Below, piece by piece: positions 1-64,000 of a stretch of DNA of 64,000 nt. Every line of letters starts with the position of its first letter. Position 1 is the first letter of the stretch. The notes beneath the pieces are model-generated. The model was not told the DNA's origin. It made no database searches and was given only the letters and a program-made list of their open reading frames with translations. The DNA comes from an uncultured beta proteobacterium (GTDB lineage Bacteria; Pseudomonadota; Gammaproteobacteria; Burkholderiales; SG8-41). Where the stretch lies: assembly GCA_903933915.1 (NCBI GenBank), contig CAIZLW010000082.1:1-64000 (forward strand), in the 5' to 3' direction. The translations under genes were made by a program, and so were the position numbers.

Positions 1-171
1 GCGCTCCAGTGCCTCCGCCAGCAGGTTGACGTGGCGGTCGGGTCGGCCGCCCTTGCCGTGCATCACCACGATGCCGATCGCCGGTGCGTTTTGTGCCGAA
101 ACCGGAGCGGTGAACAGAGTCGGGGTCAGTGCGGCCGCCATAACAACCAGCAGGTGTTTGAAATGCTTCAT
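1..171 (-). CDS. Alpha/beta hydrolase, N-terminal part only
   Basis: Partial gene running off the left edge; 57 codons are visible. The reading begins MKHFKHLLVVMAAALTPTLF and continues through a typical Sec signal peptide ending near VSAQ. Next comes IGIVVMHGKGG, which resembles the first beta strand and oxyanion-hole loop of secreted alpha/beta hydrolases, then a stretch about selecting an alternative direction (GRPDRHVNLLAEALER). The nucleophile region lies outside the window, so substrate and class cannot be stated. The gene is not in the ORF track because it has no stop inside the window. It is downstream of mfd on the same strand, 57 bp after the mfd stop. The reading frame and signal peptide are clear; the family call is moderate. 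Confidence 0.6.
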   Translation of the reverse strand, partial: MKHFKHLLVVMAAALTPTLFTAPVSAQNAPAIGIVVMHGKGGRPDRHVNLLAEALER

Positions 172-228
172 AGGGAGACTCCGTAAGTCGGTGAAGTGCG
201 GATGCGGCAACAACCCATTGTCGACCGC

Positions 229-3687
<3,459 letters not shown>

Positions 3688-3705
3688 CGGAGACCGTCGT
3701 GAAAA

Positions 3706-3727
3706 GGGCGCTATTATAAACGCGCCC
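3706..3727. promoter_or_regulatory. Inverted repeat with -10-like core in the mfd / sugar dehydrogenase divergent region
   Basis: GGGCGC and GCGCCC arms flank TATTATAAAC in the 65-bp gap between two divergent starts. The AT core can serve as a -10 element in either direction. No convincing -35 was picked out, so this is a candidate shared promoter or operator only. Confidence 0.35.
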
Positions 3728-3752
3728 CCTGACGCTTCCCCTGGAAATCCCC

Positions 3753-4883
3753 ATGCGCAGACTGCTGACCCTGATGTGTCTGATTGCCATCGTTATCGCG
3801 CCGGCCCATGCGCAAACCGTGCAATCCGATAAACACGCCTTCCGCGTGGTCACGCTGGTGCGCGGCCTGCAGAATCCGTGGTCCATGGCCTTTCTGCCCG
3901 ACGGCCGCATGCTGGTCACCGAGCGCGAAGGCCGGCTGCGCATTGTTAGCAAGGATTTCAAACTTGATCCGAAACCGGTCGAAGGCTTGCCTGAGATCGT
4001 CGCCACTGGCCAGGGCGGCCTGTTCGACGTGGCGATACATCCGCAATACGCGCAGAACGGCTGGATCTACTGGGCCTATAACGCCCCCGGCCCGGGCGGC
4101 TGGGGCACGACACTGGCGCGCGGAAAACTGATTAGTGACGCAAATAATTACCGCATGACCGAGGTTCAGTTGCTGTTCAGCATGGAACCGAAAACGCGCA
4201 GCGGCCAGCATTTCGGCGGCCGCATCGTGTTTGACGGTAAAGGTATTGTTTATCTGACGCTCGGCGATCGCGGCGACAAGCCGCGCGCGCAAAAGCTCGA
4301 TGACCACGCCGGTTCGGTGATCCGCCTGCACGACGACGGCCGCGTGCCCGCCGACAATCCCTTTGTGAATCGTGCTGGCGCGAAACCGGAGAAGTTCACG
4401 CTGGGCAACCGCAATATGCAGGGCGCAGCGTTACATCCGCAAACGGCTGAGTTGTGGACCCATGAACACGGCCCGCAGGGCGGCGACGAAATCAACGTGA
4501 TGCGCGCCGGCCGCAACTACGGCTGGCCGGTGATCAGCTATGGCGTCAACTACGGCATCGGCACCAAAATCGGCGAAGGCAATGCCAAACCCGGCATGGA
4601 GCAGCCGTTGCATTATTGGGTGCCGTCGATCGCGCCGTCGGGCATGGCTTTTTATACCGGAGACAAATTTCCGAACTGGAAAGGCAATCTGCTGGCCGGT
4701 GCGCTGCGCGACGAGATGCTGGTGCGGCTGGAATTGAACGGCGAGAAGATTGTGCGCGAAGAGCGGCTGCTCAAGGGGCAGATCGGGCGTATCCGCGATG
4801 TGCGTGTGGGATCGGACGGGTTTGTTTATCTGCTTACGGATGAGCGGGATGGGGTGGTGTTGCGGTTGGAGTCATATAGATAA
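3753..4883 (+). CDS. PQQ-dependent soluble aldose sugar dehydrogenase (YliI/Asd-like)
   Basis: A 376-residue periplasmic protein with a Sec signal peptide (MRRLLTLMCLIAIVIAPAHA). It has the six-bladed beta-propeller signatures of the soluble glucose/aldose dehydrogenase family: NPWSMAFLPDGRMLVTEREG at the N terminus, GQHFGGRIVFDGKG with LTLGDRGD in the middle, and HEHGPQGGDEIN, which carries the active-site histidine. The family oxidises sugars with pyrroloquinoline quinone and passes electrons to periplasmic acceptors. No PQQ synthesis genes are in the window, so the cofactor must come from elsewhere or from the environment. The gene is transcribed away from mfd and followed by an AT-rich patch. 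The substrate cannot be read from the sequence. Confidence 0.9.
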   Translation: MRRLLTLMCLIAIVIAPAHAQTVQSDKHAFRVVTLVRGLQNPWSMAFLPDGRMLVTEREGRLRIVSKDFKLDPKPVEGLPEIVATGQGGLFDVAIHPQYAQNGWIYWAYNAPGPGGWGTTLARGKLISDANNYRMTEVQLLFSMEPKTRSGQHFGGRIVFDGKGIVYLTLGDRGDKPRAQKLDDHAGSVIRLHDDGRVPADNPFVNRAGAKPEKFTLGNRNMQGAALHPQTAELWTHEHGPQGGDEINVMRAGRNYGWPVISYGVNYGIGTKIGEGNAKPGMEQPLHYWVPSIAPSGMAFYTGDKFPNWKGNLLAGALRDEMLVRLELNGEKIVREERLLKGQIGRIRDVRVGSDGFVYLLTDERDGVVLRLESYR

Positions 4884-4954
4884 AAATAATAGAAAGTAAT
4901 GGAGTTGATTTCTTTTTCGAAGATGGCTGCCAGGACTGTTTGCTTCAGATTTTC

Positions 4955-5227
4955 TTAACGCGTTTCGTAAACGCTGGATCGGTGCCCGACCTTGACCACG
5001 ATGACGACCAACCGGTCATCGTGGATTTCATAAACAATTCGATAAACACCCTGACGCACACGGTAGCGGTTCTGTCCTGACAGTTTCACGCAACCGTCGC
5101 CACGTGGATTCAGGGCCAGGGTATTGATGCGGTCGAGGATGCGCCGGACATCCGCATTGGGGATCGCGCGCAGGTCCTTGGCCACCGACTGCTTGAAGGT
5201 GACCCTCCAGACCTCAGAGCTTGCCAT
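4955..5227 (-). CDS. RelE/ParE-family toxin of a type II toxin-antitoxin pair
   Basis: A 90-residue protein with the RelE/StbE fold signature: an N-terminal VTFKQSVAKDLRAIP strand-helix, then YRVRQGVYRIVYEIHDDRLVV and the C-terminal VKVGHRSSVYETR. RelE-type toxins are ribosome-dependent mRNA interferases; ParE-type relatives act on gyrase. The basic residues and terminal tyrosine favour the RelE side. Its start overlaps the end of the antitoxin gene by 14 nt, the usual coupled arrangement with the antitoxin first. The family call is strong, the target is inferred. Confidence 0.88.
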   Translation of the reverse strand: MASSEVWRVTFKQSVAKDLRAIPNADVRRILDRINTLALNPRGDGCVKLSGQNRYRVRQGVYRIVYEIHDDRLVVIVVKVGHRSSVYETR

Positions 5228-5447
5228 TCGCTTTCAGGTCAGCGAGCAGGGCTTCGTAGGTCATCTCCGGTTCGGCTGCGCGCAGTTCGAAGGCGGCGAG
5301 GTCTTCCTGGTCTTCGCGCATCATCAGACGGACGGCCTCATCCACCAGTTCCGACACTGAAATCTGCGCGCTGGCGGCACGCATCCGTAATGCCTGGTGG
5401 ATGGCGGGGTCGAAGTAAATCGTTGATCTTTTGGATAAATTGCTCAT
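5214..5447 (-). CDS. Antitoxin of the RelE-type pair (ribbon-helix-helix-like)
   Basis: 77 residues from the internal ATG (MSNLSKRSTIYFDPAIHQAL). The ORF track start 54 nt upstream would place the coding region over the operator-like repeats, so the shorter form is preferred. The N terminus STIYFDPAIHQALRMRAASA followed by ISVSELVDEAVRLMM matches a ribbon-helix-helix DNA-binding domain (beta strand, then two helices). The acidic tail EDLAAFELRAAEPEMTYEALLADL would wrap the toxin. The gene is first in the operon and likely represses its own promoter through the 8-bp repeats just upstream. Confidence 0.85.
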   Translation of the reverse strand: MSNLSKRSTIYFDPAIHQALRMRAASAQISVSELVDEAVRLMMREDQEDLAAFELRAAEPEMTYEALLADLKANGKL

Positions 5448-5476
5448 GACCGGATTCCGTGGATTTGCCTTCATCA

Positions 5477-5500
5477 TAACGTTATAACGTTGTAACGTCA
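5477..5500. promoter_or_regulatory. Three tandem 8-bp repeats, probable toxin-antitoxin operator
   Basis: TAACGTTA, TAACGTTG and TAACGTCA lie head to tail, 30-53 nt upstream of the antitoxin ATG. The first two copies create a perfect 14-bp palindrome AACGTTATAACGTT at 5478-5491. Tandem short half-sites are typical of ribbon-helix-helix antitoxin operators. Confidence 0.6.
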
Positions 5501-5617
5501 AGATGCTGCGGGTTTCATGTCGATGGGGGCGCTATTGCGCAAAGGGGAGGCGGCGCCGGATTCCAGTAATATGCTTCGCTCCTTACGGGCTTCTCTTCAA
5601 GGCGTTTTGAACACAAC

Positions 5618-6475
5618 ATGTCATCTTCCAAATTTCCCGACTCCCGCTACCTGATCACCGCCCCCGAACTGGCCTCCTGCCTGCCCGAGGTCACGCTGAT
5701 CGATCTCCGCCCCGCCGAAGACTTCGCTGTCGGCCACATCGCCGGTAGCACCCATGTCGACATCTACGGTGTCAGCCTCAGCGATTCGTCTGAGGCGCCG
5801 CTGAATGCCTTCCTCACGATTTTCCGTGTGCTGTTCGGTTCGCGCGGCGTGCTCGCCGACCGGCAGGTGGTGATTTATGACCACGAGTCCGGCGAACGTG
5901 CGGCGCGGGCGGTGTGGCTGCTCGCGGTGCTGGGGCATCCGGATGTGCGCATTCTCGATGGCGGCACTCATGCGTGGATCGCGGCAGGGCAGAAACTGGT
6001 GCAGTTGACTGAAGCGCCGCCGGCTATGGATCCGACGAAAGCGCCGCCGACACCGCCGCCGTTCCGCGGCACGCTGAACATGGACCTGCTGGCGACGCGC
6101 TTTGATGTGCACAACGCCATCAACAATCCGGCTTACGCCATCGTCGATGTGCGTCGCGAGGGCGAATATCGCGGCACGGAAAAACGCGCGCGGCGTGTCG
6201 GCACGATTCCCGGTGCCTTGCCTATTTTCTGGCGCGAGCATCTGGATGCGCAGGGCGCGTTCCGCAAGCCCGACGAGATTCGTGCGCTGTATGAATCGAA
6301 GGGTGTGACGCCGGACAAGATCGTGATTCCGGTGTGTCACGGCGGTTACCGTTCGGCGAGCACCTTTATTGCACTGAAGTCGCTGGGTTATCCGCAGGTA
6401 CGCAACTACGTGTCGGCCTGGGGTGAGTGGGGCAACCGCGACGATTCGACGATTGTCATTCCGCCGGCGCCGTGA
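5618..6475 (+). CDS. Tandem-domain rhodanese (thiosulfate/3-mercaptopyruvate sulfurtransferase-like)
   Basis: 285 residues with two rhodanese domains. The N-terminal domain (about residues 10-130) has VVIYDHESGERAARAVWLL and RILDGGTHAWIAAG but no active-site cysteine in the loop, as usual for the non-catalytic half. The C-terminal domain carries the catalytic loop VCHGGYRSASTF, in which the cysteine would carry the persulfide sulfur. The family moves sulfur from thiosulfate or mercaptopyruvate to thiol or cyanide acceptors in the cytoplasm. The loop CHGGYRS differs from the CGSGVTA loop of SseA, so donor preference is open. A DUF4395 membrane protein follows about 200 bp downstream. Confidence 0.88.
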   Translation: MSSSKFPDSRYLITAPELASCLPEVTLIDLRPAEDFAVGHIAGSTHVDIYGVSLSDSSEAPLNAFLTIFRVLFGSRGVLADRQVVIYDHESGERAARAVWLLAVLGHPDVRILDGGTHAWIAAGQKLVQLTEAPPAMDPTKAPPTPPPFRGTLNMDLLATRFDVHNAINNPAYAIVDVRREGEYRGTEKRARRVGTIPGALPIFWREHLDAQGAFRKPDEIRALYESKGVTPDKIVIPVCHGGYRSASTFIALKSLGYPQVRNYVSAWGEWGNRDDSTIVIPPAP

Positions 6476-6525
6476 CAGAAGTGGTGCCCGCTGGTTTTGC
6501 GCCGCCTCTGGGACCTAAAAAAGTT

Positions 6526-6536
6526 AATAAAAACAA
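6526..6536 (+). repeat. AATAAAAACAA word, copy 2
   Basis: Exact copy in the 199-bp gap between the rhodanese and DUF4395 genes, in the context AAGTTAATAAAAACAAAACG. It stands out as an A-rich patch in GC-rich surroundings. Confidence 0.55.
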
Positions 6537-6674
6537 AACGTTATGACCGATCCGCCGTCCAGGGCTTGAAAAGTCGTGTCCGGAACCATAAGTATTCTCT
6601 AATATATAAGGGCAGCTCCCCGTTTAATCCGCATCCGTTGCGGGACGGTAATACACCGAAAGTGCGAGGTCACC

Positions 6675-7103
6675 ATGCTGAGATTCGATGTGCCGCAGGT
6701 CTGGTCCAACGTGATCCGTTGGGAAGCGTTCATCACCTTTGTGCTGAGCGGGATCGCGTTGCTGGTCGCGCCCTGGGTGATGTTGCTGCTGGTCGTGCAG
6801 GGTTTTGTGCGCGGCTTCATCGGCCACCACCGCTGCCCGGCGCATCTACTGTGGAAAAAAATTGCCGAATCCCGGCAATGGGGCGGCAAAAAGGAAAATG
6901 CTGGCGCCAAGATGTTCGCCAACAAGATCCTGTTCCTGGCGAGCGCGGTGTCGATGGTGTTGTACTTTTCAGGCAGCGCGTTGTGGGTGGTGCCCTGCGC
7001 AGCGCTGATCGTGTTTTCGTTCATGGAATGGGCGTTGTCGTTCTGCGTGGCCTGTTGGGCTTACGGCTTCTGGTATCAGCACTTTCCACCCAAGATGGAG
7101 TGA
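6675..7103 (+). CDS. DUF4395-family integral membrane protein
   Basis: 142 residues with hydrophobic segments near residues 18-45 (FITFVLSGIALLVAPWVMLL) and 85-125 (ILFLASAVSMVLYFSG, VVPCAALIVFSFMEWALSFC). A conserved-looking HHRCPAHLLWKK lies between them and a terminal FCVACWAYGFWY follows. The layout and paired cysteines (CPA, CVAC) match the DUF4395 family, whose biochemical role is not established; members are often found near thioredoxin- or rhodanese-type genes. That fits the upstream rhodanese and suggests, only by context, a role in sulfur or thiol redox handling at the membrane. The ATG follows a GAGG ribosome-binding site. Confidence 0.72.
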   Translation: MLRFDVPQVWSNVIRWEAFITFVLSGIALLVAPWVMLLLVVQGFVRGFIGHHRCPAHLLWKKIAESRQWGGKKENAGAKMFANKILFLASAVSMVLYFSGSALWVVPCAALIVFSFMEWALSFCVACWAYGFWYQHFPPKME

Positions 7104-7171
7104 GCGTGCTGGTGCCGGCATCGCCAGTCCATATACTGAGGCAGCGCTGACCACACCACGGCCGCTGCGCC

Positions 7172-7177
7172 TATAAT
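7172..7177 (+). promoter_or_regulatory. -10 element TATAAT for the cupin-rubredoxin gene
   Basis: A perfect TATAAT 31 nt before the chosen ATG. The candidate -35 (CTGACC) is 19 bp upstream, slightly far, so only the -10 is claimed. Confidence 0.45.
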
Positions 7178-7208
7178 CGAGGCTTCCCTGTTTTTGACTG
7201 AGAGCACC

Positions 7209-8147
7209 ATGCCGCAGATCACCGCTTACGAAGACGCCAAGGCAACCCGCAAAGAACGCCAGGTTCCGACCGGGACCGCATGGCGGACCAATTTTATCGA
7301 TCCCGATCCGCAGAATGCGGCTACGCCGCAGGCCTTTCTGGTGGAAGGCACATCGGGTCGCGTGATCAAGCCGCATTTCCATGACTACGACCAGTATCAG
7401 GTCATCGTCAGCGGCGACGGACTGATGGGCAAACATCAGCTGACGGTCAACGCTGTGCATTATTCGCGCGCCCACACGCCTTATGGCCCGATCCTGTTCG
7501 GCGAGGGCATGGGTTTCCTGACGCTGCGCGCGGTGAAGGACGGCGGTGCGCAGTATCTGGATGATCCGGAAAATCGTGCCAAGCTCGATGCGGTCAACAA
7601 CCGTCATCCCTTCCAGGTCACTGAAGCACCGCAGTTCAAAGCGGTGACTTCCGGCGCGGCGATTCATGACTTCAGCGAGATCAAGGACGAGCAGGGGCTG
7701 TCGAGCCACTCGATGAGTGTGGCGCCGAATGCCAGGGCGATGGCGCCGGACCCTTCGGACAGCAACGGCCAGTATCTGATTGTGGTGCGCGGCAGCCTGA
7801 TCTATCAGGGCAAGGAGTACAAGGCGCTGACGGTGGCCTTCGTGAAGCCGGAAGAAGGCCGTCTTGAACTGACTGCAGGCGCGGAAGGGCTGGATGTGCT
7901 GGTGCTGAATTTTCCGCGTGCCAGTGCCGGAGCCCGTGTTGCAGCCGCGGCGCCGCAGGTCGCGAAAAGCGCGCCGGGCACCCGCGTCTGGCAGTGCGCG
8001 TTGTGCGCTTTTGTTTATGACGAAGCCCAGGGCATGCCGGACGAAGGCATTGCGCCGGGCACGCCGTGGGAAGACGTACCGGAGACCTGGTATTGCCCGG
8101 ACTGTTCGGCGAGCAAGAGCGAATTCCAGATGACACTGGTCAGCTGA
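7209..8147 (+). CDS. Bicupin-rubredoxin fusion protein
   Basis: 312 residues from the ATG at 7209 (the ORF-track TTG is 15 nt earlier). Residues about 45-125 form a cupin-like half with PHFHDYDQYQVIVSGDG; residues about 160-240 form a second half (HSMSVAPNARAMAPDPSD, GQYLIVVRGSLIYQGKEY). The last 55 residues are a rubredoxin: WQCALCAFVYDEAQGMPDEG, then PGTPWEDVPETWYCPDC, giving the paired CxxC iron ligands. Rubredoxins carry single electrons on an Fe(Cys)4 centre; cupins often hold iron for dioxygen chemistry. The fusion suggests an iron enzyme with its own electron donor, but no substrate can be assigned. The next gene is also an iron oxygenase, which may be functionally related. Confidence 0.8.
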   Translation: MPQITAYEDAKATRKERQVPTGTAWRTNFIDPDPQNAATPQAFLVEGTSGRVIKPHFHDYDQYQVIVSGDGLMGKHQLTVNAVHYSRAHTPYGPILFGEGMGFLTLRAVKDGGAQYLDDPENRAKLDAVNNRHPFQVTEAPQFKAVTSGAAIHDFSEIKDEQGLSSHSMSVAPNARAMAPDPSDSNGQYLIVVRGSLIYQGKEYKALTVAFVKPEEGRLELTAGAEGLDVLVLNFPRASAGARVAAAAPQVAKSAPGTRVWQCALCAFVYDEAQGMPDEGIAPGTPWEDVPETWYCPDCSASKSEFQMTLVS

Positions 8148-8238
8148 TCAAGCCGGACACGATCGAGGCGCAGCGCGCGGCATGCGCTGCGCCTTTTTCA
8201 TTGCGGGGCATTGGACAACCGTTTGCGGATTCAACGAC

Positions 8239-9324
8239 ATGGCATTTCAATTAAATGACACGCCCGCCGCATGGACCGCGGCCGAACTCGATGCCGACCG
8301 GCGCTGGCTGTTCACGCTGGATGAGCGCGCGCGCTGCGATCTGGTCGCCGCGCTGACCCGGGCGCTGGACCGTGACAAATCGCATTTTGATTATTGTCGC
8401 GATGACTTTGATCTCGGCAGCGCCTATCCGGTGCTCGCCGCAGCCTTCGCCGAGATGCAACGCGGGCGCGGCGTCGCGCTGGTGCGCGGCCTGCCGCGCG
8501 AGGGTCTGGATGAAAAGGACTTCGAAATGCTGACCTGGGGCATCGGCCTGCATTTCGGCGTTGGCCGGCCGCAGGGTAAACAAAGCCACTACATCTCGGC
8601 GGTGCGTGATGCCGGCAACGCTTATCGAACCGGCACCGGCCGCGGCTACAACTCGAACGCCGAGCTCGATTTTCATACCGATTCCACCGACGTCGTCGCG
8701 CTGAGCTGCTACAACAAAGCGGCCGAGGGCGGCATGAGCATCACCACCAGTTCGGTGGCGGCGTATCAGGCGATGCGGCGTGAACATCCGAATCTCGCCG
8801 AACTGCTGCATGAACCGATTCATTTCAGCCGCCAGGGCGAACAGGCGCCGGACGAGGCGGCGTCCTATCCGCATCCGGTTTTTGATGCGGTGGACGGCAG
8901 GCTGTTCAGCAAATGGAACCGCAATCGCGTGACCTCGGCACAGAAGATCGAGGGCGTGCCGCAGCTGTCGAAAAAACAGTGGGATGCGCTGGAGGCGTTT
9001 GACGCGCTGGTGCGCCGTGCCGACCTTGCACATTCGATGTGGCTGCAGCCGGGCGATCTGCAGATCATCAACAGCCATGTCACGCTGCATTCGCGCACCG
9101 ATTTCCGCGACCACGATGATCCGGCGCAGAAGCGCCTGCTGTTCCGGCTGTGGCTGGCGCCCGCCGCCGGTGACCGTTTGCCGGAGAGCTGGCGCGTACT
9201 GTACAAGGCCGTTGCCCCCGGCACGGTGCGCGGGGGTATCATCGGCCAGCAGCATGACGCCGCGCGCAAGGCTTTCGAAGCGCGGCAGGCAGCCGCACTC
9301 GGCATGCGGCTTCACGACGGCTGA
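8239..9324 (+). CDS. TauD/TfdA-family Fe(II)/2-oxoglutarate-dependent dioxygenase
   Basis: 361 residues from the ATG at 8239 (MAFQLNDTPAAW); the ORF-track start would add an implausible leader. The facial triad is visible: ELDFHTDSTDVV supplies the HxD pair and INSHVTLHSRTDF the distal histidine, with RLLFRLWLAP giving the arginine that binds 2-oxoglutarate. The family hydroxylates small organic substrates in the cytoplasm using O2 and 2-oxoglutarate. Subgroup features (YWxxGxGRG-like YRTGTGRGYNSN, GGMSITTSSVAAY) resemble uncharacterised TauD relatives common in betaproteobacteria, so the substrate is unknown. It follows the cupin-rubredoxin gene by about 90 bp on the same strand. Confidence 0.87.
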   Translation: MAFQLNDTPAAWTAAELDADRRWLFTLDERARCDLVAALTRALDRDKSHFDYCRDDFDLGSAYPVLAAAFAEMQRGRGVALVRGLPREGLDEKDFEMLTWGIGLHFGVGRPQGKQSHYISAVRDAGNAYRTGTGRGYNSNAELDFHTDSTDVVALSCYNKAAEGGMSITTSSVAAYQAMRREHPNLAELLHEPIHFSRQGEQAPDEAASYPHPVFDAVDGRLFSKWNRNRVTSAQKIEGVPQLSKKQWDALEAFDALVRRADLAHSMWLQPGDLQIINSHVTLHSRTDFRDHDDPAQKRLLFRLWLAPAAGDRLPESWRVLYKAVAPGTVRGGIIGQQHDAARKAFEARQAAALGMRLHDG

Positions 9325-9339
9325 TCTGAAGGAGGCGCC

Positions 9340-10263
9340 ATGATGTTGCGCCTGCAGTCGATGACGAGGTGGCGCAACGTGATGCTGGCGGTGCTGCTTT
9401 GTGCCGCCGCACCCTGCAGTGCCATCGATCATGTCAATGAATATGACGTGGCATTGCGCGAGGAAGTGGTTCGTATCCCGTTGCCTTCTGAAGCGCGCAG
9501 GCCGGCGCTGATCGCAACCACTTATCGACCGCAGGGCAACGGGCCGTTTCCGCTGATCGTGCTCAATCACGGCAGTCCTGCAAGCGTCGCCGAGCGCGAA
9601 AAAATGGGCCGTTATCGCGTGCTCGACCGCGTGCAGGAGTTTGTCATCCGCGGCTATGCGGTCGTGGTGCCGATGCGCCGCGGTTACGGATCGACCGGCG
9701 GGGCATGGGCGGAGAACTTTGGCCGTTGCGCCGCGCCGGATTATTACGCCGCCGGTGAGCAGGCGGCGATGGATGTTGTGAACGCGATGACCCATGTCGC
9801 AAGATTGCCGTGGGTGGATCGCCAGCAGATCGTGCTGGCGGGGCAGTCTGCCGGCGGTTTTGCCGCCATCGCTGCGGCCAGCAAGCAGCCTGCAGGTGTG
9901 GTCGCGGTAGTCAATTTTTCCGGCGGTCGCGGCGGCCGGCCGGATAGCCATCCCGGTGAACCCTGTGACGCCGAAAACATGAAACGGGCGATCAGCCGTT
10001 ACGCGCAGACCATCCGTGTGCCGGTGTTATGGCATTACGCCGAGAACGATCGTTATTTTTCGCCGGATCATGTGCGTGACTGGTTTCGCGCATTCGAAGC
10101 GGCTGGTGCGACTGGCACGCTGGTGATGCAGCCGCCATTCGGCAGCGATGGTCATAACCTCTTTGCTTCACCTGCAGGTCGTCCCATCTGGACGGCCGCT
10201 TTTGATATGTTCATGCTCCGCAACGGTTATTCGCTGCCCATGCGGGCGAATAAAAACCAATAA
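9340..10263 (+). CDS. Secreted alpha/beta hydrolase (dienelactone hydrolase/S9-like)
   Basis: 307 residues with an N-terminal signal peptide (VMLAVLLCAAAPCSAIDH). The fold markers are in order: LIVLNHGSPAS (oxyanion loop), GQSAGGFAAIA (nucleophile serine), HYAENDRYFSPDH (acidic residue) and FGSDGHNLFA (histidine). The start is supported by an AAGGAGG ribosome-binding site 6-12 nt upstream. The enzyme should be a periplasmic or exported esterase or peptidase-like hydrolase; the substrate is not readable. It follows the TauD gene by 15 bp, so co-transcription is likely. The 3' end is odd: the last codons and stop (NKNQ, TAA) are made of two near-copies of the AATAAAAACAA word. Confidence 0.82.
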   Translation: MMLRLQSMTRWRNVMLAVLLCAAAPCSAIDHVNEYDVALREEVVRIPLPSEARRPALIATTYRPQGNGPFPLIVLNHGSPASVAEREKMGRYRVLDRVQEFVIRGYAVVVPMRRGYGSTGGAWAENFGRCAAPDYYAAGEQAAMDVVNAMTHVARLPWVDRQQIVLAGQSAGGFAAIAAASKQPAGVVAVVNFSGGRGGRPDSHPGEPCDAENMKRAISRYAQTIRVPVLWHYAENDRYFSPDHVRDWFRAFEAAGATGTLVMQPPFGSDGHNLFASPAGRPIWTAAFDMFMLRNGYSLPMRANKNQ

Positions 10264-10269
10264 AAACAA
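10259..10269 (+). repeat. AATAAAAACAA word, copy 3, at a stop codon
   Basis: Exact copy that supplies the TAA stop of the hydrolase gene. It is preceded directly by the near-copy AATAAAAACC, so the last four codons and the stop are repeat-derived or repeat-like. Confidence 0.55.
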
Positions 10270-10289
10270 TAATTTCGTTATTTTCTGGT

Positions 10290-10709
10290 TTACTTTCCCG
10301 GCGCCTGTGTGCGCAGGCCCTGGATCAGGATCTGCGCAGCGTTGAGCTCACCGCGTGCAGCGGAGAGTTTTTCCTGGTCAACCAGCGTGGATGCGGCAAA
10401 CAGGCGTTCCTCTGCCTTCAACATGTTGGGGCCGAACTGCGGATCGTTGGGGCGGCCATCGATGTTTTTCTGGCGGAACTGGCGCCACAGACGGTAGAGC
10501 TCTTCCATGTTGACGCGCGCACCGGCGACATCGTTTTTGCCGGCGGCAGATTGCGTTGCCGACAATGCGGATTCAATCATCACGATGTCGGTTCCGAAAT
10601 TGCCGGTCATCTGCCCCCGGGCCTGCGGCACGGCGGCGACGCAGCCCAGCGCCAGCAGCAATGCCAGCATCCAGTGGCGGATTGTGACGGAGTCAAAGGT
10701 GCGGGTCAT
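10290..10709 (-). CDS. Hypothetical exported helical protein
   Basis: 139 residues from the internal ATG (MTRTFDSVTIRHWMLALLLA), which has AGGAAA upstream and begins a good signal peptide ending near QARGQ. The mature part is about 110 residues, predominantly helical by eye (IESALSATQSAAGKNDVAGA, LKAEERLFAASTLVDQEKLS), with no cysteine pairs or catalytic motif. I do not recognise a family. The gene is convergent with the preceding hydrolase gene and 26 bp from its stop; the DMT transporter gene lies upstream on the same strand. Confidence 0.6.
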   Translation of the reverse strand: MTRTFDSVTIRHWMLALLLALGCVAAVPQARGQMTGNFGTDIVMIESALSATQSAAGKNDVAGARVNMEELYRLWRQFRQKNIDGRPNDPQFGPNMLKAEERLFAASTLVDQEKLSAARGELNAAQILIQGLRTQAPGK

Positions 10710-10776
10710 GGCGGCGATTTCCTGTGGGTGATGACTGTAGGACACTCTACTCCAGACGGGGTTCAGCGACAGTGCA

Positions 10777-11622
10777 CTATTGCACGAGTTTGATGACGAC
10801 GGCGCCGACGGTCACAACGGCGATGGCTGTCCATCGTACGCGGCTCAGGCGTTCGTCCAGCAGCGTGGCGGCGATCAACGCGCCGAAAATCACCGAGGTT
10901 TCGCGCAGTGCTGCGACCAGCGCAATCGGCGCCTGGGTCATCGCCCATAACGCAAGCCCGTAAGAGCCCAGCGTGCAGGCGCCGCCGAGCAGGCCGCGGT
11001 GCCAGTGCCGCCTGAAATAGCTGCGGGTGGCGCGGCCGTTGCGCGCGAGAAAGATTGCGACCAGCGGTATCGCGGTCAGCACAAACATCCAGCCGGTATA
11101 AGCCGCGGCCTGTTGCGACAGCCGCGCACCGATGCCGTCGGTCAGCGTGTAGACCACGATGATCGCCGCCGTTGCGAGGGCGAATAATGCGGCGCGGCCC
11201 TGGAAAGCACCCGTACGCCATGAATCAGCGGCGAGCAGCATGATCCCGCCGCTGATCAGCAGCACGCCCATCCAGCCGCCGGCAGAGGGGGATTCCGTCA
11301 GCAGCAACGCGGCGGCGACGGCCGACGCCACCGGCGCGGAGCCGCGCATGATCGGATAGGCAAAACTCAAATCGCCGTGACGGTAGGACTGCGCGACGAG
11401 CATAAAATAAATCACATGAATCAGGCCGGATGCGATCAGGAATGGCCAGCTTGCCGGCGCTGGCAGCGGCGCAAAAGGCAGCGCGCAGGCTGCAATCACG
11501 GCAGCGCAGGCGACAACCAGCACGGTGTCCAGCGTGCGATCGGTGCTGCCGCGGATCAGCGCGTTCCAGCAGGCATGGAGCAGGGCACCGAACAACACGG
11601 CAATCATAACGTCTGGAGTCAT
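10777..11622 (-). CDS. EamA/DMT-family transporter
   Basis: 281 residues with about ten hydrophobic segments in two similar halves, the layout of the drug/metabolite transporter superfamily with two EamA domains. Examples are MIAVLFGALLHACWNALI at the start, PFLIASGLIHVIYFMLV, AFQGRAALFALATAAII and the C-terminal IALVAALRETSVIFGALI followed by ERLSRVRWTAIAVVTVG, the standard EamA ending. Such proteins usually export metabolites or small solutes across the inner membrane. The substrate is unknown. It ends in a run of leftward genes that includes the CDF exporter. Confidence 0.85.
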   Translation of the reverse strand: MTPDVMIAVLFGALLHACWNALIRGSTDRTLDTVLVVACAAVIAACALPFAPLPAPASWPFLIASGLIHVIYFMLVAQSYRHGDLSFAYPIMRGSAPVASAVAAALLLTESPSAGGWMGVLLISGGIMLLAADSWRTGAFQGRAALFALATAAIIVVYTLTDGIGARLSQQAAAYTGWMFVLTAIPLVAIFLARNGRATRSYFRRHWHRGLLGGACTLGSYGLALWAMTQAPIALVAALRETSVIFGALIAATLLDERLSRVRWTAIAVVTVGAVVIKLVQ

Positions 11623-11643
11623 GGGATGGACTGGTCTGCAGGG

Positions 11644-11928
11644 TCAGAGCGCTTGCAGGCGCTGCACGGCGATGATCATCAGCGGTATCAGCAGCAATAT
11701 CCAGCCCAGTCCTCGAACGGCTGACGGCAGAGTCGGGCGATCGACGCGCTTGTGCATCCAGCTCCAGACCGGGCTGCGGCTGATGGTGCCGGCATACCAG
11801 ATCATGCTCATGGCAAGTGCCAGCGGGGCCAGCAGTGCCAATGCGCCGTGCCAGCCCTCGCGCCGCCACATCGCCGAGAGGTAACCCAGGGCAATCAGCG
11901 CGGAGAGCAGCCGCTGGCGGTCAGGCAT
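11644..11928 (-). CDS. Small hypothetical membrane protein
   Basis: 94 residues with two clear hydrophobic segments (ALALLAPLALAMSMIWYAG and GLGWILLLIPLMIIAVQRLQ) separated by a basic linker with tryptophans (SPVWSWMHKRVDRP). I do not recognise the family. It sits 3 bp downstream of the CDF exporter gene and 21 bp before the DMT exporter gene on the same strand, so it is probably part of one transport operon. Confidence 0.6.
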   Translation of the reverse strand: MPDRQRLLSALIALGYLSAMWRREGWHGALALLAPLALAMSMIWYAGTISRSPVWSWMHKRVDRPTLPSAVRGLGWILLLIPLMIIAVQRLQAL

Positions 11929-11931
11929 GGG

Positions 11932-12858
11932 TCAGTGATGTGCGGGTTCGGCCGAGCAGTGATCCGCGCAGGGTTCGGCTTCCAGTTGCAGCGTGACATG
12001 GTGGATGCCGAAACGCTCGTGCAGCACGACTTGTGCATCACGCAGGATGCCGTCGCCGGAACGTTCGTCGCGCACCACCAGGTGCGCGGTCAGCGCGGGT
12101 TCGGACGTGCTCATCGCCCAGACATGCAGGTCATGCACCGAGCCGACGCCGGCAATGGCGGCCAGCGACTGCCGCACTTCGATGACGCTGATGTGTTCGG
12201 GCACGCCGTCAAACAGCAGGTGCAGCGACTGGCGGAACATCGACCAGGTGCCGAAAATCACCACGATGGCGATGATAATGCCCGTCAGCGGATCGATCCA
12301 GGTCCAGCCCTGCCACAGGTAGAGCGCGCCGGCGATGATGACGCCCACTGAAACCAGCGCATCAGCGGCCATGTGCAGGAAGGCGCCGCGTATGTTCAGG
12401 TCGTTTTTGCCGCCGGACATGAACAGCATCGCCGTCGCGGCATTGATCAGCACGCCGATGGCGGCAACGAGCATCACCGTGCCGGCGGCGATCGGTGCCG
12501 GCTGCTGCAGCCGCTGAACGGCTTCCCAGCCCAGGGAACCCATCGCGACCAGCAGGATCGCGGCATTGACGAAGCTGGCGAGTATGGAGCCGCGCTGCCA
12601 GCCGTACGTCTTGCGCGAACTGGGCCGCAGTTTCCCCGCGGCATAGGCCATCCACGCCAGCAGAAGTCCACCGACGTCGCCGAGGTTGTGCGCGGCGTCG
12701 GCGAGCAGTGCAAGCGATCCGGTCTGGAAACCGTACCAGGCTTCAATGATGACAAAGCCGAGATTGAGCGCGATACCAATGGCGAACGCGCGGCCATGAC
12801 CGTTGCTGCCGTGGTCATGGCGGTGACCGTGATGGTCGTGCGCGTGGGTATGGGCCAT
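11932..12858 (-). CDS. Cation diffusion facilitator (CDF) family metal exporter
   Basis: 308 residues. The cytoplasmic N terminus is histidine-rich (HTHAHDHHGHRHDHGSNGHG), a likely metal-binding tail. Six membrane segments follow. The metal site is visible as LLADAAHNLGDVGGLLLAW in segment 2 and HMAADALVSVGVIIAG in segment 5, the two HxxxD-type pairs of zinc-exporting CDF proteins. The C terminus is a cytoplasmic domain ending in a His/Cys-rich EPCADHCSAEPAHH. The protein exchanges a divalent metal, most likely zinc, for protons at the inner membrane. Metal selectivity (zinc, cobalt, cadmium) is inferred from the family, not proved. Confidence 0.92.
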   Translation of the reverse strand: MAHTHAHDHHGHRHDHGSNGHGRAFAIGIALNLGFVIIEAWYGFQTGSLALLADAAHNLGDVGGLLLAWMAYAAGKLRPSSRKTYGWQRGSILASFVNAAILLVAMGSLGWEAVQRLQQPAPIAAGTVMLVAAIGVLINAATAMLFMSGGKNDLNIRGAFLHMAADALVSVGVIIAGALYLWQGWTWIDPLTGIIIAIVVIFGTWSMFRQSLHLLFDGVPEHISVIEVRQSLAAIAGVGSVHDLHVWAMSTSEPALTAHLVVRDERSGDGILRDAQVVLHERFGIHHVTLQLEAEPCADHCSAEPAHH

Positions 12859-12883
12859 GCTGTGCGCTTGATCCGTAGCGGTT

Positions 12884-13804
12884 TTACTTCGCTTCGTCGC
12901 GAGCGGCGATCAGTGCATCGATGACGGGATGGATGCTGTCGGGTTCTTTGGTGAATTTCTGCGGCATGCCCATCTTGACCATGTCGCGTAGCATGGCGAT
13001 GGTGCTTTTGGTGGCGCGGTCGGTCGAGCCCATGTCCTGCAGCAGTTCCAGACATTCCTTCATTTCGTGAATGCGCCGTTCGCAGTGCACTGCGGTGCCG
13101 CCGATGTAGCGCTTGATGATTTTCTGGAACGGGATGTCGTTGAAAGTGACCGATGAATCCTCGATCACGGCATCGAGAATGTTGCGCCGTTGCGCGGCTT
13201 CCATGGTTTCAAGCAGCAGCATCGCCAGCCCTTTCATCAGCACGCTGCGGATCAGTTTCATCGCGCTGGCATCGCCCGGATTGTTGCCGACGACGGTGAT
13301 GACCATGCCGTGCGGCGTCATTCGGTCGTGGAACTCGGCCGCATGCGGACCGCTGGCGACGAACGGCACTTTCAGTCCCATGATGTCCACCGGCCCCATG
13401 ACCGATGCATCGACAAATCTGGCGGTATTGCCGATCAGCGCTGCGGCCTGTTCCATGTTGTGCGCCGAGTTGCTGCTGGCATCGACATAGAGATGGTCGG
13501 GGCGGAGATATTTAAGGATTTTTTTCAGCGCAGGGACTGCGGCCTTGCCCGGGGTGAGGGCAATGATGATGTCGGATTTTTTGGCCAGCGTGCCGACACT
13601 CTTGGCCAGTTTGACGCCCGCCGCTTCGGCGCGCTGGTAAACGGGGTCGCCCGGCTGCGCTTTGGCGCCGCTGCGGCTGTAGGCGGTGATGTCCTTGAAA
13701 CCGGCCTGCGAGAAATCCATGGCCAGGCGTGCGGCAGCTTCGCCGAAACCCAGCAAACCCAGTCGTATTGGTGCGGAATTCATCGTGATTGGTGCGGAAC
13801 TCAT
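12884..13804 (-). CDS. NAD(P)-binding dehydrogenase with DUF1932 C-terminal domain
   Basis: 306 residues. An N-terminal Rossmann domain shows LGLLGFGEAAARLAMDFSQAG as the dinucleotide-binding loop and ADIIIALTPG-like KKSDIIIALTPGKA; the C-terminal half (AMKLIRSVLMKGLAMLLLET onward) matches DUF1932, the partner domain of 6-phosphogluconate / 3-hydroxyisobutyrate dehydrogenase-like proteins. The likely role is oxidation of a small hydroxy acid, unspecified. The 5' end carries a near-perfect 21-nt tandem duplication that gives MSSAPIT-MNSAPIR and two in-frame ATGs; the first has the better ribosome-binding site (GAAAG) and is taken as the start. Confidence 0.8.
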   Translation of the reverse strand: MSSAPITMNSAPIRLGLLGFGEAAARLAMDFSQAGFKDITAYSRSGAKAQPGDPVYQRAEAAGVKLAKSVGTLAKKSDIIIALTPGKAAVPALKKILKYLRPDHLYVDASSNSAHNMEQAAALIGNTARFVDASVMGPVDIMGLKVPFVASGPHAAEFHDRMTPHGMVITVVGNNPGDASAMKLIRSVLMKGLAMLLLETMEAAQRRNILDAVIEDSSVTFNDIPFQKIIKRYIGGTAVHCERRIHEMKECLELLQDMGSTDRATKSTIAMLRDMVKMGMPQKFTKEPDSIHPVIDALIAARDEAK

Positions 13805-13917
13805 GGTGATTGGTCTTTCAGGTAATGGCGGTAGTCTGACGCCGTCACCGGCGGCAGCACGCCAGTATAACGGGGTCGGGCGGCTGCTGAGGCGGGTGGA
13901 GCAGGCATCACCGAGAC

Positions 13918-13931
13918 TTAATCTAGGTCAA
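13918..13931 (+). promoter_or_regulatory. FNR/ANR-like box upstream of frdABCD-rquA
   Basis: TTAATCTAGGTCAA matches the FNR consensus TTGAT-N4-ATCAA at 8 of 10 fixed positions; GTCAA half-sites are also tolerated by ANR/DNR-type regulators. It is centred 93 bp before the frdA GTG, and a -10-like TTAACC lies about 40 bp downstream of the centre, as for class II activation by FNR. Confidence 0.5.
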
Positions 13932-14017
13932 ACACAGGGCGTCCGGCACCGCTTAACCTGCCCGTTATCGTTTGGCGGCCCTGGCTTGAGGCCGCCGCAA
14001 ACTCGGGAGCGGACTTG

Positions 14018-15808
14018 GTGGAAACAATAAAAACAGATGTTGCCGTTCTGGGGGCTGGTGGCGCAGGCCTGCGTGCAGCCATTGCGCTTGCTGAAGCGCG
14101 ACCCGCGCTGAAAATTGCCCTGGTGTCCAAGGTTTACCCGATGCGCAGCCACACCTGCGCGGCCGAGGGTGGCGCGGCGGGGGTGATCAAATCCGATGAC
14201 AGTCTGGATCATCACTTCCACGATACGGTCGGTGGCGGCGACTGGCTGTCGGATCAGGATGCGGTGGATTATTTCATCCGCGAAGCACCCAAGGAGTTGC
14301 TGCAGCTCGAACACTGGGGCTGTCCGTGGAGCCGCGAAGCCAACGGCTCGGTGGCGGTGCGGCCGTTCGGCGGCATGAAAAAGCAGCGCACCTGGTTCGC
14401 CGCCGACAAGTCCGGTTTCCATATTCTGCACACGCTGTTCCAGACTTCGTTGAAGTTCCCGTCGATCCAGCGCTTTGACGAGTATTACGTCACCGACCTG
14501 GTGATCGAAGACGGCCGTTGCCGGGGTTTCACGGCGATCGAGATGCGCAGCGGTCAGATGAAATTTTTCCGCGCCAATGCGGTGATTATCGCCAGCGGCG
14601 GTGCTGGGCGCATGTTCCCGTTCACCACCAACGGCGCGATTAAGACCGGCGACGGCATGGCGCTGGCCTACCGCGCCGGCGTGCCGCTGAAAGACATGGA
14701 GTTCGTGCAGTACCACCCGACCGGCCTGCCGAACACCGGCACGCTGCTGACTGAGGCCTGCCGCGGCGAAGGCGGCATCCTGGTCAACAAGAATGGGCGC
14801 CGTTTCCTGCAGGACTACGGCATGGGACCGGAGACGCCGGTGGGCAAGCCGGTGCTTAAGACCATGGAGCTCGGGCCGCGCGATCGCGTCAGCCAGGCGT
14901 TCTGGCACGAACAGAAAAAGGGCAATATGGTGTCGACCCGCTGGGGAGACTGCATGATGCTCGATATGCGCCACCTCGGCGAGAAAACCATCAACGAGCG
15001 CCTGCCGCTGGTGCGCGACATGGCGACCAGTTACCTCGGCGTCGACCCGGTGACCGATCCGGTGCCGGTGCGGCCGGTGGTGCATTACATGATGGGCGGC
15101 ATCGATACCGATATCAACGCGGCGACCTCGGTGCAGGGTCTGTATGCGGCCGGCGAGTGCGCCTGTGTCAGCATCAACGGCGCCAACCGGCTGGGTTCCA
15201 ATTCACTGACTGAGTTGCTGGTATTCGGCCGGCGCGCCGCACTGAGCGCAATCGAGCATCTGGATGGCGGCACCGGCACGGCAAACGAGGCGGCGGTGAG
15301 CGCGGGTGCGGATGGCGCACAGGCGCGCCTGCGTGAGTTGTTTAATCGCACCGGCGGGACTGAAACCATTGCCGGGGTGCGCCGCGAAATGATGGCGACG
15401 ATGGAAGAGAACGCCGGCATCTATCGCAGCGGTGAAGGTCTGGAAAAGGCCTGCGCCACACTGTCTGCATTGCGCCAGCGTTATGCCGGCATCGAATTGC
15501 ATGACAAGACCAATGTTTACAACACTGACCTGCTGCAGGCGCTGGAGTTGGGTGCAATGCTGGACTGCGCCGAAGCGGTGACGGTTGGCGCGCTGGAGCG
15601 GCGCGAATCGCGCGGCGCCCATCAGCGTCTGGATTTTACGGCGCGTGATGATGACAAGTATCTGCGCCACACGCTGGCCCGTTATCGCAGCGACGGTCCT
15701 CCGGAGATCGGTTATTCCGACGTGGTGATCACCCGTTCGCCGCCCGGCTTACGTGATTATTCAGGGGAAAAAAGCGCAGGCGAAAATAATGCGGGAGAAC
15801 AGAAATGA
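14018..15808 (+). CDS. frdA: Fumarate reductase flavoprotein subunit
   Basis: 596 residues from the GTG preceded by GGGAG; a TTG one codon earlier is the alternative. The family is clearly FrdA of the E. coli type: [16 protein letters not shown] for FAD, the covalent-FAD histidine in [14 protein letters not shown], and the diagnostic [20 protein letters not shown] followed by DYGMGPE and [10 protein letters not shown]. The C-terminal [20 protein letters not shown] closes the flavin site. FrdA reduces fumarate to succinate in the cytoplasmic domain of the membrane complex. It is first in a tightly packed operon: frdB overlaps its end by 4 nt, and frdC, frdD and rquA follow without gaps. An FNR-like box upstream fits oxygen-limited expression. 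Confidence 0.96.
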
Positions 15809-16548
15809 GCGAACGCATCGTCGAGCTGGAGGTGCTGCGCTACAACCCGGAAACGGACAGCGAGCCGCGGTATCAGCGTTACAGCGTGCCCTGCATGAAC
15901 GAATGGGTGGTGCTCGATGCGCTGAATCACGTCAAGGAATCCATCGATCCGACGCTGAGTTACCGCTGGTCCTGCCACATGGCCGTTTGCGGCAGCTGCG
16001 GCATGATGATCAACGGCGAACCGAAACTCGCCTGCAAGGCTTTTTTGCGTGAATACGACGGGGTGATCCGCGTCGAGCCGCTGGCCAATTTCCCGATCCA
16101 GCGCGACTTGGTGACGGTGATCGACGATTTCGTCAACAAGCTCAAGCGCGTCAAGCCGTATCTGATTCCGAAAGAAGACCCTCCGGCGGAGGCGGGCGAG
16201 TTCCGGCAATCGCCGGCTGAACTCAAGCGCTACAAGCAGTACACGCTGTGCATCAACTGCATGCTCTGTTATGCGGCTTGCCCGGAATACGGGCTGGTGC
16301 CCAAGTTCATCGGCCCGGCGGCGATTTCACTGGCGCATCGCTACAACGAGGATTCGCGCGACGGCGGACGCGAAGAGCGGCAGCAGGAAATCGCGTCGAA
16401 CGAGGGCGTCTGGGAGTGCTCCTTCGTCGGTGCCTGCTCCGAAGTCTGTCCCGAGCATGTCGATCCGGCAGGGGCGTTGCAGCAGATCAAGATTAAGAGC
16501 ACGGTGGACTGGTACAAAGAACACGTGATGCCCTGGAGCAAAAAATGA
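15805..16548 (+). CDS. frdB: Fumarate reductase iron-sulfur subunit
   Basis: 247 residues. All three clusters are visible in order: the [2Fe-2S] ligands in [21 protein letters not shown] with a later AC, the [4Fe-4S] ligands in [15 protein letters not shown], and the [3Fe-4S] ligands in [17 protein letters not shown]. The linking stretch [19 protein letters not shown] is characteristic of FrdB. It passes electrons from the quinol site in FrdCD to the flavin of FrdA. The start ATG overlaps the frdA stop (ATGA), which implies translational coupling. Confidence 0.97.
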
Positions 16549-16943
16549 GCGCGAACGGCAAACCCTACGTCCGTGAAGTGTCCCGCTACGGCTGGTTTTT
16601 GCGCAATCCGCGGTACCGGCGTTACATGGCGCGTGAAGTCACCTGCGTATTCATCGGCCTGCATGCGCTGATTCTGCTGGTGGCACTCAAGCGCCTGTCC
16701 GAAGGGCGCGAAGCCTGGGAGGCCTTCCTGCACAACCTGACCGGACCTGCCGGGGTCGTGCTACAACTGGTCATTCTCGCCTTTGCGGTCTATCACTCGA
16801 CGTCCTGGTTCAATGTCACGCCCAAGGCGATGCCGGTGCAGATCGGAGAACAGTTTCTGCCGGGGGCGGTGATCGTCGGCGCGCATTATGCGGCGTGGCT
16901 GATCGCGACTGTGGCAGTGCTGTTTCTGGCGGGAGCGTTCTGA
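16545..16943 (+). CDS. frdC: Fumarate reductase membrane anchor subunit C
   Basis: 132 residues with three hydrophobic segments. The N-terminal KPYVREVSRYGWF and YRRYMAREVTCVFIGLHAL align with the E. coli-type FrdC start, including the glutamate in MARE that corresponds to the Glu reported to act in quinol chemistry in FrdC; the YHSTSWFNVTPKAMP stretch matches LLHTKTWFELAPKA. FrdC and FrdD anchor the complex and form the quinol site; this four-subunit class has no haem. In this window the quinol used is proposed to be rhodoquinol, because rquA closes the operon. The start overlaps the frdB stop by 4 nt. Confidence 0.93.
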   Translation: MSANGKPYVREVSRYGWFLRNPRYRRYMAREVTCVFIGLHALILLVALKRLSEGREAWEAFLHNLTGPAGVVLQLVILAFAVYHSTSWFNVTPKAMPVQIGEQFLPGAVIVGAHYAAWLIATVAVLFLAGAF

Positions 16944-16944
16944 A

Positions 16945-17286
16945 ATGGCCAAATCCAATAAACCGATTATCTGGGGATTGTTTGCCGCCGGCGGCACGGT
17001 GACGGCGTTTCTGACGCCCGCATTGGTCCTGTTAACGTTGCTGCCGGTTTTCGGCGTGATGCCCGAGTTGCTGGCCTACGACAATCTGCGGGCTTTTGCC
17101 GGCCACTGGTTCGGCAAACTGGTGCTGTTCGGGATACTCTTTCTGATGATGTGGCATGCCGCGCACCGCTTGCGTGTCACGCTCCACGACTTTGGTGTGC
17201 GTGCGGACGGCGTCGTTGCTGTCGCGGTTTATCTGGCCGCTGCCGCGGGTACGCTGGCCGCGGGTTATTTCCTGTTGAGAGTCTGA
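16945..17286 (+). CDS. frdD: Fumarate reductase membrane anchor subunit D
   Basis: 113 residues with three membrane segments, as in FrdD: FAAGGTVTAFLTPALVLLTL, LVLFGILFLMMWHAAHRLRV and VAVAVYLAAAAGTLAAGYFL. The start KSNKPIIWGLFAAGGTV and the central MMWHAAHRLRVTLHDFGV match the family. It follows frdC after 1 nt. With FrdC it forms the membrane domain of the quinol:fumarate reductase at the cytoplasmic membrane. Confidence 0.93.
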   Translation: MAKSNKPIIWGLFAAGGTVTAFLTPALVLLTLLPVFGVMPELLAYDNLRAFAGHWFGKLVLFGILFLMMWHAAHRLRVTLHDFGVRADGVVAVAVYLAAAAGTLAAGYFLLRV

Positions 17287-17287
17287 G

Positions 17288-18031
17288 ATGACAAAAGCAG
17301 TTGCCGTGCGCCGTATCGACGGAGAGGGTGTCGCTGTGTCTGCGCCGGCGCTGAAGGCGCCGGTACCCATGCCGCTTTATCTCGAACAGACTTACTGGTG
17401 GGCTTACGTACACCCCAATGCGGTGCGAGTCTTCGAGCGACAATGGCTGGTCAACCTGATCCTGTGGGGCAATTACAGCCGGTTGCGTGATGCGGCCCTC
17501 CGTGAATTGCATGCACCGATCGCCGGAAAAGTGCTGCAGGTGGCTTGCGTCTATGGCGACTTCACCGAAATGCTGGCTCGCCAACTGGGGGCGCAGGGTA
17601 CGCTGGACGTGGCGGATGTGGCGCCGGTGCAGATCGACAATCTGAAGCGCAAGATCAACGGCCATCCGCGGGTCGCCGTGCATCATCAGGATTCCGGCGA
17701 TCTGGCGTTTAGTGATGCAAGTTACGACTATGTCGTGCTGTTTTTCCTGCTCCATGAAATGCCCGAGGCGGTACGGGTGCGCACGGTGGCCGAGGCCTTG
17801 CGTGTGGTCAAGCCCGGCGGCAAGGTTGTTTTTGTTGATTACCATCGCCCGCACTGGATGAATCCGTTCCGTTATCTGATGATGCCCATCCTTGCCTGGC
17901 TGGAGCCGTTTGCGATGGATCTGTGGCGGCGGCAAATCATCGAATGGATTCCATCTTCGATGCGGCCGGCGCAGGTGGATAAATGCACTTACTTCGGCGG
18001 GCTTTACCAGAAAGTGGTGATTACGCGTTGA
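17288..18031 (+). CDS. rquA: Rhodoquinone biosynthesis protein RquA (methyltransferase-like)
   Basis: 247 residues, fifth gene of the fumarate reductase operon, starting 1 nt after frdD. The sequence has the RquA signatures as I know them: PLYLEQTYWWAYVHPNAVRV, FERQWLVNLILWGNYSRLRD, a non-canonical SAM loop KVLQVACVYGDFTEML instead of a GxGxG, then VVLFFLLHEMPEAVRVRTVA, ALRVVKPGGKVVFVDYHRP and the ending TYFGGLYQKVVITR. RquA converts ubiquinone to rhodoquinone, replacing a methoxy by an amino group with S-adenosylmethionine as nitrogen donor. Rhodoquinone has a low potential suited to driving fumarate reduction. The alternative is an ordinary class I methyltransferase, but the loop, the ending and the operon position all argue for RquA. 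Confidence 0.85.
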   Translation: MTKAVAVRRIDGEGVAVSAPALKAPVPMPLYLEQTYWWAYVHPNAVRVFERQWLVNLILWGNYSRLRDAALRELHAPIAGKVLQVACVYGDFTEMLARQLGAQGTLDVADVAPVQIDNLKRKINGHPRVAVHHQDSGDLAFSDASYDYVVLFFLLHEMPEAVRVRTVAEALRVVKPGGKVVFVDYHRPHWMNPFRYLMMPILAWLEPFAMDLWRRQIIEWIPSSMRPAQVDKCTYFGGLYQKVVITR

Positions 18032-18122
18032 GAAGTTAAGGTTGAGCGTGCCTCCGCATGACCTGCTGTTGCCGGCTTCCCGGCGGCGGTGTTGAGCGGA
18101 GCAGGACCGAACGGAGTTACCC

Positions 18123-19262
18123 ATGACGGTATCTGGAAAACAGCCCTTCGAAGTCATCCTGGAAATGCTGCGGATGATGGTGGATCGCAAGGCCTCCGAT
18201 CTTTTTATCAGCGTCGGTTTTCCGCCGGCAATGAAGGTCGATGGGCAGGTGACGCCGATATCAGAGCATGTGTTCAACGAGTTGGAAACCAAGGCCTTTG
18301 CCCGTGCGCTGATGAGCGACAAGCAGCTCGCCTCGTTCGAAGCCACCAAGGAGTGCAATTTCGCGATCGCGCCCGCCGGCATTGGCCGTTTCCGCGCCAG
18401 CGCTTATTTCGACCAGAACGGCGCGGGCCTTGTCCTGCGAACCATCAATACCAGGATTCCGACGCTCGACGAACTTGGTCTGCCGCCCATCCTCAAGGAT
18501 GTGGCGATGTCGGCGCGCGGGCTGGTGATGGTGGTGGGGGGTACCGGTTCGGGCAAGTCGACCAGCCTCGCCGCCATGATCGGTTATCGCAACGAGAATA
18601 GCCGTGGCCACATCATCACCATCGAAGACCCGGTGGAATTTGTTCATGAGCACAAGCACTGCATCGTCACCCAGCGTGAGGTGGGCATCAATACCGATTC
18701 ATGGGAGGTGGCGCTCAAGAACACGCTGCGGCAGGCGCCAGATGTCATCCTGATCGGGGAGGTGCGCGACCGCGAAACCATGGAGCATGCCATCGCGTTT
18801 GCGGAAACCGGCCACCTGTGCTTCGCCACGCTCCACGCCAACAGCGCCAACCAGGCGCTTGACCGCATCATCAATTTCTTTCCGGCGGAGCGCCGTCAGC
18901 AGCTGCTGATGGACCTGTCGCTCAATGTGCGCGCGTTTCTGTCGCAGCGGCTGGTGCCGCGCGAGAGCGGCAAGGGGCGGGTGGCTGCGTTCGAGATCAT
19001 GCTCGATTCACCGCTGATCAAGGATATGATCTTCAAGGGCGAGGTACATCAAATCAAGGATCTGATGACGCGCTCGGTGGAGCTGGGCATGCAGACCTTC
19101 GATAAGGCGCTGTTCGATCTCTACCAGGCGCGCATCATCAGCTACGAGAGCGCGTTGCGCTTCGCCGATTCAGCTAACGATCTGCGCCTGCACATCAAGC
19201 TTGAACCGGGAGGGCGAAAGCCCGAACGCAGCGGCGACGCCAGCGACCTGCAGGTGATGTAG
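18123..19262 (+). CDS. pilU: Type IV pilus retraction ATPase PilU
   Basis: 379 residues of the PilT/PilU family. The N-terminal domain begins FEVILEMLRMMVDRKASDLF, which is PilU-like rather than PilT-like. The C-terminal domain has Walker A GGTGSGKSTSLAAMIGYRNE, the IITIEDPVEFVH Asp box and the LIGEVRDRETMEHAI Walker B region, followed by the LCFATLHANSANQALDRI His box. PilU is a cytoplasmic hexameric ATPase that assists PilT in pulling back type IV pili during twitching motility. No other pilus gene is in the window and pilT is not adjacent, as pilT would typically be just upstream. It lies 92 bp after rquA, probably as a separate unit. Confidence 0.93.
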   Translation: MTVSGKQPFEVILEMLRMMVDRKASDLFISVGFPPAMKVDGQVTPISEHVFNELETKAFARALMSDKQLASFEATKECNFAIAPAGIGRFRASAYFDQNGAGLVLRTINTRIPTLDELGLPPILKDVAMSARGLVMVVGGTGSGKSTSLAAMIGYRNENSRGHIITIEDPVEFVHEHKHCIVTQREVGINTDSWEVALKNTLRQAPDVILIGEVRDRETMEHAIAFAETGHLCFATLHANSANQALDRIINFFPAERRQQLLMDLSLNVRAFLSQRLVPRESGKGRVAAFEIMLDSPLIKDMIFKGEVHQIKDLMTRSVELGMQTFDKALFDLYQARIISYESALRFADSANDLRLHIKLEPGGRKPERSGDASDLQVM

Positions 19263-19321
19263 GGCGCTGCAAGGCCGGAAATCACGCGCGGGTTTGCCCG
19301 CATCGAGGTCGTGGTGATGTC

Positions 19322-21226
19322 CTAGGCTTCGCCGATCGCTTCCAGTGCCGCATGTATTTCCAGCCAGCGTTGTTCTGCGGCATCGATCTCCCGGCTCAGC
19401 TGCTGCTGCCGTTCGGTCAGCGTTCGCAGTCGCAGCGGTTCGGGGTTCGCATAGAACGCCGGGTCGGCGAGTTGTGCGTTGAGCTGCTGCAGCTCCGATT
19501 GCCAGTCAGCCAGAATTTTTTCCAGCGTTTCGGCTTCCCTGAGCAGCGGTCGCCGCGCAGCGAGCCTGTTCTGCCGATCTGCGGCGGCAGATTCGCGCGC
19601 CTCGCGGCGCGCCGCCTTGCCCTGTGTTGCTGCAACGTTGCCCGTGGCATTTGCAGTGCGGCGTGCAGCGAGCCACGCGATGTAATCCTCGATTGCGCCG
19701 TCGAATTCCTGGATGCCGCCATCGGACACCAGCAGAAAATCGTCGCAAACCGTGCGCAGCAGCGCGCGGTCGTGCGACACCAGCACCAGGCTGCCTTCGT
19801 ATTCCGCCAATGCTGCGGTCAGTGCCTGGCGCATTTCCAGGTCGAGGTGGTTGGTCGGTTCATCGAGCAGCAGCAGGTTGGGCTTGCGGCGTATCAGCAG
19901 TGCCAGCGCCAGCCGCGATTTTTCGCCGCCGGAGAACGGCGCGACCGGCCGGTCCGCCATCGCGCCGCGGAAATCGAAACCGCCCAGGTAATCGCGTAAT
20001 TCCTGTTCGCGGGTCTGTGGTTCGAGCCGCAGCAGGTGCTGCAGCGGTGATTCGTCCGGCCGCAGTTGTTCGAGCTGATGCTGGGCGAAATAACCGATGA
20101 CCAGGCCGCGCCCTTCGCTGCGCTGTCCGGATGCCGGCTGCAGTTCGCCGGCCAGCAGTTTGATCAGCGTTGATTTGCCGGCGCCGTTTGGCCCCAGCAG
20201 GCCGATGCGCGCACCTGGTGCCAGGGTCATTTCGATGTCGCGCAGCACCGCCCGTTCACCGTAATTCACTGAAATTTTATTCAAATAAATCAGGGTATTG
20301 GGCGAGCGTTCTGGCTGCGGGAAGACGAATTCGAAGGGCGTGTCGACGTGTGCTGCGGCAATGCGCTCCATGCGTGCCAGCGCTTTGAGTCGGCTCTGCG
20401 CCTGTTTGGCCTTGGTGGCCTGGGCGCGGAAGCGCGCGACGAAGGACTCCATGTGCGCGATGACGCGGGTCTGCTTTTCGTAAGTGGCCTGCTGCGCGGC
20501 GAGTTGCGCGGCACGGGCATCTTCGAATGCCGAGTAATTGCCGGTGTACAGCGTCAGTTTCGATGCCTGGATGTTGGCAATGTGGGTGACACAGCCGTCG
20601 AGAAAATCGCGGTCATGTGAAACCACCACCAGCGTGCCTTTGAAACCGGACAGCCATTGTTCGAGCCAGACCACGGCGTCGAGGTCGAGATGGTTGGTCG
20701 GTTCGTCGAGCAGCAGCAGATCGGCGCGGGAGATCAGTGCCTGGGCGAGGTTGAGCCGCATGCGCCAGCCGCCGGAGAATTCGCGTACCGGCCGTTCGAT
20801 TTCGGCATCGGCAAAGCCGAGCCCCGCGAGCAGAGAGGCGGCGCGGGACCTGGCGCTGTAGCCGCCGATATCGTCGAGGCGGGTGTGCAACTCGGCGATT
20901 TTTTCTCCGGCATGCGCGGTTTCTGCTTCGGCCAGTTCGCGTTCCAGTGCGCGCAACTCGGTGTCTCCATCGAGCACGTAGTCGATGGCGGGGGTGTCGA
21001 GCGCCGGGGTTTCCTGCGCAACCGTGGCGATACGCCACGCCGCGGGAATGTCGCAGTCGCCGTGTTCGGCCTGCAGTTCACCGCGCAGCAGTGCGAACAC
21101 GCTGGATTTGCCGCTGCCGTTGGCGCCGGTCAGGCCGACACGCCAGCCGGGATGGATTTGTACGCTGGCGTCGGCGATCAGTTCGCGCGCGCCGCGGACG
21201 AGAGTGAGATTTCTGAACTGGATCAC
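19322..21226 (-). CDS. ABC-F family ATPase (YheS-like)
   Basis: 634 residues with two ATP-binding cassettes and no membrane segments. Walker A motifs GLTGANGSGKSSVFALL and GLLGPNGAGKSTLIKLL, signatures EFSGGWRMRLNLAQALI and FSGGEKSRLALALLIRR, and Walker B LLLLDEPTNHLDL twice give the ABC-F plan. The inter-cassette linker contains the helical FVARFRAQATKAKQAQSRLK. A basic, glutamine- and arginine-rich C-terminal coiled coil (LLREAETLEKILADWQSELQ) follows, as in YheS, which is about the same length. ABC-F proteins act on the ribosome during translation rather than in transport. Its start faces a rho-independent terminator of the upstream TctC gene. Confidence 0.9.
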   Translation of the reverse strand: MIQFRNLTLVRGARELIADASVQIHPGWRVGLTGANGSGKSSVFALLRGELQAEHGDCDIPAAWRIATVAQETPALDTPAIDYVLDGDTELRALERELAEAETAHAGEKIAELHTRLDDIGGYSARSRAASLLAGLGFADAEIERPVREFSGGWRMRLNLAQALISRADLLLLDEPTNHLDLDAVVWLEQWLSGFKGTLVVVSHDRDFLDGCVTHIANIQASKLTLYTGNYSAFEDARAAQLAAQQATYEKQTRVIAHMESFVARFRAQATKAKQAQSRLKALARMERIAAAHVDTPFEFVFPQPERSPNTLIYLNKISVNYGERAVLRDIEMTLAPGARIGLLGPNGAGKSTLIKLLAGELQPASGQRSEGRGLVIGYFAQHQLEQLRPDESPLQHLLRLEPQTREQELRDYLGGFDFRGAMADRPVAPFSGGEKSRLALALLIRRKPNLLLLDEPTNHLDLEMRQALTAALAEYEGSLVLVSHDRALLRTVCDDFLLVSDGGIQEFDGAIEDYIAWLAARRTANATGNVAATQGKAARREARESAAADRQNRLAARRPLLREAETLEKILADWQSELQQLNAQLADPAFYANPEPLRLRTLTERQQQLSREIDAAEQRWLEIHAALEAIGEA

Positions 21227-21249
21227 GTTGCAAAGAAGCCGGGAAGTCC

Positions 21250-21288
21250 AAAAACAAAACGGCCCCGCGGGTTGCCCCGCGAGGCCGT
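21250..21288 (-). terminator. Rho-independent terminator for the leftward TctC gene
   Basis: Stem ACGGCCCCGCGGG / CCCCGCGAGGCCGT with a TTG loop. On the minus strand it ends in CCGTTTTGTTTTTGG, a U-rich tail. It lies between the tctC stop and the ABC-F start. Confidence 0.75.
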
Positions 21289-21313
21289 CGATGTCGCTAT
21301 TGTAACGCTGCGG

Positions 21314-22270
21314 TCAGTCGGCCTTGACGTTGGCGGCCTTGACCACTTCCGCCCATTCCGCCACTTCGCGCTTGAGCAGGGTTTCAAAGGCTTCCGGCGT
21401 GCCGCCTGCCGGTTCCAGACCGTCGAGCGCGATGCGCTTGGCAAAGTCCGGATCCTTGATCGCCTTGTTGACCTCGGCGTTCAGCTTGTCGATGATCGCT
21501 TTCGGCGTGCCCTTGGGGGCGATGATGCCGTGCCAGTTGTTGACCTGGTAGTCATAGCCCGATTCCATCACGGTCGGAGTGTTCGGCATCGCCGACAGGC
21601 GTTTCGGCGAGGATACGGCGAGGCCTTTCAGGCGGCCATTGTTGATATGGCCGATGACCGCGGAAACCGCAGCAACCATCATCTGCGTGTTGCCGGAGAT
21701 GGTGTCGATGACGCCCGGTCCCGTGCCTTTGTACGGGATGTGCGTGATCTTGATGCCGGTGCGCAGCGCGAACAGTTCCGACGCCAGGTGGGTGATGCCG
21801 CCGTTGCCGGTGCTGGCGTAGTTCAGTTGGGTGGGTTTGGCTTTGGCGATGGCCACCAGATCCTTGACGGTTTTCACCGGCAGCGACGGGTGAGTCGAGA
21901 TTACATAGGGGCCGTTCTCGGTCTGCACCACCGAAGCCATGTCGTTCAACGTGTCGTATTTCAGATTCTTGTACAGGCTGGGCGACGTGGTGTAGCTGCC
22001 GGAAATCAGCAGCAGGGTGTAGCCGTCGGCCGGCGATTTCAGCGCGATTTCACTGCCCAGCGTGCTGCCGGCGCCCGGACGGTTGTCGACGACGAACTGC
22101 TGCCCCATGGCTTTTGACAGCGACGGCGCTACGGCGCGGGCGATGAAGTCGGAACCGCCGCCGGGGGCGAACGGCACGATGACGCGAACGGTTTTGGACG
22201 GGTAAGTCTGTGCTTGCGCGGTTGCGGCGAATGCGCACAGTAAGGCTGCTGTCAATACACGAAGTTTCAT
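21314..22270 (-). CDS. Bug/TctC-family tripartite tricarboxylate transporter substrate-binding protein
   Basis: 318 residues from the internal ATG (MKLRVLTAALLCAFAATAQA), which has a strong AGGAGG ribosome-binding site; the 675-residue ORF-track version is extended by non-coding sequence. The signal peptide is followed by QTYPSKTVRVIVPFAPGGGSD, the classic Bug start with the ligand-binding loop PFAPGGGSDFIAR. Later hallmarks are YASTGNGGITHLASELFALR, THIPYKGTGPGVIDTISGNT and the pre-C-terminal WAEVVKAANVKAD. These periplasmic proteins bind organic acids for TTT carriers. No tctA or tctB is adjacent, so it is an orphan. It is divergent to a second Bug protein across about 250 bp. Confidence 0.92.
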   Translation of the reverse strand: MKLRVLTAALLCAFAATAQAQTYPSKTVRVIVPFAPGGGSDFIARAVAPSLSKAMGQQFVVDNRPGAGSTLGSEIALKSPADGYTLLLISGSYTTSPSLYKNLKYDTLNDMASVVQTENGPYVISTHPSLPVKTVKDLVAIAKAKPTQLNYASTGNGGITHLASELFALRTGIKITHIPYKGTGPGVIDTISGNTQMMVAAVSAVIGHINNGRLKGLAVSSPKRLSAMPNTPTVMESGYDYQVNNWHGIIAPKGTPKAIIDKLNAEVNKAIKDPDFAKRIALDGLEPAGGTPEAFETLLKREVAEWAEVVKAANVKAD

Positions 22271-22522
22271 TGCTGTCCTCCTGCTGTTGTTGATGGATAT
22301 GTTGATGTGATGATGTGATGCGATGGGTGGCTGGCGTGCAGCGACCGTTTGATGTTGTTCTGGCTGGTGGCGGTTTTGTTGGGTGTTTTGCGGCGGCTTG
22401 CAGTTTGCGGCTTCGGTCATCAAACCCGACCTCGTGAAAGGGGAATGATGCCTAAGTGGTGCACTGATGTCCACAGTGCGGTATTCTTTCGAGGCTAAAC
22501 AGCAAAAAAACAGGAGGAAGCA

Positions 22523-23503
22523 ATGCTGCGTATTTCCCTTTTTACCAAGAGCGCGCCGCTGGTGCTGGTTGCACTGGGGTTGGCAATGTCTGCAGCGGTG
22601 GTCCAGGCTGCAGACTATCCGAGCCGTCCGGTCCGCATCATCACGCCTGCGGCACCCGGCGGTACCACGGACTTCCTGGCGCGGCTGCTGGCCGCGCACC
22701 TGACCAAGGTCTGGAATCAGCAGGTCATCGTTGATAACCGCGGCAGCGCCTCGGGCGTCAATGGTGCCGAGATCACCAAGGATTCCCTGCCTGACGGCTA
22801 TACGCTGTTCATTCCCTACCATCAGCACACGGTGAACGCGGCGATCATTCCCAAGCTGCCGTATCACCCCGTCAACGATTTCACGCCGATTACCCAGATG
22901 ACGGCTGCCGGACTGCTGCTGGTGGTCAATCCTTCGCATCCTGCAAAAACAGCAAAGGATTTCGTGCAGTGGACCAAGACCACCAAGGAGCCGATCAATT
23001 TCGGTTCCGCGGGCATCGGCAGCGGCGGGCATCTGGCCGGGGAACTTTACAATCTGATGGCCGGCATCAAGAGTCAGCACATTCCGTACAAGGGCACGGG
23101 GCCGGCTGCCGTTGGTCTGATCAGCGGGGAGTATCACTATAACTTCATGGGGCTGGCCGGGGCATTCACGCACGTGCGTTCCGGCAAGCTGCGCGGCATT
23201 GCGGTGAGCAATGGCAAACGTCTGGCCACGGCACCTGATATTCCAGCAATGAATGAGGTACTTCCGGGATTCGAGGTCGTGGGCTGGTACGGTGTTGCCG
23301 GGCCGGCAAAACTGCCGAAGCCGATATTGACCAAAATACATACGGACATTGCAAATTACGTAAAGTCGCCGGAGTTCGCCAAGATTGCCGATGCCAACGG
23401 TTCCGAGCCGGTGACCAATTCGCCGGAAGTGTTCCGCCAGTTCATGCTCGACGACATGAAAAAATGGGCGGACGTGGTCAAGCGCAGCGGTGCGAAGTTC
23501 TGA
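22523..23503 (+). CDS. Bug/TctC-family substrate-binding protein
   Basis: 326 residues with a signal peptide (MLRISLFTKSAPLVLVALGL to VVQAA) and the family start DYPSRPVRIITPAAPGGTTD. INFGSAGIGSGGHLAGELYN and HIPYKGTGPAAVGLISGEYH are diagnostic. The start is supported by AGGAGG. It is transcribed away from the other Bug gene and ends at a bidirectional terminator. The ligand is unknown. The convergent neighbour is an enolase-superfamily enzyme, which could act on the same acid sugar or organic acid, but that is context only. Confidence 0.92.
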   Translation: MLRISLFTKSAPLVLVALGLAMSAAVVQAADYPSRPVRIITPAAPGGTTDFLARLLAAHLTKVWNQQVIVDNRGSASGVNGAEITKDSLPDGYTLFIPYHQHTVNAAIIPKLPYHPVNDFTPITQMTAAGLLLVVNPSHPAKTAKDFVQWTKTTKEPINFGSAGIGSGGHLAGELYNLMAGIKSQHIPYKGTGPAAVGLISGEYHYNFMGLAGAFTHVRSGKLRGIAVSNGKRLATAPDIPAMNEVLPGFEVVGWYGVAGPAKLPKPILTKIHTDIANYVKSPEFAKIADANGSEPVTNSPEVFRQFMLDDMKKWADVVKRSGAKF

Positions 23504-23532
23504 TCGTGCTGCAGCCGGCGCCTGCCGGAAAC

Positions 23533-23564
23533 AAAAAGGGGCGGATGATTCCGCCCCTTTTTTT
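23533..23564. terminator. Bidirectional rho-independent terminator
   Basis: AAAAAGGGGCGG, a GATGATT-like loop, then CCGCCCCTTTTTTT. It lies between two convergent genes (Bug protein and enolase-superfamily enzyme), and the A-run and T-run allow use in both directions. Confidence 0.9.
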
Positions 23565-23583
23565 CGTCTGCAGCTGACCGGGC

Positions 23584-24663
23584 TCAGGCGAACTTCACGG
23601 TTTTCGGATCGAATTCCAGTCCCAGCCCCGGTTTTTGCGGCACTGTGAGCTGGCCATCCTTGGGTTGTGGCACTTCACGGAACAGCCCGAAGGACCAGGG
23701 CATGTATTCCACGGTCAGGCCATTGGGAATCGCGGACACCAGATGCACATGGATTTCCGGCGCCAGGTGGCTGACCACTGGAATATTGAAGGCTTCGGCC
23801 ATTCCTGCAATCTTTAACCACTGCGTGATGCCGCCGGCGCGCAGCACGTCGATCATCACGATGTCGACCGAACGCGCCTCGAGCATTTGGCGGAAGGGCG
23901 CGATGCCGTAGAGATACTCGCCGCAGGCGATGGGCGTGTCGAGCGCATTGGCGACCCGCGCCAGACCGTCATAGTCGTCGGGTGCGGTGACGTCTTCCAG
24001 CCAGAACAGGCGGTACGGATCGACCTGTTTGCCGATGGAGATCGCCTGACGTACATCCCAGCGCTGGTTGATGTCGCACATCAGGTCGATTTCATAGCCG
24101 ACGGCTTCGCGGATGACCTTGATATGTTCGACTTCCTTGACCTGGTTGGTGTCGCCGGGCAGGGCGAGCTGGGTTTTCATCTGCTTGAAGCCGCGCTCCT
24201 TCAGCAGTGCCGCGGATTTTTCAAGCTGATCCAGCGGGAAGTGGCGCATCAGCGCGCCGCTGGCATAGGTGTTGATGCGGTTGCGGTGACCGCCGGCGAG
24301 CTTGCCCACGGGCTGGTTGTGCACCTTGCCCTTGATGTCCCACAGCGCAATGTCGATCGCCGACAGCGCCAGCGTCGCGATGCCGGCCGGACCCGCCGGG
24401 GTGGACGCGCGGATTTTGCCGACGATCTGCTCGATGCGCAGCGGATCGTCGCCGATGATCAGATCGGCGAAGGACTGCACCGCTGACAGCAGGGCTTTGT
24501 CGAGGGAGCCGCCGAAAAAGGTGAAGCCGATGCCTTCGACGCCCTCGTCAGTGCCGAGCTTCAGTGCGACAAAGTTTTTCGAGCCCGGCGTGGTCGGGCC
24601 GTCAGCGAGCGGTTCGGTCTGGGGTAGCGCAACGAGGGTGGTGCTGGCATGGGTGATTTTCAT
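23584..24663 (-). CDS. Mandelate racemase/muconate lactonizing enzyme family protein
   Basis: 359 residues of the enolase superfamily. Metal ligands are visible in order: IDLMCDINQRWDVRQA (Asp), LFWLEDVTAPDDYDGLARV (Glu) and PIACGEYLYGIAPFRQ (Glu), with a histidine in VVSHLAPEIHVHL as the base on the other face. The lysine site reads GFKQMKTQL, KTQ rather than the usual KxK of mandelate racemase, so the reaction is more likely a dehydration or one-sided proton transfer than a racemisation. Such enzymes act on acid sugars or related carboxylates through an enolate. The cytoplasmic enzyme may process what the neighbouring Bug proteins capture. Confidence 0.87.
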   Translation of the reverse strand: MKITHASTTLVALPQTEPLADGPTTPGSKNFVALKLGTDEGVEGIGFTFFGGSLDKALLSAVQSFADLIIGDDPLRIEQIVGKIRASTPAGPAGIATLALSAIDIALWDIKGKVHNQPVGKLAGGHRNRINTYASGALMRHFPLDQLEKSAALLKERGFKQMKTQLALPGDTNQVKEVEHIKVIREAVGYEIDLMCDINQRWDVRQAISIGKQVDPYRLFWLEDVTAPDDYDGLARVANALDTPIACGEYLYGIAPFRQMLEARSVDIVMIDVLRAGGITQWLKIAGMAEAFNIPVVSHLAPEIHVHLVSAIPNGLTVEYMPWSFGLFREVPQPKDGQLTVPQKPGLGLEFDPKTVKFA

Positions 24664-24723
24664 GGCGGCGCTGTTTTCTGTTGGGAAAAACGCGAATATC
24701 GCACACTCCGTGCCCGTGCGGTG

Positions 24724-25281
24724 TCAGGGTTTCAAGGCGTAGACTTCGTCAAAGCGGCGTTCCAGTTCGAGATGTGTGCCGCGCAGGCGATCGACCACTT
24801 CCTTGGCCCATTCGTAATACTGGCGCTTGCGTTCCAGCGACCAGTTGGCCGGGGCGCGAGTGCCAAGGTCACGCACATTGCAGATCTTGTCGGCGAGCTT
24901 TACCAGTCGCGCCCGTTCGCTGGAGTGTTTGGCTTTGGCCACCTGCAGGCGCTTGCGCACTTCCTTCTTGATCCACTGCGTGTCGGTGACTTCAAGGACG
25001 ATGTCGGCGATTTCTTCGCCGAATTCGCCGCGCAGTTCCTGCCACGACGTTTCGGTATCTTCCAGCGTATCGTGAAGCAGCGCCGCAGCAATGACCATTG
25101 GGTCGCGTACGTTGCCCTCATCCCACAACACGTGCGCCAGTTCAATGGGATGATTGATGTAAGGTGAGGCTTCCTTGTCCTTGCGCCGCTGGTCGCGATG
25201 TTTGTGCGCGGCAAACGCCACGGCCCTGAGGATCAGGTCCGTGGTCCCGGTGTCGGTGATGGTCAGTTCATTCAGGTCCAT
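24724..25281 (-). CDS. HD-domain phosphohydrolase resembling a small (p)ppGpp hydrolase
   Basis: 185 residues. The HD fold is marked by KHRDQRRKDKEASPYINHPI, AAALLHDTLEDTETSWQELR and LVKLADKICNVRDLG, which match the SpoT/MESH1 hydrolase domain: YINHPIE, HD-TLEDT and the later LADK..N. MESH1-type proteins are single-domain and would remove pyrophosphate from (p)ppGpp, perhaps with other nucleotides as substrate. No synthetase domain is attached. The gene lies 19 bp downstream of the MFS gene. A more general HD phosphohydrolase function is the alternative. Confidence 0.75.
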   Translation of the reverse strand: MDLNELTITDTGTTDLILRAVAFAAHKHRDQRRKDKEASPYINHPIELAHVLWDEGNVRDPMVIAAALLHDTLEDTETSWQELRGEFGEEIADIVLEVTDTQWIKKEVRKRLQVAKAKHSSERARLVKLADKICNVRDLGTRAPANWSLERKRQYYEWAKEVVDRLRGTHLELERRFDEVYALKP

Positions 25282-25300
25282 GATTTCGCGGGTGGCGCGT

Positions 25301-26920
25301 TCAGGCGCTGCGCAATCTCAGTATACGGATGATCGCGATCGCCGCAAACGGCAACCCTATGGCGAGGATCAGTTGCACGATCAGGAGTTCACCCAACTGG
25401 CTGTAGTCGGCCGGGATGGTGATCGCGCCGCCCTTGTCCTTGACCTCTCGCGATACCACATAAGTCTGGTTGAGATACTTGGTGCCGAGGGCCGAAGCGG
25501 ACAGTGCGAGGTTGGTGAATGAGGCCATTACCGCGAAGTAGGTGGCCTTGAGGCGCGCGGGCGCCGAGTTGGCGATCCACGCCAGCATCGGAATCATCGC
25601 AATCTGTCCCAGCGGCGATTCGAGCGCGGTATTGACCAGTGCGATGAATCGCGCGTCGACCACGCCGCCGGTGGCCGCTGCCGTCCATTGATGCAGTCCG
25701 AATACCATGCCCACATAAGGCAGCGACAGAAATCCGCCGAGCAGTGTCAGGAAGCCGATGACGTAGGCGATCGAGTGGTCGGCCATGAAGCGGCGGAACA
25801 GGAACATGCCGAACAAGGTCAGCACCGAGCCGATCAGCGACAGCACCGAGATGAACTGCTGGTCGAATTTCAGTTCGTCGATGAACCACCAGGTGACGCC
25901 TTCGCCGGGGCCGGGTATCGCGCGGAACACGAAAATGACGATGACGGTGCCGAGCAGCGTGTTGCGCGCGTCGGGTTCCAGTTCGCGCGTCAGCCGCAGC
26001 AGCAGGAAGGCGATGATGCCGAAGGAGCCGGCAAAGATGATTTCCTGGTTGAACGGGATGTCGCTGAAACCCATGCCCAGCGTGAATGCGACAAAAGCGC
26101 CGCTGCCGCCGAGGATCCACCAGTTCGGTGGTGTTTTTTCCTGCTGGCCGCCGAGCAGGATGTCGATTTCCGTCGTGCTGCGGCCTTGTGTGCGCAGGCG
26201 CTGTGCATCGCGCCGGCGCAGCAGCATTGCGATGATGACGCCGGCCACGGAAATCGCCGGGATGCACAGCGCCATCAGATAAATGCGGCGGTAGATGTCG
26301 ACTTTCTGGTCTTCGGACAGCGCGTGCACGCCGCTGAACACATACAGATTGATTGCCGCCACCAGCACGCCGCCGCCAATGATGGCGACGCGCCCCAGCG
26401 TCTGCATGGTGGTGTTCATCAGCTTGCGTATTGCCGGATCAATCGGCTGGCCGTCGGCATCGACATGGGGTACGGCTTCAACGGTCATCGCGTCGGCCAC
26501 GACATCCTGCACTACATAGCCCACCGCACCCAGCAGCACGGTGACCACGTACCACGCTCCAGGCGCCATGATGGCCGCCATCGCGTCGCGGTCGGTGAGC
26601 AGACCCACCATGATCAGCAGGCTGGCGGCAATCATCGCGGCGCCGAGAAATACCAGCAGGCTTTTCCAGCGCCAGATCAGATCGACGAGATGTCCGAGCG
26701 GCATTTTCAGCGCCCACGGCACACCCGCCCAGAAGCCGAGTGCGGCGAGAAAGGCCGCAGACAGGCCGAGGTAATCCTTGACGAAGAAGGTGCCGACGAT
26801 GCCGGTGAGTCCGGAAATGCCGGCCGCCATGTACACCATCAATGGCGGCAGATAGGACAGCCGCATTTCACGGCCGAGTTCGAGGATGTTGCGATCCAGC
26901 CACTGCGCGACGGCATGCAT
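25301..26920 (-). CDS. MFS transporter, BT1 (folate-biopterin)-like
   Basis: 539 residues with about 12-14 hydrophobic segments, for example PLMVYMAAGISGLTGIVGTF, KSLLVFLGAAMIAASLLIMV and ISVLSLIGSVLTLFGMFLF. The long size, the start LGREMRLSYLPPLMVYMAAG and GFWAGVPWALKMPLGHLVDL are like the BT1/folate-biopterin branch of the major facilitator superfamily. The protein is a secondary carrier at the inner membrane; the substrate is not assignable. It follows the large HD-GYP gene on the same strand, and an AATAAAAACAA copy lies between them just before its start. Confidence 0.78.
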   Translation of the reverse strand: MHAVAQWLDRNILELGREMRLSYLPPLMVYMAAGISGLTGIVGTFFVKDYLGLSAAFLAALGFWAGVPWALKMPLGHLVDLIWRWKSLLVFLGAAMIAASLLIMVGLLTDRDAMAAIMAPGAWYVVTVLLGAVGYVVQDVVADAMTVEAVPHVDADGQPIDPAIRKLMNTTMQTLGRVAIIGGGVLVAAINLYVFSGVHALSEDQKVDIYRRIYLMALCIPAISVAGVIIAMLLRRRDAQRLRTQGRSTTEIDILLGGQQEKTPPNWWILGGSGAFVAFTLGMGFSDIPFNQEIIFAGSFGIIAFLLLRLTRELEPDARNTLLGTVIVIFVFRAIPGPGEGVTWWFIDELKFDQQFISVLSLIGSVLTLFGMFLFRRFMADHSIAYVIGFLTLLGGFLSLPYVGMVFGLHQWTAAATGGVVDARFIALVNTALESPLGQIAMIPMLAWIANSAPARLKATYFAVMASFTNLALSASALGTKYLNQTYVVSREVKDKGGAITIPADYSQLGELLIVQLILAIGLPFAAIAIIRILRLRSA

Positions 26921-26931
26921 TTAATAACCCT

Positions 26932-26942
26932 TTGTTTTTATT
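26932..26942 (-). repeat. AATAAAAACAA word, copy 4
   Basis: Exact copy on the minus strand in the 63-bp gap between the HD-GYP gene and the MFS gene. The context is AATAATAAAAACAAAGGG. Confidence 0.55.
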
Positions 26943-26983
26943 ATTATTTTAAACATAAAGCCGGGTGCTCGCCAACGCTTGGT

Positions 26984-29842
26984 TTACTCCGGTAACTGGT
27001 AGCCTTTATCGTGGAACAGCTTGATGCATGCAGTGACAATGGCGGGGTCGTAGAGCGTACCCGAATGGGCCTGCAATTCGGTAATGGCGGCTTCGATGCC
27101 CAGTGCCGCGCGGTAGGGGCGATGTGTGCTCATCGATTCAATGACATCGGAGACGGCAAGGATGCGCGCCTCCAGGCAGATGGCGTCGCCGCGCAAGCCT
27201 TGCGGGTAGCCGCTGCCGTCCAGCCGTTCGTGGTGCTGCCAGACAGCGGTTGCCACGGGCCATGGAAATTCGATGTCTTTGAGAATTTCATAACCCTGCT
27301 GGGCATGGGTCTGGATGATGAGGAACTCCGCCGCTGACAGGCGTGTCGGTTTGGACAGGATTTCCGCAGGCACCGAGATCTTGCCGACATCATGCACGCG
27401 GCCGGCGACACGCAGGCCGGTGACCTGTTGTTCGGTGAGGCCGATTTCGGTGCCGATGGCTGCAGCCAGTTCGCCCACCCGCCGCTCGTGCCCTGAGGTG
27501 TAGGGGTCGCGGAGATCGACTATATGCGAAATCGCATCCACGGTCGACATCATCGAGCGTTCGAGACGGTCAATGTATTCCTTGACGCGTTCTTCCTGCG
27601 TCCGGCGATCGGTGATGTCCTGCAGCACTCCCAGCACCACCGGGCGGTTGCCGAGCATGGTGCGGCTGCCATGAACGCCGACGTCGATGATCCGTCCGTC
27701 CTTGTGCACGCCGCGGAATTCGTGGCGCAGGGTTTCAATGCTGCCGGAGATGCGTTTGCGGATGTTTTCGCGCACGAGATCGCAGTCTTCCGGTGCGATG
27801 ATGTTGGTAAGGCTGACATCGCTCAGTTCTTCAGGTTCGTAACCGAAAACTTCAGCCGCACGTGGATTGACGTAAATCAGATTTTCGTTGTCGACCATGT
27901 AGATGCCGACCATCGACTGTTCGACCAGCGTCTTGAACTTGTGTTCGCTTTCGGCAAGCGCCATTTCGCTCTGTTTTTGCGCGCTGATGTCGGTATGCGT
28001 GCCGATCATCATCAGCGGTGCGCCTGCGGCATCGCGGCTCGTGACCTTGCCATGGTCCAGTATCCATTTGTAGCTGCCGTCCTTGCAGCGGACGCGATGT
28101 TCTGAGGAATAATTCGGCTTTATGCCCTCGAGATATTGGCGGGCTTCGGTTTCCACTCTCGGCCAGTCATCGGGATGCACGCGGGTTTTCCATTCGTCGA
28201 TGGAATCGCTGATTTCCTCGCCGCCGTATCCGAGCATGGTTTTCCAGCGCGGCGAATAAAACGCGGTGTCCGCGGGGATGTTCCATTCCCACACGCCGTG
28301 GTCGCCGCCCTCCAGTGCGAACTGCCAGCGCGCTTCCGCGCGTTGCAGTTCGGCGATGGAGTGATCCCATTCGGTCTGGGTCCGCAGGCCTTCGAGGGCG
28401 TAATCAAGGTTAGCCCCCATCTCGGTCAGCAGGGTGACGATGTCCGGACGGAAATAGCCTGACACATCGGAATACAGATGCAGGGTCGCTAACGGGGTGC
28501 CGTTCTGCCGGATCGGCAGCACCGCCAGCGATCGGAATCCGGCCTTCCCGAACAGTCCCAGCCAGGGTGCAAGGCCGGGCTCATCCTTCCAGTCGTTGAC
28601 CACTTCAATGCGGTTGTGGACGAGCGCGCGGGCCGCAACGGCGCATTCGCTGCGATCCGTCGAATTGAGGCTGGTCATTGCCAGTTCGAGGATGTGTTGG
28701 TCTTCGCCGGCCCGGGCCACCGGCCGGAGTTTTTCGGCATCGTTGAGCATGCCGACCCACGCAAAGACGATGCCGGTGCGTTCCACCGCAATCTCGCAAA
28801 CCTGCTGGAACAGGGTATTGCGGTCGCGGATGCGGATGATGGCCTCGTTGGTGGCGCTCAGCGCCGCGTACAGGTTGCGCTGCTCGAGCAGCCTGCGTTC
28901 GGCCTGTTTGCGATCGGTAATGTCCTGTATCGTCGCCAAGATAAGTTCCACAGAACGATCCGCACGCCGTACGGCATGCACGTCAATGATGGTATCGATC
29001 ACCATGCCATCGGCGCGAATGAAGCGTTTGTCCAGCGAATAACCGTCGCTTTCATCGCGGAGCAGCCGATCAAATTCGGCAACGTCGGCGGCAAGGTCGT
29101 CGGGATGCGTCAGCTCTTCCCAGTTTTTTTCCTCCAGCTGTTTTCGCGTGTAGCCGAGGATTTCGCAGAGCTGGTTGTTGAAGTGCAGCCAGCGCTTGGA
29201 TTCCGGTGAGGTGATGGCCATGCCGATGAACGGCAGGTTGAAAAACAACTGCAGCAGATGTTCGCCCTTACGCGTCGCTGTGATATCGGTCATGTAGAAA
29301 TCACAGAAATCCGGTGCATGCGGCACGTAGGATACCGACCAGATACGGGCGCCCAAGGCAAACTCGGTAAGACCCGGCGCGGTTTCGGCGGCCATGGTCT
29401 TCAGTTGCTGCTCCAGTCGTTCGGCGACCCGCCCTTTGATGGATTTAATCAGTTGTTGTGCAGCCTTGTTCATGAACAGCTTTTTCCCGGCCGGCGTCAC
29501 CATCAGTACGGGGTTGATGCTTTGTAGCGGGTAACGTGCGAGTTCGGCCGCCTTGCGGTGTAAAACCAGATGTCCCCGCAGTTGGCGCAGCAGCGCGAAT
29601 GTCAATGCGGTAAGGCCGCTGGCGACCAGCAGGTAGATGGCCAGGCTGATGATCGCAAATGCCTGCCAGCTTTCAAGTAATTGTGACTTGGGAATGCCGA
29701 CCAGCAGACGAAGATTGGGGTATCGCGGAACGATGCCTGTTGCATAGATACGATCTTCCCCGTCGATCTCGCTGGAAGCGCGGAAGGTTTGGGTTCCCCC
29801 GTTCTGCGCGAGCGATGTGTTTGACGGCAGAAGCCTGCTGGA
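26984..29842 (-). pseudogene. PAS-GAF-PAS-PAS-HD-GYP cyclic-di-GMP phosphodiesterase, 3' part of an interrupted gene
   Basis: This is the same frame as the preceding piece (1158 nt separate the two ORF-track starts, a multiple of 3). The interruption is the TAG at 29843-29845. The stretch just after the stop completes the CACHE sensor (IYATGIVPRYPNLRLLVG) and a third membrane segment (IISLAIYLLVASGLTALTFA). PAS-like, PAS (YTRKQLEEKNWEELTHPDDL), GAF (about VCEIAVERTGIVFAWVG), two PAS (EWNIPADTAFYSPRWKT; NENLIYVNPRAAEVFGYEPE) and HD-GYP domains follow. HD (VHDVGKISVP) and GYP (HHERLDGSGYP) motifs are intact, so the enzyme core could still work. The first ORF-track start is a TTG inside the membrane segment, not a credible start, which favours pseudogene, assembly error or readthrough. 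Confidence 0.8.
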
Positions 29843-30763
29843 CTACCCGATGGCGGCTTCGTTATAGGGGCTGCGCAACAGCAGCGTGTCATTCGCATCG
29901 TAGACAGACAGCGTGGTGCCGGCTTGAGTCGTCTGCTGCCAATAGGCGCCGAAGATGGCGGGGTCGATGACGGCGGCGACAATGCCCATGAACTGGCCGG
30001 ATGATGTGCGGATGGGCCGGCTGGCGACGATCAGCCAGCGGCCTGACGCTTCGCCGCGGAAAGGTTTGGTCAGGTGCAACCCGCTGTTCGCATTGTTGCG
30101 GTGGTGCAGGAAATAATCCCGTGACGCCAGATCCAGCTTGGTTGCGCCGGGATCGCTGTGGGCGGTGACCTTGCCGCTCGCGTCGGTAGTGCCGATGCTG
30201 CTGACGGAGAATGCAATATCAGGGATATGGGCCCGAAGTTCCTCCGCGGGAGGGGGCATCCTGTTTTGAATGATGTCCTGGGCAATGGCACTCAGCGTGA
30301 AATTAATGAGATCGATCGAGCCGCTGGTCTGCACCGCTTGCGCCTTTTGCAGGGCGAGCGCCGAACGTTCGCTATTCTGCAGGGTGTGTTCACGATGCCA
30401 CCACAGGGCCGCCGCGAGGATGATGAAGAGAGTGCAGTAAAGGACGATGACCAGCGCCGGTAGCCAACGGGAGACCCAATCACCGCGTTCCAGGGATTGG
30501 GCGACCTCGGCGCCGAGGTCGCCTTCAATGATGTTTTCGGTGTTGCGCCGGTCCAGATAGGTCAGCACAACAAACAGCACGGTTCCGGTGATGCCGACGT
30601 AGGCCAGCCCTTTCAGCAACTCGAAATGCGACGCGCCATAGTCGGCGAACAGGGTGTTGGTAAGGAAATGTCCGGTGAGTATCCAGGTTGAACCCGCCAG
30701 GATGTAGGCCAGAGTGCCAAATACAGGCAGTTTCCAATTGACGGGCAGTTTCCAATTGGGCAT
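29843..30763 (-). pseudogene. Membrane CACHE sensor, 5' part of the same interrupted HD-GYP gene
   Basis: 306 residues ending at an in-frame TAG. The start MPNWKLPVNWKLPVFGTLAY has a duplicated NWKLPV. Two membrane segments (VFGTLAYILAGSTWILTGHF and LKGLAYVGITGTVLFVVLTY) form an unassigned N-terminal pair, then LPALVIVLYCTLFIILAAAL begins the periplasmic double-CACHE domain (residues about 165-306, including SRDYFLHHRNNANSGLHLTK and FMGIVAAVIDPAIFGAYWQQ). The domain is cut before its last strands. With the downstream part the intact product would be about 1259 residues, a receptor that couples an external ligand to cyclic-di-GMP breakdown. Confidence 0.8.
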
Positions 30764-30997
30764 CAGTATGTTCCCTTGTTACCGATTGCTGTCTGCCGTC
30801 CGGGCAGACGCCCATGTCTTGGGCTATAGCGCCGACGTTTATCACTATTGTTCTTATCGATTCAGTGTAGCGATTCCCGGCGTCAAATCAAGGTAAATCG
30901 CGGGGTGAATATCAATGACAATGCCGCCATCGGCAATGCATGATGTTCTGAAAAAATGGATTTCTGATCACTTCTGGCCGGCTTGGGCATTGCCGTT

Positions 30998-31558
30998 TTA
31001 GGTTTTGGGCTCGTTTTCCTGCCATTTGATGACGGTATATCGCGCGATCCGCATTTCGGGACTCCAGAAGTCCGGAGGCAAGCCCGCTTTGTATTTGAGT
31101 TGAGCGAGAAATTCCCCGGCATTGGCCGACTGTTCCCACATCTCGGGCAGGAAGCTGCTGCGATGGCGGCCGTATTCCAGGATCACGCCGTCAGTTCCAG
31201 GCCGCAGTTGCGCCAGGGTTGCGGCTTCGTCGGCGGCTTGCAGCGTTTCAGCGACTGACAGCACGCAGACCTCGATGCGGGTATGCGCAAATTCATCCTG
31301 GTCCAGTGGTTTGAAGCGCAGATCGCTGCAGGCGGCAGCAATGGCATTGGCGATGACGTCTTCAGCGAGCGTGCGGTGAGCCTGCAGTGTGCCGATGCTG
31401 CCGCGCAGTTTGCCTTCGCGCAGCAACGTCACGTAGCTTGCGCCGGGTGCGCGCAGCCATTCGGCATCGTATGTATCGCTGGAACCCGCCAGGCCCAGTC
31501 GGCGAGCGATGGCATTACGTGCAATGGCGATCAGGGTGTGGCCGGTTTCAGTGTTCAT
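30998..31558 (-). CDS. AMMECR1-domain protein (AmmeMemoRadiSam protein A-like)
   Basis: 186 residues from the internal ATG (MNTETGHTLIAIARNAIARR); the longer ORF start adds a poor leader. The AMMECR1 domain is recognised by YVTLLREGKLRGSIGTLQAH, RTLAEDVIANAIAAACSDLR, FAHTRIEVCVLSV and PGTDGVILEYGRHRSSFLPE followed by WEQSANAGEFLAQLKYKAGL. In many prokaryotes this protein accompanies a Memo-like protein and a radical-SAM protein, a system of unknown function. Neither partner is in the window. It is divergent to ispD. The biochemical role is not known. Confidence 0.87.
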   Translation of the reverse strand: MNTETGHTLIAIARNAIARRLGLAGSSDTYDAEWLRAPGASYVTLLREGKLRGSIGTLQAHRTLAEDVIANAIAAACSDLRFKPLDQDEFAHTRIEVCVLSVAETLQAADEAATLAQLRPGTDGVILEYGRHRSSFLPEMWEQSANAGEFLAQLKYKAGLPPDFWSPEMRIARYTVIKWQENEPKT

Positions 31559-31636
31559 GACTTGCGACTGATGGCGAATGATGCGAAAGGTTGGATGCTT
31601 GATTGATGTGCACACGGTACGGCTAAAACACGCTGC

Positions 31637-31642
31637 TATAAT
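31637..31642 (+). promoter_or_regulatory. -10 element TATAAT upstream of ispD
   Basis: A perfect TATAAT 54 nt before the ispD ATG, in the gap to the divergent AMMECR1 gene. No well-spaced -35 is evident. Confidence 0.4.
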
Positions 31643-31695
31643 GCCAATAAAATCAGCAAATTACGAGACTGCTTCGGCGTGACTGCGCATTGCCC

Positions 31696-32418
31696 ATGAC
31701 CGTGAACCCTCATCAAACTGCAGCGGCGCGTTATGTCGCGCTGATTCCTGCCGCCGGCAGCGGTTCACGCATGGGTGCGGCAGCGCCGAAACAATACGCG
31801 CCGCTGGCCGGCCGGCCGCTGATTGAACACGCGGTGCATCGTTTGTGCGCGCATCCGCGTATCGATGCGGTTTTTGTCGTGCTGGCACCGGGCGACGCGC
31901 AGTTCAACCGCTGTGACTGGCGCGGCTGCGAGGCCAAACTCAGTGCCTTGTATTGTGGCGGTGAGACCCGCGCCGCCAGCGTATTCAACGGCCTTCTTGC
32001 CGCCAATGACGCGATCGACGCCAACGACTGGGTGCTGGTGCACGATGCCGCGCGGCCCTGTCTTGGCGTGCAGGAGATCGACCGGCTGATCGCCGAAGTC
32101 GGCGACAGCGAAGTCGGCGGACTGCTGGCGGTGCCGGTGGCCGATACGCTGAAACGCGCCAGTGCGGAACGCGAAGCGGTGCAGACCGAGGGGCGCGATC
32201 ATCTGTGGCGCGCGCAGACGCCGCAGATGTTCCGTTATCGCGTGCTGATCGAGGCGCTGCGCCGCGCGGATATCGCAGCGGTTACCGATGAATCCAGCGC
32301 CGTCGAGCAGACCGGCGCGAGGCCGCGCCTGGTGCAGGGCAGCGCCACCAACTTCAAGGTAACCTATCCTGAAGACCTCGCGCTCGCCGAACTCATACTG
32401 GGAAAAGCAGGGCAGTGA
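31696..32418 (+). CDS. ispD: 2-C-methyl-D-erythritol 4-phosphate cytidylyltransferase
   Basis: 240 residues from the ATG at 31696 (the ORF-track TTG is two codons upstream). The nucleotidyltransferase loop [20 protein letters not shown], the [11 protein letters not shown] strand and [20 protein letters not shown] are all family signatures, and [20 protein letters not shown] and [20 protein letters not shown] follow. IspD joins CTP to methylerythritol phosphate in the non-mevalonate isoprenoid pathway, in the cytoplasm. The stop overlaps the ispF start, the usual ispD-ispF arrangement. Confidence 0.97.
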
Positions 32419-32921
32419 TGATGCGCATCGGACAGGGTTTCGACGTACATGCACTGGTCGAAGGACGGCCGCTGATCATCGGCGGCGTGACCATACCGTT
32501 TGAACGCGGGCTGGCCGGCCATTCCGACGCCGATGTGCTGCTGCATGCGCTGTGCGATGCCTTGATCGGCGCGGCCGGTCTGGGCGATATCGGCAAACAT
32601 TTCCCCGATACCGATCCGCGCTACAAGGGCATCGACAGCCGCGAATTGCTGCGCGCCGTGGTGCGACTGCTGCAGCAACGCAGTCTTGCGGTGGTCAATG
32701 TCGATGCGACGATCATCGCCCAGGCGCCGAAAATGGAGCCGCACATCCCCGCCATGCGTGCCAACATTGCCGCGGACCTCGGCGTGCACATCGACGACGT
32801 CAACATCAAGGCCAAGACCGCCGAGAAACTGGGTTTTGTCGGCCGCGGAGAAGGTATCGTTGCCGAAGCAGTGGCCCTGATCAGTCGGGCGGTTGCCGGT
32901 GCGGACGCGTCCGGGGACTGA
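32418..32921 (+). CDS. ispF: 2-C-methyl-D-erythritol 2,4-cyclodiphosphate synthase
   Basis: About 167 residues; the ATG at 32418 (overlapping the ispD TGA) or 32421 is the likely start. The family pattern is complete: [20 protein letters not shown] with metal-binding [41 protein letters not shown], and the C-terminal [20 protein letters not shown]. It cyclises CDP-methylerythritol phosphate to the cyclodiphosphate, two steps after IspD. The overlap with ispD suggests translational coupling. Confidence 0.97.
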
Positions 32922-32958
32922 CCGCAGTATTGGGCCATGGCTGCCGGCCGGGCGGTCT

Positions 32959-32964
32959 TATAAT
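32959..32964 (+). promoter_or_regulatory. -10 element TATAAT upstream of the cyclic-nucleotide-binding protein gene
   Basis: Perfect TATAAT 33 nt before the ATG at 32997. A -35 at the standard distance is not apparent. Confidence 0.35.
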
Positions 32965-32996
32965 CAGTATTCCTGCAATTTGCCGCCGGGGCTGTG

Positions 32997-33476
32997 ATGA
33001 ACGAGGCTCACTGGGTCGAAGTCTTCAAGCGCTTGGAGCCCACGCGCGAAGCCCCGGATGTGCTCGCGCTGCCGCATTGGGACGAGGCTCATTGGGGCAA
33101 ACTCCTGACGCGAACCACACAACGCCATTTTCGTGCCAGTGAGGTGGTGATCCAGCGCGGCGCCGCAGACCGTACGCTGTATCTGGTCGCAGCAGGCATG
33201 CTTGAAGTGGGGGTGACCCGGGTGGACGGCGTCAGCATGACGTCGCTGGCGCGCATCAGCACCGGCAGCATTCTCGGTGAACAATCCTTTTTCGACAGCC
33301 AGCCACGGTCGGCGAATGTCTGGGCTGTCGCCGACGGTACGCTGCTGCTGCTGCCTTACGAGCATTTCAGCGAGTTTGGTGAAACGGAGCCGGAACTGGC
33401 GCGCGATTTCCTGTTCGCAATGGCGCGGGTGCTGTCGATCAGACTGCGCAACACCTCATTCCGCTTGCGCCGTTAA
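32997..33476 (+). CDS. Stand-alone cyclic-nucleotide-binding (Crp-like) domain protein
   Basis: 159 residues. A cyclic-nucleotide-binding beta roll is recognisable from HFRASEVVIQRGAADRTLYL, AAGMLEVGV and the phosphate-binding-cassette-like RISTGSILGEQSFFDSQPRS followed by ANVWAVADGTLLLLPYEHF. The C terminus is a single helix (RDFLFAMARVLSIRLRNTSF) and has no DNA-binding helix-turn-helix, so it is not a Crp/Fnr activator by itself. A signalling role through a partner is possible. It ends in a 4-nt convergent overlap with the sensor kinase gene. Whether the pocket binds a nucleotide is unknown. Confidence 0.8.
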   Translation: MNEAHWVEVFKRLEPTREAPDVLALPHWDEAHWGKLLTRTTQRHFRASEVVIQRGAADRTLYLVAAGMLEVGVTRVDGVSMTSLARISTGSILGEQSFFDSQPRSANVWAVADGTLLLLPYEHFSEFGETEPELARDFLFAMARVLSIRLRNTSFRLRR

Positions 33477-34777
33477 GCGACGGGCAGTTCGACGCGGGCG
33501 CGCAGGCCGCCGCCTTGACGCGGCAGCAGTTGCACCTGGCCGCCGTGTAATTTGGCAATGCGGTCGACAATCGCCAGTCCAAGGCCGGTGCCGCTGGTCG
33601 AGCGCGCGCTGTTCATGCGTGTGAACGGCTGCAGCATGCGCGCGGCATCTTCGGGCGGTATTCCTGGCCCGCGATCCAGCACTTCGATGCGGTTGATGTT
33701 GCCGTCGCTTGCGGTGACGACCTCGACCGGCCCGGCGCCGTGGTGCAGCGCATTGTCGATCAGGTTGGCGAGCAGCCGCTGAACCGCCTGAGTGCGCAGC
33801 GCTTGCGGCGCCGGCGTGCCGGCGTGCAGTACAACATGGCGAGCGTTGCGCGTGTAACGCTCGACCACCGCTTGCGCCAGCGCGTTGAGATCGGCTTTGC
33901 CCAGCATCTGCTCGGCATCAATGGGCCGCGCGAAGTCGAGGAACTGGCCGATCGCGGTGTCGATGTCGCCGATGTCCTGGGCGACGCCCGCTTTCAGATC
34001 GGCGGCACCGCGGTCATCGAGCATTTCCAGCGCGAGGCGGATGCGTGACAGCGGTGTGCGCAAGTCGTGCGAAACGCCGGCCAGCAGCAGCGCGCGCTCT
34101 TCATCCTGGCGCTGGATGTCAGCGGCCATCTGATTGAAGGCGCGGGCCAGAGTTTGGATTTCCGCGGGGCCGGCTTCGGTGACGCGGGTCGGCGTCGTGC
34201 CGCGTCCCAGCAGTTCTGCGGCGCGGGTCAGTTCGCGCAACGGCCGATTGATGCGAGCGACCACCAGGAAGGCGCCGATCACGGTCAGCGCCAGCACCAG
34301 CGCGCCCCAGCCGATCCAGCGCAGCGGTTCATTGCTTTCGATGCGTCCGCGCGGCAGTGACACCCAGTATTCGTCGGTATCGATGCGAAAACTCACCCAC
34401 ACGCCGGAGATGCCTTCGCGCTCCAGGGTCAAACGCGTCTGTTCGCCCAGTCGTTCGCGCAATTGTGCCGCCATGATGCGCAGGAACGGCCGGTTGGGCA
34501 GTGCGGGGACGGCTTCATCGGGATCGCCGGCATAGACCTGGATGCCTTCCTGCTCGGCGAGGTCATCCAGCAGCGCATAACGCCGGGCCGGATCAGCGGT
34601 GACCAGCGCGGCGCGTGTCAGGTTGACGACGCTGATCACCTGCTGCGCGGCCTGCAGCGCCCGCGGTTCCACTTCCGATGCGCGGAAAATCTGCAGCCAT
34701 GCGAGGTGGGCGACGATCAGCAGTCCGGCGATCAGCAGCACGCTGCGCCAGAGCAGCGTGCGCGGCCACAAGGTCAT
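33473..34777 (-). CDS. envZ: EnvZ-like sensor histidine kinase
   Basis: 434 residues from the ATG at 34777, whose ATGA overlaps the ompR stop; the longer ORF-track start adds ompR sequence. Domain order: membrane segment (WRSVLLIAGLLIVAHLAWLQ), periplasmic region, membrane segment (WIGWGALVLALTVIGAFLVV), HAMP (RPLRELTRAAELLGRG), dimerisation and phosphotransfer domain with the H-box LLAGVSHDLRTPLSRIRLAL, then the ATPase (N-box LLANLIDNALHHGAG, G-box RGPGIPPEDAARM, GTGLGLAIVDRIAKLHGG). The H-box and the following ALEMLDD closely resemble EnvZ. It would phosphorylate the OmpR of the same operon in response to osmolarity or another envelope signal. Confidence 0.92.
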   Translation of the reverse strand: MTLWPRTLLWRSVLLIAGLLIVAHLAWLQIFRASEVEPRALQAAQQVISVVNLTRAALVTADPARRYALLDDLAEQEGIQVYAGDPDEAVPALPNRPFLRIMAAQLRERLGEQTRLTLEREGISGVWVSFRIDTDEYWVSLPRGRIESNEPLRWIGWGALVLALTVIGAFLVVARINRPLRELTRAAELLGRGTTPTRVTEAGPAEIQTLARAFNQMAADIQRQDEERALLLAGVSHDLRTPLSRIRLALEMLDDRGAADLKAGVAQDIGDIDTAIGQFLDFARPIDAEQMLGKADLNALAQAVVERYTRNARHVVLHAGTPAPQALRTQAVQRLLANLIDNALHHGAGPVEVVTASDGNINRIEVLDRGPGIPPEDAARMLQPFTRMNSARSTSGTGLGLAIVDRIAKLHGGQVQLLPRQGGGLRARVELPVA

Positions 34778-35499
34778 TGCGCCTTGCCGTCGGGGATGAA
34801 CACATAGCCGAATCCCCACACGGTCTGGATGAAGGCCGGTTTGGCCGGATCGGGTTCGATGATTTTGCGCAGGCGCGAGATCTGCACATCAATCGAGCGG
34901 TCAAATGCGCCGAACTCGCGGCCGCGTGCGAGTTCCATCAGCTTGTCACGTGACAGCGGCGTGCGCGGGTGTTCAACCAGTACTTTGAGCAGCGCAAATT
35001 CACCGGTGGTCAGTGACTGGTTTTCGCCGTTTCGCGACAGCGTGCGGGTGCCCAGGTTCAGGCGGAATTCGCCGAATTCGATGACTTGCGCCGCGCCACC
35101 GGGTGCGCCGGGCGGCGCTGCCGGCGGCTGGCGGCGCAATACGGCCTGGATGCGTGCGACCAGTTCGCGCGGATTAAAGGGTTTGGGCAGATAGTCGTCG
35201 GCGCCGAGTTCCAGTCCGACGATGCGGTCGACATCGTCGCCCTTGGCGGTGAGCATGATGATGGGCAGGGTTTCGCCGCCGCCGCGTAGCCGGCGGCAGA
35301 TCGACAGGCCGTCTTCGCCGGGCAGCATCAGGTCGAGAATCATCAGTTCGTAGCGTTCGCGGGCCAGGTAGCGGTTCATTTCCACCGCATCGGCAACAAC
35401 ACGTACGGCGTAACCCTGCTCGGTGAGGTAACGGTTGAGCAGATCGCGCAGGCGCACATCATCGTCAACGACAAGAATCCGTGTTTTGGTCTGGTTCAT
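34774..35499 (-). CDS. ompR: OmpR-family response regulator
   Basis: 241 residues. The receiver has ILVVDDDVRLRDLLNRYLTE, the phosphorylation site LMILDLMLPGEDGLSICRRL, and PIIMLTAKGDDVDRIVGLEL-GADDYLPKPFNPRELVAR, which is nearly identical to OmpR of enterics. The C-terminal winged helix contains LTTGEFALLKVLVEHPRTPLSR and ISRLRKIIEPDP with VWGFGYVFIPDG at the end. It binds DNA to control porin and other genes. It is first in the operon, with envZ translationally coupled. Confidence 0.95.
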   Translation of the reverse strand: MNQTKTRILVVDDDVRLRDLLNRYLTEQGYAVRVVADAVEMNRYLARERYELMILDLMLPGEDGLSICRRLRGGGETLPIIMLTAKGDDVDRIVGLELGADDYLPKPFNPRELVARIQAVLRRQPPAAPPGAPGGAAQVIEFGEFRLNLGTRTLSRNGENQSLTTGEFALLKVLVEHPRTPLSRDKLMELARGREFGAFDRSIDVQISRLRKIIEPDPAKPAFIQTVWGFGYVFIPDGKAQ

Positions 35500-35914
35500 G
35501 GCGCAATCCTAGCCAGTTCAGCGGCATCCGGCCATGGCCCGGCAACAAAGTCTTACAAATTACCCGGCTGTTGCCGGCGGCGCCGGACTTAGCATCGGCA
35601 ATGGGCGCAGTAGCGGTGCTGGGGGCCGGCAACACTTGCTTACACAATGGCTGCGGGTGGAAATAGTCTGGTTACAGGTCGCGCCGATGATGATTTCAAC
35701 GCGCCGATGGCGCGTCGCCGGAGCACCTTCCGGCATAACCCGACAGCATGGAGGTCATGATGACCAGACATACCGGCACGGCAGGGCAGCAGGAACAACG
35801 GCGACGAAGTCGCGGTCTGTACGGCGAAAGCAGCCTGCAGGCCGTCACAGTTACAATCTGCGCCATGGTGCCGGCGTGAATGGCCGGCGGCAGCAATCAT
35901 AGGGAGCTTGGTGC
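35500..35914. other. 415-bp region without a convincing gene
   Basis: ompR and the small secreted protein gene are divergent across this region, so promoters for both are expected here, but I identify none with confidence. The ORF-track calls on both strands have no recognisable protein features. One small ORF (39-40 codons) with a strong ribosome-binding site is described separately. Confidence 0.5.
35757..35879 (+). CDS. Possible small ORF, 40 codons
   Basis: A GGAGG lies 2-5 nt before two adjacent ATGs. The reading is 39-40 residues, basic and arginine-rich (QQEQRRRSRGLYGESS) with a slightly hydrophobic C terminus (VTVTICAMVPA). The ribosome-binding site is the only support; there is no recognised family. 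It ends 36 bp before the next gene. Confidence 0.2.
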   Translation: MMTRHTGTAGQQEQRRRSRGLYGESSLQAVTVTICAMVPA

Positions 35915-36178
35915 ATGAAAGTTTGGCTGGTCATTGTTCTGGGGTGGGTGGTGCTGCAGGCAGGACCGGCGGTCGCCGGTCCGTGGCGCGACCTGCCGTC
36001 CGTCCAGAGCCAGAGCCGGCCGGAACGCGCGGAGCACGGGCCGCAGCGGCAGCGCGAGATGCCGCCGCCGGAGCGGCAACAGCGGCCGCAGCGCCTGTCG
36101 GATGACGAGCGCCGTGAATTGCACCGCGATCTCGACAAGGCGCGGCGGGAGATTTACCAGCCGCGCCGTGAACGTTAA
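35915..36178 (+). CDS. Small secreted basic protein, hypothetical
   Basis: 87 residues with a clean signal peptide (MKVWLVIVLGWVVLQAGPAVAG). The mature part is very rich in arginine, glutamine, glutamate and proline (QRQREMPPPERQQRPQRLSD), ending in a predicted helix (DERRELHRDLDKARREIYQP). I do not recognise a family. It has an AGGGAG ribosome-binding site and is 21 bp before the cysteine-rich repeat protein, probably in one transcript with it. Both end at the same terminator. Confidence 0.65.
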   Translation: MKVWLVIVLGWVVLQAGPAVAGPWRDLPSVQSQSRPERAEHGPQRQREMPPPERQQRPQRLSDDERRELHRDLDKARREIYQPRRER

Positions 36179-36199
36179 ATGATATTTGAAAAGGAATTG

Positions 36200-36736
36200 A
36201 TGATGAGCATGCGACTGATGTTGTTGGTGGGTGCGATGGTAGCGATGCCGGCGTTTGCGGCGGATGGCGCCAAGGCTGGTGAAGGTCCTCACGGGCCGCG
36301 TCACGAGGCATGCAAGGCCGATCCGGCGAAGTGCCAGCAGGAGCGCAAAGCGCATCGTGAAAAAATGTGCGCCGAAAATCCGGAACGCTGCAAGGAAATG
36401 AAAGCCCGCGCCGAAGAGCGCCACGCACAGTGCAAGGCGGATCCGACGAAGTGCCAGCAGGAACGCAAGGCACAGCGCGACAAAATGTGCGAGCAGAATC
36501 CGGAGCGTTGCAAGGAAATGAAGGCCAAGGCTGACGAGCGTCGGGCGCAATGTCAGGCGGATCCGGCGAAATGCCGGCAGGAACGCCAGGTGCAGCGCGA
36601 CAAAATGTGCGCTGAGAATCCCCAGCGCTGCAAGGAGATGAAAGCGAAGGGCGAGGAACGCCGTGCACAGTGCCAGGCCGACCCGTCGAAATGCCGGCCG
36701 CAGGGCCCGGGTGCACCGGCGCAGCCGCGCACCTGA
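36200..36736 (+). CDS. Secreted cysteine-rich protein with 40-residue tandem repeats
   Basis: 178 residues from the ATG with AAGGAA upstream (MMSMRLMLLVGAMVAMPAFA, a signal peptide). The mature protein has three full and one partial copy of a 40-residue repeat, for example CKADPAKCQQERKAHREKMC followed by AENPERCKEMKARAEERHAQ. Each unit has four cysteines spaced as C-x6-C and C-x6-C, and many lysines, arginines and glutamates, so paired helices held by disulfides or a metal-binding scaffold are plausible. The function is unknown. The DNA period is exactly 120 bp, indicating recent or strongly constrained duplication. It is probably co-transcribed with the small basic protein upstream. Confidence 0.8.
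   Translation: MMSMRLMLLVGAMVAMPAFAADGAKAGEGPHGPRHEACKADPAKCQQERKAHREKMCAENPERCKEMKARAEERHAQCKADPTKCQQERKAQRDKMCEQNPERCKEMKAKADERRAQCQADPAKCRQERQVQRDKMCAENPQRCKEMKAKGEERRAQCQADPSKCRPQGPGAPAQPRT
36311..36700 (+). repeat. 120-bp tandem repeat within the cysteine-rich protein gene
   Basis: Units begin with TGC or TGT codons at 36311, 36431, 36551 and 36671, exactly 120 bp apart; the fourth unit is truncated. They are coding and in frame, hence not a CRISPR. Confidence 0.9.
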
Positions 36737-36753
36737 CCGTTACGCTGCAGCTT

Positions 36754-36790
36754 AAAACCGGCCGCGCCCGCCTGGGCGGCCGGTTTTTTC
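36754..36790 (+). terminator. Rho-independent terminator after the repeat protein gene
   Basis: AAAACCGGCCGC and GCGGCCGG form a stem around GCCCGCCTGG, followed by TTTTTTC. It ends the two-gene secreted protein unit. Confidence 0.9.
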
Positions 36791-37056
36791 GTTTTAAATG
36801 GCCGGGCGGCATTTCAGTTCGCCGGACCGGTTCGCATATCGCGAAATTCAGCCAGATTCTGATTTCGGCAACTTAATATAACTAATTGTTTTTAAAGAAG
36901 TATTTTTTATACCCTTGCGGCTGAGCATGGTGTGCCTCGCTTTTAGGCAGTTGCGAACGCTAGAATGACATCCGCAATCCACCCGGCACCTGCGTAGCAA
37001 GGGAAATTCCGCGACGCGCCAAGGACTTACAACAAAACCAAAGGGGATCAGGCACC
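36791..37056. other. Intergenic leader of the DGQHR gene
   Basis: 266 bp, with an AT-rich block (TTAATATAACTAATTGTTTTTAAAG) unlike the flanking DNA, and a -10-like TAGAAT at 36961-36966 with no well-spaced -35. AAAGGGGATC precedes the DGQHR start codon as a ribosome-binding site. No gene is visible. Confidence 0.4.
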
Positions 37057-38190
37057 ATGCTGGCAACGCGCATCAGACAAAAAGACGGTCTGTTTTACTT
37101 CGCGAGCTATCCGGCCAAGGAAGTGCTGGAGCGCGTGCGGTTCATCAGCCGGTTTTATGGCGAAGGCGAGGAAATTACGCCGCAGAGCCTGCCCCAACAG
37201 GACGAGATTGCCCAGTTTATTTCGCGCATCGAGCGCACCGACGAGGCGTTTCAGCGCCAGATGTCGAAGGCCAAGGTCCGCCAACTGCGGAATTTTTACG
37301 AAATGGCGGTCAGCCAGCCGCCGATTCCCGGCACCGTGCTGCTGTTTACGTCCGACGAACTGCGCTTTACCTGCCTGCCGGGACAGGATTCGATCGGGCA
37401 TCTCGCGGTACCGGCCTCGAAATACCTGATCATCGACGGCCAGCATCGCCTGGCGGCGCTGAAGTTTTATCTGATGGAGCATCCGTCGGAAGCGGCATCG
37501 ATCAACGTGCCCTGCATCATTTTTGACGGCCGCAGCGAGGATTTTGCGGCTGAAATGTTCGTCATCATCAATTCGACGCCGACACGCATCAACAAAAGTC
37601 ATCTGGTCGATCTCTACGAACGCGTGTCCTGGGCCGATCCCGACAAGCGGTTTGCAGCGCGCATGGTCGAAGACCTGTATTCGGAAGACGACAGTCCGCT
37701 GCAATACCGCATCAACCGCCTCGGCGGCCGCAGCCTGAAGGACAAATGGATCCTGCAGGCGGAACTGTTCAACGAGTTGCACCGCTGGATCAGCGCTGAC
37801 TGGCGCAAGATCAGCCGCACCAGCAACCTGTATCGCGAAAGCGAACGGTTCTACGAAATCATCCGCGATTTCCTCAAAGCCGCGCACAAGGTTTGGGGCG
37901 ATGCCTGGGGGCATGACAGTTACCAGATCACCCGGCCGGTGACGCTTAAGGCAATGATCCGGGTTTGCGCCGATCTCGCGCGGGCGGATGCAGAGCCGGC
38001 GGCTGGGCGTATCAAACGCTGGGAAGAGCGCTTGTCAGCGTGGGCTGAACATCGCGCCCAGTTCAAGGGCGATGGTTTTTACGAGCGGTTTCCCGCTAAA
38101 GGGCAGACCGAGCGTGTGAGCCGCATCCATCGCGATCTCGCGCGCTGGGCCGGCATCGAAATCAAGACCAAGGCGCGCGCAAAAGCCTGA
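37057..38190 (+). CDS. DGQHR-domain protein (DndB-like), orphan
   Basis: 377 residues. The diagnostic motif is YLIIDGQHRLAALKFYLMEH, near residue 125, within the ParB/DndB-like fold, followed by VPCIIFDGRSEDFAAEMFVI and INSTPTRINKSHLVDLYERV. DGQHR proteins include DndB, which represses and interacts with phosphorothioate DNA-modification operons, and DpdB of the 7-deazaguanine DNA modification system. No dndC, dndD, dndE or dpd partner is present. A basic C terminus (EIKTKARAKA) could bind nucleic acid. The start has an AAAGGGGATC ribosome-binding site. The fold is confident, the function is not. Confidence 0.8.
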   Translation: MLATRIRQKDGLFYFASYPAKEVLERVRFISRFYGEGEEITPQSLPQQDEIAQFISRIERTDEAFQRQMSKAKVRQLRNFYEMAVSQPPIPGTVLLFTSDELRFTCLPGQDSIGHLAVPASKYLIIDGQHRLAALKFYLMEHPSEAASINVPCIIFDGRSEDFAAEMFVIINSTPTRINKSHLVDLYERVSWADPDKRFAARMVEDLYSEDDSPLQYRINRLGGRSLKDKWILQAELFNELHRWISADWRKISRTSNLYRESERFYEIIRDFLKAAHKVWGDAWGHDSYQITRPVTLKAMIRVCADLARADAEPAAGRIKRWEERLSAWAEHRAQFKGDGFYERFPAKGQTERVSRIHRDLARWAGIEIKTKARAKA

Positions 38191-38211
38191 GCGCGCCGTA
38201 CTGCAGGCCGC

Positions 38212-38562
38212 TTATTTCGCGGCTTGCACCATGATTTCGACCAGGGTATCCGGCGTGCCGAGGCGCGCTTCGACGCAGGCGCGCGCCGGAACATTCTTGG
38301 CATCAACCCAGGCAATCCACGCTTCGTCCATGTGCGCTTTTGCGCGCATGTCGGTGATCCAGATCGTTGCTGTCAGCAGGCGCGATTTGTCGGTGCCCGC
38401 GGTTTTCAGCAGCGCATCGATTTTGGCGAGGATTTCCGCGGTCTGTTCGCGCATGCCCTTGCTGCGGTCATCCGCCGTGAGGCCTGCGAGATACACGGTA
38501 TTGCCGTGGACTACCGCCCGCGACAGACGCGAGTCGCTGTTGAAACGCTGGATATCACTCAT
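38212..38562 (-). CDS. RidA/YjgF-family protein
   Basis: 116 residues from the ATG at 38562. The family pattern includes SRAVVHGNTVYLAGLTADD, MREQTAEILAKIDALLKTAG, LLTATIWITDM and the C-terminal PARACVEARLGTPDTLVEIM, including the arginine in ARACVEARL that anchors the substrate carboxylate in RidA. RidA deaminates reactive 2-aminoacrylate-type imines. Subgroup relatives may have other substrates. It is convergent with the DGQHR gene. Confidence 0.9.
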   Translation of the reverse strand: MSDIQRFNSDSRLSRAVVHGNTVYLAGLTADDRSKGMREQTAEILAKIDALLKTAGTDKSRLLTATIWITDMRAKAHMDEAWIAWVDAKNVPARACVEARLGTPDTLVEIMVQAAK

Positions 38563-38617
38563 GGTTGTGCTCCGAGGGTGTTGTAATGCCAAAGAGTTGA
38601 ACGACAGGGCCGGACGA

Positions 38618-38935
38618 TCAGATGTGCCCGGAAGTCAGCCAGCGGCCGAAGAAAAAAATGCCGATGGCGATGAACGTAAACATCACAAAATCGGGGATTT
38701 TGCTTTCGCGAGTGTTGCCGACCTGCGCCGTGTGCAGTGCCTTGAACACCAGAAAACCGGCAATCAACAGAGTCAGTGTCATGAAGGGCGCCTCGTAGTG
38801 CGCCTCCCACAACGCCCCCAGTCCCTGCGACAGCCAGCCGTTCTCGCGGAACAGGTGGTAGGCGACGCCGCCGATACCCAGCAGGATCAGTCCGCCAACC
38901 AGAAGAGTTCCCAGAAGATTAAAAAGTGCTCTCAT
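38618..38935 (-). CDS. Hypothetical small integral membrane protein
   Basis: 105 residues from the ATG at 38935 (MRALFNLLGTLLVGGLILLG); the longer ORF-track form is unsupported. Three hydrophobic segments are visible: near residues 4-25, 50-68 (FMTLTLLIAGFLVFKALHTA) and 80-100 (FVMFTFIAIGIFFFGRWL). No family is recognised. It is next to ridA on the same strand and divergent to tsaB. Confidence 0.65.
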   Translation of the reverse strand: MRALFNLLGTLLVGGLILLGIGGVAYHLFRENGWLSQGLGALWEAHYEAPFMTLTLLIAGFLVFKALHTAQVGNTRESKIPDFVMFTFIAIGIFFFGRWLTSGHI

Positions 38936-39075
38936 GAATGGTCTGTAACGGCTTGATTTTGGTCGTTGTTTGGACGTCGATTTGGGTGCGTCCGGCACAG
39001 TATAACGCAGCCGTTGCAGGACGGTGTCCACCTTGCGTGCGATACAATCCGGGCTCTCCGTGGCCTGTGTTCCAG

Positions 39076-39747
39076 ATGAATATCCTCGCCCTCGATACCT
39101 CAACCGATTACTGCAGCGCCGCATTGTGGCGGGACGGTTTATGCGTGGAACGGGCTGCCGCCGCCGGCCAGTCGCATTCGACGCTGCTGATGCAAATGGC
39201 GGATGCCGTATTGGCAGAGGCCGGATTGAAGTTGCAGGCGCTTGATGGCATCGCTTATGGCGAAGGGCCGGGATCATTTACCGGACTGCGCATTGCCTGC
39301 GCGGTGGCGCAGGGACTGGCTTTTGCCGCCGATCTGCCGGTGGCGGGCATCGGCACCTTGCAGGCGATGGCGGCGGCTTGTGATGCGCCGCGGGTGATCT
39401 GCTGTCTGGATGCGCGGATGCAGGAGGTTTATCACGCCGCCTATGAGCAGCAGGACGGCCTGTGGCGCGAGATTTCGGCCCCGCGTGTGTGCGCGCCGGC
39501 TGCGGTGCCGCTTGCCGAAGGCGGGGGCTGGACCGGGTGTGGCAGCGGTTTTGCGGTTTATGGCGAAGTGCTGCGGCAACGGCTGGGCAATGCACTGGTG
39601 ACAGTGCGCCCGGATGTTTATCCGCATGCCGGCGATATCGCGCGACTGGCGGCCCCGGTGTTTGCCGCGGGGCTCGGCCGGCCGGCTGAACAGGCGGCGC
39701 CGCGCTACATCCGCGACAAGGTCGCGCTGAAAACGGCAGAGCGATGA
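39076..39747 (+). CDS. tsaB: tRNA threonylcarbamoyladenosine biosynthesis protein TsaB
   Basis: 223 residues from the ATG at 39076 (MNILALDTSTDYCSAALWRD), the well-known TsaB start; the longer ORF-track start is a leader. EAGLKLQALDGIAYGEGPGS and FTGLRIACAVAQGLAFAADL confirm the family. TsaB pairs with TsaD and TsaE to make t6A37 on tRNAs that read ANN codons. It is first of a tsaB-rimI-udg operon, each overlapping the next by a few nucleotides. Confidence 0.96.
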   Translation: MNILALDTSTDYCSAALWRDGLCVERAAAAGQSHSTLLMQMADAVLAEAGLKLQALDGIAYGEGPGSFTGLRIACAVAQGLAFAADLPVAGIGTLQAMAAACDAPRVICCLDARMQEVYHAAYEQQDGLWREISAPRVCAPAAVPLAEGGGWTGCGSGFAVYGEVLRQRLGNALVTVRPDVYPHAGDIARLAAPVFAAGLGRPAEQAAPRYIRDKVALKTAER

Positions 39748-40208
39748 GCGCACAACTCGACACGCTGCCGCGGCTGCGGCTGATGACCGACGCCGACCTC
39801 GATGCCGTCGAGGCGATCGAGCAGTCGGTCTATACCCATCCCTGGACGCGCGGCAATTTTGTCGATTCGCTGGCTTCGGGTTATCAATGCTGGGTGATGG
39901 AGCAGTGTGGCGATGTCATCGGCTATGCGGTGACGATGGTGGCTGCGGGTGAGGCGCATCTGCTCAACTTGAGCATCGTTGCGACGCTGCAGCGCCGCGG
40001 CCTGGGCAGCGAGCTGTTGCGCTTCATGCTGCAACTGGCGCGCGACTGCGGCGCCGTGACCCTGTATCTTGAGGTGCGTGCGTCCAATCTGGCGGGGCGC
40101 GCCTTGTATGCCCGTCACGGCTTTGCCGAGATCGGCATCCGCAAGGCGTACTACCCGGCGCATCAGGGGCGCGAGGATGCGGTGACGATGGAGAGGAAAC
40201 TGGCATGA
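39744..40208 (+). CDS. rimI: Ribosomal protein S18-alanine N-acetyltransferase
   Basis: 154 residues of the GNAT fold. LRLMTDADLDAVEAIEQSVY is a RimI-type start, WTRGNFVDSLASGYQCWVME follows, and the acetyl-CoA loop is NLSIVATLQRRGLGSELLRF, with the C-terminal LEVRASNLAGRALYARHGFA and EIGIRKAYYP. RimI acetylates the N-terminal alanine of ribosomal protein S18. The start overlaps the tsaB stop (ATGA); tsaB-rimI is a widely conserved pair. Confidence 0.95.
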   Translation: MSAQLDTLPRLRLMTDADLDAVEAIEQSVYTHPWTRGNFVDSLASGYQCWVMEQCGDVIGYAVTMVAAGEAHLLNLSIVATLQRRGLGSELLRFMLQLARDCGAVTLYLEVRASNLAGRALYARHGFAEIGIRKAYYPAHQGREDAVTMERKLA

Positions 40209-40975
40209 CCGAGGCTGCGGATCGCCGACGCGAGGAGATGCTCCGCGAGATGGGGATCAGTCCCATCTGGCGGCTGCGTGGCGCGCCTGCGGCTGCAGAG
40301 GCGCCGGCAGCGCCGGTAACCGGAACAACGCTGGTCGCTGCAGAACCGCAGCCACAGCCGATGGCTGCAGTGATCGCGCCGCGCGGCGACGTTGCCGGCA
40401 TGGACTGGCCGGCGCTGCAGTCCTGCGTTGCCGATTGCACCGCCTGCGGCTTGCACAAGGGCCGCAACAAGACGGTATTCGGGGTCGGTGATCAACAGGC
40501 GGACTGGCTCATTGTCGGTGAAGGCCCCGGCGCCGATGAAGATGCGCAGGGTGAACCATTCGTCGGGCAGGCCGGCAGACTGCTCGACAACATGCTGGCA
40601 GCCATCAAGCTCAAGCGCGGCGCGAATGTCTATATCGCCAACATCGTCAAATGCCGGCCGCCGGGCAACCGTAATCCGCAGGCCGATGAAGCGCAGGCCT
40701 GTGCGCCCTACCTGAAACGGCAGATCGAACTGATCCAGCCGAAGCTGATCATCGCCCTGGGCAAGGTCGCGGCGGTGAATCTGCTCGGCCGCGATGCGAG
40801 CATTGCCAGTCTGCGCGGCGCTGTTCACGATTGCCGTGGCATCCCGCTGATCGTGACATATCATCCGGCTTATCTGCTGCGCACGCTGTCGGACAAGGCG
40901 AAGGCCTGGGAAGATCTTTGTTTTGCCGTGACCACGATGCAAGCCTTGCAATCTGCACAATCCGCCGCCACCTGA
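40205..40975 (+). CDS. Uracil-DNA glycosylase, family 4
   Basis: 256 residues. A 4Fe-4S ligand set is visible as CVADCTACGLHKGRNKTVFG and a later KCRPPGNRNPQADEAQACAP; motif 1 is GEGPGADEDAQGEPFVGQAG, followed by RLLDNML, and the C-terminal motif is VTYHPAYLLR. Family 4 UDGs remove uracil from DNA in base excision repair and carry the iron-sulfur cluster structurally. The first ~70 residues are a proline- and alanine-rich linker (APAAAEAPAAPVTGTTLVAA) beyond the core. It overlaps rimI and likely ends the operon. Confidence 0.93.
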   Translation: MTEAADRRREEMLREMGISPIWRLRGAPAAAEAPAAPVTGTTLVAAEPQPQPMAAVIAPRGDVAGMDWPALQSCVADCTACGLHKGRNKTVFGVGDQQADWLIVGEGPGADEDAQGEPFVGQAGRLLDNMLAAIKLKRGANVYIANIVKCRPPGNRNPQADEAQACAPYLKRQIELIQPKLIIALGKVAAVNLLGRDASIASLRGAVHDCRGIPLIVTYHPAYLLRTLSDKAKAWEDLCFAVTTMQALQSAQSAAT

Positions 40976-41008
40976 AGTGGTGTTCATCTCTGTCTGAGGA
41001 GTCTGCCG

Positions 41009-41683
41009 GTGAAAAAACTTAATATATTGATTTTATTGATGTTTTCTTTATTCGCCGGTGGCTGCGGTTACAACGCGCTGCAGGCCGGTGACGAACACAT
41101 CAAGGCCAGTTGGGCCGAGGTCGTCAATCAGTATCAGCGTCGCGCCGACCTGATTCCCAATCTGGTGGAGACCGTGAAGGGGTTCGCCGCCCAGGAAAAG
41201 GATGTGCTGCTCGGCGTGACCAACGCGCGTTCGAAAGTCGGCTCGATCCAGGCAACGCCGGAGCTGGTCAACGATCCGCAGGCCTTCGCGCGTTTTTCGC
41301 AGGCACAGGGTGAACTGTCCTCAGCGCTGTCGCGGCTGCTGGTGGTTTCCGAAAATTATCCGCAGCTCAAATCGGATGCGAATTTCCGCGACCTGCAGGC
41401 GCAGCTCGAAGGCACGGAGAACCGCATTGCCGTTGCGCGCAAGCGTTACATCGATACCGTTCGTGAATACAACACCATCGTGCGGTCCTTCCCGAGCAAT
41501 CTCACGGCGATGATTTTCGGCATCAAGGAGAAGGCGCAGTTCACCGTCGAAAACGAAAAAGAAATCAGCAAGGCGCCGAAAGTCGAGTTCGGCAAACCCG
41601 CGGCGCCGACTCCAGCCGCACCGGCACCGCCCGCGGCCCCTTCCAGTCCTGCCAGCGAGTACACGGTGCCCGCCACCAAATAA
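41009..41683 (+). CDS. lemA: LemA-family lipoprotein
   Basis: 224 residues from a GTG with GAGGA upstream. A short lipoprotein-type signal (LILLMFSLFAGGCGYN) ends at the cysteine. The LemA core is shown by HIKASWAEVVNQYQRRADLI, PNLVETVKGFAAQEKDVLLG and RYIDTVREYNTIVRSFP, a helical bundle. The C terminus is an Ala/Pro-rich tail. LemA proteins are cell-envelope proteins of unclear function, commonly encoded with TPM-domain proteins as here. Confidence 0.92.
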   Translation: MKKLNILILLMFSLFAGGCGYNALQAGDEHIKASWAEVVNQYQRRADLIPNLVETVKGFAAQEKDVLLGVTNARSKVGSIQATPELVNDPQAFARFSQAQGELSSALSRLLVVSENYPQLKSDANFRDLQAQLEGTENRIAVARKRYIDTVREYNTIVRSFPSNLTAMIFGIKEKAQFTVENEKEISKAPKVEFGKPAAPTPAAPAPPAAPSSPASEYTVPATK

Positions 41684-41686
41684 GTG

Positions 41687-42574
41687 ATGCGTGCCTTGTC
41701 GCGGTGGCGTGTGTATGCGGTTGCCGTGCTGCTGGGTTTTACCCTGCAGGCCGGCGCCGCCGGCGTTGACATTCCGCCGCTGAAGTCACGGGTCACCGAT
41801 CTAACCGGCACGCTGCCGGCGCAGCAGATCGTGCAACTCGAGCAGCGTCTCGCCGCCTTTGAAAAAGAGAAGGGCGTCCAGATTGCCGTGCTGATGGTGC
41901 CGACCGTGCAGCCGGAATCCATCGAGGAATACGCGGTGCGCGTGATCGAGCAATGGAAAATCGGCCGCAAGGGCATTGATGACGGTGTGCTGCTGGTCAT
42001 TGCCAAAAACGATCGCAAGCTGCGCATCGAGGTCGGTTACGGCCTCGAAGGCGCGCTCAATGACGCGACCGCGAAACGCATCATCAGCGAAGACATCGTG
42101 CCGCATCTGAAGCATGGTGATTTTGCCGCCGGCGTCAATGCCGGCGTGTCGCGCATCCTGCGCGTGGCCGGCGGCGAACCCTTGCCGCCTGTGCAACAAG
42201 GGCAGGGCAGATCATCCTCGCTGCCCTTCGATCCGATGCTGCTGTTAGCTGCGTTCATCTTTGCCAACCCGCTGACGCGGATGCTGCGCCCGTTGCTCGG
42301 GCGTGTTCCTGCGGCCGGTTTGATCAGCCTCGCGGTCGGTGTGGGAATCGGGCTGGTCTTCGGCAGTCTCTTTGCCGGGCTGATTGCCGGCGCCGTCATT
42401 TTTTTTATGGGGCTGGCCGGTGGCGGCAACGGCGGGTCCTGGGGCTCTGGCGGGGGTTCATGGTCGTCCGGCGGCGGCTCATGGTCATCCGGCGGCGGTG
42501 GCTTCAGCAGTGGTGGCGGCTTCAGCGGCGGCGGGGGCAGTTCCGGTGGCGGCGGCGCATCGGGGAGCTGGTGA
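41687..42574 (+). CDS. TPM-domain membrane protein (YgcG-like)
   Basis: About 295 residues from the ATG at 41687 (a GTG lies one codon upstream). A signal peptide (VYAVAVLLGFTLQAGAAG) is followed by the TPM domain (residues about 25-150): VTDLTGTLPAQQIVQLEQRL, QIAVLMVPTVQPESIEEYAV, KGIDDGVLLVIAKNDRKLRI-EVGYGLEGALND. Two membrane segments (LISLAVGVGIGLVFGSLFAG and AVIFFMGLAGG) and a long Gly/Ser tail with SWSSGGG repeats end the protein. TPM proteins with LemA act in the envelope, possibly in photosystem- or repair-related proteolysis in other organisms; no bacterial function is firm. Confidence 0.9.
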   Translation: MRALSRWRVYAVAVLLGFTLQAGAAGVDIPPLKSRVTDLTGTLPAQQIVQLEQRLAAFEKEKGVQIAVLMVPTVQPESIEEYAVRVIEQWKIGRKGIDDGVLLVIAKNDRKLRIEVGYGLEGALNDATAKRIISEDIVPHLKHGDFAAGVNAGVSRILRVAGGEPLPPVQQGQGRSSSLPFDPMLLLAAFIFANPLTRMLRPLLGRVPAAGLISLAVGVGIGLVFGSLFAGLIAGAVIFFMGLAGGGNGGSWGSGGGSWSSGGGSWSSGGGGFSSGGGFSGGGGSSGGGGASGSW

Positions 42575-42575
42575 C

Positions 42576-43073
42576 ATGAATATCAAACGCCTGCTTAAAC
42601 ATGTGCTGATGCCGCCGTGGCTGGTGCGCGGCACTTTTTCATCGGCAGTGATGCGCCGCGTCGAGGACGCTGTCAAAGCGAGCGAGCGGACTCACCGCGG
42701 CGAGCTTTGTGTTGCGGTGGAGGCCGGCCTTGAGCTGGAATCGCTGTGGCGCGGGCAGAGTCCGCGGGCCCGGGCCGAGCAGGTGTTCTCGCAACTGCGC
42801 GTTTGGGATACCGCTGAAAACAGCGGCGTACTGCTTTACATCAACTGGGCGGATCGCAATATCGAGATCATCGCCGACCGCGGCATCAGTGCGCGGGTGT
42901 CCCAGGATGAATGGGAGGCGATTTGCCAGGCCATCGAGCAGTCCTTCCGCGCAGGGCGGTTCGAAGCCGGACTGCTGGAAGGCATTGCGCGCATCACCGG
43001 ACTGCTCGCGGCACATTTTCCGGCCGCAGCCGGCAACGTGGATGAACTCTCCAACCGGCCGGTCATGTTGTGA
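42576..43073 (+). CDS. Second TPM-domain protein
   Basis: 165 residues from the ATG 1 nt after the preceding stop. The TPM core is present: ELCVAVEAGLELESLWRGQS, RAEQVFSQLRVWDTAENSGV, LLYINWADRNIEIIADRGIS and a helix AICQAIEQSFRAGRFEAGLL. It has no signal peptide or Gly/Ser tail and would be cytosolic or peripheral. It completes a lemA-tpm-tpm operon. Its precise role is unknown. Confidence 0.87.
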   Translation: MNIKRLLKHVLMPPWLVRGTFSSAVMRRVEDAVKASERTHRGELCVAVEAGLELESLWRGQSPRARAEQVFSQLRVWDTAENSGVLLYINWADRNIEIIADRGISARVSQDEWEAICQAIEQSFRAGRFEAGLLEGIARITGLLAAHFPAAAGNVDELSNRPVML

Positions 43074-43292
43074 CCTGCGCGCGCACGCAGGGTACCTCAC
43101 TGAATTAGTGCTGCTTCGAACGGGCTGTACCGATACTGGCCGCTTCATGACGGATTGCGGTAAAGTGCCGCCTCGGTTGCCGAAAGACTGCAGTGTCCAA
43201 TGCAGCACGGTTGCCGCATCCACCGGAGGAGCGATTTTGATCAAAGGCAGCTGTATTGGGATCATGCGGCGCAAACGCTGCGGAGTGTGCGC

Positions 43293-44795
43293 ATGATTGA
43301 TGCGATTTCCGCCGGCCTTTTTGCGTTGCTGACTCCGCAGGCGGTGTTGTTCCTGTTCCTCGGCGTGATTTACGGCCTGGTCATCGGCATCCTGCCCGGT
43401 CTCGGCGGCGTGGTGGCGATGGCGCTGCTGCTGCCGTTTACCTATGGTTTCGAGACGGCGGCGACGCTGGCGCTGCTGCTCGGTGCACACATCGCGACGA
43501 TCTGGGGCGACTCGGTGACCAGCATTCTGTTCAGCGTGCCCGGTTCGGCGAAGGGGCTGGCGCTGTGTTTCGACGGCTATCCGATGACCAAGCAGGGCAA
43601 GGCCAAACGCGCGCTCGCCGCGTCGGCAACCGGCGCGCTTCTCGGCGGCATCATCGGCGCGGTGTTTCTGGCCTTGTGCATTCCGCTGATCCGTCCGGTG
43701 ATTCTGGCGCTGGGTCCCAGCGAATACCTGATGATGGCGCTGTGGGGTCTGACAGTGATCGCGACCTTCAGCGAAGGTTCGCTGATGAAGGGCATGACCG
43801 CCAGTGTTCTCGGCGTGCTGGTCGCTTTTATCGGCACTGATGTGGTGACGGCGACGCCGCGTTTCACCTTCGGCAGCGAATTCCTGATGGACGGCATTTC
43901 GTTTCCGGTGGCGATGATCGGCCTGTTCGCAGTGTCGGAAATGATGAAAATGTCGATCCGCGGCACGCCAATCATTGACCGCTCGCTGGTCAGCGAAGAC
44001 AGCACGGTATGGCAGGGCGTCTGCGACGCCTTCCGCCACTGGTGGCTGGTGGTCCGTTCCAGCCTGCTCGGTTTGTGGATCGGCGTACTGCCCGGGGTTG
44101 GCGCCAGCGTGGCGGGTCTTGCCGCTTATGCGCAGGCAGTTCAGACCTCGAAAACACCGGAGCGTTTCGGCAAGGGTGCGGTGGAAGGGGTGATTGCACC
44201 GGACGCCACGATGGGGGCGAACGAAGGCGGCGGGCTGATGCCGACGCTGGCCTTCGGCATTCCCGGCGGCGAGAGCATGGCGATCCTGCTGGTGGCCTTC
44301 ATCGGGCTGGGCATCGTGCCGGGACCGGACATGCTGACCAAAAATCTTGATGTCGTGTTCAGCATGGTATGGATCATCGTGCTCGCCAATATCATGGTGA
44401 CCATCATCGGTCTCGGCATCACGCCGTGGCTGGCGCGGCTGCCGTCGCTGCAGGCGAACTTGATGGTGCCGATGGTGCTGACAGTGTGTTTTGTCGGCGC
44501 CTATGCCACTCGCGGCCGCATCGAGGATGTCGTGGTGGCCGCGGTATTCGGTGTCATTGGCTATCTGATGGACAAATACCGGTATTCGCGCGCGAATTTT
44601 GTCATCGGCATGGTGTTGGCGGTGATGATCGAGCGCAATCTGCATATTTCGATCAACCTCTACGGGGCTGATTTCCTGCTTGACCGGCCGATTGCGCTGG
44701 CCATGCTGATCTTTGTGGTGGTCACCGCAGTCCTGCCTTTCTGGCGCGAACGCCGTCGTAAACGCGCCGCGCTGCAGGCCGGGGGCGTGGCATGA
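43293..44795 (+). CDS. tctA: Tripartite tricarboxylate transporter large membrane subunit TctA
   Basis: 500 residues from the ATG at 43293 (MIDAISAGLFALLTPQAVLF); the upstream ORF-track start is a leader. The family motif GVIYGLVIGILPGLGGVVAM, then GDSVTSILFSVPGSAKGLAL and the second repeat motif SLLGLWIGVLPGVGASVAGL, identify TctA. About 12 membrane segments are visible. TctA is the solute channel of the TTT family at the inner membrane, coupled to an ion gradient. tctB overlaps its end by 4 nt. Confidence 0.95.
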   Translation: MIDAISAGLFALLTPQAVLFLFLGVIYGLVIGILPGLGGVVAMALLLPFTYGFETAATLALLLGAHIATIWGDSVTSILFSVPGSAKGLALCFDGYPMTKQGKAKRALAASATGALLGGIIGAVFLALCIPLIRPVILALGPSEYLMMALWGLTVIATFSEGSLMKGMTASVLGVLVAFIGTDVVTATPRFTFGSEFLMDGISFPVAMIGLFAVSEMMKMSIRGTPIIDRSLVSEDSTVWQGVCDAFRHWWLVVRSSLLGLWIGVLPGVGASVAGLAAYAQAVQTSKTPERFGKGAVEGVIAPDATMGANEGGGLMPTLAFGIPGGESMAILLVAFIGLGIVPGPDMLTKNLDVVFSMVWIIVLANIMVTIIGLGITPWLARLPSLQANLMVPMVLTVCFVGAYATRGRIEDVVVAAVFGVIGYLMDKYRYSRANFVIGMVLAVMIERNLHISINLYGADFLLDRPIALAMLIFVVVTAVLPFWRERRRKRAALQAGGVA

Positions 44796-45298
44796 GCCGG
44801 CACGCACAGGAAAACCTGGTTTCGCTGATCCTGCTCGGGCTGTTCGGTCTGGTGCTCTGGCTGTGCCAGGACTTCGGCCCCCGGGCGCGGCTGATCCCGC
44901 TGCCGCTGGCGGTGTTCGGCATCGCGCTGACTGTGGCGCAATTCGCCTGGCACAATTTCGGCCGCGAAGACGCCCGTCCGATGGAGATGATCAGCGTCGA
45001 TACCAGCGCCATCACAGCGACTGGCGAAGGCCGGCCGCGCACGGAACGTACGGAAGAGCAGTTGGGGCAGTGGGGCGAGACTGGCGCCTATTTCATTGTC
45101 GCCTTGCTGGTGGCGATGATTTTTGCGATCGGGATCTTTCCGACGGTGTTCGTTTTTACCGCGGCTTATCTGATCCTGACCCGCTACTGCACGGCGGTGC
45201 AGGGGCTGGCGTATTCCGCAGCTTTGACGGTTTCGATTTATCTGTTGTTTGCTGTGGCGCTGGAGATGCAGCCTTATCACGGGCTGCTGGCGGGATGA
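44792..45298 (+). CDS. tctB: Tripartite tricarboxylate transporter small membrane subunit TctB
   Basis: 168 residues with four hydrophobic segments in a TctB-like layout, beginning LVSLILLGLFGLVLWLCQDF, with PRARLIPLPLAVFGIALTVA next and two segments at the end (TGAYFIVALLVAMIFAIGIF, YLILTRYCTAVQGLAYSAAL). Position between tctA and tctC supports the call. TctB is essential for transport although its job is not clear. Confidence 0.87.
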   Translation: MSRHAQENLVSLILLGLFGLVLWLCQDFGPRARLIPLPLAVFGIALTVAQFAWHNFGREDARPMEMISVDTSAITATGEGRPRTERTEEQLGQWGETGAYFIVALLVAMIFAIGIFPTVFVFTAAYLILTRYCTAVQGLAYSAALTVSIYLLFAVALEMQPYHGLLAG

Positions 45299-45331
45299 AT
45301 GTCCTGATCGAACTTTGACGAAGAGGAAACG

Positions 45332-46351
45332 ATGAAGACCAATCGCAGAAAGTTGTTGCTGGCCGGCGCGATGACGCCGGTGGTGATGGGCATGCCGCTG
45401 CGCGCTTCGGCGCAGGCGTTGGATTATTACAAGGGCAAAACCCTGATCATCAACATCGCCGGCAGCCCCGCGGGCGGCCATACGCGTTTCGCGCGCATGC
45501 TCGCGCCGTACCTCGAAAAGTACATCGGCGCCAAGGACGTGCGGTTGGTCAACATGCCCGGCGGCGGTGGCCTGAAGGCGGCCAATCATGTGTGGCGGCT
45601 GAAACCCGGCGCGGCGGAGGTCTATTTCGGCAACGTGTCGACGCTGCTGCTGGCGAATCTGGCGGGCAGTGCCGGCGCCACCTTTGATCCGACGAAATTT
45701 GCGTTCCTCGGCCGCGTCACCAGCGAGCCGCGTGTACTGACGGTCGGCGGCAAGTCGGCGATCCGCTCGGTGCAGGACATGCAGAAGCTGAAACGGCCGT
45801 TTGTGTTTCCGTCGCAGGGCACCGACGAGGATTTCTACACCATGGCGGTGTTGTCCGATGCGCTGGGCTTCAAGCTGAAGGCAGTGACCGGCTACGAAGG
45901 CAATGCCGACACTTCGCTGGCGGTAATCAAGGGCGACGGCGACGGCCATATCACCGGCTGGAGCGAATCTCTGGGTGCGATCCGTTCCGGCGACAAGTTC
46001 CCGGTGATGATGGTGACTTCGCAGGCTTCGCCCGACTACCCGAATATTCCGATTGTCACCAACATCGCGCCCGCAGCCAAACGCAGCGTGGTGCAGGCAA
46101 TGGCGACCATCCTCGAGACCCACCGCAGCTATATCGGCCCGCCCAATATGGAGCCGCAGGCAATTGCCGCCTTCCGCGCCGCCGTCAATGCGGCGATGAA
46201 GGATCCGGCGCTGATTGCCGAGTCGACCAAGGGCGAGCGTCTGCTGTCGCCGATGGACGGCGCTGTGCAGCAGAAGGCGATGACCGAGATGGCGCGCACC
46301 AGTGCGGCGCTGTCGCCTATCCTCAAAGCTGCGGTGAAAGACATCCAGTAA
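45332..46351 (+). CDS. Tripartite tricarboxylate transporter substrate-binding protein
   Basis: 339 residues. The N terminus (MKTNRRKLLLAGAMTPVVMG) has a twin arginine with hydrophobic run and ends near SAQA, so export may be by the Tat route. The Bug/TctC-like fold is suggested by YYKGKTLIINIAGSPAGGHT, VRLVNMPGGGGLKAANHVWR and TRSGDKFP-like GAIRSGDKFPVMMVTSQASP. It is more divergent than the two Bug proteins near 22 kb. It lies in the tctAB operon, so it should deliver a carboxylate ligand to TctAB. The ligand is unknown. Confidence 0.85.
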   Translation: MKTNRRKLLLAGAMTPVVMGMPLRASAQALDYYKGKTLIINIAGSPAGGHTRFARMLAPYLEKYIGAKDVRLVNMPGGGGLKAANHVWRLKPGAAEVYFGNVSTLLLANLAGSAGATFDPTKFAFLGRVTSEPRVLTVGGKSAIRSVQDMQKLKRPFVFPSQGTDEDFYTMAVLSDALGFKLKAVTGYEGNADTSLAVIKGDGDGHITGWSESLGAIRSGDKFPVMMVTSQASPDYPNIPIVTNIAPAAKRSVVQAMATILETHRSYIGPPNMEPQAIAAFRAAVNAAMKDPALIAESTKGERLLSPMDGAVQQKAMTEMARTSAALSPILKAAVKDIQ

Positions 46352-46355
46352 ACGC

Positions 46356-47252
46356 ATGACCCGCGCGATCCGCACTTATTCGATGGCGGATCGCGCCGTC
46401 AGTCCCGACTTTGCGATCCGCGACGAAAAAAGCGTTACCCGCATCGTCGAGGCGCATCGTCACGAGTATTTCCAGATCCAGCTCAATCTTGCCGGGCGCA
46501 CCACGCAGCACATCGCGGCGGCGGCGCGGCCGCTGGGGCCCGGCGATCTGAGTTTTGTACTGCCGTACCGGGTGCATCGCATCCCGCATCCGCCGCGCTC
46601 GCGCTTTTTCATCCTCAGCTTCAATCTGCATTTCCTGCGCCCGGAGCTGGGTGTTGATCCGCTGGATCTGGAGGATGTGCCGCTGACGCGTGCGCCCGAA
46701 CTGGCGCCGTTCCTGTTTCAGGAATACCTGGATTTTTCAATGGCGGGCAAGGACCTCGAACTTGTCACCGAGGCCTGCCGCAACATGCAGACGGAGAATG
46801 CGCGCCGCCGTTACGGTTCGCTGGAACTGATCCGCGGGTATCTGCTGTTGTTGCTGGGCACGGTGTGCCGGCGGCATGAACGTGCGCTGCTGGGAATGGC
46901 GGCGAAACAGGCGCAGCGCACCAGCCGGCGCGATGCGCTGGCGCGGGTGATGCGCCATGTGCGCGAACACCTGGCGCAGCGCATCCAGCTCACCGATGCG
47001 GCCGCGGCGGCGGATCTGTCGCCGAACTACCTCGCACACCTGATCAAAAAGGAAACCGGCAAGACCTTTGTCGACCTGGTCACCGAACGGCGCATGGAGA
47101 AAGCCTGCGAATTGCTGACCCACACCACGCTGCGCATCAACGAGGTGGCGCAGGCGGTGGGTTTTGAAGACGAAGCCTATTTCGCCCGTCGTTTCCGCCA
47201 GCGCTATGCGACTGCACCGCGCCAGTTCCGTCTGCGTTCGGCAAAACAGTAG
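46356..47252 (+). CDS. AraC-family transcriptional regulator
   Basis: 298 residues. The C terminus is a two-helix-turn-helix AraC domain: IQLTDAAAAADLSPNYLAHL with IKKETGKTFVDLVTERRMEK and the second helix-turn-helix with RINEVAQAVGFEDEAYFARR, then FRQRYATAPRQFRLR. The N-terminal half has a cupin-like region (VEAHRHEYFQIQLNLAGRTT), which binds the inducer in relatives. It starts 4 nt after the transporter binding protein and is co-oriented with it, so it likely controls this transporter and the flavoprotein-ferredoxin pair that follows. Confidence 0.93.
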   Translation: MTRAIRTYSMADRAVSPDFAIRDEKSVTRIVEAHRHEYFQIQLNLAGRTTQHIAAAARPLGPGDLSFVLPYRVHRIPHPPRSRFFILSFNLHFLRPELGVDPLDLEDVPLTRAPELAPFLFQEYLDFSMAGKDLELVTEACRNMQTENARRRYGSLELIRGYLLLLLGTVCRRHERALLGMAAKQAQRTSRRDALARVMRHVREHLAQRIQLTDAAAAADLSPNYLAHLIKKETGKTFVDLVTERRMEKACELLTHTTLRINEVAQAVGFEDEAYFARRFRQRYATAPRQFRLRSAKQ

Positions 47253-47357
47253 GAAAATCCTTAAAAAACACCAACGCGTCACTGGTTTCCCGACGTCGCC
47301 CCTCGTAGCATGGCCTCTTCAGTGAACAACCCCGGCAAGTGCCGGCATGAGGCCGCA

Positions 47358-49085
47358 ATGAACAAGCAATTCATCCAGATCGAAACCGATGTGCTGGTGG
47401 TCGGCGGCGGCGTTGCCGGCAGCATGGCGGCCATTCCGGTATTGGAAGCCGGTCTGAAAGTGGTCATCTGCGAAAAGGGCAAGGTGCTCGACCATTGCGG
47501 CAGCATCGGCTGCGGCGTTGACCACTACCTGACGATCATGGACTCCGGTCCGGAATGGGATACGCCGGAATTCCTGATCAAGCATGTACCGGAACTGACC
47601 GATGGCATCGTCGACATGGAAGTGGCGGGGCGGGTGATCCACGAGATGCCGCGGATTTTCCGCAAGATCGAAGCGCTGGGCGTCGATTTCAGGGATCGCC
47701 AGACTGGCGATTATTACCGGCTGCGTTCCTTTGGCTTGCCGGGTACGTACCACATCAATTTCGACGGCACCGATTTCAAGAAACACCTCGGGGAACGGGT
47801 GCGCAAGGGCAAGGCCACGGTGCTGATGCGCACGATGGTGGTGCAGTTGCTGGTGAAAGACAACCGCGCTTACGGCGCCGTGGCCTTCAATTTCCGCACC
47901 GGCGAATGGACGGTGATTCGTGCCAAGGCGGTGGTGCTCGCGGCCGGCGACGTCAACCGCATTTCGCAAAACGCATCGGGTCTCGCATTCGATTCCTGGC
48001 ATATCCCGTATAACACCGGAGATGCCCAGGCCATGGGTTATCACGCCGGCGCCGCACTGGCGAACATGGAGTCGGTCGAAGCGACGCTGACGCCCAAAGG
48101 TTTTTCCTGTCAGGGCCTCAACGCGCTGGTCAGCCTTGGTGCCTATTTCGTCAACAAGGCCGGCGAACGGTTCATGTTCAAGTATGACAAGAAGGGCGAA
48201 AACGCCCGCCGCGCGGTGATTGCCGACGGCGTCATCAATGAATACCTTCTCGGCAACGGCCCGATCTATCTCGACTGCCGGCATCTGCCGCAGGACATGC
48301 TCGACCGTATGGAGCACACTTTGCAGGTGGATCGTTACACGCTGCCGGCGTATTACCAGCAGAAGGGTGTGAATTTCCGCGAGGAACTGGTCGAGGTGTC
48401 GGTGTCCGAACTGAGCATCCGCCGCAGCGGCGTGTATTTCCGCGGCAGCGGCCTTGCGGTCGACACCAATGGCGAAACGGCAGTCGAGGCGCTGTTTGCC
48501 GCGGGCGACTGCGCCACGGTCAGCGGTGGAATATCCGGCGCCGCAGTGCTCGGCCATATTGCCGGCGAAGGCGTGGTGCAACGCATCCGTGCCAGCAGCG
48601 GTTCGCTGCCCGCGCTGGATCTGAAGGCGCTGGCGCAGATCCGCGCGCAGTCCGAAGCCCATCTGCAGCAGCCGGACGGCCTGCCGTGGAAAGATTATGA
48701 AGACACCACCCGCCAGACCGTCAGCGATTACGTCGGCGTGCGCCGCAACGAGCGCGGCCTGAAGCTGGCGCTGGATACGCTGTGCGCGCTGGCCAAACGT
48801 GAACCGACGCTGAAGGCCGACGACCTGCACGGGCTGATGCGCGTGCATGAAGCCAAGAATATCCGCATGAACGCCGAGATCATGGCCACGGCGTCGCTGG
48901 CGCGGCAGGAAACGCGGACCGGTTCCTCGCATTTCCGCATGGATTTTCCGAAAACGGATGATGTGAACTGGCGCAAATTCGTCATCGTCGAGCGCGGCGC
49001 CAACGGGCCGGTGACACGTACGCTGTCGACCGACCAGCCGCTGTCCGCAGCATTCAAACGCGGCAATGCCGCAGTGGCCGCCTGA
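47358..49085 (+). CDS. FAD-dependent oxidoreductase, AprA/fumarate reductase flavoprotein-like
   Basis: 575 residues from the ATG at 47358 (MNKQFIQIETDVLVVGGGVA). The FAD loop is VLVVGGGVAGSMAAIPVLEA with the following VVICEKGK, and the second nucleotide-contact stretch is EALFAAGDCATVSGGISGAA. SIGCGVDHYLTIMDSG is reminiscent of the AprA (adenylylsulfate reductase alpha) branch. The gene is paired with a small ferredoxin, as AprA is with AprB. Sulfate activation genes are absent, so the true substrate is probably the organic compound imported by the tct transporter. Family assignment is good, specific function is not. Confidence 0.8.
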   Translation: MNKQFIQIETDVLVVGGGVAGSMAAIPVLEAGLKVVICEKGKVLDHCGSIGCGVDHYLTIMDSGPEWDTPEFLIKHVPELTDGIVDMEVAGRVIHEMPRIFRKIEALGVDFRDRQTGDYYRLRSFGLPGTYHINFDGTDFKKHLGERVRKGKATVLMRTMVVQLLVKDNRAYGAVAFNFRTGEWTVIRAKAVVLAAGDVNRISQNASGLAFDSWHIPYNTGDAQAMGYHAGAALANMESVEATLTPKGFSCQGLNALVSLGAYFVNKAGERFMFKYDKKGENARRAVIADGVINEYLLGNGPIYLDCRHLPQDMLDRMEHTLQVDRYTLPAYYQQKGVNFREELVEVSVSELSIRRSGVYFRGSGLAVDTNGETAVEALFAAGDCATVSGGISGAAVLGHIAGEGVVQRIRASSGSLPALDLKALAQIRAQSEAHLQQPDGLPWKDYEDTTRQTVSDYVGVRRNERGLKLALDTLCALAKREPTLKADDLHGLMRVHEAKNIRMNAEIMATASLARQETRTGSSHFRMDFPKTDDVNWRKFVIVERGANGPVTRTLSTDQPLSAAFKRGNAAVAA

Positions 49086-49095
49086 GGGAATGACC

Positions 49096-49374
49096 ATGAC
49101 GACTGCCGACAAGGAAGTGTTCAACCCGATCCGTATCAATGCCGAAACCTGCATCAAGTGCAACCTCTGCGACTGGATCTGCCCCGGCGACCTGATCTAC
49201 AAGGAAGAGGACAACCGCCAGACGCTGCCGGTGATCAAGTATCCGGATGAGTGCTGGTATTGCGGACTGTGTCAGACCATTTGCCCCACCGATGCGATCA
49301 CCGTGGTGTTCCCGGAGCAGATGGTTCGCAACAAGACTGAAGTCATCACTCTGCTCGGTAAAGTCGCCGAGTAG
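49096..49374 (+). CDS. 4Fe-4S dicluster ferredoxin-like protein (AprB-like partner)
   Basis: About 92 residues from MTTADKEVFNPIRI; ATG at 49090 is an alternative. Two cluster motifs are present: ETCIKCNLCDWICPGD and DECWYCGLCQTICPTD, each CxxCxxCxxxCP. It overlaps the end of the flavoprotein only through an upstream extension; with the chosen start, 10 nt separate them. It should carry electrons to or from the flavoprotein in the cytoplasm. Confidence 0.88.
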   Translation: MTTADKEVFNPIRINAETCIKCNLCDWICPGDLIYKEEDNRQTLPVIKYPDECWYCGLCQTICPTDAITVVFPEQMVRNKTEVITLLGKVAE

Positions 49375-49375
49375 G

Positions 49376-49690
49376 GATTCCGGCTGTGCCGCAACGGCGG
49401 TGACTGCGCCGGCGGGCGCGGATCTGGGTCTGCGGGGCGATGCGCGCCAGGTGACGCGTGAAGTGATGATCACGCCGCAGACGCGCTGGATCAATGTCGA
49501 GAGCGGGGAGACCGTACGTTTTTCGGCGCCACCGGGTGGCGAGGCCGTGGTGTGGCATTTCGATACGTCGTCCTGGGCCACCGGCCGTCTGGGCGACATC
49601 GCGCCGAATCTGGCCCAGGGGCGGGACATCACGATCTACGTGGCGATGTCCCTGATCTTCCGCCGCCACAGTGGATGGCGCTGTCATTGG
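49376..49690 (+). pseudogene. CzcE-like protein remnant, N terminus missing
   Basis: In one frame the DNA reads REVMITPQTRWINVESGETV, RFSAPPGGEAVVWHFDTSSW, then RLGDIAPNLAQGRDITIYVA, which closely follows the pattern of CzcE-family periplasmic metal-binding proteins (TRWVNV, GETV, FDT, IAP, VYVA). There is no signal peptide or credible start: the frame runs back into the ferredoxin gene, and the first GTG (49400) leaves no export signal. The C terminus after IFRRHSGWRCHW departs from the family. It is best read as a truncated relic of a copper-resistance gene. An AATAAAAACAA copy lies at its 3' edge. Confidence 0.55.
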
Positions 49691-49705
49691 CAAAGCGAAA
49701 GTTTA

Positions 49706-49716
49706 AATAAAAACAA
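49706..49716 (+). repeat. AATAAAAACAA word, copy 5
   Basis: Exact copy at the 3' edge of the CzcE-like remnant, in the context GTTTAAATAAAAACAAATAC. It is 150 bp before the fadE start. Confidence 0.55.
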
Positions 49717-49865
49717 ATACTTGCGATTTTTTGACGTTGTCGCCCCAACACCCCGCGTGTATGCTGGCCGCAGCATCACGATCACGGACTACCATCCGTC
49801 ACCCTCGCGCTGACGGGAGCGTCGGCGTAACAGAAAACATCAACAGACTCACCGACGGAGCGCAC

Positions 49866-52400
49866 ATGATGGCCTTACTGTTTACCGTGCTTGGCATATT
49901 GGCGATCGGCTGGTTTCTCGCCTATCACCGTCTGCCGGCGCTGCTGTGGCTCGCGACGTTTGCGATTTTTGCGGCAGTCTTTGCTCAGGCCGGTCTGTGG
50001 TCCGCGGGATTGCTCTACACGGTAGTGGTCATCCTGGCCGTTGCCGCCATGGTCTCCGTGCCCTCGCCCTTGCGCCGCCTGCTGGTCGGCACACCGATGC
50101 TCGCCGTATTCCGCCGCATCCTGCCGCAGGTGTCGCAGACCGAACGTGAGGCGCTGGAAGCCGGCACGGTATGGTGGGATGGTGAACTGTTCAGCGGCAG
50201 TCCGGACTGGAACAAGCTGCTGGCCTATCCGAAGCCGCGTCTGAGCGCAGCGGAGCAGGCGTTCATCGACGGTCCGTTGTGCGAACTGTGCGAAATGCTC
50301 AATGACTGGCAGATCACCCATGAAATGAACGACATGCCGCCGCCGGTGTGGCAGTTCATCAAGGATCATGGCTTTCTCGGCATGATCATTCCGCGCGAAT
50401 ACGGCGGCCTCGGGTTTTCGGCGCTGGCGCATTCGCAGGTGGTGATGCAGCTCACCACGCGCAGCGGTACCGCCGCGGTTTCGGTGATGGTGCCCAATTC
50501 GCTGGGCCCGGCTGAACTGCTGCTGCATTACGGCACGAAAGAGCAAAAGGACTATTACCTGCCGCGCCTGGCCAAAGGTCTGGAGATGCCGTGTTTCGCG
50601 CTGACCAGTCCCGAGGCGGGTTCCGATGCCGGCGGCATTCCCGATTTCGGCGTCGTCTGCAAAGGTGAGTGGCAGGGCAAATCCGATGTGCTCGGCATCC
50701 GCCTGACCTGGGAGAAGCGTTACATCACGCTCGGACCGATAGCCACGCTGCTCGGGCTGGCGTTCCGTCTGTATGACCCGGATCACCTGCTCGCTAACGG
50801 GGGAAATGAGCAGGACGACCTCGGCATCACGCTGGCACTGGTGCCGACGGATACGCCGGGCGTGCACATCGGCCGCCGCCATCGTGCGATGACCTCGACG
50901 TTCATGAACGGCCCGAACTGGGGCAAGGACGTGTTTGTGTCGATGGACTGCATCATCGGCGGCATCGAGCAGGCCGGTCAGGGCTGGACCATGCTGATGA
51001 ACTGCCTGGCTGCCGGACGCTCGATTTCGCTGCCCGCCAACGGCGTCGGCATTTCCAAACTGGCGGCGCTGACCACCGGCGCTTACGGCCGCGTGCGCCA
51101 GCAGTTCAAATTGTCGATCGGCCGCTTCGAAGGCGTCGAGGAGGCGATGGCGCGCATCGCCGGCAATCTGTATGTGATGGATGCGGCGCGGGTGATGACT
51201 GCGGGTGCGGTGGATCTCGGTGAAAAACCGTCGGTGGTGTCGGCTATCGTCAAATACCATCTGACCGAACGCGGCCGCCAGGTCATCAACGATGCGATGG
51301 ACGTGCACGGCGGCAAGGGCATCTGCATGGGGCCCAGCAACTATCTCGCCAGCGCTTACATGCAGACGCCGATCGCGATTACCGTCGAAGGCGCCAACAT
51401 CCTGACGCGGACCATGATCATTTTCGGCCAGGGCGCGATCCGCGGCCATCCCTGGGTGCTCAAGGAAATCGAGGCCACGCGCGAGACGGACCACGCAAAA
51501 GCGGTGCGTGCGCTCGACCGGGCTTTCTGCGGGCACATCGCGTTTACGATATCCAACGTCGCACGGGTGTTGTGGATGGGGCTCACCGGCGGACGGCTGA
51601 CCGCGGTGCCCGGTGCGCCGGAACTGCGCCACTACTACCAGCAGCTCACCCGGCTCTCCAGCGGTTTCGCATTGACTGCCGACGTGGCGATGTTCCTCTG
51701 CGGCGGCACGCTGAAACGAAGGGAGCGTCTTTCAGCCCGATTGGGTGATGTGCTGAGCCAGCTTTACCTGGCTTCGGCTGTGCTCAAGCGTTACGAGGAT
51801 GACGGCCGACCCGAAGCCGATCTGCCATTCGTGCGCTGGGGCCTGCTCGACTGCCTCAATCGCATCGAGGAATCGTTTTATTCGATTTTCGAAAATCTGC
51901 CGTGGCCGGTGGCGGCCTGGCTGCTGCGAGTATTGATTTTTCCGGTGGTGATGCGGTACGGCCGCGAGTTCGCACCGCCGCGCGATCCGCTGGGTCACGA
52001 CGTGGTGCGGCTGATGATGAAGCCGGGGCCATCGCGCAACCGCCTGACGCGCGGCGTTTTTATCTCCAAGGATGAAAGCGACGCCGTACGCACGCTGGAG
52101 TCGGCACTGGAGGCTGCGATTGCGGCTGAACCGGTGGAAGCCAAGCTGCGCGCAGCGCAGCAGGCTGGTCAGATTGCCCGCCGTTATGCCGATCAGGTGG
52201 CGGCCGAAGGTCTGAAGAATGGTGTGATCACCGAGGCTGAGTCCGGACTGCTGCAGCGCGCTGCGGAACTGCGCAGGAAGGCGATCATGGTTGATGATTT
52301 TCCGAAAGATTTCGGCCGCACCGAGTTTTACCAGACGACGCAGGCGGTGACCTTTGAGGCACTGGCCCGCAAGGCTGAGCAGGAAAGGCGGGGGCGCTGA
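49866..52400 (+). CDS. fadE: Acyl-CoA dehydrogenase FadE
   Basis: 844 residues from the ATG after a CGGAGCG ribosome-binding site, starting with a membrane helix (MMALLFTVLGILAIGWFLAY) as in E. coli FadE. A second segment (LLYTVVVILAVAAMVSVP) follows. Clear FadE landmarks include MIIPREYGGLGFSALAHSQV, PCFALTSPEAGSDAGGIPDF, LTWEKRYITLGPIATLLGLA and TVEGANILTRTMIIFGQGAI. FadE performs the first oxidation of acyl-CoA in beta-oxidation and passes electrons to ETF. It is the first gene of a fatty-acid cluster, and its stop overlaps the SDR start (TGATG). Confidence 0.95.
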   Translation: MMALLFTVLGILAIGWFLAYHRLPALLWLATFAIFAAVFAQAGLWSAGLLYTVVVILAVAAMVSVPSPLRRLLVGTPMLAVFRRILPQVSQTEREALEAGTVWWDGELFSGSPDWNKLLAYPKPRLSAAEQAFIDGPLCELCEMLNDWQITHEMNDMPPPVWQFIKDHGFLGMIIPREYGGLGFSALAHSQVVMQLTTRSGTAAVSVMVPNSLGPAELLLHYGTKEQKDYYLPRLAKGLEMPCFALTSPEAGSDAGGIPDFGVVCKGEWQGKSDVLGIRLTWEKRYITLGPIATLLGLAFRLYDPDHLLANGGNEQDDLGITLALVPTDTPGVHIGRRHRAMTSTFMNGPNWGKDVFVSMDCIIGGIEQAGQGWTMLMNCLAAGRSISLPANGVGISKLAALTTGAYGRVRQQFKLSIGRFEGVEEAMARIAGNLYVMDAARVMTAGAVDLGEKPSVVSAIVKYHLTERGRQVINDAMDVHGGKGICMGPSNYLASAYMQTPIAITVEGANILTRTMIIFGQGAIRGHPWVLKEIEATRETDHAKAVRALDRAFCGHIAFTISNVARVLWMGLTGGRLTAVPGAPELRHYYQQLTRLSSGFALTADVAMFLCGGTLKRRERLSARLGDVLSQLYLASAVLKRYEDDGRPEADLPFVRWGLLDCLNRIEESFYSIFENLPWPVAAWLLRVLIFPVVMRYGREFAPPRDPLGHDVVRLMMKPGPSRNRLTRGVFISKDESDAVRTLESALEAAIAAEPVEAKLRAAQQAGQIARRYADQVAAEGLKNGVITEAESGLLQRAAELRRKAIMVDDFPKDFGRTEFYQTTQAVTFEALARKAEQERRGR

Positions 52401-53221
52401 TGGGCGAGTTGCGCGGCAAGACCGTATTCATCACCGGCGCCAGCCGCGGCATTGGCCGCGCCATCGCGCTGCGCTGCGCACGCGACGGTGCCAATATCGT
52501 CGTCACCGCAAAATCGGCGACACCGCAACCGAAGCTGCCGGGTACCATTCACACGGTGGCCGCCGAAGTGGCGGCGGCCGGCGGCAAGGCGCTGGCCATC
52601 CAGCTCGATGTGCGCGATGAGGCGGCGATTGCCGAGGCAGTACAGCAGGCCGCAGCGCATTTCGGCGGCATCGACATTCTGGTCAACAATGCCAGCGCGA
52701 TCCAGCTCACCGGCACCGCGGAGACGCCGGCAAAACGCTTCGACCTGATGTTTGGCGTTAACGTGCGCGGCACGTTTTTGTGTTCGCAGGCCTGCCTGCC
52801 GTTTCTGGCAAAGGCGGCGAACCCGCATATCCTCAACCTTGCGCCACCGCTGAGCATGAAAACGCAGTGGTTCCAGGGGCATGTTGCCTACACCATGGCG
52901 AAATACGGCATGAGCATGTGCACGCTGGGCATGTCCGCTGAATTCCGCGCGCAGGGCATCGCGGTCAATTCGCTGTGGCCGCGCACCACCATTGCCACAG
53001 CCGCCATCGAGATCAACTTCCCGCCGGCGGTCCTGAAGGCCAGCCGCAAACCCGATATCATGGCCGACGCGGCGCACGCGATTTTCCGGCGTGACAGCCG
53101 CAACGCCAGCGGCCATTTCTATATCGACGAAGCCGTGTTGCGCGAGGAGGGCATTACCAACTTTGAGTCTTACGCAGTGACTCCGGGAGGCCGGCTCCAG
53201 CCGGATTTGTTCCTCGACTGA
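52400..53221 (+). CDS. SDR-family oxidoreductase (HSDL2-like)
   Basis: 273 residues. Cofactor loop TVFITGASRGIGRAIALRCA, NAG-type DILVNNASAIQL and catalytic YTMAK in HVAYTMAKYGMSM define a short-chain dehydrogenase, with the N-terminal NAD(P)-binding features of hydroxysteroid dehydrogenase-like 2 proteins. The adjacent NIVVTAKSATPQPKLPGTIH also belongs to this branch. It is translationally coupled to fadE and likely acts in fatty-acid or beta-hydroxyacyl metabolism. Substrate unknown. Confidence 0.88.
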   Translation: MGELRGKTVFITGASRGIGRAIALRCARDGANIVVTAKSATPQPKLPGTIHTVAAEVAAAGGKALAIQLDVRDEAAIAEAVQQAAAHFGGIDILVNNASAIQLTGTAETPAKRFDLMFGVNVRGTFLCSQACLPFLAKAANPHILNLAPPLSMKTQWFQGHVAYTMAKYGMSMCTLGMSAEFRAQGIAVNSLWPRTTIATAAIEINFPPAVLKASRKPDIMADAAHAIFRRDSRNASGHFYIDEAVLREEGITNFESYAVTPGGRLQPDLFLD

Positions 53222-53249
53222 CTTGTCGCAGCTTGGAGTATAAAAAATT

Positions 53250-53260
53250 AATAAAAACAA
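53250..53260 (+). repeat. AATAAAAACAA word, copy 6
   Basis: Exact copy in the 61-bp gap between the SDR and the acyl-CoA synthetase gene, in the context AAAATTAATAAAAACAAAGA. It sits 23 bp before the next start, where a ribosome-binding site is otherwise weak. Confidence 0.55.
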
Positions 53261-53282
53261 AGATTTATCTCATGTCATTGCG

Positions 53283-55061
53283 ATGACGGACGCCGTCACG
53301 CTGGATGGCCTGTTCCGCGAGCGCGTGCGGCGCACGCCGGATCTGGTGGCCTACAAGGCCTACAACGAGCAACACCGCAACTGGCGCGACTACAGCTGGG
53401 CGCAGATCAATCGCCAGGTGGCGCGCTGGCAGGCGGCGCTCGAGAAGGACGGCCTGCAGCCCGGCGACCGCGTTGGGGTGATGCTGCGCAATTCGCCGGA
53501 GTGGGTGATGTTCGATCAGGCCGCACTGGGGCTGGGGCTGGTGGTGGTGCCGCTGTATACCCAGGACCGCGCCGAAAACGTCGCCTACATCGTCAACAAT
53601 TCAGAATGCAAAGTACTGCTGGTCGAAGGGGACGAGCAATGGCTGGCGCTGCACGATGTGGCGGGCGAGATGCGCACGGTGGTGCGTTTTCTGACCGTGA
53701 ACGCAGCGCAGTCTGCGCCCGGCGATGCGCGGCTGAAATGGATCGGCGAATGGCTGCCCGCTGACGGCGGTGCGACGCGCCACCTGAGCCGGCCCGGCAA
53801 TACCTTGGCGACCATTGTCTACACCTCCGGCACCACCGGGCGGCCCAAGGGCGTGATGCTGTCGCACGACAACATCCTGTCCAACACCGCTTCCGCACTG
53901 ACCGTGCTCGCCACCGGACACGATGACATTTTTATGTCGTTTCTGCCGCTGTCTCATACCTTCGAACGCACCTGCGGCTACTACCTGACCGTGATGTCCG
54001 GTTCGACGGTGGCCTACGCGCGCTCGATTCCGCAACTGGCCGAGGATTTGCAGACCGTGCGGCCGACCATGCTGGTTTCAGTGCCGCGCATCTACGAGCG
54101 CATCTGGGGCGCGATCCGCGCCAAACTCGAAGAAGGCCCGCCGCTGCGCAAAAAACTGTTTCTGCTTGCGGCGGACGTCGGTTATGCCCGCTTTGAACAT
54201 GCCCAGGGCCGCGCGCCGTGGCAGCTCTCGTTCCTGTTGTGGCCGCTGCTCAACAAACTGGTCGCGTCCAAGGTGCTGGCGCGTCTGGGCGGGCGACTGC
54301 GTTATGCGCTGTCCGGCGGCGCCGCATTGCCACCGGACATCTCGCGCCTGTTCATCGGGCTGGGCCTGCCGATCCTGCAGGGTTATGGCCTGACTGAAAC
54401 CAGCCCCATTGCCAGCGCCAACCGTCCCGAAAACAACATCCCCGCCAGCGTCGGCCAGCCGATACCCGGTGTAGAAGTGAAAATCGGCGACAAGAACGCG
54501 GTGATGATCAAGGGGCCCAACGTGATGATGGGCTACTGGAACAACGAGGAAGCCACGCGTGCGATGATCCAGGCCGACGGCTGGCTCAACTCCGGCGATA
54601 CCGGCCGCATCGGTGATCAGGGGCATTTGTTCATCACCGGGCGGCTGAAAGAGATCATCGTGCTGTCGAATGGCGAGAAAGTGCCGCCCAACGACATGGA
54701 AGCGGCGATCATGCGTGATCCGCTGTTCGAGCAGGTCATCCTCCTCGGTGAAGGCAAGCCGTTCCTGACGGTGATGGCCGTGCTCAACACTGACCGGTGG
54801 CGCAAGCTTGCCGGGACGACGGGTATTGATCCCCTTAACGACGCCTTGCTGCGAACCGAACACGCAGAACAACTGGTCCTGCATCGTGTGTCGGCGCAGA
54901 TCACCGAGTTTCCGGGTTACGCGCAGGTGCGCCGCGTGACGGCGACGCTGGAGCCGTGGACTGTGCAGAATGGCCTGATGACGCCGACGATGAAGTTGCG
55001 TCGCGCCAAAGTGCTGGAGAAATTCAATGCCGAAATCGATCAGATGTATGCCGGGCATTGA
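53283..55061 (+). CDS. Long-chain acyl-CoA synthetase (AMP-binding)
   Basis: 592 residues of the ANL family. The ATP loop is TIVYTSGTTGRPKGVMLSHD, the A5-type motif is GYGLTETSPIASANRPENNI, and GDTGRIGDQGHLFITGRLKE with IIVLSNGEKVPPNDMEAAI follows. RIYERIWGAIRAKLEEGPPL and the N-terminal layout are of the FadD/long-chain type. It activates fatty acids to acyl-CoA, which FadE then oxidises. No clear ribosome-binding site precedes the start; the upstream gap holds the AATAAAAACAA word. Confidence 0.92.
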   Translation: MTDAVTLDGLFRERVRRTPDLVAYKAYNEQHRNWRDYSWAQINRQVARWQAALEKDGLQPGDRVGVMLRNSPEWVMFDQAALGLGLVVVPLYTQDRAENVAYIVNNSECKVLLVEGDEQWLALHDVAGEMRTVVRFLTVNAAQSAPGDARLKWIGEWLPADGGATRHLSRPGNTLATIVYTSGTTGRPKGVMLSHDNILSNTASALTVLATGHDDIFMSFLPLSHTFERTCGYYLTVMSGSTVAYARSIPQLAEDLQTVRPTMLVSVPRIYERIWGAIRAKLEEGPPLRKKLFLLAADVGYARFEHAQGRAPWQLSFLLWPLLNKLVASKVLARLGGRLRYALSGGAALPPDISRLFIGLGLPILQGYGLTETSPIASANRPENNIPASVGQPIPGVEVKIGDKNAVMIKGPNVMMGYWNNEEATRAMIQADGWLNSGDTGRIGDQGHLFITGRLKEIIVLSNGEKVPPNDMEAAIMRDPLFEQVILLGEGKPFLTVMAVLNTDRWRKLAGTTGIDPLNDALLRTEHAEQLVLHRVSAQITEFPGYAQVRRVTATLEPWTVQNGLMTPTMKLRRAKVLEKFNAEIDQMYAGH

Positions 55062-55091
55062 CGGAGCAATTATCAACAATGGAATTCGAAC

Positions 55092-55520
55092 ATGACTGAA
55101 CAGCAGCAAACGGCGAGCGAGCGGCCTGAAACGACCACCCTGCCGGCAGGCAAGGATCCGATGCTGCGCGTCATCCCGATGCCGGCGGACGCCAACTACA
55201 CCGGCGACATCTTCGGCGGCTGGATCATGTCCCAGGTCGATCTCGCCGGCAGCGTTCCGGCGATGCGCCTGGCCAAAGGGCGCGTGGCGACCATCGCGGT
55301 GAACTCGTTTGTGTTCAAGCAACCGGTGTTTGTCGGGGATCTGGTCAGTTTTTATGCTGAAGTCATCAAGGTCGGCCGCACGTCGATCACGGTTGACGTC
55401 ACGGTGTATGCGCAGCGGCGAGCCGCACGCGAGGAATGCGTGCGGGTGACCGAGGCGGTGCTGACCTATGTTGCAGTGGACGCCAACCGGCGTCCACGTG
55501 TGGTATCGGAGCAACAGTAA
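55092..55520 (+). CDS. Acyl-CoA thioesterase, YciA-like
   Basis: 142 residues of the hotdog fold. The conserved stretch is MPADANYTGDIFGGWIMSQV with DLAGSVPAMRLAKG and the strand RVATIAVNSFVFKQPVFVGD, typical of the YciA/4HBT cytosolic acyl-CoA hydrolases. It would release fatty acid or adjust the CoA pool during beta-oxidation. It follows the synthetase by 30 bp, same strand. Confidence 0.93.
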   Translation: MTEQQQTASERPETTTLPAGKDPMLRVIPMPADANYTGDIFGGWIMSQVDLAGSVPAMRLAKGRVATIAVNSFVFKQPVFVGDLVSFYAEVIKVGRTSITVDVTVYAQRRAAREECVRVTEAVLTYVAVDANRRPRVVSEQQ

Positions 55521-55570
55521 CCGCGCTTCTGCAGACGCACAATTTGCGCCGGGGTAAGATTGCCGCAAAA

Positions 55571-55599
55571 TTGCAGCATTGAAATTGTAGTATTAGATT
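55571..55599 (+). promoter_or_regulatory. Candidate promoter of the FadL-type porin gene
   Basis: TTGCAG, 17 bp, then TAGATT, in an AT-rich gap between the thioesterase and the porin. The spacing is ideal, the hexamers are moderate matches. Confidence 0.4.
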
Positions 55600-55650
55600 T
55601 TCAGCACTAAACTGAAACGATAATTAACGCAGTCCGGAGTGAGGGGGATC

Positions 55651-56916
55651 ATGGTCAAGTTGAACAAGCGTTTGTCTTCTGTGGCAGTGGCCATTGCGCT
55701 TGCCAGCATGGCGTCTACGGCAGGTGCTGGCGGTTTCGGCATCGGCACCCAAAGCGGCAGCGGCACCGGCAATGCCTTTGCCGGCGGCGCTGCGGTGGCC
55801 GATGATGCCAGCGTGGCATGGTCCAATCCGGCGGCGATGACAGCACTGCCTGCGGGCAAGCAGATCACCGGCGCTGCACACATTCTGGTGCCATCGTTCA
55901 AGTTCACCAACACCGGTTCGACCGGCGTGTATGCCGCACCTGGCACGGGCGAGGGTGGCGACGGCGGCAGCCTTGCAGTGGTGCCGAACTTTTACTATAC
56001 GATGGACATTGATCCGAAACTGCGTTTCGGTTTTGCCGTCAACGTCCCATTCGGTCTGTCAACCGAATGGGATCCGGGCTGGCGCGGCCAGATCGTCGCG
56101 CTGGAGTCGGCGATCAAGACCATCAACCTGAATCCTTCGCTCGCCTACAAGGTCAGCGACAAGGTGTCGATCGGTGGCGGTATCAGCCTGCAGAAAATTG
56201 AGGCCAAGCTGACGCGGTTCACGGGAGCGGGTGCTACCGGCAACGTCGCGATGGAAGCGGAGGACATTGGCTTCGGCTTCAATCTGGGCTACTTCATGCA
56301 GGCCACGCCATCCACTCGGATCGGTGCAACCTATCGTTCGCAGGTTGCCTACCACCTCGAAGGCACAGCGGTATTTTCAGGGCCGGCGGGTGCTGCGGCG
56401 AGCGGCAACGTTCGTGCTGACCTGAGAGTGCCGGATTCCACGTCGTTGAGCATTTTCAGTGCCATTGACTCGAAGTGGGAGGTCATGGCGGACATGACTT
56501 ATACCGGCTGGAGCAACGTCAAACGTCTGGATGTCGTCCGTACCTCGGGTCCTGCAGCAGGCGCTGTGCTGACCACCGAAGTGTTCAACTGGAAGGACAC
56601 CCTGCGCCTTGGCGTCGGCGCCAATTACAAGATGAACGACCAGACCAAACTGCGTTTCGGTCTTGCATTTGATCCGACGCCCAGCAACGATATCGATCGT
56701 ACGGCGCGTCTGCCCGACCAAGACCGCACCTGGGTGGCCTTTGGCGTGCAGTACAAGCCCACAAAAGAAGGTACGGTTGAGGTCGGTTACGCGCACGAGT
56801 TCGTGAAGGATTCAACGATCAGCGCAACACCACTGGCACCGGCAGGGGGGCGACTTAACGGCACATTCAACAGCAAAGCCGACATCCTGTCGGTGCAGTA
56901 CTCGCACCGCTTCTAA
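55651..56916 (+). CDS. FadL-family outer-membrane transporter
   Basis: 421 residues from the ATG at 55651, after a GAGGGGGA ribosome-binding site; the ORF-track GTG is earlier. A signal peptide ends near GAGGFG. The FadL start is intact: GFGIGTQSGSGTGNAFAGGA, AVADDASVAWSNPAAMTALP, and the ending VEVGYAHEFVKDSTI, with a terminal aromatic residue (YSHRF) suited to outer-membrane barrel folding. FadL proteins carry long-chain fatty acids or other hydrophobic compounds across the outer membrane. It is placed between the activation and beta-oxidation genes and followed by a strong terminator. Confidence 0.92.
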   Translation: MVKLNKRLSSVAVAIALASMASTAGAGGFGIGTQSGSGTGNAFAGGAAVADDASVAWSNPAAMTALPAGKQITGAAHILVPSFKFTNTGSTGVYAAPGTGEGGDGGSLAVVPNFYYTMDIDPKLRFGFAVNVPFGLSTEWDPGWRGQIVALESAIKTINLNPSLAYKVSDKVSIGGGISLQKIEAKLTRFTGAGATGNVAMEAEDIGFGFNLGYFMQATPSTRIGATYRSQVAYHLEGTAVFSGPAGAAASGNVRADLRVPDSTSLSIFSAIDSKWEVMADMTYTGWSNVKRLDVVRTSGPAAGAVLTTEVFNWKDTLRLGVGANYKMNDQTKLRFGLAFDPTPSNDIDRTARLPDQDRTWVAFGVQYKPTKEGTVEVGYAHEFVKDSTISATPLAPAGGRLNGTFNSKADILSVQYSHRF

Positions 56917-56935
56917 CGCAACGCAGCACGATGCG

Positions 56936-56961
56936 GGGCGGCCTGCGGGCCGCCCTTTTTT
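56936..56961 (+). terminator. Rho-independent terminator after the FadL-type gene
   Basis: GGGCGGCC, TGCG, GGCCGCCC and TTTTTT form a perfect 8-bp stem with a T-run. It ends the rightward unit and separates it from the fadB-like operon. Confidence 0.92.
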
Positions 56962-57032
56962 CGACCACTGCGCAGACGCGACGCACAGGATGCACGTGCT
57001 AGAATCGTTGCACGCATCAAGGAGCCCCATTC

Positions 57033-59522
57033 ATGTCCCAACCCCCCCTCGTGGTGCGCAAGGTCGCCGTTCTCGGCGCCGGCGTGATGGGTGCGCAGAT
57101 TGCCGCCCACCTGATCAATGCACGTGTCCCGGTCATGCTCTTCGAGTTGGCGGCGAAGGAGGGTGACCCCAACGGCAATGTGCTCAAGGCCATTGCCAAT
57201 CTGAAGAAGCTGGAGCCGTCGCCGCTGGCGACCAAAGACTGCGCCGACCAGATCGAGCCGGCCAATTACGACCAGCACCTTGAAGCACTGCGCGACTGCG
57301 ACATCGTCATCGAGGCGATTTCCGAACGCATGGACTGGAAGGCCGACCTCTACCGCAAGGTCGCGCCCTATCTTGGCGAACACACCATCTTCGCCAGCAA
57401 TACCTCGGGCCTGTCGATCAACCGCCTGGCGGCGTCTTTTCCCGAGCAGCAGCGTCCGCGTTTTTGCGGCGTGCATTTTTTCAACCCGCCGCGTTACATG
57501 CACCTGGTCGAACTCATCGCCTGCGACGGCACCGAGGCCGGCATTCTGGATGAACTGGAGCGCTTTCTCGTCACCACGCTGGGCAAGGGTGTGGTGCGCG
57601 CCAAGGACACGCCGAATTTCATCGCCAACCGCGTCGGCGTGTTTTCGATGCTGGCGACTATCCATCACGCCGAACGCCTGGGCATCGGCTTCGATACCGT
57701 CGATGCGCTCACCGGATCACTGATCGGGCGGCCGCGCAGCGCAACCTTCCGTACCGCCGACGTCGTCGGCCTCGATACCTTCGCCCATGTCGTGCACACC
57801 ATGCGCGACACCCTGCCGGATGACCCGTGGCACCAGTATTACGGCGTGCCGGCGTGGCTGCAGGCGCTGATCGACCAGGGCGCGCTGGGCCAGAAATCGC
57901 GCAAGGGCGTGTACCAGAAGGTCGGCCGCGACATCCACGTGCTCGATCTGAAGTCCGGCGCTTACCGCAACGCCGATGGCCAGGCCGACGAGGCTGTCGT
58001 CGAAATCCTCAAAAACAAAAACGTCGCCGAACGTTTCGCCCAGCTGCATGCCTCGACGCATCCGCAGGCGCAGTTCATCTGGTCGATTTTCCGCGACAGC
58101 TTCCATTACTGCGCGCTGCATCTCGCGTCGATTGCGCACAACGCGCGCGACCTTGATTTTGCGATCCGCTGGGGCTTCGGCTGGGATATCGGCCCGTTTG
58201 AAATCTGGCAGTCGGCCGGCTGGCGGCAGATCACTGACTGGATTGTTGAAGACATCGCCGCCGGCCGCACCATGGTCAATGCACCGTTGCCGGCCTGGGC
58301 GCTGAATCCCTCGCGTGCCGGTGTGCACCGGCCCGACGGTTCCTTTGCGCCGGTGCCGGATGCCTATCAGCCGCGCTCGGCGCTGCCGGTGTACCGCCGC
58401 CAGCCTTTCCCGGACAAGCTGGTGGGCGAGGAGCGGCGTTATGGCTCGACCATTTTTGAAACCGACGGCGTGCGCTGCTGGCACAACGGCGACGACATTG
58501 CCATTGTCAGTTTCAAAAGCCGCATGCACACCATCGGTGATGAGGTGCTGGAAGGTGTGCAGCAAGCCATTGCAGAAGCTGAACGCAATTACGCGGGGCT
58601 GGTGATCTGGCAGACCGAGGCGCCGTTTTCGGTCGGCGCCAACCTGAAAAAGACGCCCGCGGGCGGTGGCGAAAAACGCGCCGCGCCCACGGCGCTGGGC
58701 AAGCTGTTCAAAAACGTCAAACGTGAAGCCGAGTCACTGGCGCTGAAGGCGGCGCGGCAGATCGGTGTTGCCGATCAATTGATGGCCGGCAAGCTGGCTG
58801 AAGTCGAGCACCTCGTCGAACAGTTCCAGGTAACGACGCAGATGCTCAAGTACTCGATGGTGCCGACGGTGGCCGCTGTAGATGGTCTCGCGCTGGGCGG
58901 CGGCTGCGAGTTCATCATGCATTGCGACCGCGCGGTGGCGACACTGGAGAGCTATATTGGCCTCGTGGAAGTCGGCGTTGGCCTGTTGCCCGCCGGCGGC
59001 GGCTGCAAGGAGTTCGCGATGCGCGCTGCGGCGGAAGCCAAGGGCGGCGACATCTCACCCTTCCTGCAGAAATACTTCAAGGCGGTGGCGATGGCTGAAG
59101 TCAGTCGCAGCGCCGAACATGCGCGCGAGATCGGCTATCTGCGCCCGACCGACCGCGTGGTGATGAACCGTTTTGAATTGCTCGAAATCGCCAAATCCGA
59201 GGCGCGGGCGATGGCGGCAGCCGGTTACCGGCCGCCGATGCGCGCCAAGGCGATTCCGGTGCTGGGTCGCAGTGGCATCGCGACCATCCGCGCCTTTGTC
59301 GAGAATATGTATGCCGGCGGTTATATCTCCGAGCACGATCGACTGATTGCCGGCAAGGTCGCCACCATCATGTGCGGGGGCGATGTCGAGGCCGGCAGCC
59401 TGGTCGATGAGCAATGGCTGCTCGATCTCGAACTGCAGCATTTCATGGAACTGATGGCGACCGAAAAGACGCAGGCGCGCATCGAGCACATGCTTAAAAA
59501 CGGCAAACCCCTAAGGAATTGA
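57033..59522 (+). CDS. 3-Hydroxyacyl-CoA dehydrogenase / enoyl-CoA hydratase bifunctional protein (FadB-like, dehydrogenase first)
   Basis: 829 residues. The NAD-binding dehydrogenase is at the N terminus (KVAVLGAGVMGAQIAAHLIN, FEL), with GVHFFNPPRYMHLVELIACD as the active-site region, and the hydratase domain is at the C terminus (TVAAVDGLALGGGCEFIMHC, LVEVGVGLLPAGGGCKEF), supplying the two glutamates. This is the reverse of the order in E. coli FadB, and the length is larger than that protein. It performs the second and third steps of beta-oxidation in the cytoplasm. The thiolase follows after 15 bp. Confidence 0.94.
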   Translation: MSQPPLVVRKVAVLGAGVMGAQIAAHLINARVPVMLFELAAKEGDPNGNVLKAIANLKKLEPSPLATKDCADQIEPANYDQHLEALRDCDIVIEAISERMDWKADLYRKVAPYLGEHTIFASNTSGLSINRLAASFPEQQRPRFCGVHFFNPPRYMHLVELIACDGTEAGILDELERFLVTTLGKGVVRAKDTPNFIANRVGVFSMLATIHHAERLGIGFDTVDALTGSLIGRPRSATFRTADVVGLDTFAHVVHTMRDTLPDDPWHQYYGVPAWLQALIDQGALGQKSRKGVYQKVGRDIHVLDLKSGAYRNADGQADEAVVEILKNKNVAERFAQLHASTHPQAQFIWSIFRDSFHYCALHLASIAHNARDLDFAIRWGFGWDIGPFEIWQSAGWRQITDWIVEDIAAGRTMVNAPLPAWALNPSRAGVHRPDGSFAPVPDAYQPRSALPVYRRQPFPDKLVGEERRYGSTIFETDGVRCWHNGDDIAIVSFKSRMHTIGDEVLEGVQQAIAEAERNYAGLVIWQTEAPFSVGANLKKTPAGGGEKRAAPTALGKLFKNVKREAESLALKAARQIGVADQLMAGKLAEVEHLVEQFQVTTQMLKYSMVPTVAAVDGLALGGGCEFIMHCDRAVATLESYIGLVEVGVGLLPAGGGCKEFAMRAAAEAKGGDISPFLQKYFKAVAMAEVSRSAEHAREIGYLRPTDRVVMNRFELLEIAKSEARAMAAAGYRPPMRAKAIPVLGRSGIATIRAFVENMYAGGYISEHDRLIAGKVATIMCGGDVEAGSLVDEQWLLDLELQHFMELMATEKTQARIEHMLKNGKPLRN

Positions 59523-59537
59523 GATGAGGGAACTGAC

Positions 59538-60737
59538 ATGAGCAAATCCCTGCAGGACGCCTATATCGTCGCCGCAACCCGTTCTCCGGTGGGCAAGGCG
59601 CCGCGCGGCATGCTCAAAAACGTGCGGCCCGATGATCTGCTGGCGCATGTGCTGAAAAGCGCGGTGGCGCAGTGCCCGGGGCTGGATCTCAATGAAGTCG
59701 GCGATGTGATCGTCGGCTGTGCGATGCCGGAGGGCGAGCAGGGCATGAACGTCGCCCGCATTGGCCTGCTGCTCGCGGGTTTTCCCGACACTGTGCCGGG
59801 CATGACGCTTAATCGCTTCTGTTCATCGGGGCTGCAGGCCGTGGCCGATGCCGCTGCGCGCATCCGACTCGGCGAAGCCGATGTGATGATCGCTGCCGGC
59901 ACCGAGAGCATGAGCATGGTGCCGATGGGCGGCAACAAGCCGAGCTTCAGCCCTTCGGTGTTTGCCAGGAATGAAAACGTCGCCATCGCTTATGGCATGG
60001 GCATCACCGCCGAACGTGTGGCTGCGCAATGGAAAATCAGTCGTGAAGACCAGGACCTGTTTGCCGCGGAAAGTCACCGCCGTGCGGTATGGGCGACCGA
60101 TGGTGGCGAATTCAAAAACGAGATCACGCCGTACGACATCAATGACCGTCTGCCCGATCTGAAGACGCGGGAAATCACCGTCAAGACCCGGCGTGCTGAT
60201 CAGGACGAGGGTCCTCGCCGTGATACTTCCGTCGAAGCGCTGGCCAAACTGAAGCCGGCGTTCGCCGCCAAGGGCAGCGTCACCGCGGGTAACAGTTCGC
60301 AGATGTCGGATGGCGCGGGTGCCGTGGTGCTGATGAGCGAGGCTGCGGTGAAACGTTACAACCTCAAGCCACTGGGCCGCTTTGTCGGTTATGCGGTGGC
60401 GGGCGTGCCACCGGACGTGATGGGTATCGGTCCGGTGAAGGCCATCCCCAAGGTTTTGCAGCAGGCGGGGCTCAGCCAGTCACAGCTCGACTGGATCGAA
60501 CTCAATGAAGCCTTTGCCGCACAGTCGCTGGCAGTGATCCGCGAACTCGGGCTCGATCCGGCGAAGGTCAATCCGCTGGGCGGCGCGATTGCGCTGGGCC
60601 ATCCGTTGGGTGCGACCGGTGCGATCCGCGTCGCGACATTGCTGCACGGCCTGCGCCGTCACAACAAGAAATACGGCATGGTGACGATGTGCATCGGCAC
60701 CGGCATGGGTGCTGCAGGGGTGTTTGAATCCTTGTAA
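59538..60737 (+). CDS. Acetyl-CoA acyltransferase (thiolase, FadA-like)
   Basis: 399 residues. The acyl-accepting cysteine lies in [20 protein letters not shown], the histidine in [20 protein letters not shown], and the second cysteine in [19 protein letters not shown], which is the C terminus. This is the degradative or general thiolase pattern. It completes the beta-oxidation cycle, cutting 3-ketoacyl-CoA to acetyl-CoA. It is co-transcribed with the FadB-like gene and convergent with the EAL gene. Confidence 0.95.
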
Positions 60738-60738
60738 A

Positions 60739-60761
60739 AAGTTATTTTAAAACAATAACTT
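60739..60761. terminator. Weak AT-rich hairpin between convergent genes
   Basis: AAGTTATT, a TTAAAAC loop, then AATAACTT, starting 2 nt after the thiolase stop. The stem is 8 bp and AT-rich, so termination would be weak; a second GC hairpin (CCCCGCGTGGGG) follows. Confidence 0.4.
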
Positions 60762-60796
60762 ATAAGGAATCCCCGCGTGGGGCGGGACTTTCGCGA

Positions 60797-62335
60797 TCAG
60801 GCTTTTTGATCCAGCGTCTTGCTGATCGGACCGGGGCGGTCAATGCCAAAGCCCTGGGCGTAATCAATCCCGGCTTCCTTCAGTGCCGCCAGCGTTTTGT
60901 CATCTTCGACAAATTCTGCGATGGTGTGCACGCCGAGTTTTTCGCAGACCCCGACGATGGCTTTGAGTTTGTTCATCATCATCGGCGTCTTGAACAGGTT
61001 CTGGATCAACACGCCGTCGATCTTGATGAAATCAACGGTCAGTCCGCTCAGGTGCGCAAACGACAGTTTGATGCTGCCGAAAGAGTCCACTGTAAAGCGG
61101 CACCCCACCGGTTTCAGCGCGGCGATAAAACTCGCGACGTTGTCATGGTGGGCGATGGTGTCGAGTTCGCCGATTTCGAAGCACAGTTGTGATGCCGGGA
61201 AACCGCTGCGTTGCAGTTCGGTGCGCACATAACGCGCGAACTCCATGTCGCCGACCGAACTCTCGGACAGATTGACGCAGTACATCGGGATGTCCCAGTC
61301 CGGATGGTGCCGCTTCTGTTGCATCGACCAGCCGAGCACGGTGCGGATCACCCAGCGGTCGATGTCTTCGGTGAGGCCGTAACGTTCCGCCACCGGTATG
61401 AATCCGCCGGGCGGCAGCAGGTTGTCTTCCTCTTCCTTGAGCCGGAGCAGGATTTCGTAGCAGCCGTGGTCAAAAGGTAGCGGCTTCAGCGGCAGGATTT
61501 TCTGCGCGAACAGGATGAATTCGTCGTGTTCAATCGCCCGGATCAGCTTGCTGCGCGGATCGTCACCGCCCATCAGGTGATCGCCGATGGCATGCAGATA
61601 CATGGTCTCGCCGGTGTCGCTGGTGATCGCGGCGTAAGGGTCGGCGTGCTTACCTTGGCTCTCGGTGCTGCCTTCGGCAGGGGTGGCCGACGCGGCCACC
61701 AGAGCGTTCATCGACAGCATCACCATGTAGAAGCCGAGCGGGTGGTCGGTGCCGGCGGGATGCGGCACATGTTTGACCCGGTAGTGTTCGCCGTTCGGCC
61801 AGTGGATATGGTATTCGACCTTGGTGCCGGTCAGTGCTTCCCGGCAATGCGGCAGGATTTCCATGTATTGCGAGCTGACAACATCGCGCAGCAACTGGTT
61901 CTCGATGCGCACCTCGGGGATGCGCGTCAGGGTTTTGGCGGCGGTGTTGTGCTCATGGATGCGCAGGTCGCGATCGACAAACATGATCGGCGAGGGCATC
62001 AGGTCGAAGACCATCCGCATGCGGGTGTCGGTAGCGCGCATGGCGTCTTCGGCGATCTTGCGCCGCGCGGCTTCGCGTTTGATATCCTCGCGTGCACGCT
62101 CCAGTTGCGTGGTGCGGCGGATGATCAGCCATTCCGCCTTGGATGCCTGGCTTGCCATCGACAGTACCGCGGCGAACAGGATGCCGCCGAGGAAGGCCAG
62201 CCACTGCAGGTCGAACAGCGTGAAGTAGATGGTCGCAATGACCATCAGGCCTAGCGTCAGCGTGAGCAGCACCGACAGCATGGTTTTCACCCGGCGCTTA
62301 CCAAGGAACAATGACAGTTTGAACAGGAATTTCAT
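60797..62335 (-). CDS. Membrane PAS protein with a degenerate EAL domain
   Basis: 512 residues. Two membrane segments (TMLSVLLTLTLGLMVIATIY, LAFLGGILFAAVLSMASQAS) are followed by a coiled coil, a PAS domain (MRMVFDLMPSPIMFVDRDLR) and an EAL-type domain (about residues 270-505). Expected EAL motifs read EILLR for EALLR, NLSESS, FEIGE, DSFGS for DDFGT, FIKIDG and QGFGID. The first aspartate of the DD pair remains but the second is serine, so phosphodiesterase activity is doubtful, and a cyclic-di-GMP sensor or scaffolding role is plausible. The gene is leftward and has no partner gene nearby other than ETF-QO. Confidence 0.82.
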   Translation of the reverse strand: MKFLFKLSLFLGKRRVKTMLSVLLTLTLGLMVIATIYFTLFDLQWLAFLGGILFAAVLSMASQASKAEWLIIRRTTQLERAREDIKREAARRKIAEDAMRATDTRMRMVFDLMPSPIMFVDRDLRIHEHNTAAKTLTRIPEVRIENQLLRDVVSSQYMEILPHCREALTGTKVEYHIHWPNGEHYRVKHVPHPAGTDHPLGFYMVMLSMNALVAASATPAEGSTESQGKHADPYAAITSDTGETMYLHAIGDHLMGGDDPRSKLIRAIEHDEFILFAQKILPLKPLPFDHGCYEILLRLKEEEDNLLPPGGFIPVAERYGLTEDIDRWVIRTVLGWSMQQKRHHPDWDIPMYCVNLSESSVGDMEFARYVRTELQRSGFPASQLCFEIGELDTIAHHDNVASFIAALKPVGCRFTVDSFGSIKLSFAHLSGLTVDFIKIDGVLIQNLFKTPMMMNKLKAIVGVCEKLGVHTIAEFVEDDKTLAALKEAGIDYAQGFGIDRPGPISKTLDQKA

Positions 62336-62392
62336 CCCGCCCCTGGCTCCATGTGCATGGGGCCGCCCGTGCCGCTGGCGGCCGTTGTTGCG

Positions 62393-64000
62393 TTACATAT
62401 TGGGATAGTTGGGCCCTCCGCCGCCTTCCGGGGTCACCCAGACGATGTTCTGTGTCGGGTCCTTGATGTCGCAGGTCTTGCAGTGCACGCAGTTCTGCGC
62501 ATTGATCTGCAGCCGCGGATTCGCCCCGTTGTCATCGCGCACGATCTCGTAGACGCCGGCCGGGCAGTAGCGCTGCTCGGGCGCGTCGTAGAGTTCCAGA
62601 TTGACGTTCACCGGCACCGACGCATCCTTCAGCGTCAGGTGGATGGGCTGGTCTTCATTGTGATTCACGTTCGAGATGAACACCGACGACAGCCGGTCGA
62701 AGGTCAGCACGCCATCCGCTTTCGGATAGCTGATCGGTGTGTATTCGGTTTTCGGGCGGATGCATTCGTGGTCGGCGTGGCCGTGGTGCAGCGTCCACGG
62801 CGCCTTGCCGCGGAACAGCACCTGGTCGATGCCGACCATCATCGTGCCCATCCACAGGCCCTTGCTCATCCACGGCTTGAAGTTGCGTGCACGGTGCAGC
62901 TCGTCGTAGAGCCAGCTCGACTTGAACGATTCCGGATAGGCGCTCAGCTCGGGCGCCGGGGTTTCCGCAGCCAGCGCGGCGAAGGCCGCTTCGGCGGCGA
63001 GCATGCCCGACTTGATCGCGGTGTGGCTGCCCTTGATGCGCGAGGCATTGAGGAAGCCGGCATCGTCACCAACCAGGCAGCCGCCAGGGAAAACCAGTTT
63101 CGGCAGCGACTGCAGGCCGCCCGCAGCAATGGCGCGCGCGCCGTACGAAATGCGTTTGCCGCCGTCGAGGAATTTGCGGATTTCCGGGTGCGTCTTGTAA
63201 CGCTGGAATTCCTCGTAAGGGCTCAGGTAAGGGTTCTTGTAGGCAAGGCCGACCACATAACCGATGGCGACCTGATTGTTTTCGAGGTGATACAGGAAGG
63301 AGCCGCCGTAGGTGTCGCTCTTCAGCGGCCAGCCGGCGGTGTGCACCACCAGTCCGGGCTGGTGCAGTTCCGGTTTGATCTCCCACAGTTCTTTCAGGCC
63401 GATGCCGTAAACCTGCGGATCCACACCGTCGCGCAGATTGAACTTGGCTTGCAGTTGTTTGCCGAGGTGACCGCGGCAGCCTTCGGCGAAAAAGGTGTAT
63501 TTGGCATGCAGTTCCATGCCGACCTGGTGCGCGTCGGTGGGCTGGCCGTCACGGCCGATGCCCATGTCGCCGGTAGCGACACCTTTGACACGGCCGTCTT
63601 CATGGAACAGCACTTCGGCCGCAGCGAAGCCGGGGAAAATCTCCACGCCCAGTGCTTCCGCCTGCTGGCCCAGCCAGCGCACGACGTTGCCGAGGCTGAT
63701 CACATAGTTGCCGTGGTTCTGGAAACATTCGGGCAGCAGAGCCGACGGAATCTTGAAGGCACCGGTTTCACTGAGAATCATGAAGCGGTCTTCGCTGACC
63801 GGCGCATTGAGCGGTGCGTCTTTTTCTTTCCAGTCCGGAATCAGTTCATTCAGCGCGATCGGGTCCATCACCGCGCCGGAGAGGATGTGCGCACCGACTT
63901 CCGAACCCTTTTCGAGCACGCAGACGCTGACTTCGCGGTTCTGTTCCGTGGCCAGTTGTTTCAGACGAATTGCCGCACCCAGGCCGGCAGGACCGGCACC
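62393..64000 (-). CDS. Electron transfer flavoprotein-ubiquinone oxidoreductase, N terminus outside the window
   Basis: More than 535 residues are visible and the frame is open to the right edge. The last codons seen read GAGPAGLGAAIRLKQL, the FAD loop, placed 27 codons before the ORF-track start. ILSGAVMDPIALNELIPDWK, GLQSLPKLVFPGGCLVGDDA and the C-terminal cluster CVHCKTCDIKDPTQNIVWV identify ETF-QO. It accepts electrons from ETF, reduced by acyl-CoA dehydrogenases, and passes them to ubiquinone in the membrane. It is a natural partner of the fad genes in this window. Confidence 0.96.
   Translation of the reverse strand, partial: GAGPAGLGAAIRLKQLATEQNREVSVCVLEKGSEVGAHILSGAVMDPIALNELIPDWKEKDAPLNAPVSEDRFMILSETGAFKIPSALLPECFQNHGNYVISLGNVVRWLGQQAEALGVEIFPGFAAAEVLFHEDGRVKGVATGDMGIGRDGQPTDAHQVGMELHAKYTFFAEGCRGHLGKQLQAKFNLRDGVDPQVYGIGLKELWEIKPELHQPGLVVHTAGWPLKSDTYGGSFLYHLENNQVAIGYVVGLAYKNPYLSPYEEFQRYKTHPEIRKFLDGGKRISYGARAIAAGGLQSLPKLVFPGGCLVGDDAGFLNASRIKGSHTAIKSGMLAAEAAFAALAAETPAPELSAYPESFKSSWLYDELHRARNFKPWMSKGLWMGTMMVGIDQVLFRGKAPWTLHHGHADHECIRPKTEYTPISYPKADGVLTFDRLSSVFISNVNHNEDQPIHLTLKDASVPVNVNLELYDAPEQRYCPAGVYEIVRDDNGANPRLQINAQNCVHCKTCDIKDPTQNIVWVTPEGGGGPNYPNM

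Follow-up and report, generated by a model that had tools for sequence, protein, structure and literature searches.

Results

The window, a 64,000-nucleotide stretch of the genome of an uncultured betaproteobacterium, contains five co-directional genes in the order frdA-frdB-frdC-frdD-rquA (14018-18031, forward strand), all of them assigned unambiguously by NCBIfam and Pfam. The frdA gene (14018-15808) encodes 596 aa from a GTG start, a position kept as GTG or TTG in congeners, with an alternative TTG at 14015. Its product gives 950.6 bits against the fumarate reductase equivalog NF006686 (cut-off 854) vs 596 bits against the succinate dehydrogenase (SDH) model, and is 58.9% identical to E. 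coli FrdA. It is followed by frdB for the iron-sulfur subunit (15805-16548; NF009051, 364.7 bits, cut-off 333; 54.7% identity to E. coli FrdB), the membrane anchor genes frdC (16545-16943; PF02300, 125.9 bits) and frdD (16945-17286; NF003977, 91.1 bits, cut-off 60; PF02313, 105.2 bits), and rquA (17288-18031; NF038261, 319.7 bits, cut-off 175), whose product we call RquA1. The genes overlap by 4 nt at frdA/frdB and frdB/frdC and are separated by 1 nt at frdC/frdD and frdD/rquA, the last junction reading TGA-G-ATG, and they probably form a single transcription unit. Congeners with 76-92% RquA identity have the same gene order and again a single nucleotide between frdD and rquA, and in the most distant congener locus (L030) the gap is 1-4 nt. 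As order and gap recur in diverged congeners and the pairwise dN/dS of rquA1 among congeners (0.08-0.19) indicates purifying selection, the arrangement is not a product of chance. An earlier note on this DNA had described a complete E. coli-type four-subunit fumarate reductase followed after 1 nt by an RquA-like gene, and both gene calls and family scores agree with it; the first coordinate that it gave, 13918, is not a gene start but marks where a conserved FNR-like box begins. On the same strand, 91 nt downstream of rquA, there is a PilT/PilU-family pilus ATPase gene (18123-19262), which is missing at this position in some congeners (L018, L020); a terminator between the two genes was looked for and none was found.

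With the order frdA-B-C-D, two anchors of the FrdC and FrdD families and equivalog matches for FrdA and FrdB, the complex belongs to the E. coli-type quinol:fumarate reductases. In alignments to the E. coli proteins, FrdA keeps the FAD-linking His45 together with H233, T245, E246, R288, H356 and R391, and FrdB keeps 11 of 11 cysteines as well as K229 and Q226. The E. coli quinol-site pair R29-E30 (R28/E29 in mature numbering) is kept as R30-E31 in FrdC, while FrdD keeps the quinol-site Trp and the H-R pair; the roles of these residues, catalytic or at the quinol site, we take to be those established for the E. coli enzyme. A separate SdhA (44% identity) is encoded in the same genome, on contig C207.

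For RquA1 the next best family is MenG/UbiE-like, with 64 bits. Its SAM motif I is altered (VLQVACVYGD vs VLDLAGGTGD in UbiE), and the SAM-pocket residues D110 and D135 are 25 residues apart, as are D118 and D143 of Rhodospirillum rubrum when the published positions are compared without alignment (PMC9814641). In a tree of 69 rows it is nested within the RquA proteins, with the E. coli UbiE/UbiG outgroup far away, so that the RquA features noted before are borne out by both score and tree position. Among solved structures the matches were generic methyltransferases only, and on plasmids no match covered 80% of the query and none reached 60% identity.

Upstream of frdA there is an FNR-type box, TTAATCTAGGTCAA (13918-13931, forward strand), with two mismatches to the consensus TTGAT-N4-ATCAA, and a -10-like hexamer TAACCT (13954-13959, forward strand), in which TA..CT is invariant in the upstream alignment of the congeners. 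If transcription starts near 13966 the box would be centred at -41.5, a class II spacing that is read from the coordinates of a degenerate box and a presumed start. The window holds 20 matches to the FNR box where 16.1 are expected, and a single match is thus no better than chance. In the seven congeneric frd loci, 10 of the 14 columns are invariant in 7/7, which makes it the best-conserved 14-column block upstream of frdA, and three congeners have the box with one mismatch, as do L036 and L043, two sister loci in betaproteobacteria. The genome also encodes an FNR orthologue with 49% identity to E. coli FNR and four cysteines, the N-terminal CxxC-x5-C cysteines and that of VCEIP. At frd-rquA loci of other genera a box with at most two mismatches occurs in 8/38 (shuffles gave 7.6%), and an FNR box as a general feature outside the genus was rejected. 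Because of the congener footprint and the FNR orthologue, FNR control of the operon is likely, yet the box is mostly absent at distant loci and such control is not general.

The window's genome is a 3.80-Mb MAG of 246 contigs with 7.19% contamination, and its nearest named relatives are uncultured Burkholderiales MAGs; we compared it with 20 congeners, giving a genus set of 21 genomes. FrdA (87-100% identity; 87-96% in the other congeners) and RquA1 occur in the same 7/21 genomes, and the other 14 have neither. The probability of this coincidence in random draws is 1/116,280, a figure to be read with the non-independence of genomes that share ancestry in mind. When frd-rquA adjacency was surveyed in GTDB contigs, as the earlier note had proposed, 54 of the 80 nearest rquA loci had frdD (of frdABCD or its truncated end) immediately before rquA, among them loci of Competibacteraceae and of Rhodoferax-related and other betaproteobacterial MAGs. 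The 1-nt junction is typical of the genus; at other loci most gaps are tens to hundreds of nt long. Distances of FrdA and RquA are correlated (Mantel r 0.81, 45 loci, 0/2000 permutations). A single clade of all frd-linked RquA was rejected (p-AU 1e-6): Rhodoferax and DsrJOP-type loci without the frd linkage fall among them, and so the linkage has changed several times. In a class survey of 369 genomes, 37 have RquA at E <= 1e-30, and rquA shares a contig with a strong FrdC match in only three of them (G000, the window's genome, G088 and G219), G231 having the two on different contigs; the link is therefore a feature of one part of the RquA tree. In the class, the majority of genomes with rquA have no strong frdC match, so rquA does not depend on frd as a partner.

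Some of the other loci deserve mention on their own account. The Competibacteraceae, glycogen-accumulating wastewater bacteria, widely carry frdABCD-rquA (within L025-L104), and a literature search found no paper naming both Competibacter and rhodoquinone. In Gammaproteobacteria rquA also stands behind DsrJ/O/P-like genes (L080:6733-12223, also L077, L099 and L108, the last with at least an NrfD-like gene), in L080 before a sulfide:quinone-oxidoreductase-like gene, and it is possible that rhodoquinone is linked with sulfur metabolism at loci with such gene content. NirT-type cytochrome genes adjoin rquA in L073. A MAG recorded as 'Bordetella parapertussis isolate MH-09jul19-114' (L027) clusters with this uncultured genus, and its name looks mislabelled.

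A second protein, RquA2, is encoded on the reverse strand of contig C39 of the window's genome (5654-6475, L013), with 54% identity to RquA1 and about 284 bits to the family model. The same gene is found in the congeners G011, G016 and G020 (L014, L015, L016), whose assemblies have 1-4% contamination, and a binning error is therefore unlikely. Of the seven congeners with RquA1, four have RquA2 as well and three (G002, G014, G018) have RquA1 alone. Two RquA in one genome is the sole case among the 37 rquA-positive genomes of the class survey, and a literature search found no paper describing a bacterium with two rquA; the ciliate Spirostomum is known to have multiple copies. RquA2 is under purifying selection (dN/dS 0.11-0.15) and branches outside the mainly frd-linked clade; the tree speaks against a recent duplicate without rejecting a shared origin within the genus (p-AU 0.098). 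In the window's genome an Asn replaces the second SAM-pocket Asp, which G016 and G020 keep.

No frd lies beside rquA2. Only a few nt behind it is a gene for a PF03364 START-domain protein, a domain family to which the ubiquinone-binding COQ10 proteins also belong, and the locus, upstream of earP-efp, also packs a 490-aa protein of no known family. A DmsABC/Soe-like molybdoenzyme operon is near rquA2 in G011, G016 and G020, and in the window's genome it is split over contigs C149 and C39. We rejected RquA2 as a member of a second reductase operon, because congeners that lack rquA2 still have the molybdoenzyme operon with its EarP and EFP flanks, and because there are about 700 nt between the DUF2726 gene and rquA2. 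At the matching place G018 has a cold-shock gene, the upstream sequence of which recurs upstream of rquA2. The molybdoenzyme operon itself (L015:1752-6327, with equivalents in 20/21 congeners) encodes a 963-aa subunit, an Fe-S subunit and a DmsC-type anchor; the large subunit is without an obvious Tat signal and looks cytoplasmic, and the operon may possibly encode a SoeABC-like sulfite dehydrogenase. In G011 there is also a third, deeper RquA-like protein (L017:8452-9243, contig C3) with an N-terminal hydrophobic segment and the motif TSCAFGN, which gives 114.5 bits to the RquA model, below the cut-off of 175, and has no reductase beside it.

Gene absences were judged by family searches, which for menaquinone covered MenD and PF02621 (MqnA/D). 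MenD was above the curated cut-off in 0/21 genus genomes, and no true MqnA/D was found in the 21, the PF02621 matches being weak and partial; the one in the window's genome was rejected as a secreted substrate-binding protein with a signal peptide. Ubiquinone synthesis is represented by UbiA (332.9 bits, cut-off 275.45) and two oxygen-dependent Ubi hydroxylases (409.9 and 333.6 bits, cut-off 224.65). The suggestion that this is a ubiquinone-only bacterium thus holds for the pathways searched, in the genome and in its 20 congeners, and rhodoquinol is therefore the only low-potential quinol predicted. UbiU/UbiV (PF01136) had no match in the genome, and G011 is the sole carrier among the 21. These proteins are a usual but not universal companion of rquA, present in 73 of 84 rquA genomes (PMC11707229). 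Without them, synthesis of the ubiquinone precursor must depend on oxygen.

Discussion

We consider it highly probable, judging from the sequence, that the locus is an FNR-type-regulated operon for rhodoquinone-linked fumarate respiration, and the earlier interpretation mostly stands. When oxygen falls, FNR would switch on one transcript for FrdABCD and RquA, and RquA would convert ubiquinone to rhodoquinone (about -63 mV) by exchanging a methoxy group for an amino group from S-adenosylmethionine. Complex I and similar dehydrogenases would reduce it to rhodoquinol, which FrdABCD would reoxidise with fumarate, while the separate SDH and ubiquinone would handle aerobic succinate oxidation. As the genome has an oxygen-dependent but no oxygen-independent ubiquinone pathway, rhodoquinone would be drawn from ubiquinone made during oxygen supply, which would suit fluctuating oxygen. 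The "anaerobic switch" proposed before is thus kept in the pairing of RquA with FrdABCD, but it would not be self-sufficient anaerobically, since it converts a pre-existing pool. Likewise, the operon does contain a source of the quinone, but not the only one: with RquA2 present, the rhodoquinone supply may not depend on it.

The E. coli fumarate reductase is able to oxidise succinate with ubiquinone when it is expressed aerobically, and the complex could in the same way work mainly as a succinate dehydrogenase linked to ubiquinone, or as a complex II for low oxygen, with rquA riding along and its product serving other rhodoquinol-linked enzymes; the DsrJOP-like, sulfide:quinone-oxidoreductase-like and NirT-type cytochrome genes that take the place of frd beside rquA at other loci would fit with that. 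We find this improbable, because the genome has a separate SdhA, FrdA scores far above the SDH model, and frd and rquA1 have been gained or lost together in the genus with correlated divergence. Still less probable is that RquA2 supplies the rhodoquinone and the operonic RquA1 is redundant or decaying. The selection on RquA2 and its presence in more than half of the genomes with RquA1 could be taken that way, but RquA1 is equally constrained, and three congeners manage with RquA1 alone.

That the last gene encodes an ordinary quinone methyltransferase and not an aminating RquA is hardly credible, although RquA1 also has weak matches, of 64 bits and below, to MenG/UbiE models. The score to the RquA equivalog is 319.7 bits, the disrupted motif I and the aspartates are as in R. 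rubrum, and the protein groups within RquA. By analogy, the activity of RquA confirmed experimentally in 15 species, leaving aside their relation to the branch of the window's protein, also argues for amination (PMC11707229).

Rhodoquinone-linked fumarate respiration, the reading that we prefer, leaves room for a further role of the second protein. We suggest, tentatively and with the odds somewhat against it, that the two divergent and separately located RquA make rhodoquinone in two regulated ways from an aerobic ubiquinone pool, without an oxygen-free ubiquinone route, one under FNR control with the fumarate reductase and RquA2, with the START-domain gene downstream, in another role. A genome with two RquA and no UbiUV is a natural test of the need for stored, aerobically made ubiquinone. 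The operon shows that synthesis and use of a low-potential carrier can be tied together in a unit of five genes, which related genomes keep or lose as a whole. It has been asked whether the gain of a low-potential quinone came together with that of fumarate reductase (PMC11707229), and in this genus the genomic answer is yes, in 7/7 genomes.

The pairing of rquA with complex II has been known since 2018, and the operon is a well-supported example of a known arrangement. In many bacteria, Stairs et al. found rquA no more than 15 genes away from genes of complex I, II or III; they proposed an operon of rquA with complex II genes, gave the redox logic, and reported that 12 of the bacteria have a second frd/sdh operon (PMC5953543). 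Their loci differ from the one described here, which has a 1-nt junction, a conserved FNR-like promoter and a second rquA in the genome. They also found no organism with both Group A and Group B rquA (PMC5953543), and this is not contradicted, because RquA1 and RquA2 lie together in one of the tree's two large groups; a reading of the two as Group A plus Group B was not supported. What is new is mostly detail: the tightness of the unit, the conservation of its promoter, its presence whole or not at all in the genomes of the genus, a second rquA, and the reliance on aerobically made ubiquinone.

The established reaction of RquA is the conversion of ubiquinone to rhodoquinone with an amino group from SAM (PMC9814641). 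RquA1 shares with the R. rubrum family (NF038261) the altered motif I and the spacing of the acidic pair, at a score well above the cut-off. Unlike in R. rubrum, the gene is directly behind frdABCD, in a genome with two copies, and its function is read here from sequence. The quinol:fumarate reductase of E. coli (1kf6/1l0v) has the same four-subunit architecture and gene order, with 59, 55, 34 and 34% identity for FrdA to FrdD, and its cofactor and quinol-site residues are kept. The E. coli enzyme is a menaquinol user without rquA, whereas here rquA is the fifth gene of the operon, in a genome where no menaquinone genes were found.
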